A stretch of 57,712 nucleotides of DNA from Dehalococcoidia bacterium (GTDB lineage: Bacteria; Chloroflexota; Dehalococcoidia; GIF9; AB-539-J10), in the NCBI GenBank assembly GCA_021162545.1, contig JAGGYM010000058.1, positions 1 through 57,712 of the forward strand, written 5' to 3'. Shown one piece after another: positions 1-57,712 of the stretch (position 1 is its first letter; every line of letters begins with the position of its first letter). The translations under genes were made by a program, and so were the position numbers. The notes under the pieces were generated by a model, which saw only the letters and a list, made by a program, of their open reading frames with translations, ran no database searches and was not told the DNA's origin.

Positions 1-750
1 GATCTGGAGTGGCTCTATGACAGGCTCAAGAAGAAGGAGAAACTGCCCAGCACCGCTTTTGCTTCGCCATGGGAGACGTTACGGGTTTACCAGGAAGTAG
101 CTCGCCACTGTCAGTCGATTCTTTATATTTTTATGTCCTCATCCCTTACCAGGGGCTACCAGGCGGCTTTAGAGGCCAGGGAGATGGCCAGGGAAAGCCT
201 GCCAGGAGTGAGAATAGAAGTTGTTGATTCCCGTACGGTTGAGGCAGGAGAAACTCCTATCGTTATCGAGGCAGCCAGGGCAGCAAAGGAAGGCAAGGAT
301 CTCGACAATATCCTCGGCCTGGTTCAGGATAGAGTAGCGAAGGTGATCAATCTGCAGGCATTCGATACCCTCTTCTACAGGGACAAGATGGGCAGGATAT
401 TTAAGGCTAAACCCTGGGCCGATTCCGAGGCATCATGCCGCTTTAAGGCACTTCTTGAGATCGATGCCTCTACTAACGGGGTAACCAGGCCGGTAACGAG
501 GGCCAGGACCAAGAATCAGCTGCTGAGGAAGATGGTCGATATAGTTGTCGAGAGGGCCGGAGATAAAGGGATTCATGTTGCCATAGTTCACGCTAACGTC
601 CTTGAGCAGGCAGAGGCACTCAGGGAAATGCTTCTCTCGCGCTGCCAGTGCGATGAGCTTTGCGTCAGCGAGGCTTCCCCGGTAACGGCTGTTCAGACTG
701 GAGGCGGCTTGCTTTCGCTGGGATTCTATGGCAATGGTATCAGGCGGTGA
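1..750 (+). CDS. DegV family protein, 5' end outside the window
   Basis: Frame 1 is open from base 1 and continuous with ORF 133..750; DegV-like sequence (SSSLTRGYQAAL..., VVDSRTVEAGET, ...HANVLEQAEAL). Confidence 0.8.
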   Translation, partial: DLEWLYDRLKKKEKLPSTAFASPWETLRVYQEVARHCQSILYIFMSSSLTRGYQAALEAREMARESLPGVRIEVVDSRTVEAGETPIVIEAARAAKEGKDLDNILGLVQDRVAKVINLQAFDTLFYRDKMGRIFKAKPWADSEASCRFKALLEIDASTNGVTRPVTRARTKNQLLRKMVDIVVERAGDKGIHVAIVHANVLEQAEALREMLLSRCQCDELCVSEASPVTAVQTGGGLLSLGFYGNGIRR

Positions 751-810
751 TAGTCCAGAATAGTTCCGGGCCAGCAGGTAGGCCAACATTGAGAAAGGAA
801 GGTTAAAACA

Positions 811-2001
811 ATGAAAATGGTGCTAAAGAAAGGAATCGTTTTGCTGCTGGCGGCAGTTTTCGCCCTTGGTGGGCTTGTTTCCTGTGCCAGCTATGGGCAG
901 GCAGAGTCATATAAGATAGGCGTCATTGCCTCACAGACGGGAGCCTACAGCGGGCTGGGAATGCAGTCGCTCGAAGGGATGGACATAATCGTCGATAAGA
1001 TCAACCTGGCAGGTGGCATAAATGGTATCCCTGTTGAGCTTGTGGTCTATGATGATAAGAGCAGCTCTGTCGAGGCGGCACGCATAGCCAAGAAGCTAGT
1101 AGATATAGATAAGGTTCACGCTCTCGCCAGTGGCACGGCAACGGCTATGTCTCGCAGCCTGGTCCCGGTGGCCAATGAAGAGCAAGTGCCCATGGTGATG
1201 CTTTCGGGCACCTCCTCTTTCGATGATGAGTTAGGGGCATGGTGTTTCAGGCCTTTTGGCAGCGAGGATGACTATATCGTGCTGTTGCTCAACTATTTGA
1301 GCAAAGAGGTGGGAGTTACCAAACTGGCTGTATTACTGGAGAACAGCGGCTATGGTCAGGGAGGAGATATATTTCTGCCCCAGCGAGTCTCTGATTATGG
1401 CATAGAGATTGTGGAGAAGCAGTACTTCAATCCCGACAGTATCGATTTGACGCCTCAACTGACAAATATAAAGACCTCTGATGCCGAGGCGATATTCATC
1501 TGGGGCACGGGCCCTGCGGGTGCCTTTGCAGTCAAGCAGGCGAGGGATTTGGATATAGCACTTCCTATAGTAGCAACATCTCCTCAGGGTTCTCCTGATG
1601 ACGTTAAAGCCTTTGGGAAGTACTATGAGATGGAGCCCTCCCTTGTCATCCTTGCTTCCAAGATCGACATCTGGGAGCAATTGCCTGATAGCGATTCCGA
1701 CAAGGCTATGTGCCAGGAGTTCGAAAGTTTGTGTGCCGAGAGAGGACATCCGGCAACTATGTGGAACATTGTCGGTGCCCAAATCATCATGCTGATCGAG
1801 GATGGCTTGAGAAGGGGGCAGCCCGATCTGGCAAACGTGCAGGAAGCCAGGAGCCAGCTCAAGGATGCCATAGAAAGCACTGGCAACCTCAGCCTCTTTA
1901 TGGCGAACTACACCATGTCTCCCACGGACCACTGCGGCAACGTGCTACCGAAGGACATGCTGGTTACCTTTAAGGATGGAAAGAAGGTTCTCGTGTCCTG
2001 A
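811..2001 (+). CDS. ABC transporter substrate-binding lipoprotein, branched-chain amino acid (LivJ-like) type
   Basis: Lipobox (GLVSC), YKIGVIASQTGAYSGLGMQSLEGMDIIVDKINLAGGINGIPVELVVYDDKS typical of periplasmic-binding protein type 1. Confidence 0.88.
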   Translation: MKMVLKKGIVLLLAAVFALGGLVSCASYGQAESYKIGVIASQTGAYSGLGMQSLEGMDIIVDKINLAGGINGIPVELVVYDDKSSSVEAARIAKKLVDIDKVHALASGTATAMSRSLVPVANEEQVPMVMLSGTSSFDDELGAWCFRPFGSEDDYIVLLLNYLSKEVGVTKLAVLLENSGYGQGGDIFLPQRVSDYGIEIVEKQYFNPDSIDLTPQLTNIKTSDAEAIFIWGTGPAGAFAVKQARDLDIALPIVATSPQGSPDDVKAFGKYYEMEPSLVILASKIDIWEQLPDSDSDKAMCQEFESLCAERGHPATMWNIVGAQIIMLIEDGLRRGQPDLANVQEARSQLKDAIESTGNLSLFMANYTMSPTDHCGNVLPKDMLVTFKDGKKVLVS

Positions 2002-2281
2002 TGCGCCCGATTAGCCATACCCCATATCAGAAGCTGCAATAGCATCCCGGTGTGATAGGGGCGCTGCCCCATACCGTTGAAACCAGAATCCAGAAGGCTT
2101 GTGCCCAGACGCCCTGTCACTTCCCTGAATATGTGCACCTCATCATCCTCTCCCATGAAGTCTGCCAGGGATAGCGTGGTCGAGTGGCCTCAACAATCGA
2201 TATAATTTATAATTGCAAATCCTGAGGAGGCAGCGAGATGACTCCAATCAGCAAGGAAATACGTGAGAAAGGTAGAAATTG

Positions 2282-2593
2282 ATGGCAGATAGCATTTCAA
2301 CACAGCAGGTTCAGCAGGCACTGAAAGAGGTCAGGCATCCCGAAATCAACAATACGCTCTCCAATCTGGGCATGCTTGGAGACGTCAGTATCACAGGTAA
2401 CAGAGTTACGGTTACCCTGATGCTTCCCGTCCTGGAGATACCTGCCCAGGTCAGGGACCATCTGACAAATACCCTGAGCCAAGCACTGGTTGCTCTGAAC
2501 GCAGACCTGCAAGCAGAGTTCAACCTGGTGGAGATGGGGCAGGAGAAACGCGCCAAATTCCTCGCCATGGCCCGCGAGGGTTGGTTAGGCTAG
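2282..2593 (+). CDS. MIP18/DUF59-type iron-sulfur assembly domain protein
   Basis: VQQALKEVRHPEINNTLSNLGMLGDVSITGNRVTVTLMLP resembles the DUF59/Mrp N-terminal domain; ATG at 2282 chosen over the upstream TTG. Confidence 0.75.
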   Translation: MADSISTQQVQQALKEVRHPEINNTLSNLGMLGDVSITGNRVTVTLMLPVLEIPAQVRDHLTNTLSQALVALNADLQAEFNLVEMGQEKRAKFLAMAREGWLG

Positions 2594-2686
2594 GATAAGG
2601 ACAACTCAACCGGTTGGGAGGAACCCCTCAAACGGCCTTTTTGCCAGGCCCAGCGTGATGATTACTCCAAGGAGCCTCTTTGAGCT

Positions 2687-3085
2687 TTACTCCTGGCTTT
2701 CCGGCAGTTGTGGCTGGGGAGAGCCAGACGTGAACTCATCTTTGCCCAGTGACACGAAGATAATGGCCAGTATTCCCAGGACGAGATAGGGCACCAGGGC
2801 ACAGATGGCTCCCGCCAGCGCCAGCCCCCACAACCTTCGCTTCAGCGAATAGATGCCGCCTACTATGGATACCGCACCCAGCACGATTATGGGTATGGCC
2901 GCGACGGTAAGAATTGACATAATACTAGAACCAACCATGGGTGGAATTTGCAGCGATGGGTCAGAAAAGATACAGGCGAATGTTCCTCCCATTACAAGAA
3001 GCAATATGCCGGCGATAACGACCAGAGATCCCGCAATGATGCTCAATATCCCCGCGGTAGTTGGTTTCCAGGTCTTGTTTTCCAT
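2687..3085 (-). CDS. Small multi-TM membrane protein (DUF4064-like), paralogue of 22684..23028
   Basis: MENKTWKPTTAGILSIIAG... with a GGAGG-type RBS upstream of the internal ATG at 3085; shared WKPxTAGIL, GGIYSLKR, WGLALAGAIC and LGILAIIFVSxGK blocks with the second copy. Confidence 0.75.
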   Translation of the reverse strand: MENKTWKPTTAGILSIIAGSLVVIAGILLLVMGGTFACIFSDPSLQIPPMVGSSIMSILTVAAIPIIVLGAVSIVGGIYSLKRRLWGLALAGAICALVPYLVLGILAIIFVSLGKDEFTSGSPQPQLPESQE

Positions 3086-3346
3086 TTGCCACCTCCCTAT
3101 TCTATCTTTGTCGTCATCATTGTAACATTTGCTGGCAGATGAGCAAATGCTTTTATCCACGTCCACATTCATTTTATGCCCTCTCGCCATAGCGGACACT
3201 TTTCGTCATCGCGCGCGAAGCGGAGCAATTTCAGGCGGACGATTGACAACCAATGGGCAAGGTTGCTAGTGTTTCCCCAAGGATATCTCTACCAGGGGAG
3301 GAAGCAATCACAGCAAAGCGCGATTGAAAGAGTGGTTGAAAGAAGA

Positions 3347-3871
3347 ATGGGTACGGTGAATAACGAGAAAGTTCTCTATCGCGAAGTTCAGCACTTCCGC
3401 CAGGCGTGGTTGTGGGCTTTCCTGATCGCCATTTTGCTCATGGCTGTATATTCCATAGTTCAGCAAATGGCCTGGGGCAGGCCATTTGGCAGCAATCCCG
3501 CACCGAATGTTATCCTGATGGTGATAGTAGCCATTTTTGGCGTTGCTTTCCCCACTTTTTTCTACCTGATGAACCTGACCACGGAAGTTCACGGCGATGG
3601 CCTCTACTTTCGCTTCTTCCCTTTCCACCGTTCCTTTCGCGTAATCCCATGGAGAAATTTGAAAGAATGTGGAGTGCGGAATTACAGCGCTCTCAGAGAT
3701 TACGGTGGCTGGGGCATCCGGTATGGCAGGGAAGGCAAGGCCTATAACGTCAGTGGCAATCGCGGAGTGCAACTAAGACTAACCAACGGCGACATGATTT
3801 TGATCGGTTCTCAGCGGCCGGAAGAACTCTTTGAAGCCATTGATCTGGCCATTTCACACGGCAGCAGATAA
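3347..3871 (+). CDS. Hypothetical two-TM membrane protein
   Basis: MGTVNNEKVLYREVQHFRQAWLWAFLIAILLMAVYSIV...; start moved to the internal ATG. Confidence 0.6.
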   Translation: MGTVNNEKVLYREVQHFRQAWLWAFLIAILLMAVYSIVQQMAWGRPFGSNPAPNVILMVIVAIFGVAFPTFFYLMNLTTEVHGDGLYFRFFPFHRSFRVIPWRNLKECGVRNYSALRDYGGWGIRYGREGKAYNVSGNRGVQLRLTNGDMILIGSQRPEELFEAIDLAISHGSR

Positions 3872-3978
3872 AGACATCGTCATGGTGAAGATTGTTGTCG
3901 GTGAGCTTTTGGATATGCTGTATACTGTTTAACGCTGTGGTGAAAGGACACATTCCAGGACGATGACAGGAAAGCTGC

Positions 3979-4767
3979 TTACCTGCGGCAACATCCGTCC
4001 AGAAGAGAGCTAACCTCCTGAAAGGAAATTTCACGCACCTGTCCTTCCCTCAGTACACCTATTTTGAATGTTCCCATGCGAACCCGCTTCAGCGCCAGCA
4101 CGGAATGCCCCAGACTGTCGAACATGCGGCGCACCTGTCGCTTCCTGCCCTCGCGTATCGTCAAGCTGTAATTGAAAGGTGGCGATGCATTTACTTCCTT
4201 TACCACGGCGGAACTGGTGATGCCATCTTCCAGGAGAATGCCCCCTCTAAGTTTCTCTTTCTCCTTTGGCTTAAGTCTGCCCTCGATGGATATGAGATAT
4301 TCCTTCTCGTGATTGAATTTGGGATGCGTAAGCCGGTAGGTTAGCCTGCCATCGTTGGTGAGAAGCAGCAAGCCAGTACTATCCCTGTCCAGTCGTCCCA
4401 CGGGGTGCAGTCTCAGGTCTCGATATTTTGAAGGCAATATGTCCATGACCGTTTCGCGGCCACGGTCGTCTCTCGTCGTGGAAATGACGCCTGCAGGTTT
4501 GTTGAGCATCAGGTAAACAGGAGCTTCGGCTTTCAGCTTGACCTGCTCATCCCCTATAGTGACGGTGTCCCCTTCCACATCCACAGGGTGCAAAAGGTCC
4601 TCTACTGTCTCACCATTCACCCGTACATTGCCCTGCATTATGGCGCAGGCCACTCGTCGCCGGGAGCCTGCCCCACAGCTTAGCAGCACCCTGAGCAGCG
4701 TCATTGGTTTCTCTTCACTCCGTTTCATTTCTTTCCCGGGTTTCTTTCCCTTCGATTCTCCAGACAC
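3979..4767 (-). CDS. Pseudouridine synthase, RsuA/RluB family
   Basis: S4 domain then HPVGRLDRDSTGLLLLTNDG, KEYLISIEGRLKPKEKEKLRGG, REGRKRQVRRMFDSLGH. Confidence 0.92.
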   Translation of the reverse strand: MSGESKGKKPGKEMKRSEEKPMTLLRVLLSCGAGSRRRVACAIMQGNVRVNGETVEDLLHPVDVEGDTVTIGDEQVKLKAEAPVYLMLNKPAGVISTTRDDRGRETVMDILPSKYRDLRLHPVGRLDRDSTGLLLLTNDGRLTYRLTHPKFNHEKEYLISIEGRLKPKEKEKLRGGILLEDGITSSAVVKEVNASPPFNYSLTIREGRKRQVRRMFDSLGHSVLALKRVRMGTFKIGVLREGQVREISFQEVSSLLDGCCRR

Positions 4768-4919
4768 ATCAGCGGTTTTATTCTGTATCGCGGTGGTCGC
4801 TGGATTTAGATTTGCTCTGGTTTTCTCCGTCTAATCTTAGCTGCCCCGGCAAATTCTGTCACCTGCCACCACGGCACGGCCAGACAGGGTCACCGGCGAG
4901 AACACTCCAGCGCTGTGCT

Positions 4920-5150
4920 TATAGAGCATTGGGCTTCTTCGTCACCCTGGCGGGGGTAAGCATCGCCCTGCATTTTGTCTTTCTCCTGCCGGGAAAGTTC
5001 CTTCAAACCGTTGTCTTTGAAGGATTTCTCTTGAGACTCCTGGGAGGCGCGCTCGGTTTCTTCCAGGCAGCTATAGGGCTGGTGGTGGTTGCCCTCCTGG
5101 TTTATGCCTACCCCATTACGGAGTGGCTGAAACAAGCGGTGGTAAATTAG
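4920..5150 (+). pseudogene. C-terminal remnant resembling CvpA family membrane protein
   Basis: In-frame ALGFFVTLAGVSIALHFVFLL...LRLLGGALGFFQAAIGLVVVALLVYAYPITEWLKQAVVN looks like a CvpA C-terminus, but the upstream frame is not CvpA-like and overlaps the antisense rsuA-family gene. Confidence 0.4.
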
Positions 5151-5203
5151 AGCTTCTTCCGGTGACAGGGGCAGCATATCCGGAGTTTATGGTTTTGCCG
5201 GGG

Positions 5204-5467
5204 CTACTCCTTCCGTTCCAGCTTTATGGTTACCGCGTTGGCAGCGTCAGGGCAGTCGAATTCAGGAAGCCCTCCCTCGCCTGGCCACGTTCCGCCGCAT
5301 TGCAGCATGATGATATAGGGAAAGATACTGTGGTAGAAATAACCACACAGTCCATCGGCAGTGCGCCCGTGCAGTTCAAAACTGTCTCCCTCCTTATGCC
5401 CCATGGCACAATTCCCCCTCGTCCTGGTGATGCTCCCGATTACCCTGCATCCAAAGTTCTCCGCCAT
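5204..5467 (-). CDS. TIGR04076 family protein
   Basis: CRVIGSITRTRGNCAMGHKEGDSFEL...GLCGYFYHSIFPYIIMLQCGGTWP...EFDCPDAANAVTIKLER. Confidence 0.75.
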   Translation of the reverse strand: MAENFGCRVIGSITRTRGNCAMGHKEGDSFELHGRTADGLCGYFYHSIFPYIIMLQCGGTWPGEGGLPEFDCPDAANAVTIKLERKE

Positions 5468-5544
5468 TTTGATAGCCCTCCTCTATGATATTCTTCTTCC
5501 CATAAGAGCATGGAAATAAGGGTGGTTGCGCATAGACAACGTGG

Positions 5545-5578
5545 AAAGAGGCAGGCTTCCGCCTGCCTCTTTATTTTC
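5545..5578. terminator. Intrinsic terminator-like hairpin
   Basis: aaagaggcaggc-ttcc-gcctgcctcttt, 12-bp perfect stem followed by attttcc. Confidence 0.7.
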
Positions 5579-5672
5579 CTGGAAGTGGTAACTGCACCAG
5601 CAATTTACCACCTGAGCTATGGAAAGCCTCCATCCTTTTGCTCAGAAAAGATGGATGAAGGTCTCCTGGCAG

Positions 5673-5816
5673 CTAAGCTTTCCCAATGCGGAATACTTTT
5701 GTGCCGCAGACGGCGCAGGTGCCCTGAGTGGCTGGCCTTCCGTTCTTAAGTGTGATTTGCTTGGGGTCTTTGATTTCCACCTTCTTCCTGCACTTCATGC
5801 AATAAGCTGTCGCCAT
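5673..5816 (-). CDS. DUF5679-like small zinc-ribbon protein (47 aa)
   Basis: Reverse strand ATG..TAG: MATAYCMKCRKKVEIKDPKQITLKNGRPATQGTCAVCGTKVFRIGKA; two CxxC motifs. Not in the supplied ORF track. Confidence 0.85.
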   Translation of the reverse strand: MATAYCMKCRKKVEIKDPKQITLKNGRPATQGTCAVCGTKVFRIGKA

Positions 5817-6210
5817 GGCATCTCCCTCCTCTTTACAAGATTTCCCTTATTCTTACCACAGGGGAAGCCCTACGTCAATAGCACAAGCCTGGTAAAAGCT
5901 TTTTCCTGGCTATTTTTCTGCTATGAGTGTGTCCGAGTAACATCTTAGTCAAAGCTAACCGGGACTGGAAAACAAGCTGCTCCAGCTATGGGGATGGAAT
6001 TGCTTAGACAAGCTCCCGGGAGCACCGGTGGCAGCCACCTCAAGACGGCGTTTGCCTGATATACAAAGAGACCGAGACGAAATTATCAGCCAGGCGTGCC
6101 TGAAACCTGTTTTTCCTGCGCGGATAGCTATGGGGCTTGACAGCCATCTATCGAGAACTTTAACATAGCCACAAGGACTAAAAGAGGAAAACTTAGCATA
6201 ATTTATTGAC

Positions 6211-6876
6211 ATGTTGGTTAATATCGCCTGGATCGCTGGAAGTTATCTTTTCGGTACGATTCCCTTTCTTGCTGCTCTGGCCAGGGCGAGCGGACTGAAC
6301 CCCTCACAGGAGGAAGACCTGCATATTGCCTTATGGCATAAAGTTGGCAAAGGCAGGGCTTTGCTGGGGGGCGCTGCTGACTTTATCAAGGGAATCATTC
6401 CTGTACTCGTTACTTTTAGCTTCGAGCTTCCGGTCATCGTGATTGCTTTTTCTGGCGCGGCTGCCATGGCAGGACAGATGTGGCCGCCTTCGCGCTCCGG
6501 CCACGGTGAGAGGGGCAATACCACTGGGGGAGGTGCCGTAATCACCCTGGCGCTGATGTTTCAAGCGTACTTCATTTTTCTTGCTCTCATACCCGCCATT
6601 GCCGGTGTTTCTCTGGCTCTGTTTCGCGAAACGGGCCCTTCAAAGTGGCTGCCCGTGGGCGCGCTTATAGGCTTCGCCGTGGCTCCCCTGGCTTCCTGGC
6701 TGTCTGGACAACCAGGGCACCTGACTCTGGGCCTTCTCGTCATACTCATTCTCATCGTAGTGCGGCGGGTAACCGCAGAGCTCAGGAGCGACCTCAAAAA
6801 GGACAGCGGTACCGGTAGAATATTGCTCAACAGATTTATTTTCGATCAGCCGTTTCTGGAAGGAGAAAAAAAATAG
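6211..6876 (+). CDS. PlsY-like (glycerol-3-phosphate acyltransferase family) membrane protein
   Basis: AGSYLFGTIPFLAALAR...GKGRALLGGAADFIKGIIPVL...GQMWPPSRSGHGERGNTTGGG resembles PlsY loops. Confidence 0.6.
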   Translation: MLVNIAWIAGSYLFGTIPFLAALARASGLNPSQEEDLHIALWHKVGKGRALLGGAADFIKGIIPVLVTFSFELPVIVIAFSGAAAMAGQMWPPSRSGHGERGNTTGGGAVITLALMFQAYFIFLALIPAIAGVSLALFRETGPSKWLPVGALIGFAVAPLASWLSGQPGHLTLGLLVILILIVVRRVTAELRSDLKKDSGTGRILLNRFIFDQPFLEGEKK

Positions 6877-6948
6877 ACGCCTCCCTCCGGTTACCCCGGA
6901 AAACATCACGGAGATCGTCTTCAATTGACAGGTCACGGGAAAATTGTT

Positions 6949-7281
6949 ATGAGCTTTCCTGAAAGCATCGTTCAAAAAGTCTGGGAAAAGGGAATTATCA
7001 ATCTTACCAGCAACCCTGATATATGGCGTCAGGATATGTGCGGCGCCTGGATCGTCAGGGATGATTATGGCGATCGGAATTCACCGTACGGCTGGAAGAT
7101 AACCCGCATAGAACAGAAACCGAAAGCAGGTGGAGATGAAGTTGCTCATCTCCAGCCTCTCCACTGGGGAAACGAAGCCTCTGGTCAGGATGGAATCCTT
7201 ACCTGCAAAGTAGGGGCATGGGGAATAACGAACGTCCACCGGCGACAGGGCACTCAGACGGATATCGTCCTGCCGCAATGA
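6949..7281 (+). CDS. Small HNH-endonuclease-like protein, apparently degenerate
   Basis: PDIWRQDMCGAWIVRDDYGDRNSPYGWKITRI...GGDEVAHLQPLHWGNEASGQDGILTCKV; DH of the usual GWEIDHI motif replaced by TR. Confidence 0.6.
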   Translation: MSFPESIVQKVWEKGIINLTSNPDIWRQDMCGAWIVRDDYGDRNSPYGWKITRIEQKPKAGGDEVAHLQPLHWGNEASGQDGILTCKVGAWGITNVHRRQGTQTDIVLPQ

Positions 7282-8468
7282 GGGCATCGGACCCTGTTCC
7301 CACGGAACCCCGGCGGCAGCCTCAGTCTGGTACCGCATTCACAGTCTATCGTCCTGTACTTGTTGACCTTCCATAGCGCATCCGAAGTTTCCCGTTTGCG
7401 CTGCATCTCACCGGGTTCCTTTTTCCCCGCTGCGGGACTTGCTGCTCGCAGTGAAATCGCTCCCGCCGCGGAGATGGCAGAGCCGGGTATAATTCCTCTC
7501 CCGCCTTTCTGGTGAATCTGTTGGTAAGCCCGGTCGTATTCAGAGGGAGAGGCACCTCCCATGGCGCGGAGAATGCGTATCCTTTCCGAGATGGGTGGGT
7601 GAGTGCTGGAAAGGTCACTGGCCGCCATGCCTTTTTTGCGGAAGGGATTGACGATGTACATCGGCGCGGTGGCCTTGTTGGCCGATTTCAGCTGACAGGT
7701 GGAGGCACCCAGCTTTTCCAGCGCGGATGCCAGTCCATCGGGGTATCTGGTATAGAGGGCGGAAGAGGCATCGGCCAGGTATTCCCTCTTGCGGGAAACG
7801 GCAAAGTAAATCAGCTGTGCTGCGATCGGCGCCAGTATCATCAGCAGGAGGGCCACGGCGAGAATTATCAGCTGAGCTGCGCCACCGCCACCCTGAGAGG
7901 AAGAAGTTCTCCTCCCTCCGACCATAGCGTTGAAGAACATCACGCGCGAGGCGTACCAGGAGAGGATAACGATGGTTCCCAGGAGTATGCTGCACATGGT
8001 CATCAGCAGGACATCGCGGTTCTTGATATGGGCTAATTCGTGGCCGATGACGCCCTGGAGTTCATCGCGATTGAGCTTCTCCAGCAGGCCGGAGGTAACC
8101 GCCACCGCAGCCTTGTTGATGTCCCGTCCGGTGGCGAAGGCATTCAATGCCTGATCGTCGATGATGTATATGTCGGGCATCTTCTCCAAACCGGAGGCGA
8201 TTTTCATCTCCTCAACCACGTTATAGAGGCGGGGATGGTCATCCCTGCTTATTTTCTTTGCCTTTGCCATTCCCAGGAGTATGCTGTCGCCCTGGAAGTA
8301 GCCCACCAGATTCAATATGGCCCACACTACCAGGGCAATAATCAGGCCACCCATGCCGTTGCCAAAGAAATAAAGTCCCAGGACATAGCCAATAACGACC
8401 AGCAAGAGGGCCATGGCCACCACCAGTATCACCGATTTTCTCTGGTTGGATCCTATCTGTTCCCACAT
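7254..8468 (-). CDS. htpX: M48 family zinc metalloprotease HtpX with C-terminal zinc ribbon
   Basis: GVIGHELAHIKNRD (HExxH), multi-TM, AASDLSSTHPPISERIRIL; C-terminal CECGTRLRLPPGFRGNRVRCPHCGRTI. Confidence 0.93.
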   Translation of the reverse strand: MWEQIGSNQRKSVILVVAMALLLVVIGYVLGLYFFGNGMGGLIIALVVWAILNLVGYFQGDSILLGMAKAKKISRDDHPRLYNVVEEMKIASGLEKMPDIYIIDDQALNAFATGRDINKAAVAVTSGLLEKLNRDELQGVIGHELAHIKNRDVLLMTMCSILLGTIVILSWYASRVMFFNAMVGGRRTSSSQGGGGAAQLIILAVALLLMILAPIAAQLIYFAVSRKREYLADASSALYTRYPDGLASALEKLGASTCQLKSANKATAPMYIVNPFRKKGMAASDLSSTHPPISERIRILRAMGGASPSEYDRAYQQIHQKGGRGIIPGSAISAAGAISLRAASPAAGKKEPGEMQRKRETSDALWKVNKYRTIDCECGTRLRLPPGFRGNRVRCPHCGRTISV

Positions 8469-8486
8469 GGCTGAATGGCTCTTGTC

Positions 8487-9050
8487 CTAGGTGAAACTGA
8501 CTTTGGGCGTTTCCTTCTCGGCCGCTACCGTAATTTCAAAGAAATCATCGGCCTTGAAACCGGCCATGCCGGCTACCAGGCTGGAGGGAAATACCATGGT
8601 CTGGTTATTATATCTCAGCACGGAATCGTTGTAGTACTGACGGGAGAAGCTTATCTTATTCTCCGTCGAGGTGAGCTCTTCCTGCAGAGCCAGGAAATTC
8701 TGATTGGCCTTGAGGTCGGGGTAGCTTTCAGCTACGGCGATGAGCTTGCCCAGGGCAGCGCCCAGCTCGCTCTCGGCTCTGGAACGGACGCCCGCTCCCG
8801 AGGATGCTACCTGCTGGGCGAGATTGCGCGCCTTGGTTACGGCTTCCAGTGTCTCCCGCTCGTGTTTCATATAGCCCTTGACCGTTTCCATCAGATTGGG
8901 AATGAGGTCATGCCGTCGCTTGAGCTGTACGTCTATTTGCGCCCAGGCGTTCTTTACCTGGTTGCGCAACTTGACCAGCGCGTTGTAGAGAGCAACGAAG
9001 ATAACCGCGAGAATTACTACAATGCCACCAATTATGTAAGCTGCTAACAC
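8487..9050 (-). CDS. lemA: LemA family protein
   Basis: NALVKLRNQVKNAWAQIDVQLKRRHDLIPNLMETVKGYMKHE...YNDSVLRYNN...FPSSLVAGMAGFK. Confidence 0.95.
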   Translation of the reverse strand: MLAAYIIGGIVVILAVIFVALYNALVKLRNQVKNAWAQIDVQLKRRHDLIPNLMETVKGYMKHERETLEAVTKARNLAQQVASSGAGVRSRAESELGAALGKLIAVAESYPDLKANQNFLALQEELTSTENKISFSRQYYNDSVLRYNNQTMVFPSSLVAGMAGFKADDFFEITVAAEKETPKVSFT

Positions 9051-9119
9051 TAAACACCTCCCTGAGAGTTCGCCTGTAATTTGCTTAAGGGATATTTCTC
9101 CAATGTTCTCCCACCTGAA

Positions 9120-9542
9120 CTATTCCTGTGCATGGAACACCTCTCCGAGGAAATTGATGATCTTCTGTGGCTCATTTTGTTCTTTTCCCGGACTCTTCAC
9201 CAGATGTTTTAGTAACTGCGCCAGCTCCCCACCATCAAACCAGAGCCCATCACCCCTGTCACAAACATCGATGAGCGTTCCAGGTTCCTTGCCCAGAATC
9301 GTCTTCTTCATTCTATGTCCACAGATAGGGCAACGGCGCTTCTTCTCCGATGATATCGCTTCAGGGAACTTGATGATTTCCGCAAGGCAAAGGCCGTGTC
9401 CTGCTATCTCCAGGGATTGCAGCATCAGCGCCAGCTCCCCTGCATCGAACCACACCCCACCACAGTCAAGGCAGTGATCGAGCTCGATGTCCTTGTACTC
9501 AACCACTATCATGTCGCTTTTACAGACAGGGCATATCATCAC
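9120..9542 (-). CDS. zf-TFIIB-type zinc-ribbon protein
   Basis: CPVCKSDMIVVEYKDIELDHCLDCGGVWFDAGEL ... CPICGHRMKK...IDVCDRGDGLWFDGGELAQLL. Confidence 0.88.
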   Translation of the reverse strand: MMICPVCKSDMIVVEYKDIELDHCLDCGGVWFDAGELALMLQSLEIAGHGLCLAEIIKFPEAISSEKKRRCPICGHRMKKTILGKEPGTLIDVCDRGDGLWFDGGELAQLLKHLVKSPGKEQNEPQKIINFLGEVFHAQE

Positions 9543-9668
9543 AATCCATCCTCACAGGTGATTGCCGATAGTTTATGGCCTACTGGGAAGGGGTGTCAAG
9601 TAAATTGTTTAACCAGAGAATCTTCCTAAGGAGATGCCTGCTTATCAAGTCCATGAATTGTATATTTC

Positions 9669-9697
9669 TTGACAGAGTTAAGCTGTTTGGCTAGAAT
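9669..9697 (+). promoter_or_regulatory. Sigma70-like promoter of leader 1
   Basis: TTGACA (9669-9674), 17-nt spacer, TAGAAT (9692-9697); an equivalent site exists in the duplicated copy at 11282. Confidence 0.6.
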
Positions 9698-9770
9698 GAA
9701 ACCCTCGCCAGTTCAGGATGGGGTGGTTGTTCTGGACACCGGGGCAGAAATAAAATAAAAGGAGGATTTT

Positions 9771-9821
9771 ATGCTACGTGGGTGTGGTGTGTGTGGATGG
9801 GATAGCAATGCTTGCGGGTAA
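9771..9821 (+). CDS. Putative Cys-rich leader peptide 1 (16 aa: MLRGCGVCGWDSNACG)
   Basis: aaaaggagg-atttt-ATG; same length as the paralogous ORF at 11385 with Cys5, Val7, Cys8, Trp10, Ser12, Cys15, Gly16 kept and synonymous changes (TGT/TGC, AGC/AGT, TAA/TGA). Confidence 0.5.
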   Translation: MLRGCGVCGWDSNACG

Positions 9822-9863
9822 CGAATTATTTCTCAGCTTCTCATTGCCAGTAGAGTATCTGTT

Positions 9864-9962
9864 ATGCAATTTTTAATCTGCTCCAAACCTGCCAGGGACC
9901 CTGATTTCCCATCGTTCTCTTCCTTTCCCGTCGCATTCCCCAAATTCCTCAAGTACAGCTAG
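9864..9962 (+). CDS. Putative leader ORF 2, copy 1 (32 aa: MQFLICSKPARDPDFPSFSSFPVAFPKFLKYS)
   Basis: Frame, start, stop and length conserved in the copy at 11478..11576; no strong SD; stop lies 9 nt before the hairpin. Confidence 0.35.
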   Translation: MQFLICSKPARDPDFPSFSSFPVAFPKFLKYS

Positions 9963-9971
9963 CTGCGCCTA

Positions 9972-10006
9972 TCCCGGGGCTCATTTTTTGCCGCCGGGAA
10001 TTTTTT
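9972..10006 (+). terminator. Terminator/attenuator-like hairpin upstream of OpuAC gene 1
   Basis: TCCCGG(GGC)tcatttttt(GCC)gCCGGGA then aTTTTTT, inside the 5' leader, 22 nt before the ATG at 10029. Confidence 0.55.
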
Positions 10007-10028
10007 ATCATAAATAAAGGAGGTAAGT

Positions 10029-11060
10029 ATGAAACATAAGACAAGTATCAAGGTCTTGATGGTCGTTCTGTGTGCCCTGCTGCTCCCCATGGCCATGATT
10101 GGCTGCTCTCCAGCATCGGAACCAACGCCAACGCCAACACAGGCAGGCCCCATCGTCTTTGGCGACATCAGTTGGGACAGCGCTCAGGTGCACAACCGTA
10201 TCGCCGCTTTTATCCTGGAGAATGGCTATGGCTACGAACCAGATTATATTCCTGGTGATACAGCCCCCCTGTGGATGGGTTTGGAGAAGGGTGACGTTGA
10301 CGTGATAATGGAATCCTGGACGGAAAACATACTTGAGATTTACAACAAAGCCATCGACTCTGGTGCCGCAGTCGATCTGGGGAGTAACTATCCCGACAGC
10401 GGGCAGGGGTGGTTGGTGCCCACCTACATGATTAAAGGCGACGCTGAACGCGGAATAGAGGCTACAGCTCCAGACCTCAAGACCGTTTTCGACCTGCCTC
10501 AGTACTGGGAGCTGTTCAAGGACCCGGAGGTACCTACCAAGGGGCGTTTTTTCAACTCCATCCCCGGATGGCAGTGCACCGAGATAAACAGCATCAAACT
10601 CAAGACCTATGGCCTGGATGAATCTTTCAATGACTTTCTTACCGGGTCGGGTGCAGCCCTGTCCGGTTCCATGGTCAGCGCCTATGAAAAGGGCGAGCCC
10701 TGGGTAGGATACTACTGGGAACCGACCTGGATACTGGGCAAGCTTGACATGACTTATCTGGAAGAACCGCCCTTTGACCAGTCAGAGTGGGATAACAAGA
10801 CCTATGGCTGTGCCTATAGTCCTGTCCAGGTCAACATCATCGTCAACACCGATTTTGCTGACAGCAATCCTCAGGTGGTGGAATTTCTCAGCAACTATGA
10901 GACTACCACCGCTATGGTAAACCAAGTCCTGTCCTATATGCAGGAGAACGAGGCAAGCACGAATGAAGCTGCCATCTGGTTCCTGCAGGAAAACGAAGAC
11001 CTGTGGACCAAATGGGTATCGCCAGAGGTGGCAGCCAAGGTCAAGGCTGCTCTACCATAG
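10029..11060 (+). CDS. Glycine betaine/proline-type ABC transporter substrate-binding lipoprotein (OpuAC family), copy 1
   Basis: Lipobox MIGC, EPTPTPT linker, IVFGDISWDSAQVHNRIAAFILENGYGYEPDYIPGDT...LEKGDVDVIMESWTENI; RBS aaaggagg. Confidence 0.9.
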   Translation: MKHKTSIKVLMVVLCALLLPMAMIGCSPASEPTPTPTQAGPIVFGDISWDSAQVHNRIAAFILENGYGYEPDYIPGDTAPLWMGLEKGDVDVIMESWTENILEIYNKAIDSGAAVDLGSNYPDSGQGWLVPTYMIKGDAERGIEATAPDLKTVFDLPQYWELFKDPEVPTKGRFFNSIPGWQCTEINSIKLKTYGLDESFNDFLTGSGAALSGSMVSAYEKGEPWVGYYWEPTWILGKLDMTYLEEPPFDQSEWDNKTYGCAYSPVQVNIIVNTDFADSNPQVVEFLSNYETTTAMVNQVLSYMQENEASTNEAAIWFLQENEDLWTKWVSPEVAAKVKAALP

Positions 11061-11150
11061 ATGCGGGACTGACACTATAGATAAAAGTGCAACATGGTAA
11101 AGGTAAACCTCTCCTTGAGAGAGAGTTTCACCATAAGTTTGCGGACATGA

Positions 11151-11186
11151 GAGACTGTTCGGTGTTATGCCGAACAGTCTCCCTTC
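11151..11186 (+). terminator. Intrinsic terminator after OpuAC copy 1
   Basis: GAGACTGTTCGG-tgttatg-CCGAACAGTCTC, 12-bp perfect stem, then ccttctt. Confidence 0.75.
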
Positions 11187-11281
11187 TTATCGAGGCGCAG
11201 CGGTGGCAGAGGATTCTTTGATGCCCATATATACCTGAAGGCAGGATGAGGCAAGTTCGTATAGAGCCTCGACTGGTCGCT

Positions 11282-11311
11282 TTGACAGCGATGCGCCAGA
11301 TTGGCTAAAAT
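11282..11311 (+). promoter_or_regulatory. Sigma70-like promoter of leader 2
   Basis: TTGACA (11282-11287), 18-nt spacer, TAAAAT (11306-11311), collinear with the copy-1 promoter. Confidence 0.55.
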
Positions 11312-11384
11312 GAAAACCTCGTTAGTTCAGGATGGGCTGGTTGTTCCGAACACCGGGGCAGAAATAAAATAAAAGGAGGATTTT

Positions 11385-11435
11385 ATGTGGTATGTGTGTG
11401 ATGTGTGCGTGTGGTGCAGTTATACTTGCGGGTGA
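11385..11435 (+). CDS. Putative Cys-rich leader peptide 2 (16 aa: MWYVCDVCVWCSYTCG)
   Basis: aaaaggagg-atttt-ATG; paralogous to 9771..9821. Confidence 0.5.
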   Translation: MWYVCDVCVWCSYTCG

Positions 11436-11477
11436 CGGGCTATTCCTCAGCCTCCCGTTATCGGTGAAGTATTCGTT

Positions 11478-11576
11478 ATGCAATTTTTAATCTGCTCCAA
11501 ACCTGTCAGGGCTCCCAATTTCCCATCGCCCGATTCCTTTCCCGTCGCATTCCCCAAGTTCCTCAAATACAACTAG
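11478..11576 (+). CDS. Putative leader ORF 2, copy 2 (32 aa: MQFLICSKPVRAPNFPSPDSFPVAFPKFLKYN)
   Basis: Same length and frame as 9864..9962, with no indels. Confidence 0.35.
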   Translation: MQFLICSKPVRAPNFPSPDSFPVAFPKFLKYN

Positions 11577-11585
11577 CTGTGCCTG

Positions 11586-11618
11586 TCCTGGGGCTTGTTT
11601 TGACGCCGGGAATTTTTT
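11586..11618 (+). terminator. Terminator/attenuator-like hairpin upstream of OpuAC gene 2
   Basis: TCCTGG ... CCGGGA followed by aTTTTTT; one C->T change leaves a G-U wobble, so pairing is kept. Confidence 0.5.
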
Positions 11619-11640
11619 GTCATAAATAAAGGAGGTAAGT

Positions 11641-12672
11641 ATGAAACGTAAATCAAGTATCAAGACCTTGATGGTCGTTCTGTGTGCCCTGCTGCTCCCC
11701 GTGGCCATGATTGGCTGCTCATCAACGCCAGCACCAGAACCGACTCCAACGCCAACGCCGACACCAGCACAGGCAGAAACTATTGTCTTCGATGACGCCG
11801 GCTGGGACAGCATCCAGGTGCACAACCGCATCGCCGGATTTATCCTGGAGAATGGTTATGAGGGTTACAAGGCCGAGTACATACCGGGGGAGACCATCAT
11901 GCTGTTTACAGGTTTGGCTCAGGGAGACATAGATATCTGTATGGAGAGCTGGGAAGAAAACATACAGGAAGTCTATGACAAAGCCCTCGCTGCCGGAGAA
12001 ATAATCGACCTGGGCAGCAACTTCAAAGACAGCTGGCAAGGATGGCTGGTGCCCACCTACATGATTGAGAACGGTGACCTGCCAGCAGGTATGTCCGTAG
12101 AGGATTTATCCGAATACTGGGAGCTATTCAAAGACCCTGAGGACCCAACCAAGGGGCGCTTTCACAGCTGTGTACCCGGATGGGGATGCCAGGAGATAAA
12201 CACCATCAAACTTAAGAGTTACGGACTGGATGAGTACTATGTTGATTTCCTGTGTGGCTCAGGTGCAGCGCTATCCGGTTCCATGATCAGCGCCTATGAA
12301 AAGGGCGAGCCCTGGCTGGGCTACTACTGGGAACCGACCTGGGTCCTGGGCAAAGTTGACATGACTCGCCTGGAAGAGCCTCCTTATAATCAGACGACAT
12401 GGGAGACCGACAAGACTTGCGCTTATCCTGCCGCCAAGGTTAATATCGTGGTCAATGCTGACTTTGCAGACAGGGCGCCTGATGTGGTGGAATTTCTCAG
12501 CAACTATGAAACCCTCACTGCTACGAACAATGCTGTCCTGGCCTATATGCAGGAGAACGAGGCAAGTACCGAGGAGGCTGCCATTTACTTCTTGCAGGAG
12601 TATGAGGATGTGTGGACTCAGTGGGTGCCGGCGGATGTAGCCAGCAAGGTCAAGGCTGCTCTGCCCCAGTAA
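11641..12672 (+). CDS. Glycine betaine/proline-type ABC transporter substrate-binding lipoprotein (OpuAC family), copy 2
   Basis: Same length (343 aa) and architecture as 10029..11060; IVFDDAGWDSIQVHNRIAGFILENGYEGYKAEYIPGET. Confidence 0.9.
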   Translation: MKRKSSIKTLMVVLCALLLPVAMIGCSSTPAPEPTPTPTPTPAQAETIVFDDAGWDSIQVHNRIAGFILENGYEGYKAEYIPGETIMLFTGLAQGDIDICMESWEENIQEVYDKALAAGEIIDLGSNFKDSWQGWLVPTYMIENGDLPAGMSVEDLSEYWELFKDPEDPTKGRFHSCVPGWGCQEINTIKLKSYGLDEYYVDFLCGSGAALSGSMISAYEKGEPWLGYYWEPTWVLGKVDMTRLEEPPYNQTTWETDKTCAYPAAKVNIVVNADFADRAPDVVEFLSNYETLTATNNAVLAYMQENEASTEEAAIYFLQEYEDVWTQWVPADVASKVKAALPQ

Positions 12673-12752
12673 TTGCATACGACAGTAAACAGGTAATGTA
12701 TAGAGGATACTCCTCCCCTGTGGAGAGCAGAGTTATCCCTGTGACTTAGAGA

Positions 12753-12787
12753 AAGGCTGCACGGCTTTAGCCGTGCAGCCTTTTTTC
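12753..12787 (+). terminator. Intrinsic terminator after OpuAC copy 2
   Basis: aaGGCTGCACGGCT-tt-AGCCGTGCAGCCtt followed by tttt. Confidence 0.88.
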
Positions 12788-12912
12788 TTCGTGGAAGATG
12801 CTCAATAAATACCTGCACCGTCGCGAATGCAAAAGAGATGCTTGAGTTTACATAATAATTTAATGGTGCCTCAGTAAAGCCGTCTGCGCTGAGGTCACCA
12901 TGAAAGTCAATG

Positions 12913-14214
12913 CTACTCCCCTGAGTGAACGGGGTTCAGCTTGCGGGGGGCTACCAGCCACATGAGCACAGCAGCTGCAATGAGGCAGCACAGGAATATG
13001 ATAAAAGCTATGGCGTAGCTGCCGGTCCTGTCGTAAAGGAATCCCGCCAGCCAGGGGCTGATGGCACCTCCCAGGGCGAAGCCCATGACGATAAATCCCT
13101 GGATGGAGCCGAAATGCTTTCCGTGGAACAGGTCCGCCACCACAGCGTAGAAGATGGGCCCTGTGGCGCCGAAACTCAGGCCGCTGCAGATGGCAAAAAG
13201 GAAGGGCATCCATGGTTGGGAAGTGTCCTTTATCAGAAACAGCAAAATTGAAGATGCTGCGCCCAGGAGACAGGCCGGTATGAATATCTTTTCCCTTCCC
13301 ACGCGGTCTGAGAGAGGGCTGCAAAAGGTGCCGGCGACAAAGGCGATGCCAAATGAGCTGTAGATGGTAGCAGCCGTCATGGAGTCGTACCCGGCATCCT
13401 TGAAGAAGTAAACCTGGTGCGCTACCGCTATTTGCTGCGCCATGCCCAGGAGAAGGAAAGCCGTCAGGAAAAGCAACCAGAACTGGCGGGTTTTCAGTGC
13501 TCGCAGCAGCGTCCATCCTGTCCTGTTCCATGTTTCCTCTCCACTCGCTGTGAACTGAAGTGCGCCATGAGCTTCCCTTTCATCCGCTGCCCGTGGCGCC
13601 GCCTCCGGCATGCCATCCGCTAAAAGCCCCTTGTCGCGGGGGCTGCGTCGCATAAAGATGGCGCAGGCGGGTGCGATGATAACGATAACGGCAATTCCTA
13701 TCATGATGTAGGCGTTCCGCCAGCCGAAGCTGGAAATCAGGAACTGGGAGAGGTAGGCAAATACCATGCTGCCACCGAAGGCGGCTCCCAGGATGCCAAA
13801 GGCCAGGCCGCGCTTTTTTACAAACCAGTTGGCTACTATAGAGGTCATGGGATTCCACCCCGTTACGCTCATCCCTATGGCCACCATAATTCCATAGAGA
13901 AGGTAAAATTGCCACTGAGTTGTAGCCATGCTGCATAGCATGACGCCTGCCCCCGTGATGACAGCGCCTACTGTCAGAACCACTCTTGGATTAAATTTAT
14001 CTATCAGGATGCCCACTACCGGTGCGCTCAGTCCATAGACCAGGACGGCCAGGGAGAACATCACCGCCGTGTCTCCTCTTCCCCAGCCGAATTCCTCCAC
14101 GATGGCAGGATAAAATACCGAAAAGGAATTTCTGACGGCATAGCTGAGAATTATAGCGATGAAGGCCACTACCAGAATGACCCAGCCATAGAAGATGCCC
14201 CGTCCGTTGTTCAT
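12913..14214 (-). CDS. MFS transporter, oxalate/formate antiporter (OFA)-like
   Basis: MNNGRGIFYGWVILVVAFIAIILSYAVRNSFSVFYPAIVEEFGWGRGDTAVMFS; 12-TM pattern; start moved to internal ATG. Confidence 0.87.
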   Translation of the reverse strand: MNNGRGIFYGWVILVVAFIAIILSYAVRNSFSVFYPAIVEEFGWGRGDTAVMFSLAVLVYGLSAPVVGILIDKFNPRVVLTVGAVITGAGVMLCSMATTQWQFYLLYGIMVAIGMSVTGWNPMTSIVANWFVKKRGLAFGILGAAFGGSMVFAYLSQFLISSFGWRNAYIMIGIAVIVIIAPACAIFMRRSPRDKGLLADGMPEAAPRAADEREAHGALQFTASGEETWNRTGWTLLRALKTRQFWLLFLTAFLLLGMAQQIAVAHQVYFFKDAGYDSMTAATIYSSFGIAFVAGTFCSPLSDRVGREKIFIPACLLGAASSILLFLIKDTSQPWMPFLFAICSGLSFGATGPIFYAVVADLFHGKHFGSIQGFIVMGFALGGAISPWLAGFLYDRTGSYAIAFIIFLCCLIAAAVLMWLVAPRKLNPVHSGE

Positions 14215-14521
14215 TTTCTTCTCTCTATTACCCCGCAGCTCCGGTGATGCAGCGAATATCCTACAGGGAAGGAACAACAGCTACCACCGGCGCGAAACCT
14301 GCAACCCTTTCCCTTTTTCCCTGGGAAACACAATTGTAGCGCAATCCACCCCATGAGATACAGGTCGCAGCAGGCAAAATTATAGTTTGCTAATTTCTGT
14401 AGCCTCTTCCCGCATGTGTAATTTCCGACTCTGGGATATAATTAGGGACGAAACATGCCAGGAAAAGGTTATTCTGATGTAGTGCCATGCGGGTAAATAT
14501 TCTTTAATTGAAGGTGAACAG

Positions 14522-15214
14522 GTGATTAAAGCAGTTTTCTTCGACCTCTACCAGACCCTGATACACTATGACCCGCCTCGTGAAGAGCTCGAGCGCAAAG
14601 TGCTCAGCGAGTTTGGCATAGAGGTAACCCTGGAGACCATCCGCCACGCGATTTTTGCAGCCGATGAGTTCATGTATCAGGATCTTGCCCGGCTGTCATG
14701 GAATAAGCGGTCCGCAGAGGAGAAGGCCGCTCTCTATGGCCGGTACCAGGTCTGCTTGCTCAAGGAGGCAGGTGTGGGCGCATCGCAGCAACTGGTGAAG
14801 GAAATTACGCGCAAGATGCAGCAAATCGATTTCAAAAAGGTGTTGTTCGACGACGTCAAGCCCGTCCTGACCCTCCTGAGAGAGAGGGGACTTACTCTGG
14901 GCATGATTTCCAACGTGGATAACGATATAACTCCCATGTGCCGGGAGCTCGGTTTGTCCGAACTGCTCCAGATAGTGGTAACCTCGCAGGACGTGGGAGT
15001 CGGCAAGCCTCACCCTGAAATATTCCAGGAGGCTCTTAAGCAGGCGGAGGTGCAGGCTGACGAGGCGATTTACGTTGGAGACCAGTATCAGATCGATGTA
15101 GAAGGAGCTAATGCGGCCGGCATGAAGGGCGTACTGCTGGACCGCGGTGAAGCGAGAGAAACGGTCCCTTCTCCCAAAATCAAGGGCCTCATCGAGCTGA
15201 TAAATTTCCTTTGA
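14522..15214 (+). CDS. HAD superfamily hydrolase
   Basis: IKAVFFDLYQTLIHYD, LGMISNVDND, VGKPHPEIFQEAL, YVGDQYQIDVEGANAAGM; GTG start. Confidence 0.92.
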   Translation: MIKAVFFDLYQTLIHYDPPREELERKVLSEFGIEVTLETIRHAIFAADEFMYQDLARLSWNKRSAEEKAALYGRYQVCLLKEAGVGASQQLVKEITRKMQQIDFKKVLFDDVKPVLTLLRERGLTLGMISNVDNDITPMCRELGLSELLQIVVTSQDVGVGKPHPEIFQEALKQAEVQADEAIYVGDQYQIDVEGANAAGMKGVLLDRGEARETVPSPKIKGLIELINFL

Positions 15215-15227
15215 GGAAGGAGAGACA

Positions 15228-16337
15228 ATGACAGACCTGCGAATTGAGAAACTGGCTGACCTCTTGGTCAACTATTCCACGGCGGTGCGCCCGGGAGACA
15301 GGGTATTAATCAATGGAAGTGCGCTGGCTGAGCCACTGCTCAGGGCGGTTTACACCAGGGTTCTTGCGGCGGGAGGGCTTCCCCTGATGCAGATTTCCCT
15401 TAATGGAATGGACGAGCTGTTCTTTCGCCATGCTTCGGACGAACAGTTGCAACACGTGCCCGAGCCACTCAAGCTGGCAATGGAAACATACGATGTGCGC
15501 ATCGCCATCGCTGCGGAGGATAACACCAGAGCACTAACAGGAGTGGACTCTTCCCGCATGGTACTGTACCAGAAAGCGCGCACGGAGTTGATGAAGGCCT
15601 TCATGAGGCGCTCAGCCGCGGGTGAACTGCGCTGGACGGTAGCAATTTTTCCCACCAACGCCTATGCACAGGACGCCGAGATGAGCCTGGAAGAGTACGA
15701 GGATTTCGTTTATTCCGCCTGTCTGCCTGATATGGAAGACCCCGTGGGCTACTGGCGGCGCTTCTCTTCCTGGCAGCAGAAAATCGTGAACTGGCTCAGT
15801 GGAAAGAAGCGCATACACGTCGTCGGTCCCGGGACGGACCTCAGCCTCAACATTGATGGCCGCCTCTTCGTCAACTGCGATGGCCGGTACAATATGCCCG
15901 ATGGCGAAGTTTTCACCGGGCCTGTGGAGGACAGCGTCGAGGGCCATGTTTACTTCTCGTATCCTGCCGTATACGGGGGAAGGGAGGTGACGGGGGTGCG
16001 CCTGTGGTTTGAAGGCGGCTGGGTGGCGAAAGCAAGCGCCGAAAAGAACGAGGACTTCCTGCTCAAGACCATCGACACCGACGAGGGTGCCAGGCGAGTG
16101 GGCGAGTTCGCCATCGGCACCAGCGAAGGCATCACGCGCTTCACGAAGCAAATTCTCTTTGACGAGAAGCTAAGCGGCAGTTTTCACCTTGCTCTGGGAG
16201 AGGGTTATCCCGAGACGGGCAGCAAGAACGAGTCGGCAATTCACTGGGACATGATTTGCAATCTGCGCGAGGGAGGAGAGATACGGGTGGACGACGAGTT
16301 GCTCTACCGCAATGGTAAATTTGTAATTGAGTTCTAA
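15228..16337 (+). CDS. M29-type thermophilic aminopeptidase family
   Basis: LVNYSTAVRPGDRVLINGSALAEPLLRAVYTRVLAAGG, NIDGRLFVNCDGRYNMPDGEVFTGPVEDSVEG, GEGYPETGSKNESAIHWDMI. Confidence 0.9.
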   Translation: MTDLRIEKLADLLVNYSTAVRPGDRVLINGSALAEPLLRAVYTRVLAAGGLPLMQISLNGMDELFFRHASDEQLQHVPEPLKLAMETYDVRIAIAAEDNTRALTGVDSSRMVLYQKARTELMKAFMRRSAAGELRWTVAIFPTNAYAQDAEMSLEEYEDFVYSACLPDMEDPVGYWRRFSSWQQKIVNWLSGKKRIHVVGPGTDLSLNIDGRLFVNCDGRYNMPDGEVFTGPVEDSVEGHVYFSYPAVYGGREVTGVRLWFEGGWVAKASAEKNEDFLLKTIDTDEGARRVGEFAIGTSEGITRFTKQILFDEKLSGSFHLALGEGYPETGSKNESAIHWDMICNLREGGEIRVDDELLYRNGKFVIEF

Positions 16338-16579
16338 ACGCGTTTTTCCCGGAATCAAGCCACAAGCCCTCATGGAACAGACTGACATATAATACAATTA
16401 CTTTATGCCATTGTATGGAGGAACAGATTCGGGAGAAAACGGCCGGTGCTGCCTCGGAGAATGCGCAGACCAGTACTTTTATGCCATTGGCAAATGATTG
16501 CCGCCTGTGTGACACTAACGGCAGGAAGCGGCGTTCGCGCCGCAAGGGAAAGAATTTTTAACTTCAGGAGGTAAACCCG

Positions 16580-18274
16580 ATGAAAAAATATGCACTGGTG
16601 CTGCTGGTAGCAGTACTGACCCTTCTCTCCTTTGCCGGATGCACACCGTCATCATCCCCTCAGGTTGCCCTGCAATCTCCGGCAAACGGCAGCTCCGCTT
16701 CCTCGCTGACGCCCATACTGGCCTGGAACTGCAACGAGCCGAATGTCTCTTTCCGCATCCAGGTGGCCAGCGACAGCAACTTCCAGAACCTGGTCATCGA
16801 CCAGTCGGCTCTGCCCAGTCCAAGCTATGCCATACCTCCGAGCAGGCTAAGCAACAACCAGCCCTATTACTGGAAGGTAAATGCCAGCAAGGCGGGCCAG
16901 ACCAGCGAGTGGACACCCTACTGGTCCTTCAATATCACCTCCTCGGCAGGTGGCACCGCAACAGTAAAGGCCACACTCGACGGCAATCCCTGGTCAGGGA
17001 ACGTTAACTACACCCTGAGCGGGGCAAAGCAGCAAACCGGCACCTCAGTGGCCCAGAACCTCAGCGGCCTGACCCCGGGAAGCTACACCCTCGGATACAA
17101 CTCCGGCGGCCCCTCAGGAGCCTCGCTGAAGAACATCACCCCTTCGGCAACCCAGAACCTGCTCGTCAGCAGCGGCATTACTTTCACCCTCAACTTTGTT
17201 TCCCAGTCACCCAGCACCGTAGTGGTCCACGCCACCCTCGACGGCAATTCCTGGTCGGGGAAGGTGCACTACAACATAAACGGCCCATACACCGATTCCC
17301 TCTCTTCCGTGCCCCAGACCTTCGACAACATGTCCGCGGGAACCTATACCGTGGGCTTCCGCTCCGGCGGCCCCAACGGCGCAACCCTGAGTGAAATCTC
17401 GCCGTCATCCAGTCAAACCCTATCCAACGGCGGAATTATTACCTTCACCCTGAACTTCCACTCGCAATCCTCCGGCACCATAAAGGTCAACGCCATGCTG
17501 GATGGCAGAAACTGGTCGGGAAACATCAACTACACCGTAAACGGCCCATACGACGATTCCAGCTCCTACGTTCCCGACAGCTTCGGCGGCCTGCCCCGTG
17601 GAACCTACAGCGTAAACTACCGCTCCGGCGGCCCCAACGGCGCAACCCTGGCGGGTATCTCCCCATCACCCTCGCAGACCCTGGACACCAACGGCACCAT
17701 AACCTTCACCTTCAACTTCCAGTCGCAGACCAGCAGCGGCACCATAAGGGTCAACGCCACCCTCGATGGCCGGCAGTGGTCTGGTTACGTCAATTACGTC
17801 ATACACGGGCCTTATGACGGCTCCGGCTCCAATGTCCCCAACACCCTTGGCAGCGTACCGCCAGGAAATTACTCTCTGAACTACATTTCCGGAGGCCCCC
17901 AGGGAGCGGAGCTGGGCAGCATTTCACCTCAACCGAACCAGTACGTGAACCCCGGTGGCACTATCTCCTTCACCATGAACTTCCACTCGCAGGGCGGTGG
18001 CACCATAAACGTCATGGCTAACATCGACGGCAGTCCCTGGCAGGGAGAGGTTCACTACACCATACGCGGGCCTTACACCGATTCCAGTTCCTCTGCACCC
18101 GACCAGTTCACCGACTTGCCGGCCGGAACTTATACTTTGTCCTACACCTCCGGCGGGCCTCACCAGTGCGTGCTGGAAAGCATTTCGCCTTCGCCAACGC
18201 AGCAACTTTGCAACAGATGTATCATAACCTTTACCCTTAACTTCCACTTCCAGAGCGGCATCCTTCCCGAATAA
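16580..18274 (+). CDS. Lipoprotein: Fn3-like N-terminal region plus five tandem ~86-aa repeats
   Basis: Lipobox LSFAGC; repeats (from ~16961) share xLDGxxWSGxVxYxIxGPYxxS...GxYxxxYxSGGPxGAxLxxISPSPxQxL...GxITFTxNFxSQ. Confidence 0.88.
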   Translation: MKKYALVLLVAVLTLLSFAGCTPSSSPQVALQSPANGSSASSLTPILAWNCNEPNVSFRIQVASDSNFQNLVIDQSALPSPSYAIPPSRLSNNQPYYWKVNASKAGQTSEWTPYWSFNITSSAGGTATVKATLDGNPWSGNVNYTLSGAKQQTGTSVAQNLSGLTPGSYTLGYNSGGPSGASLKNITPSATQNLLVSSGITFTLNFVSQSPSTVVVHATLDGNSWSGKVHYNINGPYTDSLSSVPQTFDNMSAGTYTVGFRSGGPNGATLSEISPSSSQTLSNGGIITFTLNFHSQSSGTIKVNAMLDGRNWSGNINYTVNGPYDDSSSYVPDSFGGLPRGTYSVNYRSGGPNGATLAGISPSPSQTLDTNGTITFTFNFQSQTSSGTIRVNATLDGRQWSGYVNYVIHGPYDGSGSNVPNTLGSVPPGNYSLNYISGGPQGAELGSISPQPNQYVNPGGTISFTMNFHSQGGGTINVMANIDGSPWQGEVHYTIRGPYTDSSSSAPDQFTDLPAGTYTLSYTSGGPHQCVLESISPSPTQQLCNRCIITFTLNFHFQSGILPE

Positions 18275-18298
18275 GGTTGGCGTCCCTCTGAATAACAG

Positions 18299-18346
18299 CC
18301 GGGGGGAGGAGGAAGAACCTGGTTCTTCCTCCTCCCCCCGGTTTTT
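18299..18346 (+). terminator. Strong intrinsic terminator
   Basis: 21-bp perfect inverted repeat ccggggggaggaggaagaacc/ggttcttcctcctccccccgg with a 1-nt centre, then ttttt. Confidence 0.9.
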
Positions 18347-18503
18347 CCCAGGCAGCCGACCCCGCCATCAAAGCGATTGCCGCGCCTCCGACTCGCAATG
18401 ACAGAAGGGGAATCCATTCCCATGAGCACATACACCGGGTTGCAAGAGATAAGCGGTTGGAATATACTTCCATTATAGAACTATTTCAGAGTGGAATTTA
18501 ATT

Positions 18504-19010
18504 ATGAGCGATTCAGAAAGTGAAATCTATGCCGACCGGGTGACTGCCCTGGTACAGAGTTTTGTGCGGATGTGGATCAAATTCGAGGCCATGTCACATG
18601 ATGAAATAGCCAAAGCGGGCAACCGCTTCAACGGGATGAGTTCTGCCGGCGAACCACGTGCCGCCAGCAACCAGGAGCTCTTTTACCGCGTGAGCAATTG
18701 CATCTACCATGATGAGAGCCTGACGATGGGAGAACTGGGCAGTGCCCTCTCTGTACCGCTCAGCACGGCAACGCGCATAGTCGACTGGCTGGTGGCCGAT
18801 GGATACGTCCGGAGAATAGCTGACCCCGGAGACAGGCGAGTGGTACGGGTGAGCCTCACGAATGCCGGCAAAGAACTCCACGAGGCCATTGAGAATTACA
18901 CGGGAAAGCGCGTCCAGCACATGCTGTCCTGCCTGACATCCGAAGAACAGGCCACGCTCTTCGCTCTCTTCCACAAGGTAGAGGCTGCCATGGAGAAAGT
19001 AGTGGAGTGA
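18504..19010 (+). CDS. MarR family transcriptional regulator
   Basis: Winged-helix MGELGSALSVPLSTATRIVDWLVADGYVRRIADPGDRRVVRVSLTNAGKEL. Confidence 0.92.
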   Translation: MSDSESEIYADRVTALVQSFVRMWIKFEAMSHDEIAKAGNRFNGMSSAGEPRAASNQELFYRVSNCIYHDESLTMGELGSALSVPLSTATRIVDWLVADGYVRRIADPGDRRVVRVSLTNAGKELHEAIENYTGKRVQHMLSCLTSEEQATLFALFHKVEAAMEKVVE

Positions 19011-19073
19011 AAACTTTTTGTTGTTCAATATTCCATGAAGGGATAAGGCAGGCCAGAAGGTAACCGAGACGAA

Positions 19074-20345
19074 ATGAAATACATATCGGCGAAATCAGTG
19101 GCCGGGAACCTGGCGATATCCCTCTTCCTGGCCTTTAAGTCAATCGTCAAGGGCAACAGATGGGTGCCAATCCTGCTCGTCCTGGTCATGTCCTTCAGTT
19201 TTGTCAACCTCATTTTTACCTCCTCCATCATTACCGGCGTTATGCACACCATGGACGAACAGCTGGTCAATGCTGTGTTCTCCAATGTAATCATCAGCCC
19301 CCAGGAGAACGAGTATTATATCGACCACGTGAGCCAGATGGAAGAGAAGATAGCGCAGGTTCCCGGGGTAGCCGGCGTCTCGCCCCATTTGAACAACAAT
19401 GCCTTCTTCGAGTACAGGTGGAAGGAAAAAGATTCTCAGATGGACAGGGGCAAGAGCGGCGCCTGGGAGGTCATCGGCATTGACCCGGAAAAGGAAGCTG
19501 GAGTTACCACCGTTCACGACCAGATTATCGAGGGTAACTACCTGGACGCAAATGACAGGGACAAGATCGTGCTGGGCGTGGAAATAGCAGGCGGGAAAGA
19601 CGCCCAGAACGAACAGTTTCTCACTCTGGGAGGAGTGGGCATCGGTGATAAGGTGCGCCTGACCTACCCCAATGGAATACAGCGGGAATATACGGTCAAG
19701 GGCATCTTTCGCACCCGTGAAATGGCGCGAGCGGACAACCTGGCGTTCGTCAGCTTGAACGAGATGGCCTCGGTTATGGGCAGGGACATATTTCACGACA
19801 GAGCCACTCAGGTGCTGGTCAAGACCGCGCCAGGCGTGGACGAAGGCAAGCTTATCGAGGAATTTAAAGCTGTGGGCGTCGGGGGAGAAATCCGTAGCTG
19901 GTATGAATATGGCGGAGCCATGCGAAACACGATATCGACCTTCGAGATCATCGGTTCGCTCATTAACGGAGTTGGGTTGATGGTTGCCGCTATCGTAATG
20001 TTCATCGTGATTTACATCAATGTAATCAGCAAGAAGCGGCAGATCGGGATAATGCGCGCCATCGGCATCGCCCAGAGTACCATAATAGCGTCCTACCTCT
20101 TCCAGGCTCTGTTCTATGCCGCTTTTGGCGTACTATTCGGCTGGCTCGTGGTTCGTTTTTTGCTTCTGCCCTACTTCGTCAGCTATCCACTCGACCTGCC
20201 CATAGGGCTGGTAAGCCTGACGGTGCAGCCCCTGACAATGGGAACCTCTACGATAGGACTGATTCTAGCTGCCCTGCTGGCGGGACTCATTCCCGCATGG
20301 GCCATGATGAAGCAGAGCATCATCAAAACTATCTGGGGGAGCTAA
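19074..20345 (+). CDS. ABC transporter permease, FtsX/MacB-like
   Basis: N-terminal TM, extracytoplasmic MacB_PCD-like region, C-terminal FtsX-like TMs (SKKRQIGIMRAIGIAQSTIIASYLFQALFYAAFG). Confidence 0.9.
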   Translation: MKYISAKSVAGNLAISLFLAFKSIVKGNRWVPILLVLVMSFSFVNLIFTSSIITGVMHTMDEQLVNAVFSNVIISPQENEYYIDHVSQMEEKIAQVPGVAGVSPHLNNNAFFEYRWKEKDSQMDRGKSGAWEVIGIDPEKEAGVTTVHDQIIEGNYLDANDRDKIVLGVEIAGGKDAQNEQFLTLGGVGIGDKVRLTYPNGIQREYTVKGIFRTREMARADNLAFVSLNEMASVMGRDIFHDRATQVLVKTAPGVDEGKLIEEFKAVGVGGEIRSWYEYGGAMRNTISTFEIIGSLINGVGLMVAAIVMFIVIYINVISKKRQIGIMRAIGIAQSTIIASYLFQALFYAAFGVLFGWLVVRFLLLPYFVSYPLDLPIGLVSLTVQPLTMGTSTIGLILAALLAGLIPAWAMMKQSIIKTIWGS

Positions 20346-20349
20346 TTTC

Positions 20350-21033
20350 ATGATTGTGGCACGAAATTTAAAGAAAATCTACGGGCAGGGACTATCTGCC
20401 ACGCATGCCCTGACGGGCGTCGATCTGAAGGTTAGACAAGGCGAGTTCGTAGCCATTATGGGCAGAAGCGGCTCGGGCAAATCCACCCTGCTGCACGCAC
20501 TCGGGCTTCTGGATATGCCCTCCAGCGGCGAGATTTACATCGACGGCGTGGACGTGCTGAAGTTGAAAGAGAGGGAGAAGGCCAGGTTCCGGCTGGAAAG
20601 GTTGGGCTACGTTTTTCAGGAATACTCTCTCCTGGGCGAATTGAACATCCTGGAGAACGTCTATCTGCCGGCTCTCTGCTCCACCAACCAGGAAAATCAC
20701 AGGAAGCGCGCCGCGGATATACTGAATGTCGTTGGTCTGGGAGAGAGACTATCCCATTACCCCGGCGAGATATCAGGAGGGGAACAGCAGAGGGTAGCCA
20801 TTGCCAGAGCTTTGATCAACGAACCGGGAACATTGTTCGCCGACGAACCAACGGCAAGCCTGGACGCAAACTCGTCGAAGGTTGTCCTGGAACTGTTCCA
20901 GGCGTTGAATAATGATTTGGGACAGACGATAGTCATGGTGACGCATGAGCCCGAGGACGAAAAATACGTGGACAGGGTAATATGGCTGAAGGACGGGCTC
21001 GTGGAGAAAGAAACTTTGCCTCAGGGCAAATAG
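20350..21033 (+). CDS. ABC transporter ATP-binding protein (LolD/MacB type)
   Basis: Walker A GRSGSGKST, signature ISGGEQQRVAIARAL, Walker B TLFADEP. Confidence 0.96.
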   Translation: MIVARNLKKIYGQGLSATHALTGVDLKVRQGEFVAIMGRSGSGKSTLLHALGLLDMPSSGEIYIDGVDVLKLKEREKARFRLERLGYVFQEYSLLGELNILENVYLPALCSTNQENHRKRAADILNVVGLGERLSHYPGEISGGEQQRVAIARALINEPGTLFADEPTASLDANSSKVVLELFQALNNDLGQTIVMVTHEPEDEKYVDRVIWLKDGLVEKETLPQGK

Positions 21034-21114
21034 GGCAGGGCCTTATGGAAGTGATGGAGCACGACATATCCCGGCGGCATCGATACGCTACCGTTATCCC
21101 AGGGTTTGCCTGTA

Positions 21115-21339
21115 CTACTTTCTGCGCCCTATGTTCCTGTCGCTCTTGAAGCGTTCATAGAGCTCGGCAAGGTCAATTTCTCCCGACCAGACCTTGCCGA
21201 CATACCAGCCGGCCAGAACAAACAGCACCAGGATAACAGCCTTGCCCACACCGAAAATTAGCACGACCAGGCCCAGCACCAATCCGATTATGGCGCCTAT
21301 TGTCTTGGGGTTCAACCATCTGTTGTTGTTGTCATCCAT
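21115..21339 (-). CDS. DUF2273-like small membrane protein
   Basis: Two TMs, adjacent to AmaP/Asp23 genes. Confidence 0.75.
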   Translation of the reverse strand: MDDNNNRWLNPKTIGAIIGLVLGLVVLIFGVGKAVILVLFVLAGWYVGKVWSGEIDLAELYERFKSDRNIGRRK

Positions 21340-21908
21340 CAGCTAACGGCCAACCGCTTGGACCTTCCCGAATCGTATTTGATTTTGACATCGACCTGCG
21401 CCACGGGCAATCCCGTAAGCTGCTCTATGGCCGCCTTGACCCTGCTGCGCAGTTCGGGCTCGATTTCAAGTATGCTGCTGCCCAGATTCGCCGTGGTTTG
21501 ACATTCTATCAGCAAACCTACGGGGCTTTCCTCCACGATGGACTTGACATCGCGTACCCCGTGGACGGTGACAGCAACGTGCTCCACCAGCATGCAAATG
21601 CTTGCCACGTCTACGGTGGTGATGCCTTCAATAGAGGAACTTATCAGCAACGGAGCCGGTTTGCGCGGGGGAGCGACTTCGACGGCCAGCAGGCCAATCA
21701 TAATTACAGCGATGATTGCGCTGATTGCTATGACGCTCACCATGCGAGCACCGCTGGTGCCGGCGACCCACCCCAGCGCTGATTTGGACCACTCAAACGG
21801 CAGAACGTCGGGTGAACATATCCCTGCGCTCACAAGAAGGACTATCACTGCCGCTGCCAGTATCAGCAGCGCCACCAGTATAATAATTACCCGGTTGAAA
21901 ACGGACAT
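21339..21908 (-). CDS. amaP: Alkaline shock response membrane anchor protein AmaP
   Basis: Two N-terminal TMs then Asp23-like domain; neighbours DUF2273 and Asp23. Confidence 0.82.
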   Translation of the reverse strand: MSVFNRVIIILVALLILAAAVIVLLVSAGICSPDVLPFEWSKSALGWVAGTSGARMVSVIAISAIIAVIMIGLLAVEVAPPRKPAPLLISSSIEGITTVDVASICMLVEHVAVTVHGVRDVKSIVEESPVGLLIECQTTANLGSSILEIEPELRSRVKAAIEQLTGLPVAQVDVKIKYDSGRSKRLAVS

Positions 21909-21967
21909 AAATATACTTTCTCCTTTCTCAGGATTTCAGCCGGCGAAAGCCACAGTCAAAACCGTGC

Positions 21968-22366
21968 TTATTCTACCTTTGCCATTTTCTCCGGCTTCTT
22001 CTCCTGGAATTCAACGCTTACGATGCGCAGGTTGATTTCTTTAGCAATGAGCCCGGTGATTTCCAGAAGGCGCATAGCTACTTTCTTGCGGACTTCGTTG
22101 ACCAGAGTGGGTATGTTAAACCCATAGATAACGCTCAGTTGCAGGTCAACAATGGCCTCTTTTTTGCCCACTTCAACTGCCACACCAACCCTGCTTTTTT
22201 CTCCGGTGCCTCCCAGATGCTCCGTCAGGGCGCGGCGGACGGAACTTTTCCCCAGGGTAGCGACTCCCGCTACTTCCTTGGCTGCCAGACCAGCTATTGA
22301 AGCCACGACCTCATCACCTATAATAGTTTCACCCTGCGTTATAATCTCTTCTTCTTTCTCCGCCAT
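21968..22366 (-). CDS. Asp23/Gls24 family envelope stress response protein
   Basis: GETIIGDEVVASIAGLAAKEVAGVATLGKS...VEVGKKEAIVDLQLSVIYGFNIPTLVNEVRKKV. Confidence 0.93.
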   Translation of the reverse strand: MAEKEEEIITQGETIIGDEVVASIAGLAAKEVAGVATLGKSSVRRALTEHLGGTGEKSRVGVAVEVGKKEAIVDLQLSVIYGFNIPTLVNEVRKKVAMRLLEITGLIAKEINLRIVSVEFQEKKPEKMAKVE

Positions 22367-22683
22367 CAGTATAAAACCTCCTCGCTCTAATTTTTGCTAT
22401 TCCCGAAACCTGATTTCCTCAGAAACTCTCTCCTCAGCTGCAATGCACCATCCATGGTGCTCCGGATATCTGCGAGTTTAGTCTGCTTCTCTGAGGATGT
22501 CAATAGCCCGAGAGGAAGATTACCGGTGTTCTATCGTTCTGACATCACTTAATCCTTCCGTGGAGTGAGATGCAGGGATAGAATAATTAAGATTTTGGCA
22601 AAAAAATTCTAGGAAAGCTATTTACTTTTCGCCAATAATTGCTACAATGGAAACCAGCAAATTAAAACCAGAGAGGTGAACGA

Positions 22684-23028
22684 GTGAAAACATGGAAGCC
22701 GATGACGGCAGGGATTTTAATGATCATTGCCGGGATAGTGGAAGCAATTTTTGGAATACTGGGTACCGTGATAGGTGGGGCTGTCGCTGGGTGGGTGAGC
22801 ATGCCTGGGCTGGGGGGACTGGTAGGGGTTACCGCTATCCTGATCGTGCTGGGAATAGTCGCCATAGTAGGTGGTATATACTCGCTCAAGCGGCAGACAT
22901 GGGGGCTGGCGCTCGCGGGTGCCATCTGCTCGCTGTTTGGCCCATGGTTTATCCTGGGAATACTGGCTATCATATTTGTCTCAATGGGCAAGAGCGAATT
23001 CTCCCAGGGCGGAGCTTCCGTATCCTGA
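22684..23028 (+). CDS. Small multi-TM membrane protein (DUF4064-like), paralogue of 2687..3085
   Basis: MKTWKPMTAGILMIIAG...GGIYSLKRQTWGLALAGAICSLFGPWFILGILAIIFVSMGKSEF; GTG start with gagaggtgaacga upstream. Confidence 0.75.
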   Translation: MKTWKPMTAGILMIIAGIVEAIFGILGTVIGGAVAGWVSMPGLGGLVGVTAILIVLGIVAIVGGIYSLKRQTWGLALAGAICSLFGPWFILGILAIIFVSMGKSEFSQGGASVS

Positions 23029-23270
23029 AACAAGAAGTCCCCTGGTAAAAATTACCGGGCATAATTGTGTGCGGCCGAAGGCGACAAATGTCTTCGGTCG
23101 GTGAAAAATGGAGAATAGTCTGACATGAAGCTTGACGGCAGGCTATATCTGCAATATTATATATATGTGTACGAGGAATCCCATGGGAATTTCAGTGCCT
23201 GAAATAGTGGCAGGCAGGTGAAAGTTTGCGGACGGGCAGGTTGTACAGGTAGTGAAGTTTAGCGGGTGAA

Positions 23271-24572
23271 ATGAAAAGAAGATTACTGGCTGTTTTTACT
23301 GTTGTTTGTCTTATCGTGGTGGCACTGGCAGTGCCTTCTCTTGGCGCTCAGGAGCAGCAGACTATAGTTCTGGACAGGGCATCCATTCCAGGAATTTTGC
23401 CCGGCTCGAGCTTCTACTTCGTCAAGACCGTGGAGAGAACCGTGCACCTTGCTTTTGCCTTCAACGCTCCCAAGAGATCCGAACTGACGTCACAATTTGC
23501 CTTTGAGGATGCTTTGGCCATCGAAGAGTTATGCCAGATGAGAGAATATAGCCTTGCGGCGCAGCACTGTGACCAGTTCCTGAATCACTTTCAGGAAGCA
23601 GTTAGCTGGCTGGAGAGGACGATAGAGGAAGGGAAGGGCAACCAGAAAATGGTTGAGGAACTGAAGGAAGACCATTTTCGCCAGCAGCAGATTTTAGTCG
23701 ATGTGCTGGAGAAAATGCCAGAGGAGAAAAGCGGGGCAGTCTTCAATGCCATTGAAGGTTCAAACTGCAGCATGGAAGATGCCATCAAGACGGCCGTAGG
23801 AGAGCAGGAGGCGAAGCAATTTCGCCAGGAAGTCAACCTCCAGCTTGCCGATGTAAACGAGCTGATACAAACGCAAATCAGTGAGAAGCCGGAGACAGGC
23901 GAGCCCGAGGAGACACTACCGCTCAATCATGCACCGTCCATCGTCAATTTCCTGTCCGATGCGAAGCGCGTGGACTGCTTGGAAAAGTGCAATATTATCT
24001 GTGAGGCCCAGGATGACGATTACGACCCGTTGAGCTATGCGTGGTCAGCAAGCGGAGGCGATATCTCCATCACCGGTAAGGATCCAGTAGTTACCTGGAC
24101 TGCTCCAGAGAATGATGGCAAGTGTACGATCAGCGTGACGGTTAGCGATGGGAAAGGTGGAGAGACAACGGCATCACTGGACATTAGCGTGGCGACTGTT
24201 CCCCCTCTTACTATCGAGAAATTTCTCCTTACACCGGAGGACCCTGGTCATTTTACCATGCCAAACGCCTTTACTGAGAACTTTACCATTCTATGGAAGA
24301 AGAATTGCAGCATCGAATGCGTTATTACCGGTAGCCGCGATGTGAACTATGAGTGGTCGGTCAATCACGGCGATATCATTGCTAACGAGGCTGAAGCTAC
24401 ATGGATCGCACCCGATTACAAGACAGACATTACTACCGTCACCGTGGTCGTGACCGACGACTATGGCGGCAAGGTTACGGAGCAGATAACCTTCAAGGTA
24501 TCAGATTGCCCCGTCTGTTTCAGCCATGACTGTCTTGGAGAAGAGCTTCCGCTGGTTTACTACCCTGACTGA
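23271..24572 (+). CDS. DUF5667-domain secreted protein with C-terminal PKD/Ig-like domains
   Basis: Signal peptide; ILPGSSFYFVKTVERTVHLAFAFNAPKRSEL...; PKD-like YAWSASGGDISITGKDPVVTWTAPENDGKCTISVTVSDGKGG. Confidence 0.8.
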   Translation: MKRRLLAVFTVVCLIVVALAVPSLGAQEQQTIVLDRASIPGILPGSSFYFVKTVERTVHLAFAFNAPKRSELTSQFAFEDALAIEELCQMREYSLAAQHCDQFLNHFQEAVSWLERTIEEGKGNQKMVEELKEDHFRQQQILVDVLEKMPEEKSGAVFNAIEGSNCSMEDAIKTAVGEQEAKQFRQEVNLQLADVNELIQTQISEKPETGEPEETLPLNHAPSIVNFLSDAKRVDCLEKCNIICEAQDDDYDPLSYAWSASGGDISITGKDPVVTWTAPENDGKCTISVTVSDGKGGETTASLDISVATVPPLTIEKFLLTPEDPGHFTMPNAFTENFTILWKKNCSIECVITGSRDVNYEWSVNHGDIIANEAEATWIAPDYKTDITTVTVVVTDDYGGKVTEQITFKVSDCPVCFSHDCLGEELPLVYYPD

Positions 24573-24692
24573 CCCGTATTTCAGTTTTTTCCTCAGGTCC
24601 CTGGACAGGTCGGCGATTTCGCCCTTGTAGTTGAAACAATCTCCGCAGTAGAGTCCGCAATAGCCAATGAGGTTCTCTCTGCCTTCGCTCAT
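24501..24692 (-). pseudogene. Truncated DUF3795-like zinc protein remnant
   Basis: MSEGRENLIGYCGLYCGDCFNYKGEIADLSRDLRKKL is DUF3795-like, but the remainder runs antisense into the DUF5667 gene. Confidence 0.5.
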
Positions 24693-24744
24693 TTTTCTGT
24701 CACTCCTTGTTCTACAATTTCATGGCAGCAGATAGCGCGCAGAT

Positions 24745-25761
24745 TTAGATGTACCGGCCCACGGATTTAGCAATTGCTCTCAGTTTCTCCATCAGCCTGG
24801 AGAAATCCGAGGGTGTAAGGGCCTGCAATCCATCTACCAGAGCTTCTTTGGGATTGGGATGTACCTCGATGAGCAAACCGTCGGCGCCGGCGGCAATGGC
24901 TGCTTTGGCCATTGCCGGAACGAGGGAGTAATGCCCGGCAGCGTGGCTGGGGTCAACTATTAAGGGCAAGTGGCTGGATTTCTTGACCACGGGAATGGAA
25001 CTGATATCGAGGGAGAAGCGAATGCTGTTCTCGAAGGTCCTGATGCCTCGCTCGCAGAGAATTACCTTGTTGTTGCCCTCCGCCAGGAGATAGTCAGCCG
25101 CGGTGAGCCATTCGGTGACGGTGGCCGAGAGCCCCCGTTTCAGTACTGCGGGGCATTTCTTTTTGCCTACCTGCGTCAACAGGGCGTAGTTTTGCATATT
25201 TCGAGCCCCGATCTGAAGAACGTCGGCGTATTTAGCTACCTGATTGACGTCATGAGTATCCACCACTTCGGTGATGACGGGCACGCCAAATCGTTCCCTG
25301 GCCTGTGCCAGCAATTCCAGTCCTTTCTTCTCCAGCCCCTGGAAGCTGAAGGGAGAGGTGCGCGGCTTGAAAGCGCCACCTCGCACGATGCAGGCTCCGG
25401 CAGATTTGACGACCTCGGTGGCCTCCATCAGTTGCTCTTCGCTCTCCACGGCGCAGGGGCCCGCCATAATTACTATGCGCCTGCCCCCGATTTCGATGTC
25501 ACCAACGGACACTACGCTATCCTCCGCCTTGAATTCCCGCGAGGCGAGCTTGTAGGGCTTCATAATGCGGGATACGCTTTCCACGCCGGGGAGTACGGCG
25601 AAAATATCCGTGGACAGCTTTCCCGTATCCTTTCCCAGTATAGCCACCACCGCCTTGTCGGTGCCCGAGTTCAGCTGGACATCCAGGTCCAGCGACCGGG
25701 CCCGCTGTATCACCTCGTCTATTTCATCCTGAGTGGCATTCTTTCTCATCTCTACTATCAT
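24745..25761 (-). CDS. aroF: 3-deoxy-7-phosphoheptulonate (DAHP) synthase
   Basis: MIVEMRKNATQDEIDEVIQRARSLG-like N-terminus, MAGPCAVESEEQLMEATEVVKSAGACIVRGGAFKPRTSPFSFQGL, LPLIVDPSHAAGH. Confidence 0.96.
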   Translation of the reverse strand: MIVEMRKNATQDEIDEVIQRARSLDLDVQLNSGTDKAVVAILGKDTGKLSTDIFAVLPGVESVSRIMKPYKLASREFKAEDSVVSVGDIEIGGRRIVIMAGPCAVESEEQLMEATEVVKSAGACIVRGGAFKPRTSPFSFQGLEKKGLELLAQARERFGVPVITEVVDTHDVNQVAKYADVLQIGARNMQNYALLTQVGKKKCPAVLKRGLSATVTEWLTAADYLLAEGNNKVILCERGIRTFENSIRFSLDISSIPVVKKSSHLPLIVDPSHAAGHYSLVPAMAKAAIAAGADGLLIEVHPNPKEALVDGLQALTPSDFSRLMEKLRAIAKSVGRYI

Positions 25762-25923
25762 AACGACCTCCAATGGCGTAAGATTGCATTCTCTTTGTCT
25801 GGCCTTATGATAGGCAATTTGGGCGCACGAAGCAAATGGTCCACGCGTTGGAAAACGCCCTGGCACAGTGCCCTTTACAGGCTTATCACATGAGGTTGTT
25901 TGACGGTGGTGATACTCGATGCC

Positions 25924-27201
25924 TCACCGGCTAATGCTGCAATCCTTTCCGCTTTTTGACTGGCTCCTGCGGCGCAATACCAGTATAGCGGGCATCGATA
26001 TCGCATAGAGCGATAAGAAAATGATAAAAGCCCAGTGGTAACTACCGGTAACGTCATAGATGTAGCCTGCCATGAGGGGCCCGGTAGCAGTTCCAATGTG
26101 TTCCATCAGAAGCGCTGCTCCGAGTATGGCGCCATAGGAAGATAATCCAAAGGTAGTACTGGTAAGCATCGACAACGTTGGCAGCCAGCTGCCTGCCCCA
26201 ATCCCCATGACAATAGAATATATCCATATTAGAGACAGCGGCGAAGTCGGTTTTATGTTCATAATCAAAATTATGGCCACTATTTGAAGAGTGAGCCCGA
26301 TGGCACAAGCATACTTCGCCTGAATGCGGTCGCAAAGCCAGCCAAAGGCGAGTTTGCCGAAGGCGCTTCCCATGCCAACACATCCCAGGGCGCCAGCCAC
26401 CATCGCCGTGGGAAATCCGATATCTTCAAGATGGGGAGCCTGGTTTTGAATAACTCCTACGTGACAGAATGCGTTTAAGAGGAAAGACATCCCGATTAAC
26501 CAGAAGCTCAAAGAGGCAAAGGCCATCTTTGCGTTTGGTCCCGTGGTATTAACAAGTTCAGCATCCGGTGTCCCGTTTTCCTCCGGAGATGTTGCCCCAT
26601 CGGGGTAAAGTCCCATATCCGATGGCTTTGTCCTGATCACAAATAACGCTGTGGGAACAATCGTCACTATTATCAGCAATCCCATCGAAATATACGAGAT
26701 TCTCCACGACCACGTAGGGATGAGATAGCCTCCAACGAGCAGTGCTATCACCATGCCACCTATACCCAGTCCCGCTGACATTATGCCGATGGCCAGCCCT
26801 CTTCTCTTTTCGAACCAGTTGGAAACAGCAACGCTTGCGGGAGCTATGCCTATAGCTGCTCCACCAATTCCTGCGATGGCATAGCTAAGATAAAAATGCC
26901 ACAACTCCTGCATCAATCCCAGCAAGATAAAGCCAATCCCCATCATGAGAGCACCTGCGAAGATGACTCTTCTCACCCCATAGCGATCAACTATCCTGCC
27001 CACCACGGGAGAAAATATTCCCATGCTGAGAAAAAAAACGGTGAAGGCACCCATTATCTCGCCCCGGCCCCACCCCATGTCAGCTTCGAGGGGTTTGACG
27101 AACAGGCTGAAGGTGAAGAAACCGCACCCCTGGCTGATGAAGATGCACAGGAAGGCAGCAGCCAATACCCAGTAGCCGTAGAATATCTTCGGTCTTCTCA
27201 A
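25924..27201 (-). CDS. MFS transporter, OFA-like, paralogous to 12913..14214
   Basis: MRRPKIFYGYWVLAAAFLCIFISQGCGFFTFSLFVKPLEADMGWGRGEIMGAFTVFFL. Confidence 0.88.
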   Translation of the reverse strand: MRRPKIFYGYWVLAAAFLCIFISQGCGFFTFSLFVKPLEADMGWGRGEIMGAFTVFFLSMGIFSPVVGRIVDRYGVRRVIFAGALMMGIGFILLGLMQELWHFYLSYAIAGIGGAAIGIAPASVAVSNWFEKRRGLAIGIMSAGLGIGGMVIALLVGGYLIPTWSWRISYISMGLLIIVTIVPTALFVIRTKPSDMGLYPDGATSPEENGTPDAELVNTTGPNAKMAFASLSFWLIGMSFLLNAFCHVGVIQNQAPHLEDIGFPTAMVAGALGCVGMGSAFGKLAFGWLCDRIQAKYACAIGLTLQIVAIILIMNIKPTSPLSLIWIYSIVMGIGAGSWLPTLSMLTSTTFGLSSYGAILGAALLMEHIGTATGPLMAGYIYDVTGSYHWAFIIFLSLYAISMPAILVLRRRSQSKSGKDCSISR

Positions 27202-27482
27202 GATGTGCTATTCTCCCATAGACTCATATTGTCGCCACCTATTGCACCGATGCTGATTACTCCGCAGAACAATCAACAGGGAAAACTTTTCCACGAAAAT
27301 CAATCTTAACATCAAAATCAAAGGCAATATATACCCCAAAACGACAAAACGCTCTTAATCATGACCTGCCGTAATCATTCACCGAAGAGTGGTATCAATT
27401 CACCTCAACTGCTACATGAAGCCCGCGCTGGACAAACAGTCGCTGAAAAGGATAATATTACTTTCTTAAACAGGAGGTAAGA

Positions 27483-30400
27483 ATGGAGCTAACGCGCAGA
27501 GATTTCCTGAAGTTTTCTGGTGGTGGTGCCGCAGGGATTGCCTTCTTTGGGTTTCTTGACCCCGCCTCGCTTATTGAGGCGGCCCCTATGGATATCCCCC
27601 TCAGGAAAGAAAAAATCGGCGAGAAAACCACGATATGTCCTTATTGTGGTGTGGGGTGCAGCCTGATAGTGGCTGCTGTAAATGGTAAAGCCACAAACAT
27701 TGAGGGAGACCCTGACCATCCTATCAACCAGGGGTCGCTGTGCAGCAAAGGCGCTGCCGTCATTCAGGTGACCAATAATCCCAGGCGGATAGGCAGCGTT
27801 CTCTACCGGGCGCCGGGCGCATATGACTGGGAGGAGAAATCCTGGGATTGGGCTATAGACCGCATCGCCCGTAACATCAAGAAAACGCGCGATGAGAACT
27901 GGACTCATACCGATAGTAAGGGACGCGTTGTCAACCGCACCGAGGCCATAGCCAACGATGGCAGTGCGGTAGTTAACAACGAAGAGGCCTATCTGATAAC
28001 GAAGCTCTGTCGCACCCTGGGCCTGACCTACATCGAACACTGTGCCCGGCTCTGTCATTCTTCTACCGTTGGCGCTCTGGGCGCATCTTTCGGGCGAGGC
28101 GCAATGACCAACCACTGGATCGATCTTAAAAATGCCGACTGTATTATGGTAATCGGGAGCAATGCCGCGGAGAATCATCCGATATCCTTCAAGTGGATAA
28201 CCAAAGCGATGAAAGAGAGGAACGCCAAGCTCATCAGCGTTGACCCTCGCTTCACCAGGACATCTTCCAAAGCAGATATATATGCCAAAATGAGGTCGGG
28301 CACCGATGTGGCGTTCATCGGCGGGATGATCAAATATGTAATTGAAGACATAGAGAGTAATCCCGGCAACTACAATATGACCTATGTTAAACAATATACC
28401 AATGCGACTCTGTTGGTGGACCCCAAGTTTGAAGGGCCGGCAGACCTGGATGGCCTCTTTACCGGTTATGACCCGGCTAAAAGGGAATACGACAGGTCAA
28501 CGTGGGCATATCAAATGGACGATAAGGGAATTCCCAGACGAGACCTTTCCCTCAAGGACCCGAATTGCGTTTTCCAGATTCTTAAGAAGCACTTCGCCCG
28601 CTATGACGTGGACACGGTGTGCAGCATCACGGGAACTCCCAAAGACACCTACATGAAAGTTATCAAGACATATGCGGCAACAGGCAAGACGGGCAAAGCG
28701 GCCACGATCGTCTATGCTATGGGTGCGACTCAGCATACCAATGCCGTCCAGATGATTCGTTCGTACGCTGTATTGCAATTGCTGCTGGGCAATATAGGAG
28801 TGGCCGGTGGTGGAATCAACGCGGCCAGAGGACAATCCAACGTTCAGGGGTCAACCGACCACGCCATCCTCTACCACATCCTTCCGGGCTACCTCAAGAC
28901 ACCCAGCCCTGACGACGTAGACCTGGAAACCTATCTCAAGAATCACACGCCCACGAGCGATGACCCCGAGAGCGCTAACTGGTGGCAGAACTATAAGAAA
29001 TATATGGTTAGCCTGCTCAAGGCGTGGTATGGCGACGCGGCCGTAGCTCCCAACTTTGCTTATGAGCATCTGGCCAAAGTTGAAGGTGACCACTCCCATA
29101 TCGCCATAACTGAGGCGATACACAAGGGAATAATAAAGGGCCTCATCTCATGGGGACACAACACCGCCGTTTCCGGCCCCAACGGCAATATGGAAAGGGC
29201 CGACCTGGACAAGCTCGACTGGGTTCTAGTCTCGGAGCTCTGGGAATCAGAAACTGCCGCCTTCTGGAAAAGGCCGGGAGTTGATCCGGGCAAGATAAAT
29301 ACCGAGGTTTTTCTCCTTCCCGTCAAGGCGTCGATGGAAAAGGAAGGCAGCATTACCAACAGTGGCAGATGGAGCCAGTGGCGCTATGCCTGTTGCGATG
29401 CTCCGGGAATGGCGCAGACGGACCTCTGGGTATTTACCAGGCTCGTCGAGAAATTGAAAGAGCTTTATGCTCAAGAGGGAGGCACCTACCCCGACCCCAT
29501 TCTAAACCTGACATGGGATTACGGGCATGACCCCGATGTTCACCAGGTTGCCAGAGAAATCAATGGCTATGACCTTACCACGGGCAAGCTCCTTCCCAGC
29601 TTTACCAAGCTCCGGGACGATGGTTCCACGACCTCGGGCAACTGGCTCTACTGCGGCAGCTACACCGAAGCCGGCAACATGGCGGCACGGAGGGACCTGA
29701 CCCAGACACCATCCCAGGCAAACATCGGACTTTTTCCCAACTGGTCATGGTGCTGGCCGGTGAACCGCCGCATTCTCTACAACAGGGCTTCGGTTGACCT
29801 CGAAGGAAATCCCTGGAACCCGGAGGCAGCGGTGGTCATCTGGAATCCCCTGCTTTCGAAATGGGAGTGCGATGTTCCCGATGGAGGCTGGCCTCCGATG
29901 GCGAATGAAGGAACCCGGCTTCCTTTCATCATGACCTCTGAGGGCAGAGGGCATCTCTTTGTCCCGGGCAAGGCACTTAAGGACGGGCCCGTGCCGGAGC
30001 ATTATGAGCCATGGGAAAGCCCGGTGCAGAACCTTATGTCCGGTACTCAAAGCGACCCCGTGATTACAATATGGGATTCCGACATGGATTTCAAAGGCGA
30101 ACCTAATAAATATCCCATCGTTTGTACCACATTCCGTCTCTCAGAGCACTGGCAGGCAGGGCAAATGACGAGAAATTTGCCCTGGCTGGTAGAGCTCATG
30201 CCGGAGATGTTCGTTGAAGTGGGCGAGGAGCTGGCCAGGGAAAAAGGCATCGTGAACGGGCAGAAAGCCATTGTGGAGTCGGCCAGGGGAAAGGTCGAGG
30301 CGGTGGCTATGGTTACCAGGCGTTTTACGCCCTTCATGATTGGAGGCAAGAAAGTTCACGAGATTGGTATGCCCTGGCACTGGGGATACATGGGTTTATC

Positions 30401-30500
30401 CAAGGGCGATAGCGCCAATCTCCTTACTGCCAACATAGGTGATGCTAATACCACGATTCCCGAATACAAGGCCTTCCTGTGTGATATCAGACCGGGGTGA
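27483..30500 (+). CDS. Formate dehydrogenase-N-type alpha subunit (molybdopterin/tungstopterin oxidoreductase), Cys variant
   Basis: TAT motif TRRDFLKFSGGGAAG; 4Fe-4S motif CPYCGVGCSLIV...CSKGA; CARLCHSSTVGALGASFGRGAMTNHWIDLKNAD. Confidence 0.95.
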   Translation: MELTRRDFLKFSGGGAAGIAFFGFLDPASLIEAAPMDIPLRKEKIGEKTTICPYCGVGCSLIVAAVNGKATNIEGDPDHPINQGSLCSKGAAVIQVTNNPRRIGSVLYRAPGAYDWEEKSWDWAIDRIARNIKKTRDENWTHTDSKGRVVNRTEAIANDGSAVVNNEEAYLITKLCRTLGLTYIEHCARLCHSSTVGALGASFGRGAMTNHWIDLKNADCIMVIGSNAAENHPISFKWITKAMKERNAKLISVDPRFTRTSSKADIYAKMRSGTDVAFIGGMIKYVIEDIESNPGNYNMTYVKQYTNATLLVDPKFEGPADLDGLFTGYDPAKREYDRSTWAYQMDDKGIPRRDLSLKDPNCVFQILKKHFARYDVDTVCSITGTPKDTYMKVIKTYAATGKTGKAATIVYAMGATQHTNAVQMIRSYAVLQLLLGNIGVAGGGINAARGQSNVQGSTDHAILYHILPGYLKTPSPDDVDLETYLKNHTPTSDDPESANWWQNYKKYMVSLLKAWYGDAAVAPNFAYEHLAKVEGDHSHIAITEAIHKGIIKGLISWGHNTAVSGPNGNMERADLDKLDWVLVSELWESETAAFWKRPGVDPGKINTEVFLLPVKASMEKEGSITNSGRWSQWRYACCDAPGMAQTDLWVFTRLVEKLKELYAQEGGTYPDPILNLTWDYGHDPDVHQVAREINGYDLTTGKLLPSFTKLRDDGSTTSGNWLYCGSYTEAGNMAARRDLTQTPSQANIGLFPNWSWCWPVNRRILYNRASVDLEGNPWNPEAAVVIWNPLLSKWECDVPDGGWPPMANEGTRLPFIMTSEGRGHLFVPGKALKDGPVPEHYEPWESPVQNLMSGTQSDPVITIWDSDMDFKGEPNKYPIVCTTFRLSEHWQAGQMTRNLPWLVELMPEMFVEVGEELAREKGIVNGQKAIVESARGKVEAVAMVTRRFTPFMIGGKKVHEIGMPWHWGYMGLSKGDSANLLTANIGDANTTIPEYKAFLCDIRPG

Positions 30501-30572
30501 GGTGCGTAATAATATATAGAAAGGTCGTGATGTGACGAAAAATGGGTGTACCTGGAGCAATGGAGAAAGATA

Positions 30573-31379
30573 ATGGCTAAAGCGATGCTCAACGATGTTA
30601 CCATGTGTATTGGCTGCCGTGCATGTCAGATTGCCTGCAAGCAGTGGCATGACCTTCCTGCGGTAAAAACTCATAACCTGGGGACATTTGAAAACCCCCC
30701 TGACCTTTCGGCTGATACCTGGACCAGGATCCATTTCAGGGAATTCGATGACAATGGCACCTTGAAATGGCTTTTCAGCAAGCACCAGTGCCTGCACTGC
30801 ACAGAGGCATCATGCGTCGATGTCTGTCCTTCCGGCGCCCTCAAGCGGGACCCGCATTTCGGCTTCGTCACCTATAATGAAAACAGGTGTACCGGCTGCG
30901 GTTACTGCGTTGAGTTTTGCCCTTTCAAAATCCCCAGGATGGATGAACACGTCAGCAAGTTGCTGGGCACAGGGAAGATGGGAGGCAAGTGTGACTTCTG
31001 CTGCGACCGCGTGAGCAACGGTCTGGAGCCCGCCTGCGCCAAGGTATGCCCTACGGGAGCGATAAAGTTCGGTGAGAGGGATGCCCTGGTGATGGAAGGG
31101 AGGGAGAGAGTGGCAGCCTTGAAGGCGACTCATCCCGATGCCAATCTCTATGGAGAGTATGAACTCGGTGGCTTGCATATGCTCTATGTACTTGATAGGA
31201 AACCTGCGGTCTATGATTTCCCCGAGAACCCACAAAAGCCCGCTGCTGCCACCTCGCTGCCCATTGAGAAGTGGACCGGCATCGGTCTCGGTTTGCTGGC
31301 GGGTGCAGGTATCCTGACGGCATCGGTGGTTGCCCGGGCAAGGATGATTCAAGAGGAGAAAGAAAATGGCACAGAATAA
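30573..31379 (+). CDS. Formate dehydrogenase iron-sulfur (beta) subunit
   Basis: Four Cys clusters (CIGCRACQIACKQW, CLHCTEASCVDVCPSGAL, CTGCGYCVEFCPF, CDFCCDRVSNGLEPACAKVCPTGAI) and a C-terminal TM. Confidence 0.95.
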   Translation: MAKAMLNDVTMCIGCRACQIACKQWHDLPAVKTHNLGTFENPPDLSADTWTRIHFREFDDNGTLKWLFSKHQCLHCTEASCVDVCPSGALKRDPHFGFVTYNENRCTGCGYCVEFCPFKIPRMDEHVSKLLGTGKMGGKCDFCCDRVSNGLEPACAKVCPTGAIKFGERDALVMEGRERVAALKATHPDANLYGEYELGGLHMLYVLDRKPAVYDFPENPQKPAAATSLPIEKWTGIGLGLLAGAGILTASVVARARMIQEEKENGTE

Positions 31380-32109
31380 GAAGCAAAGAGGCCTGATACC
31401 ATCCGCCTTTCATACTATCGGCGATGTTGCCGGTACATTTCTCTTCAACTATCTTTTCGACGATCCCGAGAGAAAGGGCGTTATGCGCTTCAGCTTTCCG
31501 GCAAGGACCTTCCACTGGACAGTGGTGATTTTGGTCATGTTGCTGGGGCTGACAGGCCTGATTCTCTTCGTGCCCGGTTGGGGAGTGGCCTCGGTGGCGG
31601 GGTGGACGCGCATCGTTCACCGGATTTGCGTTTACATATCCGCCGTTGTTCTGGTAATTTACTTCATCACTTACCGTCAAAGCTGCCTGGCATATCTGAA
31701 GGAAGCTTTTACCTGGACGAAGGCCGATCTCGGATGGGTGAGAGCAGCGGTTGATTATTACCTTGGTGGTGATGAGAGCAAAATGCCTCCCCAAGGACAC
31801 ATAAATCCCGGCCAAAAGATATGGGAGCTCATTACCGTCGTCTGTGGAGCTCTTTTCATCATCACGGGGGCCGTGATGACCTTTGCCAAAGGCGCTGTAG
31901 CTCCGGGCGTCTTCCAGTGGTGTGTCTTTACTCACGATATCGCCTTCATCGTCGGTGGTGCCATGCTGATAGTACATATCGTGCTTGGCACGCTGCATCC
32001 CAGGATGAGCGAATCCCTTCGCTCGATGATAACGGGGAAGATATCCGTGCACTACGCCAAGAGCCACTATGGCAAGTGGTACGACAAGATAGCGGAGAAG
32101 CAATCTTAA
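31366..32109 (+). CDS. Formate dehydrogenase cytochrome b (gamma) subunit
   Basis: MRFSFPARTFHWTVVILVMLLGLTGLILF, RIVHRICVYISAVVLV, multi-TM; overlaps the beta gene by 14 nt. Confidence 0.9.
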   Translation: MAQNKKQRGLIPSAFHTIGDVAGTFLFNYLFDDPERKGVMRFSFPARTFHWTVVILVMLLGLTGLILFVPGWGVASVAGWTRIVHRICVYISAVVLVIYFITYRQSCLAYLKEAFTWTKADLGWVRAAVDYYLGGDESKMPPQGHINPGQKIWELITVVCGALFIITGAVMTFAKGAVAPGVFQWCVFTHDIAFIVGGAMLIVHIVLGTLHPRMSESLRSMITGKISVHYAKSHYGKWYDKIAEKQS

Positions 32110-32112
32110 AAA

Positions 32113-32967
32113 GTGACTGTACAGGCAGATAGTCAGGTACTGGAACGGTTGCCGCAGTGGCAGGAACAGTCGCCGGGTTATATAGGCCTTCACCGGGAGC
32201 TCCTGCAGCTCAAGGTGGAATCTTCCCTCTTGCCCTTGCTGGAAGGGTACATTTCAGCAGCTGCACCAAAGCTCGCCTCCGCTGATAGCATTGCCCTTCA
32301 ATTTAGTGATTTACTTCCTCTCTGGACAGAGCTGGAAAGGCTGTTTCGCGAAGCAAGTTCCATCATTTGTGCCCGCATGCCCGACCAGTCTTCTGACGAC
32401 GCTTCTGCACTGATGCAGTTCGCAGGGCAACCATCGCTGATAAAGAGCACGGCCGAAAGCTGGTATCAGAATTCCCCCATGGCCGATGTGGCTGGAGAGA
32501 CGAACGTTGACCGGATGATACTTTCACTCTGCTTTAAAGCCGCCTTCCACCCCGTGCTGGTCAGGTATGCCGAAGTGCTGGCGCCACTGGTAAAGCAGGA
32601 CAGCTGGAGGAGGAATGTCTGCCCCGTATGCGGAGGCAGGCCGGATTTCGCCTTTCTCGACAAGGAAGCGGGTGCCCGCTGGTTAATTTGCTCCCGTTGC
32701 GACGCCGAATGGCTCTTTGCCCGCCTTAAGTGCCCTTTCTGCGAAACCCAGGACCAGGGCGCCTTATCCTATTCCACCGACGATAAACAGTTATACCGCC
32801 TTTATACCTGTGACCGCTGCCGGGCCTACATCAAAGCCATAGACCTTCGCTGCACCGAGAACGATGTCCTCCTTCCCCTGGAGCGCATCCTCACGCTCGA
32901 CCTAGACAGACAGGCAATAGAAGCAGGATATGCTCAGAGTTCGGCGTTTCCGGGTTCTGTTGAGTGA
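32113..32967 (+). CDS. fdhE: Formate dehydrogenase accessory protein FdhE
   Basis: CPVCGGRPDFAFLDKEAGARWLICSRCDAEWLFARLKCPFCETQ...YTCDRCRAYIKAID; GTG start. Confidence 0.92.
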   Translation: MTVQADSQVLERLPQWQEQSPGYIGLHRELLQLKVESSLLPLLEGYISAAAPKLASADSIALQFSDLLPLWTELERLFREASSIICARMPDQSSDDASALMQFAGQPSLIKSTAESWYQNSPMADVAGETNVDRMILSLCFKAAFHPVLVRYAEVLAPLVKQDSWRRNVCPVCGGRPDFAFLDKEAGARWLICSRCDAEWLFARLKCPFCETQDQGALSYSTDDKQLYRLYTCDRCRAYIKAIDLRCTENDVLLPLERILTLDLDRQAIEAGYAQSSAFPGSVE

Positions 32968-32998
32968 CTTGTTATTTTATTACCGTAAGGAGGTCATT

Positions 32999-33613
32999 GT
33001 GGAAAATAGAGTACAGTGGATTTACACCTCTCGCGACGACAAGGAATTACTCGAGCGCTACAACCAGTGGGCCAAGGACTACGATGCGGATCTCGAACAG
33101 GGCCATGAATATCAAGGGCCACAGCTTACTGCCGAGTTCTTCACCCGGTACGTACCGAATGGGGCAAGAGTTCTGGACGCTGGAGCCGGTACTGGCCTGA
33201 TGGGCGTGGCTTTGGCCGAATTGGGCTATCATGATTTAGTGGCCACGGATTTTTCTCAAGGCATGATCGACGAAGCACGCAAGAAGAACGTGTATCAGGA
33301 ACTCCACCAGATGGTGCTGGGGAAACCTTTAGACTTTGCTACCGACTGCTTTGATGCCATAGTGAGCGTTGGCGTGTTTACTGGGGCACACGCCCCAGCC
33401 AGCTCTTTTGATGAACTGGTTCGTATTACCAAACCAGGCGGACACATTATTTTCACTCTGTCCACCGAAGCATATGAGAACTCCGGGTTCAAGGAAAAGC
33501 TGTTTGCTCTGGAATCGGAGGGTAAGTGGAAGCTCATGGAGACAAGTCAGAAACAACTACTTACTAAAGAAGGTGCTGGCGTGTACCATCAGGTCTGGAT
33601 ATACCAGGTCTGA
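32999..33613 (+). CDS. Class I SAM-dependent methyltransferase
   Basis: YNQWAKDYDADLEQ, VLDAGAGTGLMGVALAELGYHDLVATDFSQGMIDEA; GTG start with aaggaggtcatt. Confidence 0.9.
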   Translation: MENRVQWIYTSRDDKELLERYNQWAKDYDADLEQGHEYQGPQLTAEFFTRYVPNGARVLDAGAGTGLMGVALAELGYHDLVATDFSQGMIDEARKKNVYQELHQMVLGKPLDFATDCFDAIVSVGVFTGAHAPASSFDELVRITKPGGHIIFTLSTEAYENSGFKEKLFALESEGKWKLMETSQKQLLTKEGAGVYHQVWIYQV

Positions 33614-33815
33614 CAGATGAACTCAGGACACAGGACTTCAGGTGTCAGGACGTTACCCGTAACCTTTGTGGGGAAAGTGAGCCCGTTAGCCTGTTCACCA
33701 AGCGATCATTGAATCCGCATTCCCTAAAAGGTGGCAGGTCCAAATGGACAGGACTGCCTGATTAAAATAGGAGTATCCCACAGAGAGTTGCATTTACAGC
33801 TAAAGGGAGGAAGTC

Positions 33816-34655
33816 ATGCTAAAGCTGTCTCGAGTATCACCGCACGAGTGGGAGTTCGTCTATCCTGATATATACGGTGACTTGATGGACGAGTTCCACA
33901 GGGGGTGTGAACTATATGAGGAAGGCAATCTTGACGAAGCTGAAAAGATTTTCCAAGCAGTGCTCACTCAGATGCCCGACCATTTAGACGCAATCCATCA
34001 TTTGGCTCTGGTTCTATCCGATCGAAATCTATTAGACGAGGCACGAGATCTCTGGGAACAAACTGTCCGTATTGGTCACAAGGCATTCCCCCAGGATTTC
34101 GAAATAGAGAGAGACCTCCTTGAATGGGGATGGCTAGATAACAGGCCTTTTCTGCGATGCCTTCATGGATTGGCCCTGGCCAGATATGAGGACGGAGAAA
34201 CAGAGGAGGCTCTGAAGCTATTTCGGGAGTCACTCTCTTTGAACCCCGGAGATAATCAGGGTATTCGAGCCATGGCAGTAGAAGCATTGTTCGAGCTAGG
34301 AAGATTTGAAGATGCTCTTGAGATTACCATGAAGTATCCTAATGACATAATGCCCGAGACCATCTACGGGCGCGCCCTGATTCTTTTCAAGCTGGGGCAG
34401 CGACAAGAAGCGACTGCAGCACTTCAGAAAGCTATTGGATATTTACCCCTGGTAGGGAAAGAACTTCTGAAGACTAAACACCGGCTGCCCAGAACAGCGC
34501 GCCCGGGTACGGTTACCCTGGGTGGTGCTGATGAGGCTTACGATTATTGGGAACGTTCGGGCCGATTCTGGGAGGAAGATACTGCAGCGCTGGAATGGTT
34601 GAGAGAAATAATGAAGCAGACCGACCCCAAGGCCCATCGAGGTAAGTACCGATAG
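33816..34655 (+). CDS. TPR-repeat protein
   Basis: Multiple TPR-like segments (CELYEEGNLDEAEKIFQAVLTQMPDHLDAIHHLALVLSDRNLLDEARDLWEQ). Confidence 0.82.
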   Translation: MLKLSRVSPHEWEFVYPDIYGDLMDEFHRGCELYEEGNLDEAEKIFQAVLTQMPDHLDAIHHLALVLSDRNLLDEARDLWEQTVRIGHKAFPQDFEIERDLLEWGWLDNRPFLRCLHGLALARYEDGETEEALKLFRESLSLNPGDNQGIRAMAVEALFELGRFEDALEITMKYPNDIMPETIYGRALILFKLGQRQEATAALQKAIGYLPLVGKELLKTKHRLPRTARPGTVTLGGADEAYDYWERSGRFWEEDTAALEWLREIMKQTDPKAHRGKYR

Positions 34656-34863
34656 TAGTATTTTGATGACTACAGCAATGACCATTTGTCAGAGACAGAA
34701 AGACATTTGTCCAGGTTAGGCACTGAATTAAACAATAGCCTGTTCTGTTACCCGATTGCACAGACTGCCAGATTGGATTATCTGTGACCTCTAAACTATG
34801 GTTTTGCAGGGCCGTTGAAGCATCCCTTGAGCATTGTTTTCTAGCGCCATTGTTTGATTCTGA

Positions 34864-35208
34864 CATGCTCCTTCCATAACCGGTGTCCGGTATGCGCATG
34901 TGCCTTTTGGCCCGGCGCCTGACAACTATGGAATATACTATGGCACGTTGCGTTCCAGGGAAGAGATAGAGTTACTGGAGGAGCTATACCCCAACGGCAA
35001 TGCAGGTGAAATTATCAGGGCGGTAAAAGAACCTGATTTGAACGTGTTTTCCGCTGGCGAACTTCGTATCATGGCCTCCGTTAAGGAACATTTTGAAGGA
35101 TTCAATGCCAGCAGAATAAGCCGCTTCTCTCACCAGGAGGTGGCTTACCAGGAAACGGACAACGGCGATATCATCTCCTATAACTACGCCAATCAGTTAA
35201 ATCTCTAG
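34864..35208 (+). pseudogene. 5'-truncated Panacea (DUF4065)-like antitoxin domain
   Basis: Open frame from the TGA at 34861-34863: HAPSITGVRYAHVPFGPAPDNYGIYYGTL...FSHQEVAYQETDNGDIISYNYANQLNL; N-terminal Panacea part missing. Confidence 0.55.
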
Positions 35209-35245
35209 TTCTTCGAAGTAGTGACGTTCTCTCTGGAAACTGGTC

Positions 35246-35920
35246 TCACCATCCAAATATTTTCTTTAACCGCTCTATTAGCGAAGTTGAGCTCTCAGGT
35301 GGCAATCCCTGTAATCCGTGCAGTTTATTTATCGTTTTCCGCCACCAATATTTGCGCAATGCTTCTCTCCGACCTAGTAGTTTTCTTAAAACTAAGTCAT
35401 ACTCACATATAATTCTTCTGCCGGTTCCTAAAACCGTTATTCGTAGAAGATATTGGCTAATATTGGGTTCCTCTCTGCTTTTGAGGTAAGCCCATATATC
35501 ACTGAATTTTTTATCAATGCCCTGAAAGGCAATAGTAGCGTGGAAGGCGTGGTTTCTCTGACTATCCCAAGCCTGGCCAGTAGATACCTTTCTCAATTCT
35601 TGGGATAATTCCCACCTTAAATTTTCTAGCTCCTCAGAAGGAGTTATATCAAAATATATAACCTTTGGGGTTTTATTAAAATAACTGAATCCTTTAATCT
35701 TGAAGGGGACTAAAGCATATCTTAGCCCTACCTTCTCTACTGCCGAAATCACCTTCCTGATATCATCAGTTCTGCCTGGGCCATACAAGGAAATATGAGG
35801 TACTACCCTTTTCCTTGTGACACCTCGAACTCGAAATTTCTTAGCGACAGAATATACAACGTCTCTCGCGTATTCTTTTGCATATCCGTGCATCCGGAAT
35901 TCAACTAAAAAGTGAGCCAC
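35246..35920 (-). CDS. 2'-5' RNA ligase / 2H phosphoesterase family protein
   Basis: Two HxS/T-type motifs: VVPHISLYGPG and NHAFHATIAFQGID. Confidence 0.82.
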   Translation of the reverse strand: MAHFLVEFRMHGYAKEYARDVVYSVAKKFRVRGVTRKRVVPHISLYGPGRTDDIRKVISAVEKVGLRYALVPFKIKGFSYFNKTPKVIYFDITPSEELENLRWELSQELRKVSTGQAWDSQRNHAFHATIAFQGIDKKFSDIWAYLKSREEPNISQYLLRITVLGTGRRIICEYDLVLRKLLGRREALRKYWWRKTINKLHGLQGLPPESSTSLIERLKKIFGW

Positions 35921-36049
35921 GAGCGTACCTATAATGTTAAAATGTTCTATTTACCCAATGTTGCTTCTATTTATCGCCGGATTCTCTCTATTCATCCTGA
36001 ATCACTGTCGTTTCTCAGGCTAATATTCCGCCTCCAAATTTTTATTATA

Positions 36050-36508
36050 TTAAGTGAACCATTCAAGTAACCTGCTCAAAAAGCTTGTTCTTCTTCTCCC
36101 CAGGCTGCTCTTCTTCTTATAGCTGTAATACTTCTCAATAATTTCCCTGGTTACACCCGAAATATGAACTCCTGAGTCAGGTTTGTAAAAAGCAACGTAC
36201 TCGATCTCATGTCGAGGACTTGGGTTACCATGAGCTTTGACCAAGCACACAGTGTGATGGTCCTGGAAATAGCCATGACCGTGCGATTTTGATATTCTTC
36301 CTCTATGCCTGAACAAGTATTTTGCATAGTAGGGTTTTAAGCTTGTCTCTTCCCATAATTCTCTCATGGCGGCTTCAATTCTCGGCTCGCCTCTGTTAGC
36401 CCCACCACCAGGCAGTAAAAAGATCTTGCTTCTACCTGCCGTAACAAGGATGCCTTTTTCTGTCTCGACAATTGCTGTTCCTCTACGTCGTTTTTTTACT
36501 TCAGACAT
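36050..36508 (-). CDS. NUDIX hydrolase
   Basis: NUDIX box GGGANRGEPRIEAAMRELWEETSL. Confidence 0.92.
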   Translation of the reverse strand: MSEVKKRRRGTAIVETEKGILVTAGRSKIFLLPGGGANRGEPRIEAAMRELWEETSLKPYYAKYLFRHRGRISKSHGHGYFQDHHTVCLVKAHGNPSPRHEIEYVAFYKPDSGVHISGVTREIIEKYYSYKKKSSLGRRRTSFLSRLLEWFT

Positions 36509-36552
36509 TAGCCGCACTCCTTTCCAACTGATATCCCCCGGCCCGGGCAATC

Positions 36553-37134
36553 TTAGTCCTCAAAGATTTCCCTAGGCTCGTAGGTTTCCTGTCCTTCAAA
36601 AGTGAGGTAATCCAACTCCTTAAAGTTATGGACACGAGCCACGACATTCCGGGGGAATCGCCTTGTTCTCTCGTTATATCGTTGGGCGACCTGGTTATAT
36701 TCCAATCTGGTCTTGCGGAGCCTTCGCTCTACTTCAGAATCCCTTTCCATCAGAGAGATGTGCATTTGATCAGCTTTGAGGACTGGATACCTTTCAAATA
36801 CGGCCTGAAGCTTCAGATAGTTATTCTCTACCTCAGAAGCGAGCTTGACCTTTTCATTAAGGTCTGTATCTTTTGTCCATCTGCTTCTGGCTTCGATAAC
36901 GTCCCTCAATGCTTTATATTCATGGACATCATACTTCTTTGCTATTTGTGCCAGTGCATGAACATTATCCAGCCTCTCCTGCATAATTACGTCAACATCT
37001 GCAAATTTCCGTTGGGCCCTTGTGATCCAGTACTGGAACTTATTGTAAATGCCTATCCATGACTTGCCCAAAATCCCGAGTGCTATCGCGATGATGATAC
37101 CAACCACCAGCCAGATTATTGTTGCTACTGACAT
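36553..37134 (-). CDS. LemA-like protein (second, divergent copy)
   Basis: N-terminal TM, YNKFQYWITRAQRKFADVDVIMQERLDNVHALAQIAKKYDVHEY...YNQVAQRYNERTRRFPRNVVARVHNF. Confidence 0.82.
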   Translation of the reverse strand: MSVATIIWLVVGIIIAIALGILGKSWIGIYNKFQYWITRAQRKFADVDVIMQERLDNVHALAQIAKKYDVHEYKALRDVIEARSRWTKDTDLNEKVKLASEVENNYLKLQAVFERYPVLKADQMHISLMERDSEVERRLRKTRLEYNQVAQRYNERTRRFPRNVVARVHNFKELDYLTFEGQETYEPREIFED

Positions 37135-37144
37135 AACTCACCTC

Positions 37145-37315
37145 CTAGACTGAGAAATAGTCCTTATTGCTGAGCTTTTTTGGCTTAATTTCAGCTTCAA
37201 AATAGCAAATCATCTGCTTAATTGCCTCTTGCTTAGTATTGAGGTCATGCACCAGTTTATATACCTCGACAATCTTATCCTCTTCTTTTGATAGGTCTAT
37301 TTGAATCTTAGCCAT
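37145..37315 (-). CDS. DUF2683-like small protein (56 aa), possible RHH-type DNA binder
   Basis: MAKIQIDLSKEEDKIVEVYKLVHDLNTKQEAIKQMICYFEAEIKPKKLSNKDYFSV; not in ORF track; RBS-like gggagtggg upstream. Confidence 0.6.
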   Translation of the reverse strand: MAKIQIDLSKEEDKIVEVYKLVHDLNTKQEAIKQMICYFEAEIKPKKLSNKDYFSV

Positions 37316-37360
37316 ATTCCCACTCCCTTACGAGCAATTTATATACGTTATCTACTTATA

Positions 37361-37399
37361 ATATGCTATAATACCTTGATATATTATATCATAGCATAT
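37361..37399. promoter_or_regulatory. Inverted repeat upstream of the DUF2683-LemA-NUDIX-2H operon
   Basis: ATATGCTAT (37361-37369) / ATAGCATAT (37391-37399), 21-nt AT-rich spacer. Confidence 0.45.
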
Positions 37400-37612
37400 C
37401 ATTTTTATTATGCAAGAGGTCTTGGCCTGCCCATCCTGGAAATAGGACCACCTTGAATGCGCGGCTCCTGTTAGGATTTCACAACCACAGGCTATTGCCC
37501 AAGCCTGGCGGCAGGGGTACAATGACTATTGTAGGGGCACCCTTCCAAATCCTTGACAATAGAACAAATTGTTTCAATCCACCAGCTATATTCTGTCTGG
37601 GATGTCATTCGA

Positions 37613-38254
37613 CTACTTGTTCTTGAGTTTCCTCTGGTACTTGTCGGTAAAGCGGTTCTTTCTATAGACAAAAGTTCGGCCTTTGAGTTGTTTGCCAGCG
37701 TTAAAATCTCTGATGCGTTCTTTTACCCACCCAGAGAGGTCTTTGTAATCTACATCATGCCACTCGTGATCCTTAACCACTTGCGTTTTAGAAGATCCAA
37801 TAGCCTCTCCGTTGGTTTGGTCCTCGGCGAACTGTGGTTTGCCTACTCCAGCTTGCTCTCCCGCTAGATGGTAACCAACTGCGCTCAGCAGTACAGGAAG
37901 GTGCTTTGCAATCGGCGGAGGGAAACCATCCAACCACTGGGGGGTAGATAGGAAAAACGCCAATTCTTCAGGCATAATGTCTTCTGTGCGAAATGGGATT
38001 ATTGGGATACTTTTAGTTCTCGCCATTGCAACTTCCTGACCTACGCCCTCCGCCACATCAGCGTTGTGTGAGAATATGAGAACTAACAGACGGCTTTCTT
38101 TGAGTGCCTTAGCTAGTTGAGTGTGATATCCAACGCCGGGGATTAATTCTGCATCGATGAAGCATTCGATTCCGTTCTGCTCCAAGTATTCGTGAACTTC
38201 ACGCGCGATTCCCGCATCTTTCTTAGCATAACTGATAAAAATATCATGGCTCAT
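37613..38254 (-). CDS. TIR-domain protein
   Basis: MSHDIFISYAKKDAGIAREVHEYLEQNGIECFIDAELIPGVGYHTQLAKALKESRLLVLIFSHNADVAEGVGQEVAMARTKSIPIIPFRTED. Confidence 0.92.
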   Translation of the reverse strand: MSHDIFISYAKKDAGIAREVHEYLEQNGIECFIDAELIPGVGYHTQLAKALKESRLLVLIFSHNADVAEGVGQEVAMARTKSIPIIPFRTEDIMPEELAFFLSTPQWLDGFPPPIAKHLPVLLSAVGYHLAGEQAGVGKPQFAEDQTNGEAIGSSKTQVVKDHEWHDVDYKDLSGWVKERIRDFNAGKQLKGRTFVYRKNRFTDKYQRKLKNK

Positions 38255-38618
38255 GGCAACATTAGTAGCACAATCAATGTCATATCATAATCTTTCTGTA
38301 AAAGCTCTTACGCAGGCACCTCCAGCGTTAAGCATTCTACACCGCTACCAAATCCTTTTCAATCTTTGGAGTGAACCCCTGAAACTGGACACTCCAGGTC
38401 AGGGAGGTTGGGCAGGATAGAGACCTGTCCCCTTTTCTATACCAGTTGCAGTGAGAGTTTCTCAATTGACGGCCTCTCCGGCCATGGCAAACTCCATGGA
38501 AGTAAGGCTGCACACTCCATCAGAAAGGTCAATTTGCTTCAGGTCAAGCGGGGTATTGGGATCTTGCTACCTCCGCACAGGTTTACCCAAGAGATGTCCT
38601 GACTTTCTCCCTGCACAA

Positions 38619-38982
38619 TGTTGGCGGGCACCTAAAACCGGCCAGGGAAGGGCACCTCAAAAGCGGCCACTTAAGCAAGTAGACTGTGGCACACTTCATC
38701 GTAAAAGCAATGGAGGTGCCAGTGGGAAATCATCTTAAGATGGCTGACAAGCAACGGATACAGGCACTACTTGAACTTGGCTGGAGCTATCGCCGAATTC
38801 AACGGGAGACCGAGCTACGTCGGGAGGCGGTAGCCAGGTATGACTCCCGGCGAAATCCAAAAGCGGCCAAAGTGCCCACCGGCTCGGCAATCGCCTGTGA
38901 GCCGTACCGCGGCATCATTAAGGCGGCGATAGAGCAGGGACTGAGCGCCCAGCATATCTGGCAGGACCTTCAGGAATATTGA
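38619..38982 (+). mobile_element. IS21-family remnant: putative left end plus truncated IstA N-terminus
   Basis: Terminal-like repeats 'cacctaaaaccggcca' and 'cacctcaaaagcggcca'; ORF ...MADKQRIQALLELGWSYRRIQRETELRREAVARYDSRRNPKAAKVPTG...GLSAQHIWQDLQEY stops after ~100 aa. Confidence 0.65.
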
Positions 38983-39238
38983 GGTGGTTCCCAAATTTTG
39001 GACAGGTTGTTAAGTGTAGGTTCTGCCCCTTTAGGAGAAACGGGCTACACAACCGTAGGAGAAAGCAGGAAGCCTCTCATCGTAGGTGGCACTAAAAACG
39101 GAGAATACCTCAACGGGACAATCATATTTCTATGTTGGATCTCAGAGAATGTGGAAAGCACGCTAAAACAGGGACACTCCACGGTGGTCTGCTATATAAA
39201 TACGGGAAACAGGGAGGTGATGGCTAATGAACACATAA

Positions 39239-39772
39239 CAGTTATTCAGTGAAATTGATTGTTATTTTCTAGCAAAGCGCGACTACATCCAGCAATTTAC
39301 TTCCTCGGAGCGTCAGGTAGAGGGATGGTTCAAGGGTGAACTGATTCATCTTTTCACTTCCCTACAAGCTAAAGGGGAATTGGAGGGGTGGGAACCCGAA
39401 GTTGTGATACCAGGACTCGGCAAAAAGAAGGTGGACTTCAGGGTAAAGTTGGACAATGGCTTTGCTTGGCTAGAACTTAAGAGCTTATATCATGGACAGC
39501 AACGAGAACAACCGATTGACCTCGGGATATATTTTTACAAGGATAGTGTGGGTATCTGGGGTGATGTGCAAAAACTGGCGTCTGTTGAGGGAGGCCATGG
39601 CTACTGCATTATGTTCATATACCCCAAACCAGAGGTGGCCCGATGGCAAAAACTTCTAACGAAATACAGAAAGCTGATAGGGAATTACACGTTCCAAGAA
39701 AAAAGCAACATGTCCCAGTTTCCAAGTGGTCTTTACATTGCCAAGATTGAGATAGCGCAAGGTAGCAACTAG
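39239..39772 (+). CDS. Putative PD-(D/E)XK nuclease-like protein, apparent 5' frameshift
   Basis: Open frame QLFSEIDCYFLAKRDYIQQFTSSERQVEGWFKGELIHLF...KKKVDFRVKLDNGFAWLELKSLYHG (VDF...WLELK = D...ExK). SD+ATG at 39220 is in another frame and reaches TGA at 39250. Confidence 0.5.
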   Translation, partial: QLFSEIDCYFLAKRDYIQQFTSSERQVEGWFKGELIHLFTSLQAKGELEGWEPEVVIPGLGKKKVDFRVKLDNGFAWLELKSLYHGQQREQPIDLGIYFYKDSVGIWGDVQKLASVEGGHGYCIMFIYPKPEVARWQKLLTKYRKLIGNYTFQEKSNMSQFPSGLYIAKIEIAQGSN

Positions 39773-39948
39773 TACATCGGTTGGATTATATTGTGTAGTG
39801 TCTCTGTTTTAAGCGCTCTAGATTTTGTTGGTTTTTATCACACAATAGCCCAGAATGTTGAGCCTGCGATAGTAAGGTTACCTACAATACAGGGAAATCG
39901 CCCTGTTTTTCTTAAAATGATAACCGCCTTCTGATATGATTAAGCAGA

Positions 39949-41250
39949 ATGAAGCTGACGGTTCACCGGGGCACGCACGAGATTGGCGGAAGCTGTGTTG
40001 AGTTGTGCTCCAACTCCGAGAGGGCACGAATAGTCATCGATGTTGGTATGCCTCTGGTAACATCGAATGGGTCACCGTTCGAATGGCGCCACTATAAAGA
40101 CCTCTCTCAAGAGCAGCTTCTGGAGCATAAGATACTTCCTTCAGTTGATGGGTTATACAGTCACCAGAAACCTTCTGTTTCCGCCGTGGTACTCTCCCAT
40201 GCACACCAGGACCACTATGGATTTTTCCGCTTCATCCACCCGGATATCCCGCTGTATATGAGTCTCGGTACAGAAAGCCTTGTAGAGATTTCCAATCTAT
40301 TCCTTGGCACCGGGGTCAACCTTGACCAGGCACAAGTATTTACTATGTGGCAGCCATTTCAAGTGGAAGAATTCACTATCACTCCATACTTGATGGATCA
40401 CTCGGCGCCGGACGCTGCTGCATTTCTCATTGAGGCCGACGGGCAACGTTTATTCTACACCGGTGACTTTCGCGGCCATGGCCGCAAGCAGGTGCTGCTT
40501 GAAAGACTACTTGAGAATCCTATATCTAATGTAGATTGCCTGATAATGGAAGGCTCAATGATTGGCAGAGAGAAAGGCCAGTATCATGATGAGGTTGCTG
40601 TAGAGAGAGCAATTCATAATATTATCGCTGAACAGCAGTCTTATACTTTTGTTTTCTGCTCGTCTCAAAATCTGGATAGGCTGGTATCGATTTATCGTGC
40701 GGTCAAGCGGGCTGGCAAGATGCTTGTCATCGACCTTTACACAGCCTTCGTCCTAGATAAACTAGGTTCCATTTCGTCTAACATCCCACAATTTGACTGG
40801 GGAGAGATCCGCGTACTCTACGCATATTCCCATGCACGCAAGCTGGCGGAATATGACAAAAAGCTACTCTACAAATATAAGCAGGCCAAAATCGGATGGG
40901 AAGAAATACAGGCGACTCCACAAGATATGGTGATTCTTAGCAAGGACAACTTTTACTTCCGTAGAATAATCCTTCCGAAACTGGGAGCAGGCGGTGGAGC
41001 CAGGGCAATTTACTCTATGTGGCATGGATATCTAGAAAGGGCAGACTTGCCACAATTCCTTTCATTCCACAATATTGATCTGATAGAAATCCATACCAGT
41101 GGGCATGCATATGTCGAAGATCTCAAAAAACTAGCCTGTACCTTAAATCCCCGTTGTCTTGTACCTATTCATACCTTCTATCCGGAGCAGTATGGAAGCC
41201 TGTACAAGAATATCGTTCAGTTGGACGATGGCCAGATCTATTATTTGTGA
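39949..41250 (+). CDS. MBL-fold / beta-CASP (RNase J-like) metallo-hydrolase
   Basis: LSHAHQDHYGFF (HxHxDH), MDHSAPDAAAFLIEADGQRLFYTGDFRGHGRK, LIMEGSMIG, IHTSGHAYVEDLKKLACTLNPRCLVPIHTFYPE. Confidence 0.88.
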   Translation: MKLTVHRGTHEIGGSCVELCSNSERARIVIDVGMPLVTSNGSPFEWRHYKDLSQEQLLEHKILPSVDGLYSHQKPSVSAVVLSHAHQDHYGFFRFIHPDIPLYMSLGTESLVEISNLFLGTGVNLDQAQVFTMWQPFQVEEFTITPYLMDHSAPDAAAFLIEADGQRLFYTGDFRGHGRKQVLLERLLENPISNVDCLIMEGSMIGREKGQYHDEVAVERAIHNIIAEQQSYTFVFCSSQNLDRLVSIYRAVKRAGKMLVIDLYTAFVLDKLGSISSNIPQFDWGEIRVLYAYSHARKLAEYDKKLLYKYKQAKIGWEEIQATPQDMVILSKDNFYFRRIILPKLGAGGGARAIYSMWHGYLERADLPQFLSFHNIDLIEIHTSGHAYVEDLKKLACTLNPRCLVPIHTFYPEQYGSLYKNIVQLDDGQIYYL

Positions 41251-41274
41251 GGTAATTTGTAAGGAGGCAGCAAA

Positions 41275-42156
41275 ATGGAGCAGGCGATGGTTATCAAGCA
41301 CTATCTGGAACTAGATGCGGAGCGATGGAAGAAGACAAAGAGGGATCTCCTGCCATTAGTGAGACTTATCAACAACTCCGGGGGAGAATACAGCCTTCAA
41401 CTTCGCGAAGGCTACTTCAACATCTATTATCAGGGCAATTCACTTGCACTGGTCAGACCAAATAAAAATGGGACTTATACCGCCTCTATACACAATAAAT
41501 TTGCTCGGGATGAAACGTTAGAGAAGCTGAAACGATACTCGTCTTCTCAACATGCAGGGAATCACAATAAATATGTATCTTTCACTATTCGGCCTCAGAA
41601 TCTTCACCAGTTCTTTCAGAAGAGCAATATCAACAGCCTGAGTAGTAAAATACGGGCAGTGCACAACGGGGAAGAAATAACCTCTGAGCAGGTCTTAATC
41701 ACTGACAACCCACCATCCAGGAAATTCATCATCATTGACCGCCAGGTAGCAGACCATGTTAACAGAGCCCAGATAGACTTACTGGCACTCAGGAGGGATT
41801 CAGCAGACAAACCTTTCCACTTCCTGATTATTGAAGTAAAGCAGGGAAGAAACCCTGAGCTTCATGAGAAGGTCGGCAGGCAACTGAGCGGGTATGTTGA
41901 CCACATCAGAAAGTACATAAAGGACTATGTCGCCTGCTATAAAGAGAACTATCGACAAAAGAAGGAACTCGGTCTTTTCGATTCCAGCTTGCCGGACACC
42001 ATCGACATCGATGTTGAGGAGGAAACGGTGGAAGGAATGGTAGTCGCCTGTGGGTACTCACAGCTCGGAAAGGAGGCTATCAAGAATCTTCGTCAAAAGA
42101 TGACGGAAAACAAGTGGGTTTTCAAGGTGGAGCAACCAAAGCTGACATTACGCTGA
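41275..42156 (+). CDS. Putative PD-(D/E)XK nuclease-like protein
   Basis: RAQIDLLALRRDSADKPFHFLIIEVKQGRNPELHEKVGRQLSGYVDHIRKY: D...ExK arrangement. Confidence 0.6.
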   Translation: MEQAMVIKHYLELDAERWKKTKRDLLPLVRLINNSGGEYSLQLREGYFNIYYQGNSLALVRPNKNGTYTASIHNKFARDETLEKLKRYSSSQHAGNHNKYVSFTIRPQNLHQFFQKSNINSLSSKIRAVHNGEEITSEQVLITDNPPSRKFIIIDRQVADHVNRAQIDLLALRRDSADKPFHFLIIEVKQGRNPELHEKVGRQLSGYVDHIRKYIKDYVACYKENYRQKKELGLFDSSLPDTIDIDVEEETVEGMVVACGYSQLGKEAIKNLRQKMTENKWVFKVEQPKLTLR

Positions 42157-42165
42157 GTAACAAAG

Positions 42166-42330
42166 ATTGCTGCTAAAAGCCCATGGCAACCCGGCCGAAA
42201 GGGGAGCAGCAGGCGCTGCAGAAATACAGCAAGACAGCAATGCATAAATGCGAGCCCGAGGCATAAGAAAAATCGGGCCGTGCCGGGGGAGTCCGTGCGT
42301 CTTGAAAAGAGTTCGAGTTACAGGATATAC
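42166..42330 (+). ncRNA. Candidate structured leader RNA upstream of CBS/V-ATPase operon
   Basis: ATTGCTG(42166-42172)/CAGCAAT(42235-42241) closing stem, CC-GAAA-GG and GCAGC-aggc-GCTGC hairpins inside, then GCCCGA...TCGGGC; no convincing ORF in 42157-42361. Confidence 0.35.
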
Positions 42331-42361
42331 TTTACAATCTAGCTGCTGAAGGAGAGAAATC

Positions 42362-43030
42362 ATGTTTATACGTGATGTGATGAAGGCCGATGTGATTACC
42401 GTAACGAGCGATACCAGCGTCTATGATGCTCGTGAAGCCATGCGCTCGCACAGAATTGAACGCCTGCCCATAATGGATGAAGGAAAACTGGTGGGCATAT
42501 TGACCAAGCATGAAGTGCTGAAGGCTTTGCCCCCCCCGGGCATGGCCCGGAGCATCTGGGAATATAGCCTTATTTTGCACAAAACGAAGGTAAAGGATCT
42601 CATGAAGACCCCGGTAGTTACAGCCGATCCCGACATGACCGTGGAGGACGCCGTATCCCTGGCCCAACGGGAGAAAATCGGTTGTCTTGTCATTATGAAG
42701 GACAATAAGCTGGCAGGCATCGTCACTACCAATGATTTCTTTTACAAAATTCTTAACCCGCTGCTCGGCATAGGAATGAGCGGGGTACGCCTGTATGTTC
42801 ACCAGTGCGATGATGCCAGGAGCATGCAGGACGTTCTGGAATCCATTGCCAGACATGGCATGGGTATAGTGAGCGTGCATTCTCTTCCTTCAGCTGTGGC
42901 AAACAGGCATGACCTGGTTGTCCATCTGGACGCGGAAGATGCCAGCCAGGTCGTGACGGAACTTGAAGGCAAGGGCTATTCAATCGAATTGCGCTCACAC
43001 CACGCTGGAGGTAGCCTGAACAAAATTTAG
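42362..43030 (+). CDS. CBS-domain pair protein (AcuB-like)
   Basis: MFIRDVMKADVITVTSDTSVYDAREAMRSHRIERLPIMDEGKLVGILTKHEVL... second CBS VKDLMKTPVVTADPDMTVEDAVSLAQREKIGCLVIM. Confidence 0.9.
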   Translation: MFIRDVMKADVITVTSDTSVYDAREAMRSHRIERLPIMDEGKLVGILTKHEVLKALPPPGMARSIWEYSLILHKTKVKDLMKTPVVTADPDMTVEDAVSLAQREKIGCLVIMKDNKLAGIVTTNDFFYKILNPLLGIGMSGVRLYVHQCDDARSMQDVLESIARHGMGIVSVHSLPSAVANRHDLVVHLDAEDASQVVTELEGKGYSIELRSHHAGGSLNKI

Positions 43031-43058
43031 CGGCAATACCCAGGGAGACATTATTGTT

Positions 43059-43373
43059 ATGGAAAACATTGCTAGTGGTGTAAAATCTCTGGAAGCTGAA
43101 GCTGAAAAGATAATCGAGGAAGCTAAAGCCGGTGCTCATGACATCCTTCTCCGCTCCAGGAAAGAAGCAGAAGAGATTCTTTCCGCTGAATTTCCACTGG
43201 ATGATGCCAGGGCGGAGTGCGATAGGATTGTGGCCGGAGCTAGAGAAGAGGCAGAGAACAGGGTAGAGCTTTCCAAAGAGAAAACTTCTGAAATCAGCAC
43301 CAATGCCAACAAGAAAATAGAAAAAATTGTGGAACGGATAGTGGATATTATCATTGGGACAGAGTCAGCGTGA
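43059..43373 (+). CDS. V/A-type ATP synthase peripheral stalk subunit H/G-like
   Basis: Coiled-coil VKSLEAEAEKIIEEAKAGAHDILLRSRKEAEEI; first stalk gene before subunit I. Confidence 0.75.
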   Translation: MENIASGVKSLEAEAEKIIEEAKAGAHDILLRSRKEAEEILSAEFPLDDARAECDRIVAGAREEAENRVELSKEKTSEISTNANKKIEKIVERIVDIIIGTESA

Positions 43374-45367
43374 TACCTTTAATCGTTAATACACCTGATC
43401 CTATGCTCAGGGTCAGAGTGGTGAGCACCAGGGACAGCACCGATACGGTGCTGAAAACTTTACATAAAGTTGGCACCCTGCACATTGAAGAGAGCACGGA
43501 ACTGAAGCCCATCGACAGGAAGGCCATCGACCAGGAAAGGGGAGAAATTTCCGAATTGCTGGCGGGCATTGAAGAGGTACTGGCCTGTATTCCTGCGGGA
43601 GAGAGCGTATCTCCGGGCCAGGACGTTGAAGTTATCTATACCAGGCCCTTTACTGAAGTGGACAGCGAAATAAGGATGCTCTGCACCAGGCTTGTTAAGA
43701 TGCACCGGCAATACTCCAGGCTTGAGGGAGAAAGTGAACGGCTGGCTAGCCTGAAGAAACGTCTGAGTTCCCTGGAACAACCGCCGGACGCCAGGCTGGG
43801 GGATTTGAATTTTTGCGGAAGTTATCTTTTTTCCGGAGTCTTTGCAATTCCCGTCGAGCTGTATGAAACCCTGCATGCCAGGGTTAAGGATTACCCGTTT
43901 GAAGATATTGCAGCCACGGTTGGAAACGAGACGGTCTTTTATCTTATAGCTAGAACCAGGGACAAAGAATTTATAGAAGCTACGGTTAGGGAGATGAGAG
44001 GCGAAGTTCTTGAAATACCGGACGAAGATTTGAGTCTGGGGGAATTCTTTCAATCGGTTGAGGACAAAATCAGCGGTCTTATGGAAGAGTCCTCGAAGCT
44101 TTATGGTGAGATCGTAGCTGCAACCAGAGAGAACCTGGAGAAACTGGTCCTCTTCAGAGAAGCGCTGTCGGCGGAAAGCGAAAAACTGTCAGCCCTGGAG
44201 AAAGCATGTGCAGCGAAATATGTCACCTTAATCGAGGGGTGGTTCCCCGAAGCCAGCGGGGAGGCCGCGATTTCAGAAGTCAGGCAAAATACAGAGTATG
44301 TCTTTATCGATACCAGGAAACCGGAGCCGTCGGAAGAACCTCCTACCAGGCAGAGGAACGCCCGCGGGCTCAAGCCGTTCCAGGTCATCGTAAACTTATT
44401 TGCAATTCCCAAATACAGGGAATGGGACCCCACGCCGGTAATAGCTTTTTCCTTTGCCCTTTTCTTTGGCCTGATGCTGGGCGATGTGGTTTATGCTCTC
44501 ATTGTAATGTTGTTTGCCTATAAGGGCTTGCGCTTCTTCGTTGACGATCCTGATAGTGAAGGCGTCAGGTTGTTTCAGAGAATACTCTATATCAGCAGCG
44601 GCGTGGCGCTGGTCATCGGCTTGCTCACAGGAAGTTATATGGGGAATATTTATGCCTTCTTCGGCATTGAAAGTCTGGCGCTTTCCGAAGGGGTAGAGCA
44701 ACTACTTGGCAACCCCCTGTCGTTCATAGTGCTCTCATTGTTCATAGGTCTCATTCATGTGAATACAGCTCACGTGCTGGCACTTATCGCGGGGATAAGG
44801 AAAAAAGAAAAAGGAATAATACCCGGTAAGGCAGGCATATTTATCCTGCAGCTCGCGGGAATACCCTGGACTATGCATTCCTTGCTCGGAGTTGATATCC
44901 CCCTGCTGACAGCACCGGTTTATTCTGCTTTGCTGTATGCTGTGGGTTTGGGCGTGATATTGATCGTTGCATCTTCCATTATGCAGAAGGGCATATTCCT
45001 GGGGAGCATCTTCTGGCTGTTTGATATTACCGGCATCCTGGGGGATGTCATGTCGTATTGCCGGCTGGCAGGGGTAGGTTTGGCTACATATTACCTGGCG
45101 TTCTGTTTTAACATGATGGCAACTTTGATATCAGGGATGATGCCTGAAGGAATAGTGCGACTAATTGCCGGCAGTTTAATATTCATTGTGATTTTGCTTA
45201 TTGGACATGCACTTAACCTGGTTCTCGCTGGAATTTGCTGTTTCGTCCACTCTCTCAGGTTGTGCTTTGTGGAGTTCCTGATGAAGTTTTATGAAGGGGG
45301 TGGTAGAGAATACAGTCCATTCCATCTGAGGAAGCGAGTATTTGTGCCGGCCAGAGGAAGAGCTTAG
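43370..45367 (+). CDS. V/A-type ATP synthase subunit I (a)
   Basis: 665 aa; ATPVIAFSFALFFGLMLGDVVYALIVML, DITGILGDVMSYCRLAGVGLATYYLAFCFNMMA, GHALNLVLAGICCFVHSLRLCFVEFLMKFYEGGG. Confidence 0.93.
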   Translation: MIPLIVNTPDPMLRVRVVSTRDSTDTVLKTLHKVGTLHIEESTELKPIDRKAIDQERGEISELLAGIEEVLACIPAGESVSPGQDVEVIYTRPFTEVDSEIRMLCTRLVKMHRQYSRLEGESERLASLKKRLSSLEQPPDARLGDLNFCGSYLFSGVFAIPVELYETLHARVKDYPFEDIAATVGNETVFYLIARTRDKEFIEATVREMRGEVLEIPDEDLSLGEFFQSVEDKISGLMEESSKLYGEIVAATRENLEKLVLFREALSAESEKLSALEKACAAKYVTLIEGWFPEASGEAAISEVRQNTEYVFIDTRKPEPSEEPPTRQRNARGLKPFQVIVNLFAIPKYREWDPTPVIAFSFALFFGLMLGDVVYALIVMLFAYKGLRFFVDDPDSEGVRLFQRILYISSGVALVIGLLTGSYMGNIYAFFGIESLALSEGVEQLLGNPLSFIVLSLFIGLIHVNTAHVLALIAGIRKKEKGIIPGKAGIFILQLAGIPWTMHSLLGVDIPLLTAPVYSALLYAVGLGVILIVASSIMQKGIFLGSIFWLFDITGILGDVMSYCRLAGVGLATYYLAFCFNMMATLISGMMPEGIVRLIAGSLIFIVILLIGHALNLVLAGICCFVHSLRLCFVEFLMKFYEGGGREYSPFHLRKRVFVPARGRA

Positions 45368-45382
45368 AGTGGAGTATAGAGA

Positions 45383-45862
45383 ATGCTAGCTGATCCCGTG
45401 TCTTTGGCTACTCTCGGCGGTGGTATCGCATTAGCTGGGGGTGTAGTAGGATCTTCACTGGGGATATCAAATGCGGCTTCTGCTGGCATAGCTACGTTGT
45501 CCAAAAAACCCGGGCAACTCAGGAACGTTATAATATTATCGTCTGTGCCAATGTCACAGACTTTCTATGGCTTGATAATGATGATACTTATCCTGACCAC
45601 GGTAATCCCCAAGATTGCTGCTATGCCAGATGCCGGTGGCAGTGGTTTTGCCGTGCTGGCTTGCAGTATTGTGGTTGGTTTTAGCGGAGCGTTCTCGGGA
45701 GCGTATAAGGGCTCTGTGCTAGCTGCAGGCATTGCATACCTGCCCAAGACAGAGGGAAAAATACTAACTAGCTCTCTGATGTTAGCGGTATTCGTTGAGC
45801 TAATAGCTGTGCTGGGGCTGGTATTTAGCATAATGGCATTAAGTATGTTAGGGCTCATGTAA
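45383..45862 (+). CDS. V/A-type ATP synthase subunit K (c), copy 1
   Basis: 4-TM proteolipid; VPMSQTFYG, GAYKGSVLAAGI, MLAVFVELIAVLGLVF. Confidence 0.93.
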   Translation: MLADPVSLATLGGGIALAGGVVGSSLGISNAASAGIATLSKKPGQLRNVIILSSVPMSQTFYGLIMMILILTTVIPKIAAMPDAGGSGFAVLACSIVVGFSGAFSGAYKGSVLAAGIAYLPKTEGKILTSSLMLAVFVELIAVLGLVFSIMALSMLGLM

Positions 45863-45883
45863 TAAATGTCTCGGAGGTGAAAG

Positions 45884-46366
45884 ATGATAATCAGTCCTGA
45901 GTCGTTTGCAGTTCTGGGAGGGGCTATAGCGTTGGCTGGTGGTCTCGCAGGGTCCTCGATAGGCATAGCCACTGCTGCTTCAAATGGAGTAGCCACATTA
46001 GCCGAGGAGCCAGGACAGTTAAGAAACGTTATCGTACTGGCGTCACTGCCAATGACGCAAACCTTCTATGGACTCATAATATTGATACTTATTCTAACCA
46101 CTGTAATTCCTAATCTGGTTGCTATGCCTGACGCCGGTGGCGGTAGTGGGTTTGCTGTATTTGCCTGCGGCATTATCGCTGCCCTTGCCGAAGGATTCTC
46201 AGGTGCATATCAGGGTTCCGTGTGTGCCTCGGGTATCTCGCTTCTGCCCAAAACGAAGGGGAAGATTTTGACCAACTCCATGATGCTTGCCGTCTTCGTT
46301 GAGCTAATAGGTGTCCTGGGGCTGGTTTTTACTATCATGGCTCTGAGCATATTGGGACTTTTCTAG
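45884..46366 (+). CDS. V/A-type ATP synthase subunit K (c), copy 2
   Basis: 4-TM proteolipid; LPMTQTFYG, GAYQGSVCASGI, MLAVFVELIGVLGLVF. Confidence 0.93.
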   Translation: MIISPESFAVLGGAIALAGGLAGSSIGIATAASNGVATLAEEPGQLRNVIVLASLPMTQTFYGLIILILILTTVIPNLVAMPDAGGGSGFAVFACGIIAALAEGFSGAYQGSVCASGISLLPKTKGKILTNSMMLAVFVELIGVLGLVFTIMALSILGLF

Positions 46367-46381
46367 AGGTCATGTCGAGAA

Positions 46382-46954
46382 ATGGAAAAGATAAATGAAG
46401 CTGTCATTGCCAAAGTGAACGAGGAAGCTCGGGTTATAATTGGAGAGGCTGAGGAAAAGGCCCGCGAGGAGATGGAGCGGGCCCGGAAGCGGTGGGAGGT
46501 GAAAATCGAGGAGGAAAAGGCCAGGATACGGGAGTCGGCAGAAGAGGAAGTCGCCAGAATCCACGCCAGGTCTTCTATCGAAGCACGGCAGGAGATTTCG
46601 GCCAAAAAATCCGACGTCATTACCAGGATGATTGACATGGCGGAGAGTAAATTGTCCGCGTTCACTGCTGATGAGCGCTGTCTTTCGAAATTGATTGCCG
46701 AGTCGCTCGGTGGCCTCGGTGGAGAGAAGGCCAGGATTTATGTTTCCCCCAAAGACATGGCTACGGTGCAAAAACTCCTTGAGAGCGACCAAGAACTGGC
46801 AGGCAGGATAGTGGAGGTCAGGGAATTGAACTGCCTGGGAGGCGTTGTAGCTGAAGACATCGAGGGAAAACTCAGGATCGATAATACCTACGGGACCAGG
46901 CTCGAAATGCTGATGCCTCAACTGCTGCCGGAGATAAGCAAGGAGCTTTTTTGA
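46382..46954 (+). CDS. V/A-type ATP synthase subunit E
   Basis: Long coiled coil, C-terminal LGGVVAEDIEGKLRIDNTYGTRLEMLMPQLLPEISKELF. Confidence 0.88.
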   Translation: MEKINEAVIAKVNEEARVIIGEAEEKAREEMERARKRWEVKIEEEKARIRESAEEEVARIHARSSIEARQEISAKKSDVITRMIDMAESKLSAFTADERCLSKLIAESLGGLGGEKARIYVSPKDMATVQKLLESDQELAGRIVEVRELNCLGGVVAEDIEGKLRIDNTYGTRLEMLMPQLLPEISKELF

Positions 46955-46961
46955 GCTCCGG

Positions 46962-48008
46962 GTGAGGGTAATTTTGATTGACCCGCGGTACGCATTTATC
47001 TCGGCCTACCTGAAAGGGGAGGAGTCCACGGCCATCACCATGAACCAGATGGGGGAGATGCTGAGAATGGATAACATCCATGATGCGCTGGCACTGGTCA
47101 GGGAAACCGATGTGGGAAGTTACCTGGAGCAGCTTCCTGTCGAGACTTTCGATGATCTGGATATGCTTTTATGGCACTACCTTGCCAGTTGTGTCGGGTA
47201 TGCAGAATCGTTTAAGTTCTCGCCACCTGATATGGCAAGAGTGTCCAGAGCATATATGGCGAAGTACGACGTTCTGAACATTAAAGCTGCCTTGCTGGGT
47301 ATTTCGACCGGCAGAAAAGCCAGCCTGATCCCCGTAGGAGATATCTCTGACAGAGGCTTGCTGGACGAGCTCTCTGCTGCTGAGGATACCGGCAAAATCA
47401 TAGAAATACTCACCGCGTCCGGTTTGAGGGATTATGTGCCCGCAGTGGAGAGTTACACAAACGGTGAGGGGATAAAGGCACGGGCTCTAGCTGAAGCCAG
47501 ACTGGAAAGCGCATACTACAAAAGTCTGCAGCATATGATAAGGAGAGTAAAAGACGGTTCGGTACTTTTCCAGACCATGGGCATGATTATAGACCTGGCA
47601 AATTTGCAGATTGTCAGCAGGACCATTATTGCGGGCTTGAAGGTTGATGCAGTTCAATGCGCCATCGCCGGCGGGTATCTCATTACAGAGGATACCGTCA
47701 AGGAGCTGCTCTCGCTTAAACCGGCTGACCTGCACCGTCACCTGGAGGACACTCAATACTCTGATATAGCTGAAGAAATACTGCTTTGCCACGACAGAAC
47801 CAGGAGCATTACAGCCGTGCAGGATGTTATCGATAAGCACAGGTTCAAATTGCTCAGGGAGATGCTGGCCCCCAGGGTACTGTCCCCCCTGGTGATGTTA
47901 TGGTATATAGTTTCCAAGGAGACCGAAATAAGAAATCTGAGGCTAATCTTAAAGGCGGTAAACGATAACGTCTCAAGAGAGGAAATCAAGCCTTATCTGG
48001 TGTCGTGA
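46962..48008 (+). CDS. V/A-type ATP synthase subunit C (d)
   Basis: Size, operon position, YMAKYDVLNIKAALLG, YIVSKETEIRNLRLILKAVNDNVSREEIKPYL. Confidence 0.9.
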   Translation: MRVILIDPRYAFISAYLKGEESTAITMNQMGEMLRMDNIHDALALVRETDVGSYLEQLPVETFDDLDMLLWHYLASCVGYAESFKFSPPDMARVSRAYMAKYDVLNIKAALLGISTGRKASLIPVGDISDRGLLDELSAAEDTGKIIEILTASGLRDYVPAVESYTNGEGIKARALAEARLESAYYKSLQHMIRRVKDGSVLFQTMGMIIDLANLQIVSRTIIAGLKVDAVQCAIAGGYLITEDTVKELLSLKPADLHRHLEDTQYSDIAEEILLCHDRTRSITAVQDVIDKHRFKLLREMLAPRVLSPLVMLWYIVSKETEIRNLRLILKAVNDNVSREEIKPYLVS

Positions 48009-48364
48009 GTATGATTCCTTTTAAAGAGTTAAAGATAGCCGTTATAGGAGACGAAGACCTGCTTGGCGGGTTGAGGCTGGCCGGCATCAGGGAATATTAC
48101 CCCATAGCAAACGACCATGATAAGCGCGAGAACGTCAGAAAAGCCCTGGAAGAATTGGTAAAAAAGTCCGACACCGGCATAATCGTTATGCCTGAAGATT
48201 ATCTGGGATATGCTGAAGACATAGTGTCACGGGTTAAAAAGGGGAATACCGCAACCCCTGTAATTGTGGAAGTTCCCTCAAAATCCGGCACAGCGTATCA
48301 AGATATCCCCGGGTATTATGGAACGTTCATGAGGAAATTTCTGGGATTTAATGTGGAACTCTGA
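48005..48364 (+). CDS. V/A-type ATP synthase subunit F
   Basis: KIAVIGDEDLLGGLRLAGIREYY...DTGIIVMPEDY. Confidence 0.9.
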   Translation: MSMIPFKELKIAVIGDEDLLGGLRLAGIREYYPIANDHDKRENVRKALEELVKKSDTGIIVMPEDYLGYAEDIVSRVKKGNTATPVIVEVPSKSGTAYQDIPGYYGTFMRKFLGFNVEL

Positions 48365-48410
48365 AGTGGCAGTTACCGGATGTTGCTATAAGGATGAAGC
48401 GGCCCGGAAC

Positions 48411-48430
48411 AAGAGGTCAATGAACCTCTT
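48411..48430 (+). other. Short intra-operon hairpin between subunits F and A
   Basis: AAGAGGT-caatga-ACCTCTT, 7-bp perfect stem, in the only large gap (120 nt) of the operon. Confidence 0.4.
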
Positions 48431-48484
48431 AATTTATGTTTGCGGCAGGTGTCGCGATGGCAATAAGAGCAGGAGGCTAAATTT

Positions 48485-50239
48485 ATGGGAAAGATATGGA
48501 GAGTTTCTGGGCCCCTGGTTATAGCTGATGAAATGAAAGGCTCTCAGGTCTATGAGATCGTTGAGATAGGCAAAGCGGGGCTGGTGGGCGAGATAACGGG
48601 GCTGGATGGTGATAAGGCGATAATTCAGGCTCATGAGGACACCCTCGGTTTGAAGGTCGGGGATAAGGTAGAAGGAACGGGAAGAATATTGAGCGTGGAG
48701 CTGGGACCGGGAATCGTAGGTTCTATTTATGACGGGCTGCAAAAATCCCTGCTCACCCTGGTTGAGGAGAGTGGCTCATTTATCAAGCGGGGAGTGAAAG
48801 CCCTGGCGCTGGACAGAAACAAAAAATGGCATTTCACCCCGACGGTCAAAGCCGGAGATATACTCGGCGTCGGCAGCATCATCGGCACAGTTCCTGAGAC
48901 CAGCATCATCGAGCACAGGATAATGGTGCCGCCGGGATTTAAGGGCACGATACGGGAAATCCATGAAGGCGACTATACCGTTGATGAGACTGTGGCCTGG
49001 TTGGAGTATGAAGGTAAGGTATCTGAACTTACGCTTAAACAGGAATGGCCCGTGCGCAAGCCACGACCTTACGAGCAGAGGTTAGCTCCTTCAGGCTTGC
49101 TCGCCACGGGCATGAGGGTGATGGATTATATGTTTCCCCTGGCTCTCGGCGGCAAGGCTGCCATTCCGGGAGGATTTGGTACCGGGAAAACCGTTGCTTT
49201 GCAGCAACTGGCCAAATGGGCCCAGACGCATCTGAATATTTACGTTGGCTGCGGGGAGAGGGGCAATGAGATGTCGGATGTCCTCTACAGTTTCAGGAAA
49301 CTTAAAGACCCCAACACGGGAGAGCTGCTGCAGGACAAGGAGATATTTATAGCCAACACATCCAATATGCCCGTCGTAGCCCGTGAAGCGAGCATCTTCG
49401 TCGGGATAACCGTAGCTGAATATTTTCGAGACATGGGATATGATGTCTTGCTGATCGCCGATTCAACTTCGAGGTGGGCGGAGGCCATGAGGGAAATGGG
49501 AGGAAGACTCGAGGAAATGCCGGGAGAGGAGGGTTTTCCTTCTTACCTGGGTTCAAGACTTTCTTCTTTTTACGAAAGGGCAGGAATGGTTGAATGCCTG
49601 GGGCGTCCCGAAAGAAAGGGTTCGGTAACGGTAATCGGGGCCGTAAGCCCCCCTGGAGCCGACTTCAGTGAACCGGTGACTCAAAATACCCTCAGGATAG
49701 TGGATGCTTTATATTCCCTGGATGTTTCCCTGGCGAACAAACGGCACTTCCCCACGATAAACTGGCTTACCAGCTACAGCCTTTATACGGATGCAGTCGG
49801 GGACTGGTGGAACGGTGTTTATCCTGAATGGGCAAATACCAGAACTGCAGCGTTGAAGATATTGCAGCAGGAAGCCGAGCTGGAGGAAATTGTGAGGCTT
49901 GTCGGACCTGAGGCCCTGCCCGAAGGCGACAAGCTTTTATTGCTCGTTGCCAGGATGCTGCGCGAAGACTTTCTACAGCAGAGCGCTTACCATGAAATCG
50001 ATGCCTACTGTGCGCCGCTGAAGGCGGGGCTCATGATTACGACTATAATGAAATTTTACGAACTGGCCAGGGAAATGCTGAATTCGGGAATAAGAGTCGA
50101 GGAAATTCGCTCATCTCCCATGGTGTACAAAATATCCAGGATGAAGGATATTTCCAACGAGCTCTTTGAGCAAAAAGCAAAGGAGTTGTGGCAGGAAATG
50201 GAACAGGAGCTAGCAGCTGATAAAGGAGGAGTCTTATGA
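48485..50239 (+). CDS. V/A-type ATP synthase catalytic subunit A
   Basis: P-loop [84 protein letters not shown]. Confidence 0.98.
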
Positions 50240-51642
50240 GTTTCTCTTCACTTTATATTAAAGAGGGGAGAGCAATCCGCAAGGCCAAGGGGGCTTTGCT
50301 CATAGTTGAAAGCATCCCCGGTGTAGAATTCAACGAGATAGTTGACGTTCAGCTTGGCAACGGCGAGATAAAGAGAGGTCAGGCGATAGATATTGGGGAG
50401 GAAGCAATTGTAATACAGGTGTTCGGAGGAGTCAGCGAAGTCGATCTCATCGACAGCAAGGTAAGATTCAAAGGAGAAACGCTAAAACTGCCGGTATCCA
50501 TTGACATGCTGGGGAGATTTTTCAACGGTATGGGAGAACCCATAGATGGAGGACCACCCATAATTCCCGATAACTATATGGAGGTCAACGGTGAACCCAT
50601 GAATCCTGCCGCGCGCCAGCCGCCTGCCGAGTTCATCGAAACCGGAATTTCAGTCATAGACGGACTGAACGCGCTGGTCAGGGGACAGAAATTGCCCATA
50701 TTCAGCGGGGCAGGTTTGCCTCACAACAGAATCGCAGCTCAGATAATAAGGCAGGCGACAGTGAAAGGAGAAGCGGGTAAGTTTGCGCTGGTATTTGCGG
50801 CCATCGGCATCAGTTACGATGAAGCCTCTTTCTTCATGAAGAACCTCGAGGGCACGGGCGCGCTGGAAAGAACAGTGGCCTTCATCAATACCGCATCGGA
50901 TCCCGTCATAGAGCGGATATCAACGCCGAGGATGGCTTTAACCGCAGCTGATTATATGGCATGGGAACAGGATATGCACGTCCTGGTCATACTTACCGAC
51001 ATGACCAACTATTGCGAGGCTCTCAGGGAACTCTCTTCGATGCGCGAAGAAATCCCTTCCAGAAGAGGATATCCGGGATACATGTACACCGACCTGGCCA
51101 CGATATATGAGAGAGCAGGCAGGCTTATGGGCAAAGAAGGTTCGATAACCATAATGCCCATTTTGACCATGCCCGATGATGATATCACGCATCCCATACC
51201 CGACCTTACCGGCTACATAACCGAAGGACAGATCGTGCTTTCACGAAACCTAGAAAGAAAGGGAATATATCTGCCCATAGACGTGTTTCTGTCCCTTTCA
51301 CGGATGATGAAGGAGGGAATCGGCCCGGGCAAAACCAGAGATGATCACAACAACGTCTTCATGCAGTCCTACGCCGCTTACTCTGAAGGATGCTATCTCA
51401 GAGAGATATCCACCATCATAGGAGCTGAATCGTTGAGCGAGAGGGATAAGGTGTATTTAACTTTTGCAGACGAGTTCGAGAGAAAGTTCGTCTCACAGGG
51501 TGAGTTCGAGAAGAGAAAGGTGGAAGATACGCTGGATATAGCGTGGAGCCTGTTCTCGATGCTGCCCGAAAGGGACCTGCGCTTAATCAGCGAAGAATTT
51601 GTCAGGAAATATCTCCCGAAAGGGGAATCGGGCAGCCCGTAA
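50236..51642 (+). CDS. V/A-type ATP synthase subunit B
   Basis: [82 protein letters not shown]. Confidence 0.98.
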
Positions 51643-51689
51643 CCTGGAACATCGAACTGGACGTGAAAAGCATGGCGAGGTCTCTGTAA

Positions 51690-52322
51690 ATGTCTCAACA
51701 GCTAATCAAGGTCAGGCCTACAAAAATTGAGCTGGTCAAGTTGAAGCGCAGGCTGTCTCTGTCTCAGAGAGTGCAAAAGATAGTTAAAGACAGACTTTCC
51801 ATCCTGACGATGGAGTTTTTGCAAATTGCACGAGAGACGGTGAAAGCCAGGGGGAAACTGGTTGAGTCGTTTGCGGAATCCTACAAGGCACTGTCGCTTG
51901 CCAGCGGGTATCATGGATACATAGCCCTGGAAAAGGAATTGCTGGCTGCCGAGACCGACCTGAGCATCATCACCGGAGCAAGAAATGTGGCGGGCGTGCG
52001 AATTCCCGCTTTTGAACTGGCAAAGAGCGAAAAGGCAATACAGCAATACAACCTGGCTGACACATCCGCCTGGGTGGACCGTGCAGCCCAATCGTCCGAG
52101 AAGTGCCTTGAAGCCATTGTTGAGCTAGCCGAGCTGCAGAGAAGCCTTGAGTTGCTGGGAAAGGAAATAAACAGGGCGAAAAGGATAGCCAACGCACTGG
52201 AGTATATTACCATTCCCAGCTTGCAGGCGACGATAAATTTCTTGAATCTGAAGTTCGAGGAAAGGGACAGGGAGGAGAAAACGAGGCTCAAGCGCGTGAA
52301 GATCCTGATCGGGGAGAGATAA
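51690..52322 (+). CDS. V/A-type ATP synthase subunit D
   Basis: PTKIELVKLKRRLSLSQRVQKIVKDR...INRAKRIANALEYITIPSLQATINFLNLKFEERDREEKTRLKRVK. Confidence 0.95.
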   Translation: MSQQLIKVRPTKIELVKLKRRLSLSQRVQKIVKDRLSILTMEFLQIARETVKARGKLVESFAESYKALSLASGYHGYIALEKELLAAETDLSIITGARNVAGVRIPAFELAKSEKAIQQYNLADTSAWVDRAAQSSEKCLEAIVELAELQRSLELLGKEINRAKRIANALEYITIPSLQATINFLNLKFEERDREEKTRLKRVKILIGER

Positions 52323-52326
52323 GAAA

Positions 52327-52809
52327 GTGTCTCAGGATTCGGTCTATGAAAAAGTGCTCCAGACCTGTCTGGCAGGTGAGCTCAGGGTGGTAAATTCCGG
52401 GCTGCCCAGGAGGAGGAAACCCCTATCCGTGCTCTTGCAGGAGAAATATCCCTGCGTGGAATGCAATGACGGCAGCTCCTATTTATTCAAAAAGAAAGAG
52501 CTGGCATACCTTGCGGGCATGGTAAGCGCCGGGGAACAGGAAAAGTTGTTGTTACCCATGCTTATAGAGATGGAAGCGGATCAGGCGGAAGTAGCGGTGA
52601 TATGTGTGGGCGAGGTGGAGAAAAAAGTACTATCGAGAATCCTTGACATGCCCCTGGCTTCCCGGGGCGGCAAGCTCAGAATATACCGGCCGCAGCTGGC
52701 TTTGATAAGGCGAGAGCTAAGAACCGCTACGCAGTACGTATTTTCCTCCAGCGTTATAGAGCGCAATATACCTGCCCAAAATGCATCGGGGCGGTCAGCA
52801 GCAGGTTAA
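52327..52809 (+). CDS. UPF0216 (DUF61)-like protein, otherwise typically archaeal
   Basis: [60 protein letters not shown]; 4 nt after subunit D; GTG start. Confidence 0.72.
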
Positions 52810-53066
52810 TCATCCGTTATTCCGTGGTCGTAAAGATAATCCACGGTGTCCTGAATAGTTCGTATTTTCTCTGCATCTTCGTCCGACATCTCTAATCGCT
52901 TGCCCTCCTGGCTGAACTCTTCTTCTATAGCAGTGATGAGCTCAATCAGGTCCAGTGAATCAGCGTTCAGGTCTTCGGTGAAAGATGTCTCAAGCGTTAT
53001 TTCTTCTTCGTCAGCATCCAGTTGTTCTACAATGAGTTTTTTCAGTCTTTCAAAGACGGTAGCCAT
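52806..53066 (-). CDS. acpP: Acyl carrier protein
   Basis: [50 protein letters not shown] with the DSL motif. Confidence 0.97.
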
Positions 53067-53080
53067 GTTACCTCCTTGCA

Positions 53081-53506
53081 TTAAGTTTTATTGCTTATTG
53101 GTTTGTATTCCTGTGCTATCGAACCCAACACTCCATTAATTAAACGATACGAGGAGTCACCGCCAAAGCCCTTGGCCAGTTCTATAGCTTCATTTATAAT
53201 TACTCTGATGGGCGTGTTGCTGTTGAACAAAGCTTCAAAGATAGCAAGGCGCAAGATATTCCTGTCCACGATAGATATTTGCTCCAGGGGAAAAGCCGGG
53301 GCAAACCGTTTGATTATATCATCAAGCTCCGGTTTATTTTTCACTACTCCTCGGACCAGCTCTTTGATGAAGTCAGCCGACTCTAAAGGTATATCCTGCC
53401 TGCCAGCCAGGTTGGCCAGTATGCCCTGTATTGCATGCCCGGTGCAATCTGTTTCATAAAGCACCTGGAGGGCTATAATTCGTGCCTGCCGTCTTATCCC
53501 AGCCAT
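53081..53506 (-). CDS. nusB: Transcription antitermination factor NusB
   Basis: [16 protein letters not shown]...[46 protein letters not shown]. Confidence 0.96.
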
Positions 53507-53521
53507 AATCAACAACCCGTG

Positions 53522-54451
53522 CTAGACCGACAGCTCGACGATATCATCTTTTCCGGAGACATTCACGGTATTTACTTCCGGATTGATTCGCTTAATCAGG
53601 CCGGTGAGCACCTTCCCCGGTCCTATTTCATAAAAGGTGTTCACCCCATTGCGATGCATATATTCAACAGAGCGCTGCCACTGGATACAGTGGCGAAGCT
53701 GTGAAGGAAGTTCCTCCTTGATAGCAGCGATATCGGTCAGTACCGTGGCAGATGTATTGGCTATTACGGGGATTTGGGGAGCCAGAAAGGAGAAGCTGGA
53801 GAGCACGTCTCTGAATTCAGCGACAACCGGCTCCATCAAAGCGGAGTGAAAAGCTCCGCTTACCTTCAAGGGAATAACGCGAACTCTCCTGCTCCTGGCC
53901 AGCCTCCTGGCTTCGTTCAGAGCATCAACGGAACCACTGATTACAGTCTGTCCGGGGCAATTGATATTGGATATCTCTGTCCTGCTCTCAGCACATATCT
54001 CTGCAATTGTCTTTTCGTCCGAGCCTATCATGGCCAGCATGCCGCCGGGGGATTGCAGCCCAGCCTGGTACATCAGCCTTCCTCTTTCCCTCACCAGCTT
54101 GATGGCATCAGACAAACTGAGTACGCCGGCGGCTACCAGGGCGGTGTATTCGCCCAGGCTGTGACCGGCAACAAAGCGAGGTACAGGAAGCCCATTATGG
54201 TTGGATTCCTGCATAGCTCTGAGACAGGCGATGCTGGTGGCAAGTATCGCCGGTTGAACGTTGACCGTCCTGGTCAGCTCTTCCTCGGGACCATTGAAGC
54301 ACAGCTGAGATAAGGAAAATTTCAGAGTATCGTCAGCCTGGTCGAAAACTTCCCTGGCAGAAGAACATTGCTCATACAGGTCTCTCCCCATTCCCGCTTT
54401 CTGGGAGCCCTGCCCTGGAAAAACGTAAGCTAACCCGGGATTCTCAGCCAT
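53522..54451 (-). CDS. fabD: Malonyl-CoA:ACP transacylase
   Basis: YVFPGQGSQKAGMGRDLYE, VAGHSLGEYTALVAAGVLS (GHSLG). Confidence 0.97.
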   Translation of the reverse strand: MAENPGLAYVFPGQGSQKAGMGRDLYEQCSSAREVFDQADDTLKFSLSQLCFNGPEEELTRTVNVQPAILATSIACLRAMQESNHNGLPVPRFVAGHSLGEYTALVAAGVLSLSDAIKLVRERGRLMYQAGLQSPGGMLAMIGSDEKTIAEICAESRTEISNINCPGQTVISGSVDALNEARRLARSRRVRVIPLKVSGAFHSALMEPVVAEFRDVLSSFSFLAPQIPVIANTSATVLTDIAAIKEELPSQLRHCIQWQRSVEYMHRNGVNTFYEIGPGKVLTGLIKRINPEVNTVNVSGKDDIVELSV

Positions 54452-54454
54452 ACT

Positions 54455-54655
54455 CTACGAAGATTTCTTCTTAGTTTTCTTAACTTCAGTTACTTGCCTG
54501 TTCTTATAATTGCCGCAGGTCGTGCAAACATGGTGGGCCAGCTTGAGACTATGGCATTGAGGGCATCTATCCAGGGAGGGAAGGCTCAGAGCGAGGTGGC
54601 TGCGCCTTTTCCCCTGTCGCGCGCTGGGATATTTTTTTTTCGGTAGAGGTGGCAT
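54455..54655 (-). CDS. rpmF: 50S ribosomal protein L32
   Basis: PPLPKKKYPSARQGKRRSHLALSLPSLDRCPQCHSLKLAHHVCTTCGNYKNRQV. Confidence 0.96.
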   Translation of the reverse strand: MPPLPKKKYPSARQGKRRSHLALSLPSLDRCPQCHSLKLAHHVCTTCGNYKNRQVTEVKKTKKKSS

Positions 54656-54661
54656 AACAAT

Positions 54662-55111
54662 CTATCTCCTTATTCCGGTGCAATCAGGCTTGCATAACAA
54701 TTTCATAGGTAAATTCAGAAGAATATACTGGCATATTAGCTCTCCCAAGTCAAGCAGGCGATTATCGTTCAGTGTAAACCCGGTAAAATCTTCCGGCTGA
54801 GAGGTTGTCAAATCCCCGGCATCATCATCTGTGGAGAAGAATTCCTCCTCTATGCTGCACTGCATGGGGTAAAGAAAGGTATCGAGGCAGCGGCTGCAGG
54901 TAAGTTCCAGCTCGGCAGTCAGCCTGCACTGAACCAGTATTCCCTGGCCCGTATTGGTAAAAGTTATCTTCCCTCGTACAGGTTCGCCGGCGCGCTCATC
55001 GAGTATCTCGGCTATATCGCAGCTGTGGCTGGTTCCTATGGGATCTTTCAAGAGCGGAGACACATCGATGGCCCCCTTGATAAATCCCTGCTGTATTTCC
55101 TCTATGGTCAT
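54662..55111 (-). CDS. YceD/DUF177 family protein
   Basis: VQCRLTAELELTCSRCLDTFLYPMQCSIEEEF... upstream of rpmF. Confidence 0.9.
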   Translation of the reverse strand: MTIEEIQQGFIKGAIDVSPLLKDPIGTSHSCDIAEILDERAGEPVRGKITFTNTGQGILVQCRLTAELELTCSRCLDTFLYPMQCSIEEEFFSTDDDAGDLTTSQPEDFTGFTLNDNRLLDLGELICQYILLNLPMKLLCKPDCTGIRR

Positions 55112-55252
55112 GGCATATCAAGCAAATAACGCTTCCGTGAAGGCTTGTGCAACATGGATGAATATAAGATGTAGTATAATTATACTTTATCAGTCACCCG
55201 ATTGCTCGCCGGGAGACCGGCAGAGCGAGTTAAGTACCGGAGAAGAGGAACT

Positions 55253-56419
55253 TTGTTTATCAATGATTTGAAGGCCGAAGTAATCCGAGCGGTGGATTTG
55301 CAGGAGCGTTCGCTCATCCAACTCAGCAGGAAGATTCACGACCACCCGGAAATGAGCTTCCAGGAAGAGAAAGCTGCAGCCTGGCTGAGCGATTACCTTC
55401 AGGATGGCGGATTTCTCCTGGAGAGAGGCATTGCTGGTTTGCCCACCGCTTTCCGGGCGACATACGGGCAGGGAGAACCCAGAATCGCTCTGCTGGCAGA
55501 GTATGACGCTTTGCCCGGAATGGGTCACGCCTGCGGACACAATCTAATAGCTGCTGCTGCTGTGGGAGCAGGCATGGCCGGCAAGCTCATCGTTGACAGC
55601 TTCGGTGGTAGCCTGGTGGTTCTGGGCACGCCTGGGGAAGAATCCTTTGGCGGCAAAATAGATATGGTGGAAAAAGGCATCTTCGATGACGTGGATGTGG
55701 TCATGATGGTACATCCCGCCACGCGGAATGCGACCAAGATACAGGCCCTGGCCTGCAGCTCACTTGACATAAACTTTTGGGGAAGGGCATCTCATGCCGC
55801 GGCCTGTCCCCAGCGGGGCATAAATGCCCTGGAGGCTCTCATCCTGTCCTTTAACTCCATCAACTCCCTGCGCCAGCACATAGATGAGGGTGCGCGCATC
55901 CACGGCATAATTACCAGCGGTGGGGAGGCGCCCAATATAGTTCCGGCTCACAGCGCAGCCAGCTTTATGGTACGGGCTCGTGATGATGTTTATCTTGAGG
56001 AATTGAAGATGATGGTCTTAAATTGCTTCCGGGGAGCGTCTCAAGCAACCGGAGCGAGATTGGAATACGGGTGGGGAGACAAATCTTATTCCGCCATGAA
56101 AAATAATCCGGCCATGGCGAATCTGTTCCAGCGCAACCTGGAGTCGCTGGGCCGCAGCATAGAGATTTCTGCACCCCTCTTCGTTGGCAGCACGGATATG
56201 GGAAACGTCAGCCAGGCAGTTCCCAGCATACATCCATGCATAGCCATTGCCCCTGATGAAATATCGCTGCATACGCCGGAGTTCGCTTCGGCAACAGATT
56301 CGGAAGAAGGTTACAAAGGAATGATGGATGCAGCCAGGTTGATGGCCATGACGGCGGCCGATATATTCGGTGACCCGGAAATCCTGAGAGAAATTAAGCG
56401 CGAGTTTTCGCACTCATGA
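55253..56419 (+). CDS. M20-family amidohydrolase/peptidase
   Basis: LRHLSRKIHDHPEMSFQEEKAAAWL-like start, ALLAEYDALPGMGHACGHNLIAAAAVGAG, TPGEESFGGK; TTG start inferred. Confidence 0.9.
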   Translation: MFINDLKAEVIRAVDLQERSLIQLSRKIHDHPEMSFQEEKAAAWLSDYLQDGGFLLERGIAGLPTAFRATYGQGEPRIALLAEYDALPGMGHACGHNLIAAAAVGAGMAGKLIVDSFGGSLVVLGTPGEESFGGKIDMVEKGIFDDVDVVMMVHPATRNATKIQALACSSLDINFWGRASHAAACPQRGINALEALILSFNSINSLRQHIDEGARIHGIITSGGEAPNIVPAHSAASFMVRARDDVYLEELKMMVLNCFRGASQATGARLEYGWGDKSYSAMKNNPAMANLFQRNLESLGRSIEISAPLFVGSTDMGNVSQAVPSIHPCIAIAPDEISLHTPEFASATDSEEGYKGMMDAARLMAMTAADIFGDPEILREIKREFSHS

Positions 56420-56523
56420 CCCAAGCTCTCATAACCTGAGTGACTTAAATACCGGCAGCAAGGAACTGCCCTGCAGATTGTCAAAGTCCTGTGGATGGCG
56501 TATTATTAAACAAAAGTGGCATT

Positions 56524-56554
56524 TACTTTAATAACAAAAGGCGCTATTAAAGTA
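56524..56554. promoter_or_regulatory. Operator-like inverted repeat upstream of fic
   Basis: TACTTTAATA (56524-56533) / TATTAAAGTA (56545-56554), perfect 10-bp arms, 11-nt spacer, 10 nt before the ATG. Confidence 0.5.
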
Positions 56555-56564
56555 GAGTTTAATA

Positions 56565-57712
56565 ATGGACACTGCACTCTTCAAAGATAGTTCCTCCGGT
56601 AAGCTTATCCGGGCCACTGGTGGGTACTGGGCTTTCGTGCCCAACCCATTGCCGCCCAGACTAGACTGGGATGATGCACTGGTATCCTTGCTATCTAATG
56701 CTGACATAGCTCTCGGGACTCTCTCCGGGCTCGGTGAAGCTTTGCCCAATCCACATCTTCTCATCTACCCTTTCATCAGGAGAGAGGCAGTGCTATCGTC
56801 GCGCATTGAGGGCACACAGTCCTCGCTTTCCGACCTTCTGCTATTCGAGGCAACCAGGGTCGAAAGACAGAGAGACGTCAAGGAAGTGCAGAACTATGTT
56901 CGTGCCATGGAGTATGGACTTAAGCGGTTGAATGAGTTGCCGCTAAGCTTACGGTTTATTCGTGAGTTACACAGCATTCTGATGGAAGGAGTGCGCGGTG
57001 AGCATGCTACTCCCGGTGAGTTTCGCCGGTCGCAAAACTGGATAGGCCCCACCGGAGCTAGCCTGAACAAGGCAACCTTCATACCACCACAGGTGACAGA
57101 GATGCAGGAGTGCCTTAGCCAGATGGAGAAGTTTCTTCATGCCAAAACCAGGCTGCCACCCCTTGTTCAGGCGGCATTGGTACACTATCAGTTCGAGGCC
57201 ATCCATCCCTTCCTGGATGGCAACGGGCGTATCGGCCGGCTTCTGAGCACACTTCTTTTATGCCAGAGAAATGTCCTCAGCAAACCATTGCTTTACCTCA
57301 GTGCCTTCTTTGAGAAGCATCGCCAGGAGTATTATGAGCTTCTTTTGAAAGTAAGCGGCAACGGGGCCTGGCAGGAATGGATTGAGTTTTTCTTGACAGC
57401 AGTGGCCGAGCAGTCCGGTGATGCGGTGTCAAGAGCACGGCGTCTCCAGGAGCTTCTACACACTTACTCCCAGGTCGTCAGGGAAAACCATTTGCCGCCG
57501 ACAGCGAGGGGACTAGTTGAGCTCATTTTTATGAAGCCGGTCATGAATACCAGAACCGTCCAGGAATTTCTCAAGGTGAGCTATCCGTCCGCTCAGAATG
57601 CGATAAACTCACTTGAGGAAGCTGGTATCCTGATTGAGATTACCGGGCGCAAGCGCGCCAGGGCCTATTCAGCCAGTGAAATTCTTAAGGTTCTGGATGG
57701 GGAAATAGCGCC
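56565..57712 (+). CDS. Fic family protein with SxxxE(G/N)-type inhibitory motif and C-terminal winged helix; 3' end outside window
   Basis: Open from ATG 56565 to the window end: SSRIEGTQSSLSDLL, HPFLDGNGRIGRLL, TRTVQEFLKVSYPSAQNAINSLEEAGILIEITGRKRARAY. Confidence 0.93.
   Translation, partial: MDTALFKDSSSGKLIRATGGYWAFVPNPLPPRLDWDDALVSLLSNADIALGTLSGLGEALPNPHLLIYPFIRREAVLSSRIEGTQSSLSDLLLFEATRVERQRDVKEVQNYVRAMEYGLKRLNELPLSLRFIRELHSILMEGVRGEHATPGEFRRSQNWIGPTGASLNKATFIPPQVTEMQECLSQMEKFLHAKTRLPPLVQAALVHYQFEAIHPFLDGNGRIGRLLSTLLLCQRNVLSKPLLYLSAFFEKHRQEYYELLLKVSGNGAWQEWIEFFLTAVAEQSGDAVSRARRLQELLHTYSQVVRENHLPPTARGLVELIFMKPVMNTRTVQEFLKVSYPSAQNAINSLEEAGILIEITGRKRARAYSASEILKVLDGEIA

What the first reader, a model, noticed from the sequence alone, without database searches (positions are those of the whole stretch)
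45383..46366. Two V-ATPase c (K) subunits, only one with the full Na+-ligand set
In E. hirae NtpK the Na+ ligands are L61, T64, Q65, Q110 and E139. By manual alignment, copy 2 (45884..46366) has L55, T58, Q59, Q110 and E140, all five conserved. Copy 1 (45383..45862) has V55, S58, Q59, K109 and E139, i.e. Q110->K plus two conservative changes. A Lys next to the carboxylate could neutralise the ion site. The rotor may be a hybrid ring, or copy 1 may be a non-transporting or H+-tuned subunit, or a regulatory variant.
Basis: partly seen in the sequence, partly recalled or inferred. Interest (0 to 1): 0.72.

Follow-up and report, generated by a model that had tools for sequence, protein, structure and literature searches.

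The report
Rotor subunit with plugged sodium site
Some Dehalococcoidia bacteria make, next to the normal sodium-carrying rotor subunit of a V-type ATPase, a second, conserved copy whose sodium site carries a built-in positive charge (Lys or Arg), which probably makes it a rotor part that turns with the ring but carries no ion.

Summary
K1 (45383..45862) and K2 (45884..46366) are tandem K subunits in a complete V/A-type operon, H-I-K1-K2-E-C-F-A-B-D. Alignment to the NtpK crystal sequence (2bl2) puts K1 V55, S58, Q59, K109 and E139 on the Na+ ligands L61, T64, Q65, Q110 and E139; K2 has all five. Among 100 related K proteins, every single-copy K and every downstream K2 keeps Q65, Q110 and E139. 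The upstream K1 copies (12 proteins, 11 genomes) all keep E139 and all lose a Gln ligand: Q65->R in eight, Q110->K in three (including this window), C65/L110 in one. Eleven of twelve thus bury exactly one acid (E139) and one base, and the base replaces a Na+ ligand. K1 is an old paralog under purifying selection (dN/dS about 0.06), with a weaker Shine-Dalgarno than K2 in 10 of 10 pairs. Best reading: a minor subunit of a hybrid rotor ring, its Na+ site filled by a tethered cation, so that it turns but carries no ion. Neutralisation, ring membership and stoichiometry are inferred; R65 alone might still allow Na+, since Arg is reported there in predicted Na+ ATPases. New variant of a known kind.

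The parts
43059..43373 (+). V/A-type ATPase subunit H-like (peripheral stalk) gene
   Evidence: Weak match to PRK08404/AhaH (E about 1e-4); first gene of the operon, order conserved in relatives
43370..45367 (+). subunit I (a subunit, stator) with both conserved stator arginines (SYCRLAGV and HSLRLCF)
   Evidence: PF01496 E=2.8e-27; both Arg present in all 80 I subunits compared, tandem and single-copy operons alike
45383..45862 (+). K1: V-type K (c) subunit with Q65 kept, Q110->K (K109), T64->S (S58), L61->V (V55), E139 kept
   Evidence: two PF00137 repeats; AF2 model pLDDT 93.9, best PDB match 2bl2_A TM 0.80
45551..45559 (+). codons 57-59 of K1 (Met-Ser-Gln = NtpK 63-65): S58 and the retained Q59 ligand
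45707..45709 (+). codon 109 of K1 (AAG, Lys) at the NtpK Gln110 position
45797..45799 (+). codon 139 of K1 (GAG, Glu), the principal ion-binding carboxylate
45873..45883 (+). strong Shine-Dalgarno region of K2 (CGGAGGTGAAAG); the K1 SD (GTGGAG, about 45370-45375) is weaker
   Evidence: anti-SD duplex energies -10.8 (K2) and -5.9 (K1) kcal/mol; K1 weaker in all 10 comparable genomes
45884..46366 (+). K2: canonical K subunit, ligands L55, T58, Q59, Q110, E140 all present
46382..52322 (+). rest of the operon: E (46382), C (46962), F (48005), A (48485), B (50236), D (51690..52322)
   Evidence: Pfam and NCBIfam matches for each; same gene order in relatives

Best explanation
K1 is a genuine, selected paralog of the Na+-carrying K subunit that co-assembles with K2 as a minority member of a hybrid rotor ring. 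In K1 a side-chain cation (Lys at NtpK position 110 here, Arg at position 65 in relatives) takes the place of Na+ and pairs with E139. The closed site is then permanently neutral and can travel through the membrane part of the ring cycle without loading an ion. E139 is kept because a carboxylate must still meet the stator arginines as each subunit passes. The ring would then carry fewer Na+ per turn, a lower ion/ATP ratio that favours ATP-driven Na+ export against a steep gradient. SHOWN: two paralogs; the site substitutions; their restriction to the upstream copy; E139 retention; purifying selection; weaker predicted K1 ribosome-binding site; intact stator arginines. INFERRED: salt bridge, no ion binding, hybrid ring, low K1 stoichiometry, altered gear ratio.
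For: Of 100 related K proteins, all with a readable site except the upstream copies have Q65+Q110+E139; the 12 upstream copies have R65/Q110 (8), Q65/K110 (3) or C65/L110 (1), all with E139. K1 membrane cores hold no other acid than E139, and no other base than R65 or K110 except one R34 in the C65/L110 protein. K1s form one clade, 97/91 support, scattered over deep branches of the A-subunit tree (7 gains or losses), so it is old. dN/dS about 0.058 in K1 against 0.032 in K2, and R65 is encoded by CGA, CGC, CGG and CGT. K1 SD is weaker than K2 SD in 10/10 genomes, median -6.1 against -10.8. Both stator Arg are intact. K1 folds like NtpK and keeps the inner-helix glycines. Literature: one cE56Q among ten c subunits abolishes PS3 FoF1 activity, one cE56D does not (PMC8809890), which fits retention of E139 in every K1.
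Against: A 2008 survey lists Arg among residues found at the Gln65 position in predicted Na+-translocating ATPases (PMC2359735), so R65 alone need not abolish Na+ binding. The G011 middle copy (C65, L110) has no cation in the site. With the site columns removed, the K1 clade is only weakly supported (72/88) and that copy leaves it. A genus-mate (G001) lacks K1 altogether, so K1 is dispensable in that lineage. One non-ionisable site kills an F-type ring, so a fully locked K1 might poison the motor. No coordinates were available to measure the K109-E139 distance.
Confidence: 0.5

Rival explanations
1. K1 is still an ion-carrying subunit with altered affinity or selectivity (weaker Na+ binding, or H+), so that the ring has mixed sites tuned to pH or Na+ level.
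For: E139, the stabilising Tyr (Y62, invariant) and Ser/Thr64 are kept. Arg at position 65 is reported in predicted Na+ ATPases (PMC2359735). The G011 middle copy (C65/L110) has lost the extra Na+ ligands as H+ types do.
Against: A buried Lys or Arg next to E139 should lower its pKa and repel Na+, which suits neither ion. No single-copy K in about 80 loci uses K110 or R65, although each is one base change from Gln.
Confidence: 0.2
2. K1 is a symmetry-breaking or assembly subunit, as c' and c'' are in eukaryotic V-ATPases: it marks the docking position of subunit C/d or closes the ring, and the site change merely tolerates the loss of transport.
For: K1-specific differences lie also outside the site: the TM1-TM2 loop has lost the conserved acidic pair (E41/E,D42 to Q/D in most K1s, KK in the window), and position 44 and the TM3-TM4 loop position 119 differ. 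K1 is always upstream in the array with the weaker SD.
Against: It does not by itself explain why the Gln ligands in particular become cationic, at either of two positions, with E139 kept.
Confidence: 0.22
3. K1 is a decaying duplicate, or an assembly or sequencing artefact.
For: K1 evolves about twice as fast as K2 at non-synonymous sites (0.092 against 0.040), and some close relatives lack it (G001, G009).
Against: Twelve distinct K1 coding sequences are open over all the sequence held (one truncated by a contig end); dN/dS about 0.06; K1 and K2 in the window differ at saturated synonymous distance (dS 2.8); same substitutions in independent assemblies.
Confidence: 0.05

Closest known systems
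E. hirae V-type Na+-ATPase K ring (NtpK, PDB 2bl2)
   Same: Four-TM K subunit, one carboxylate in TM4, same ligand columns; top structural match of the K1 model (TM 0.80)
   Different: The E. hirae ring is ten identical K subunits (PMC2359735, PMC10382590); here a second K has Gln110 replaced by Lys
F/V-hybrid rotor ring of Acetobacterium woodii / Eubacterium limosum (c1 plus c2/c3)
   Same: Heteromeric ring encoded by tandem c genes, one of which contributes fewer ion sites per hairpin (details from memory; A. woodii chain 4bem is a structural hit)
   Different: There the minor subunit is a double hairpin with one site, the rest F-type. Here both are V-type K, and the putative minor one has its single site occupied by a side-chain cation while the Glu is kept
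Eukaryotic V-ATPase proteolipids c, c' (Vma11) and c'' (Vma16)
   Same: Paralogous proteolipids with distinct, low-copy members in one ring; K1 also matches c'' chains in sequence
   Different: In yeast each paralog keeps a working essential Glu (from memory); no cationic ligand replacement is known to me. K1 has the standard four helices, not the extended c''
Two-carboxylate Na+ c-ring of Fusobacterium nucleatum (PMC3692424)
   Same: Departure from the canonical set at the Gln32/Gln110 position
   Different: There Gln is replaced by a protonated Glu and Na+ binding remains; here Gln is replaced by Lys, the opposite charge

Membership tests
V/A-type ATPase subunit K (NtpK-like) | Two PF00137 repeats, four TM helices | tested here: met
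   PF00137 59.6 bits, two stretches; NCBIfam V-type subunit K NF006219 110 bits over cut-off 108; helices 5-41, 43-80, 87-118, 128-155
V/A-type ATPase subunit K (NtpK-like) | Gene lies in an operon with I, E, C, F, A, B, D | tested here: met
V/A-type ATPase subunit K (NtpK-like) | Principal Glu in TM4 (E139) | tested here: met
   E139 in 12/12 K1 and all canonical K
Na+-translocating K subunit | Complete Na+ ligand set L61, T64, Q65, Q110, E139 | tested here: not met
   K1: V, S, Q, K, E; K2 meets it
Na+-translocating K subunit | Binds and transports Na+ | not testable with these tools
   needs protein
Hybrid (heteromeric) rotor ring | Two different c/K subunits encoded in one operon and kept over evolution | tested here: met
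Hybrid (heteromeric) rotor ring | Both subunits present in one ring | not testable with these tools
   needs purified ring, mass spectrometry or cryo-EM
H+-type K/c subunit | Aliphatic residue at the Gln65 position (PMC2359735) | tested here: not met
   window K1 has Gln there; relatives have Arg; only the G011 middle copy (Cys) comes near

The most novel reading that the evidence does not exclude
A dedicated rotor subunit with a built-in counter-ion: Lys or Arg from the subunit itself sits in the Na+ site and neutralises the essential Glu, making a turning but non-loading position that lowers the ion/ATP ratio of a hybrid V-type ring. The charge has been placed at either of two ligand positions in different lineages.
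Probability: 0.42. Interest if true: 0.85.

Novelty: new variant of a known kind. Interest (0 to 1): 0.66.

Why it matters
The ion/ATP ratio of rotary ATPases is thought to be set by ring size and by how many hairpins carry a site. A natural, long-maintained rotor subunit whose site is filled by its own cation would be a third way to set it. It would also test directly whether every rotor position must exchange an ion, or only present a carboxylate to the stator arginine. The two K genes can be expressed separately and together in a laboratory V-ATPase background, so the question is testable.

Tried and rejected
Assembly or sequencing error: rejected, same substitutions in independent assemblies. 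Pseudogene: rejected by dN/dS and intact frames. Recent duplication: rejected, saturated dS and a K1 clade across three families. K109 fixed in all orthologues: rejected, R65 is the commoner state. Compensating change in the stator: looked for and not seen around the two arginines of 80 I subunits. Internal promoter or terminator between K1 and K2: scan at chance level for promoters and no terminator in the gap. Whether R65 and K110 each arose once could not be settled: R65 monophyly falls from 94/84 to 57/10 when the site columns are removed. Whole-phylum sampling found no tandem genome beyond the window's own; order-level searches gave already-known tandem genomes and canonical single copies. 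I found no description of a K/c paralog with a cationic site in the open-access papers searched; the NtpK pocket mutagenesis papers are not held. Other phyla with V-ATPases could be sampled only through one genome-contig scan.

Full report
What is there. The window lies in a 1.39 Mb draft genome (99.8% complete). The genus-mate G001, matched by its 13,085-base contig, is titled Dehalococcoidia bacterium M55B177, so the host belongs to the Dehalococcoidia (Chloroflexota). Positions 43059..52322 hold one V/A-type ATPase operon in the order H, I, K1, K2, E, C, F, A, B, D. Each gene is supported by Pfam or NCBIfam matches, weak only for H. The genome also has an F-type operon on another contig, a membrane pyrophosphatase and an Rnf/Nqr-type subunit.

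The observation. K1 (159 aa) and K2 (160 aa) are 71% identical. Sequence alignment of K1 to PDB 2bl2_A (NtpK) places V55, S58, Q59, K109 and E139 on the Na+ ligands L61, T64, Q65, Q110 and E139. K2 carries L, T, Q, Q and E. The ligand set itself is confirmed in PMC10382590 and PMC2359735. An AlphaFold2 model of K1 is confident (mean pLDDT 93.9) and its best PDB match is 2bl2_A, TM 0.80.

It is not a singleton. I collected 100 distinct K proteins from Dehalococcoidia, other Chloroflexota, Opitutales and deltaproteobacterial lineages. Every single-copy K and every downstream K2 has Gln65, Gln110 and Glu139. Upstream copies in tandem arrays are the only exceptions: eight have Arg65 with Gln110, three have Gln65 with Lys110 (window; K033 from G349; K075 from G011), and one, the middle of a triple array in G011, has Cys65 with Leu110. 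Three further partial sequences, two of them upstream copies, lack the Gln65 region. All twelve upstream copies keep Glu139 and all have Ser for Thr64. In the membrane core (98 columns) the twelve K1s contain no acidic residue except Glu139, and no basic residue except Arg65 or Lys110, plus Arg34 in the C65/L110 copy. In eleven of twelve, then, one acid faces one base, and that base stands at a Na+ ligand position.

It is old and selected. K1s form a clade with 97/91 support, apart from all K2s and single K's. On the A-subunit tree the tandem operons are scattered over both deep halves and need seven gains or losses, which means an ancient K1 lost repeatedly, or moved between operons. The genus-mate G001 has 35 bases between I and K2 and no K1. 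Pairwise dN/dS is 0.058 among K1s and 0.032 among K2s of one genus, and the Arg65 codon varies among CGA, CGC, CGG and CGT. With the site columns removed, eleven of twelve K1s still group, weakly (72/88), and it cannot be decided how often the charge changed position.

It is probably the minor partner. The predicted Shine-Dalgarno pairing of K1 is weaker than that of K2 in all ten comparable genomes (medians -6.1 and -10.8 kcal/mol; single-copy K's -9.5). Sign test p = 0.001, with the caveat that the genomes are related. Both stator arginines are intact in all I subunits, so the motor looks functional.

How it may work. In the NtpK site Na+ is held by Gln65, Gln110, Thr64, the Leu61 carbonyl and Glu139. 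A Lys at 110 or an Arg at 65 would bring its own positive charge to that spot and pair with Glu139 (inferred; no coordinates could be measured here). Such a site is neutral without an ion and would pass through the lipid face empty of Na+. Glu139 is retained in every K1, which fits the finding in PS3 FoF1 that one Glu-to-Gln among ten c subunits stops the enzyme while Glu-to-Asp does not (PMC8809890). I propose that K1 positions turn with the ring and exchange Glu139 between their own cation and the stator Arg, without moving an ion. The ring then carries fewer Na+ per turn, which would let the pump work against a steeper Na+ gradient. Evolution of the ion/ATP ratio by rotor-gene duplication is an established idea (Cross and Taiz 1990, cited in PMC2359735).

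What speaks against it. PMC2359735 reports Arg among residues at the Gln65 position in predicted Na+ ATPases, so Arg65 alone may not abolish Na+ binding. The Lys110 form, as in this window, is the stronger case. The G011 middle copy shows that a cation is not obligatory. K1 also differs at the TM1-TM2 loop (window: KK for the usual acidic pair), so a role in docking or assembly, like that of c' and c'' in eukaryotes, is a serious rival.

Novelty. Hybrid rings and paralogous proteolipids are known; a conserved paralog with a Lys or Arg in place of a Na+ ligand was not found in the open literature searched. I class it as a new variant of a known kind. A survey of K subunits in other phyla could not be run here beyond one scan, and subscription papers were not searched.

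Noticed in passing
K1/K2 alignment column 102 of K1 (window K2 E103, codon near 46190): Most canonical K's of this clade carry a second buried Glu (65/84) or Gln (11/84) in TM3, two turns from Gln110, where NtpK has Gly103; all 12 K1s lack it (F, L or G). Role unknown.
   Followed up: partly
L149:1-1424 (G011:C66): Three K genes in tandem: K110 type, C65/L110 type, canonical. The middle copy has lost both Gln ligands without gaining a cation in the site.
   Followed up: partly
window 45503..45508: TM1-TM2 loop of window K1 reads SKKP where canonical K's read [AS]E(E/D)P: a local charge reversal in a loop that may face the central stalk.
   Followed up: no
L154:4103-4572 (G000:C3, minus strand): Orphan F-type c subunit with a short AtpI-like gene beside gatC/gatA, away from the main atp operon on C22.
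   Followed up: no
L058, L074, L092, L099, L114: Opitutales (Verrucomicrobiota) V-ATPase operons nest inside one Dehalococcoidia genus-level clade in the K tree and, for those with A held, the A tree, with a single canonical K: likely horizontal transfer.
   Followed up: partly
window 10029..12672: Two tandem paralogs that look like glycine-betaine/proline-type ABC substrate-binding lipoproteins, compatible with a saline habitat.
   Followed up: no
window 16580..18274: Lipoprotein with about five repeats of a 'W-S-G-x-V-x-Y...GPY...GTY...SGGP' unit.
   Followed up: no
window 37613..38254 (minus): Small protein beginning with a TIR-like sequence (DIFISYAKKD), possibly a defence or signalling protein.
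   Followed up: no
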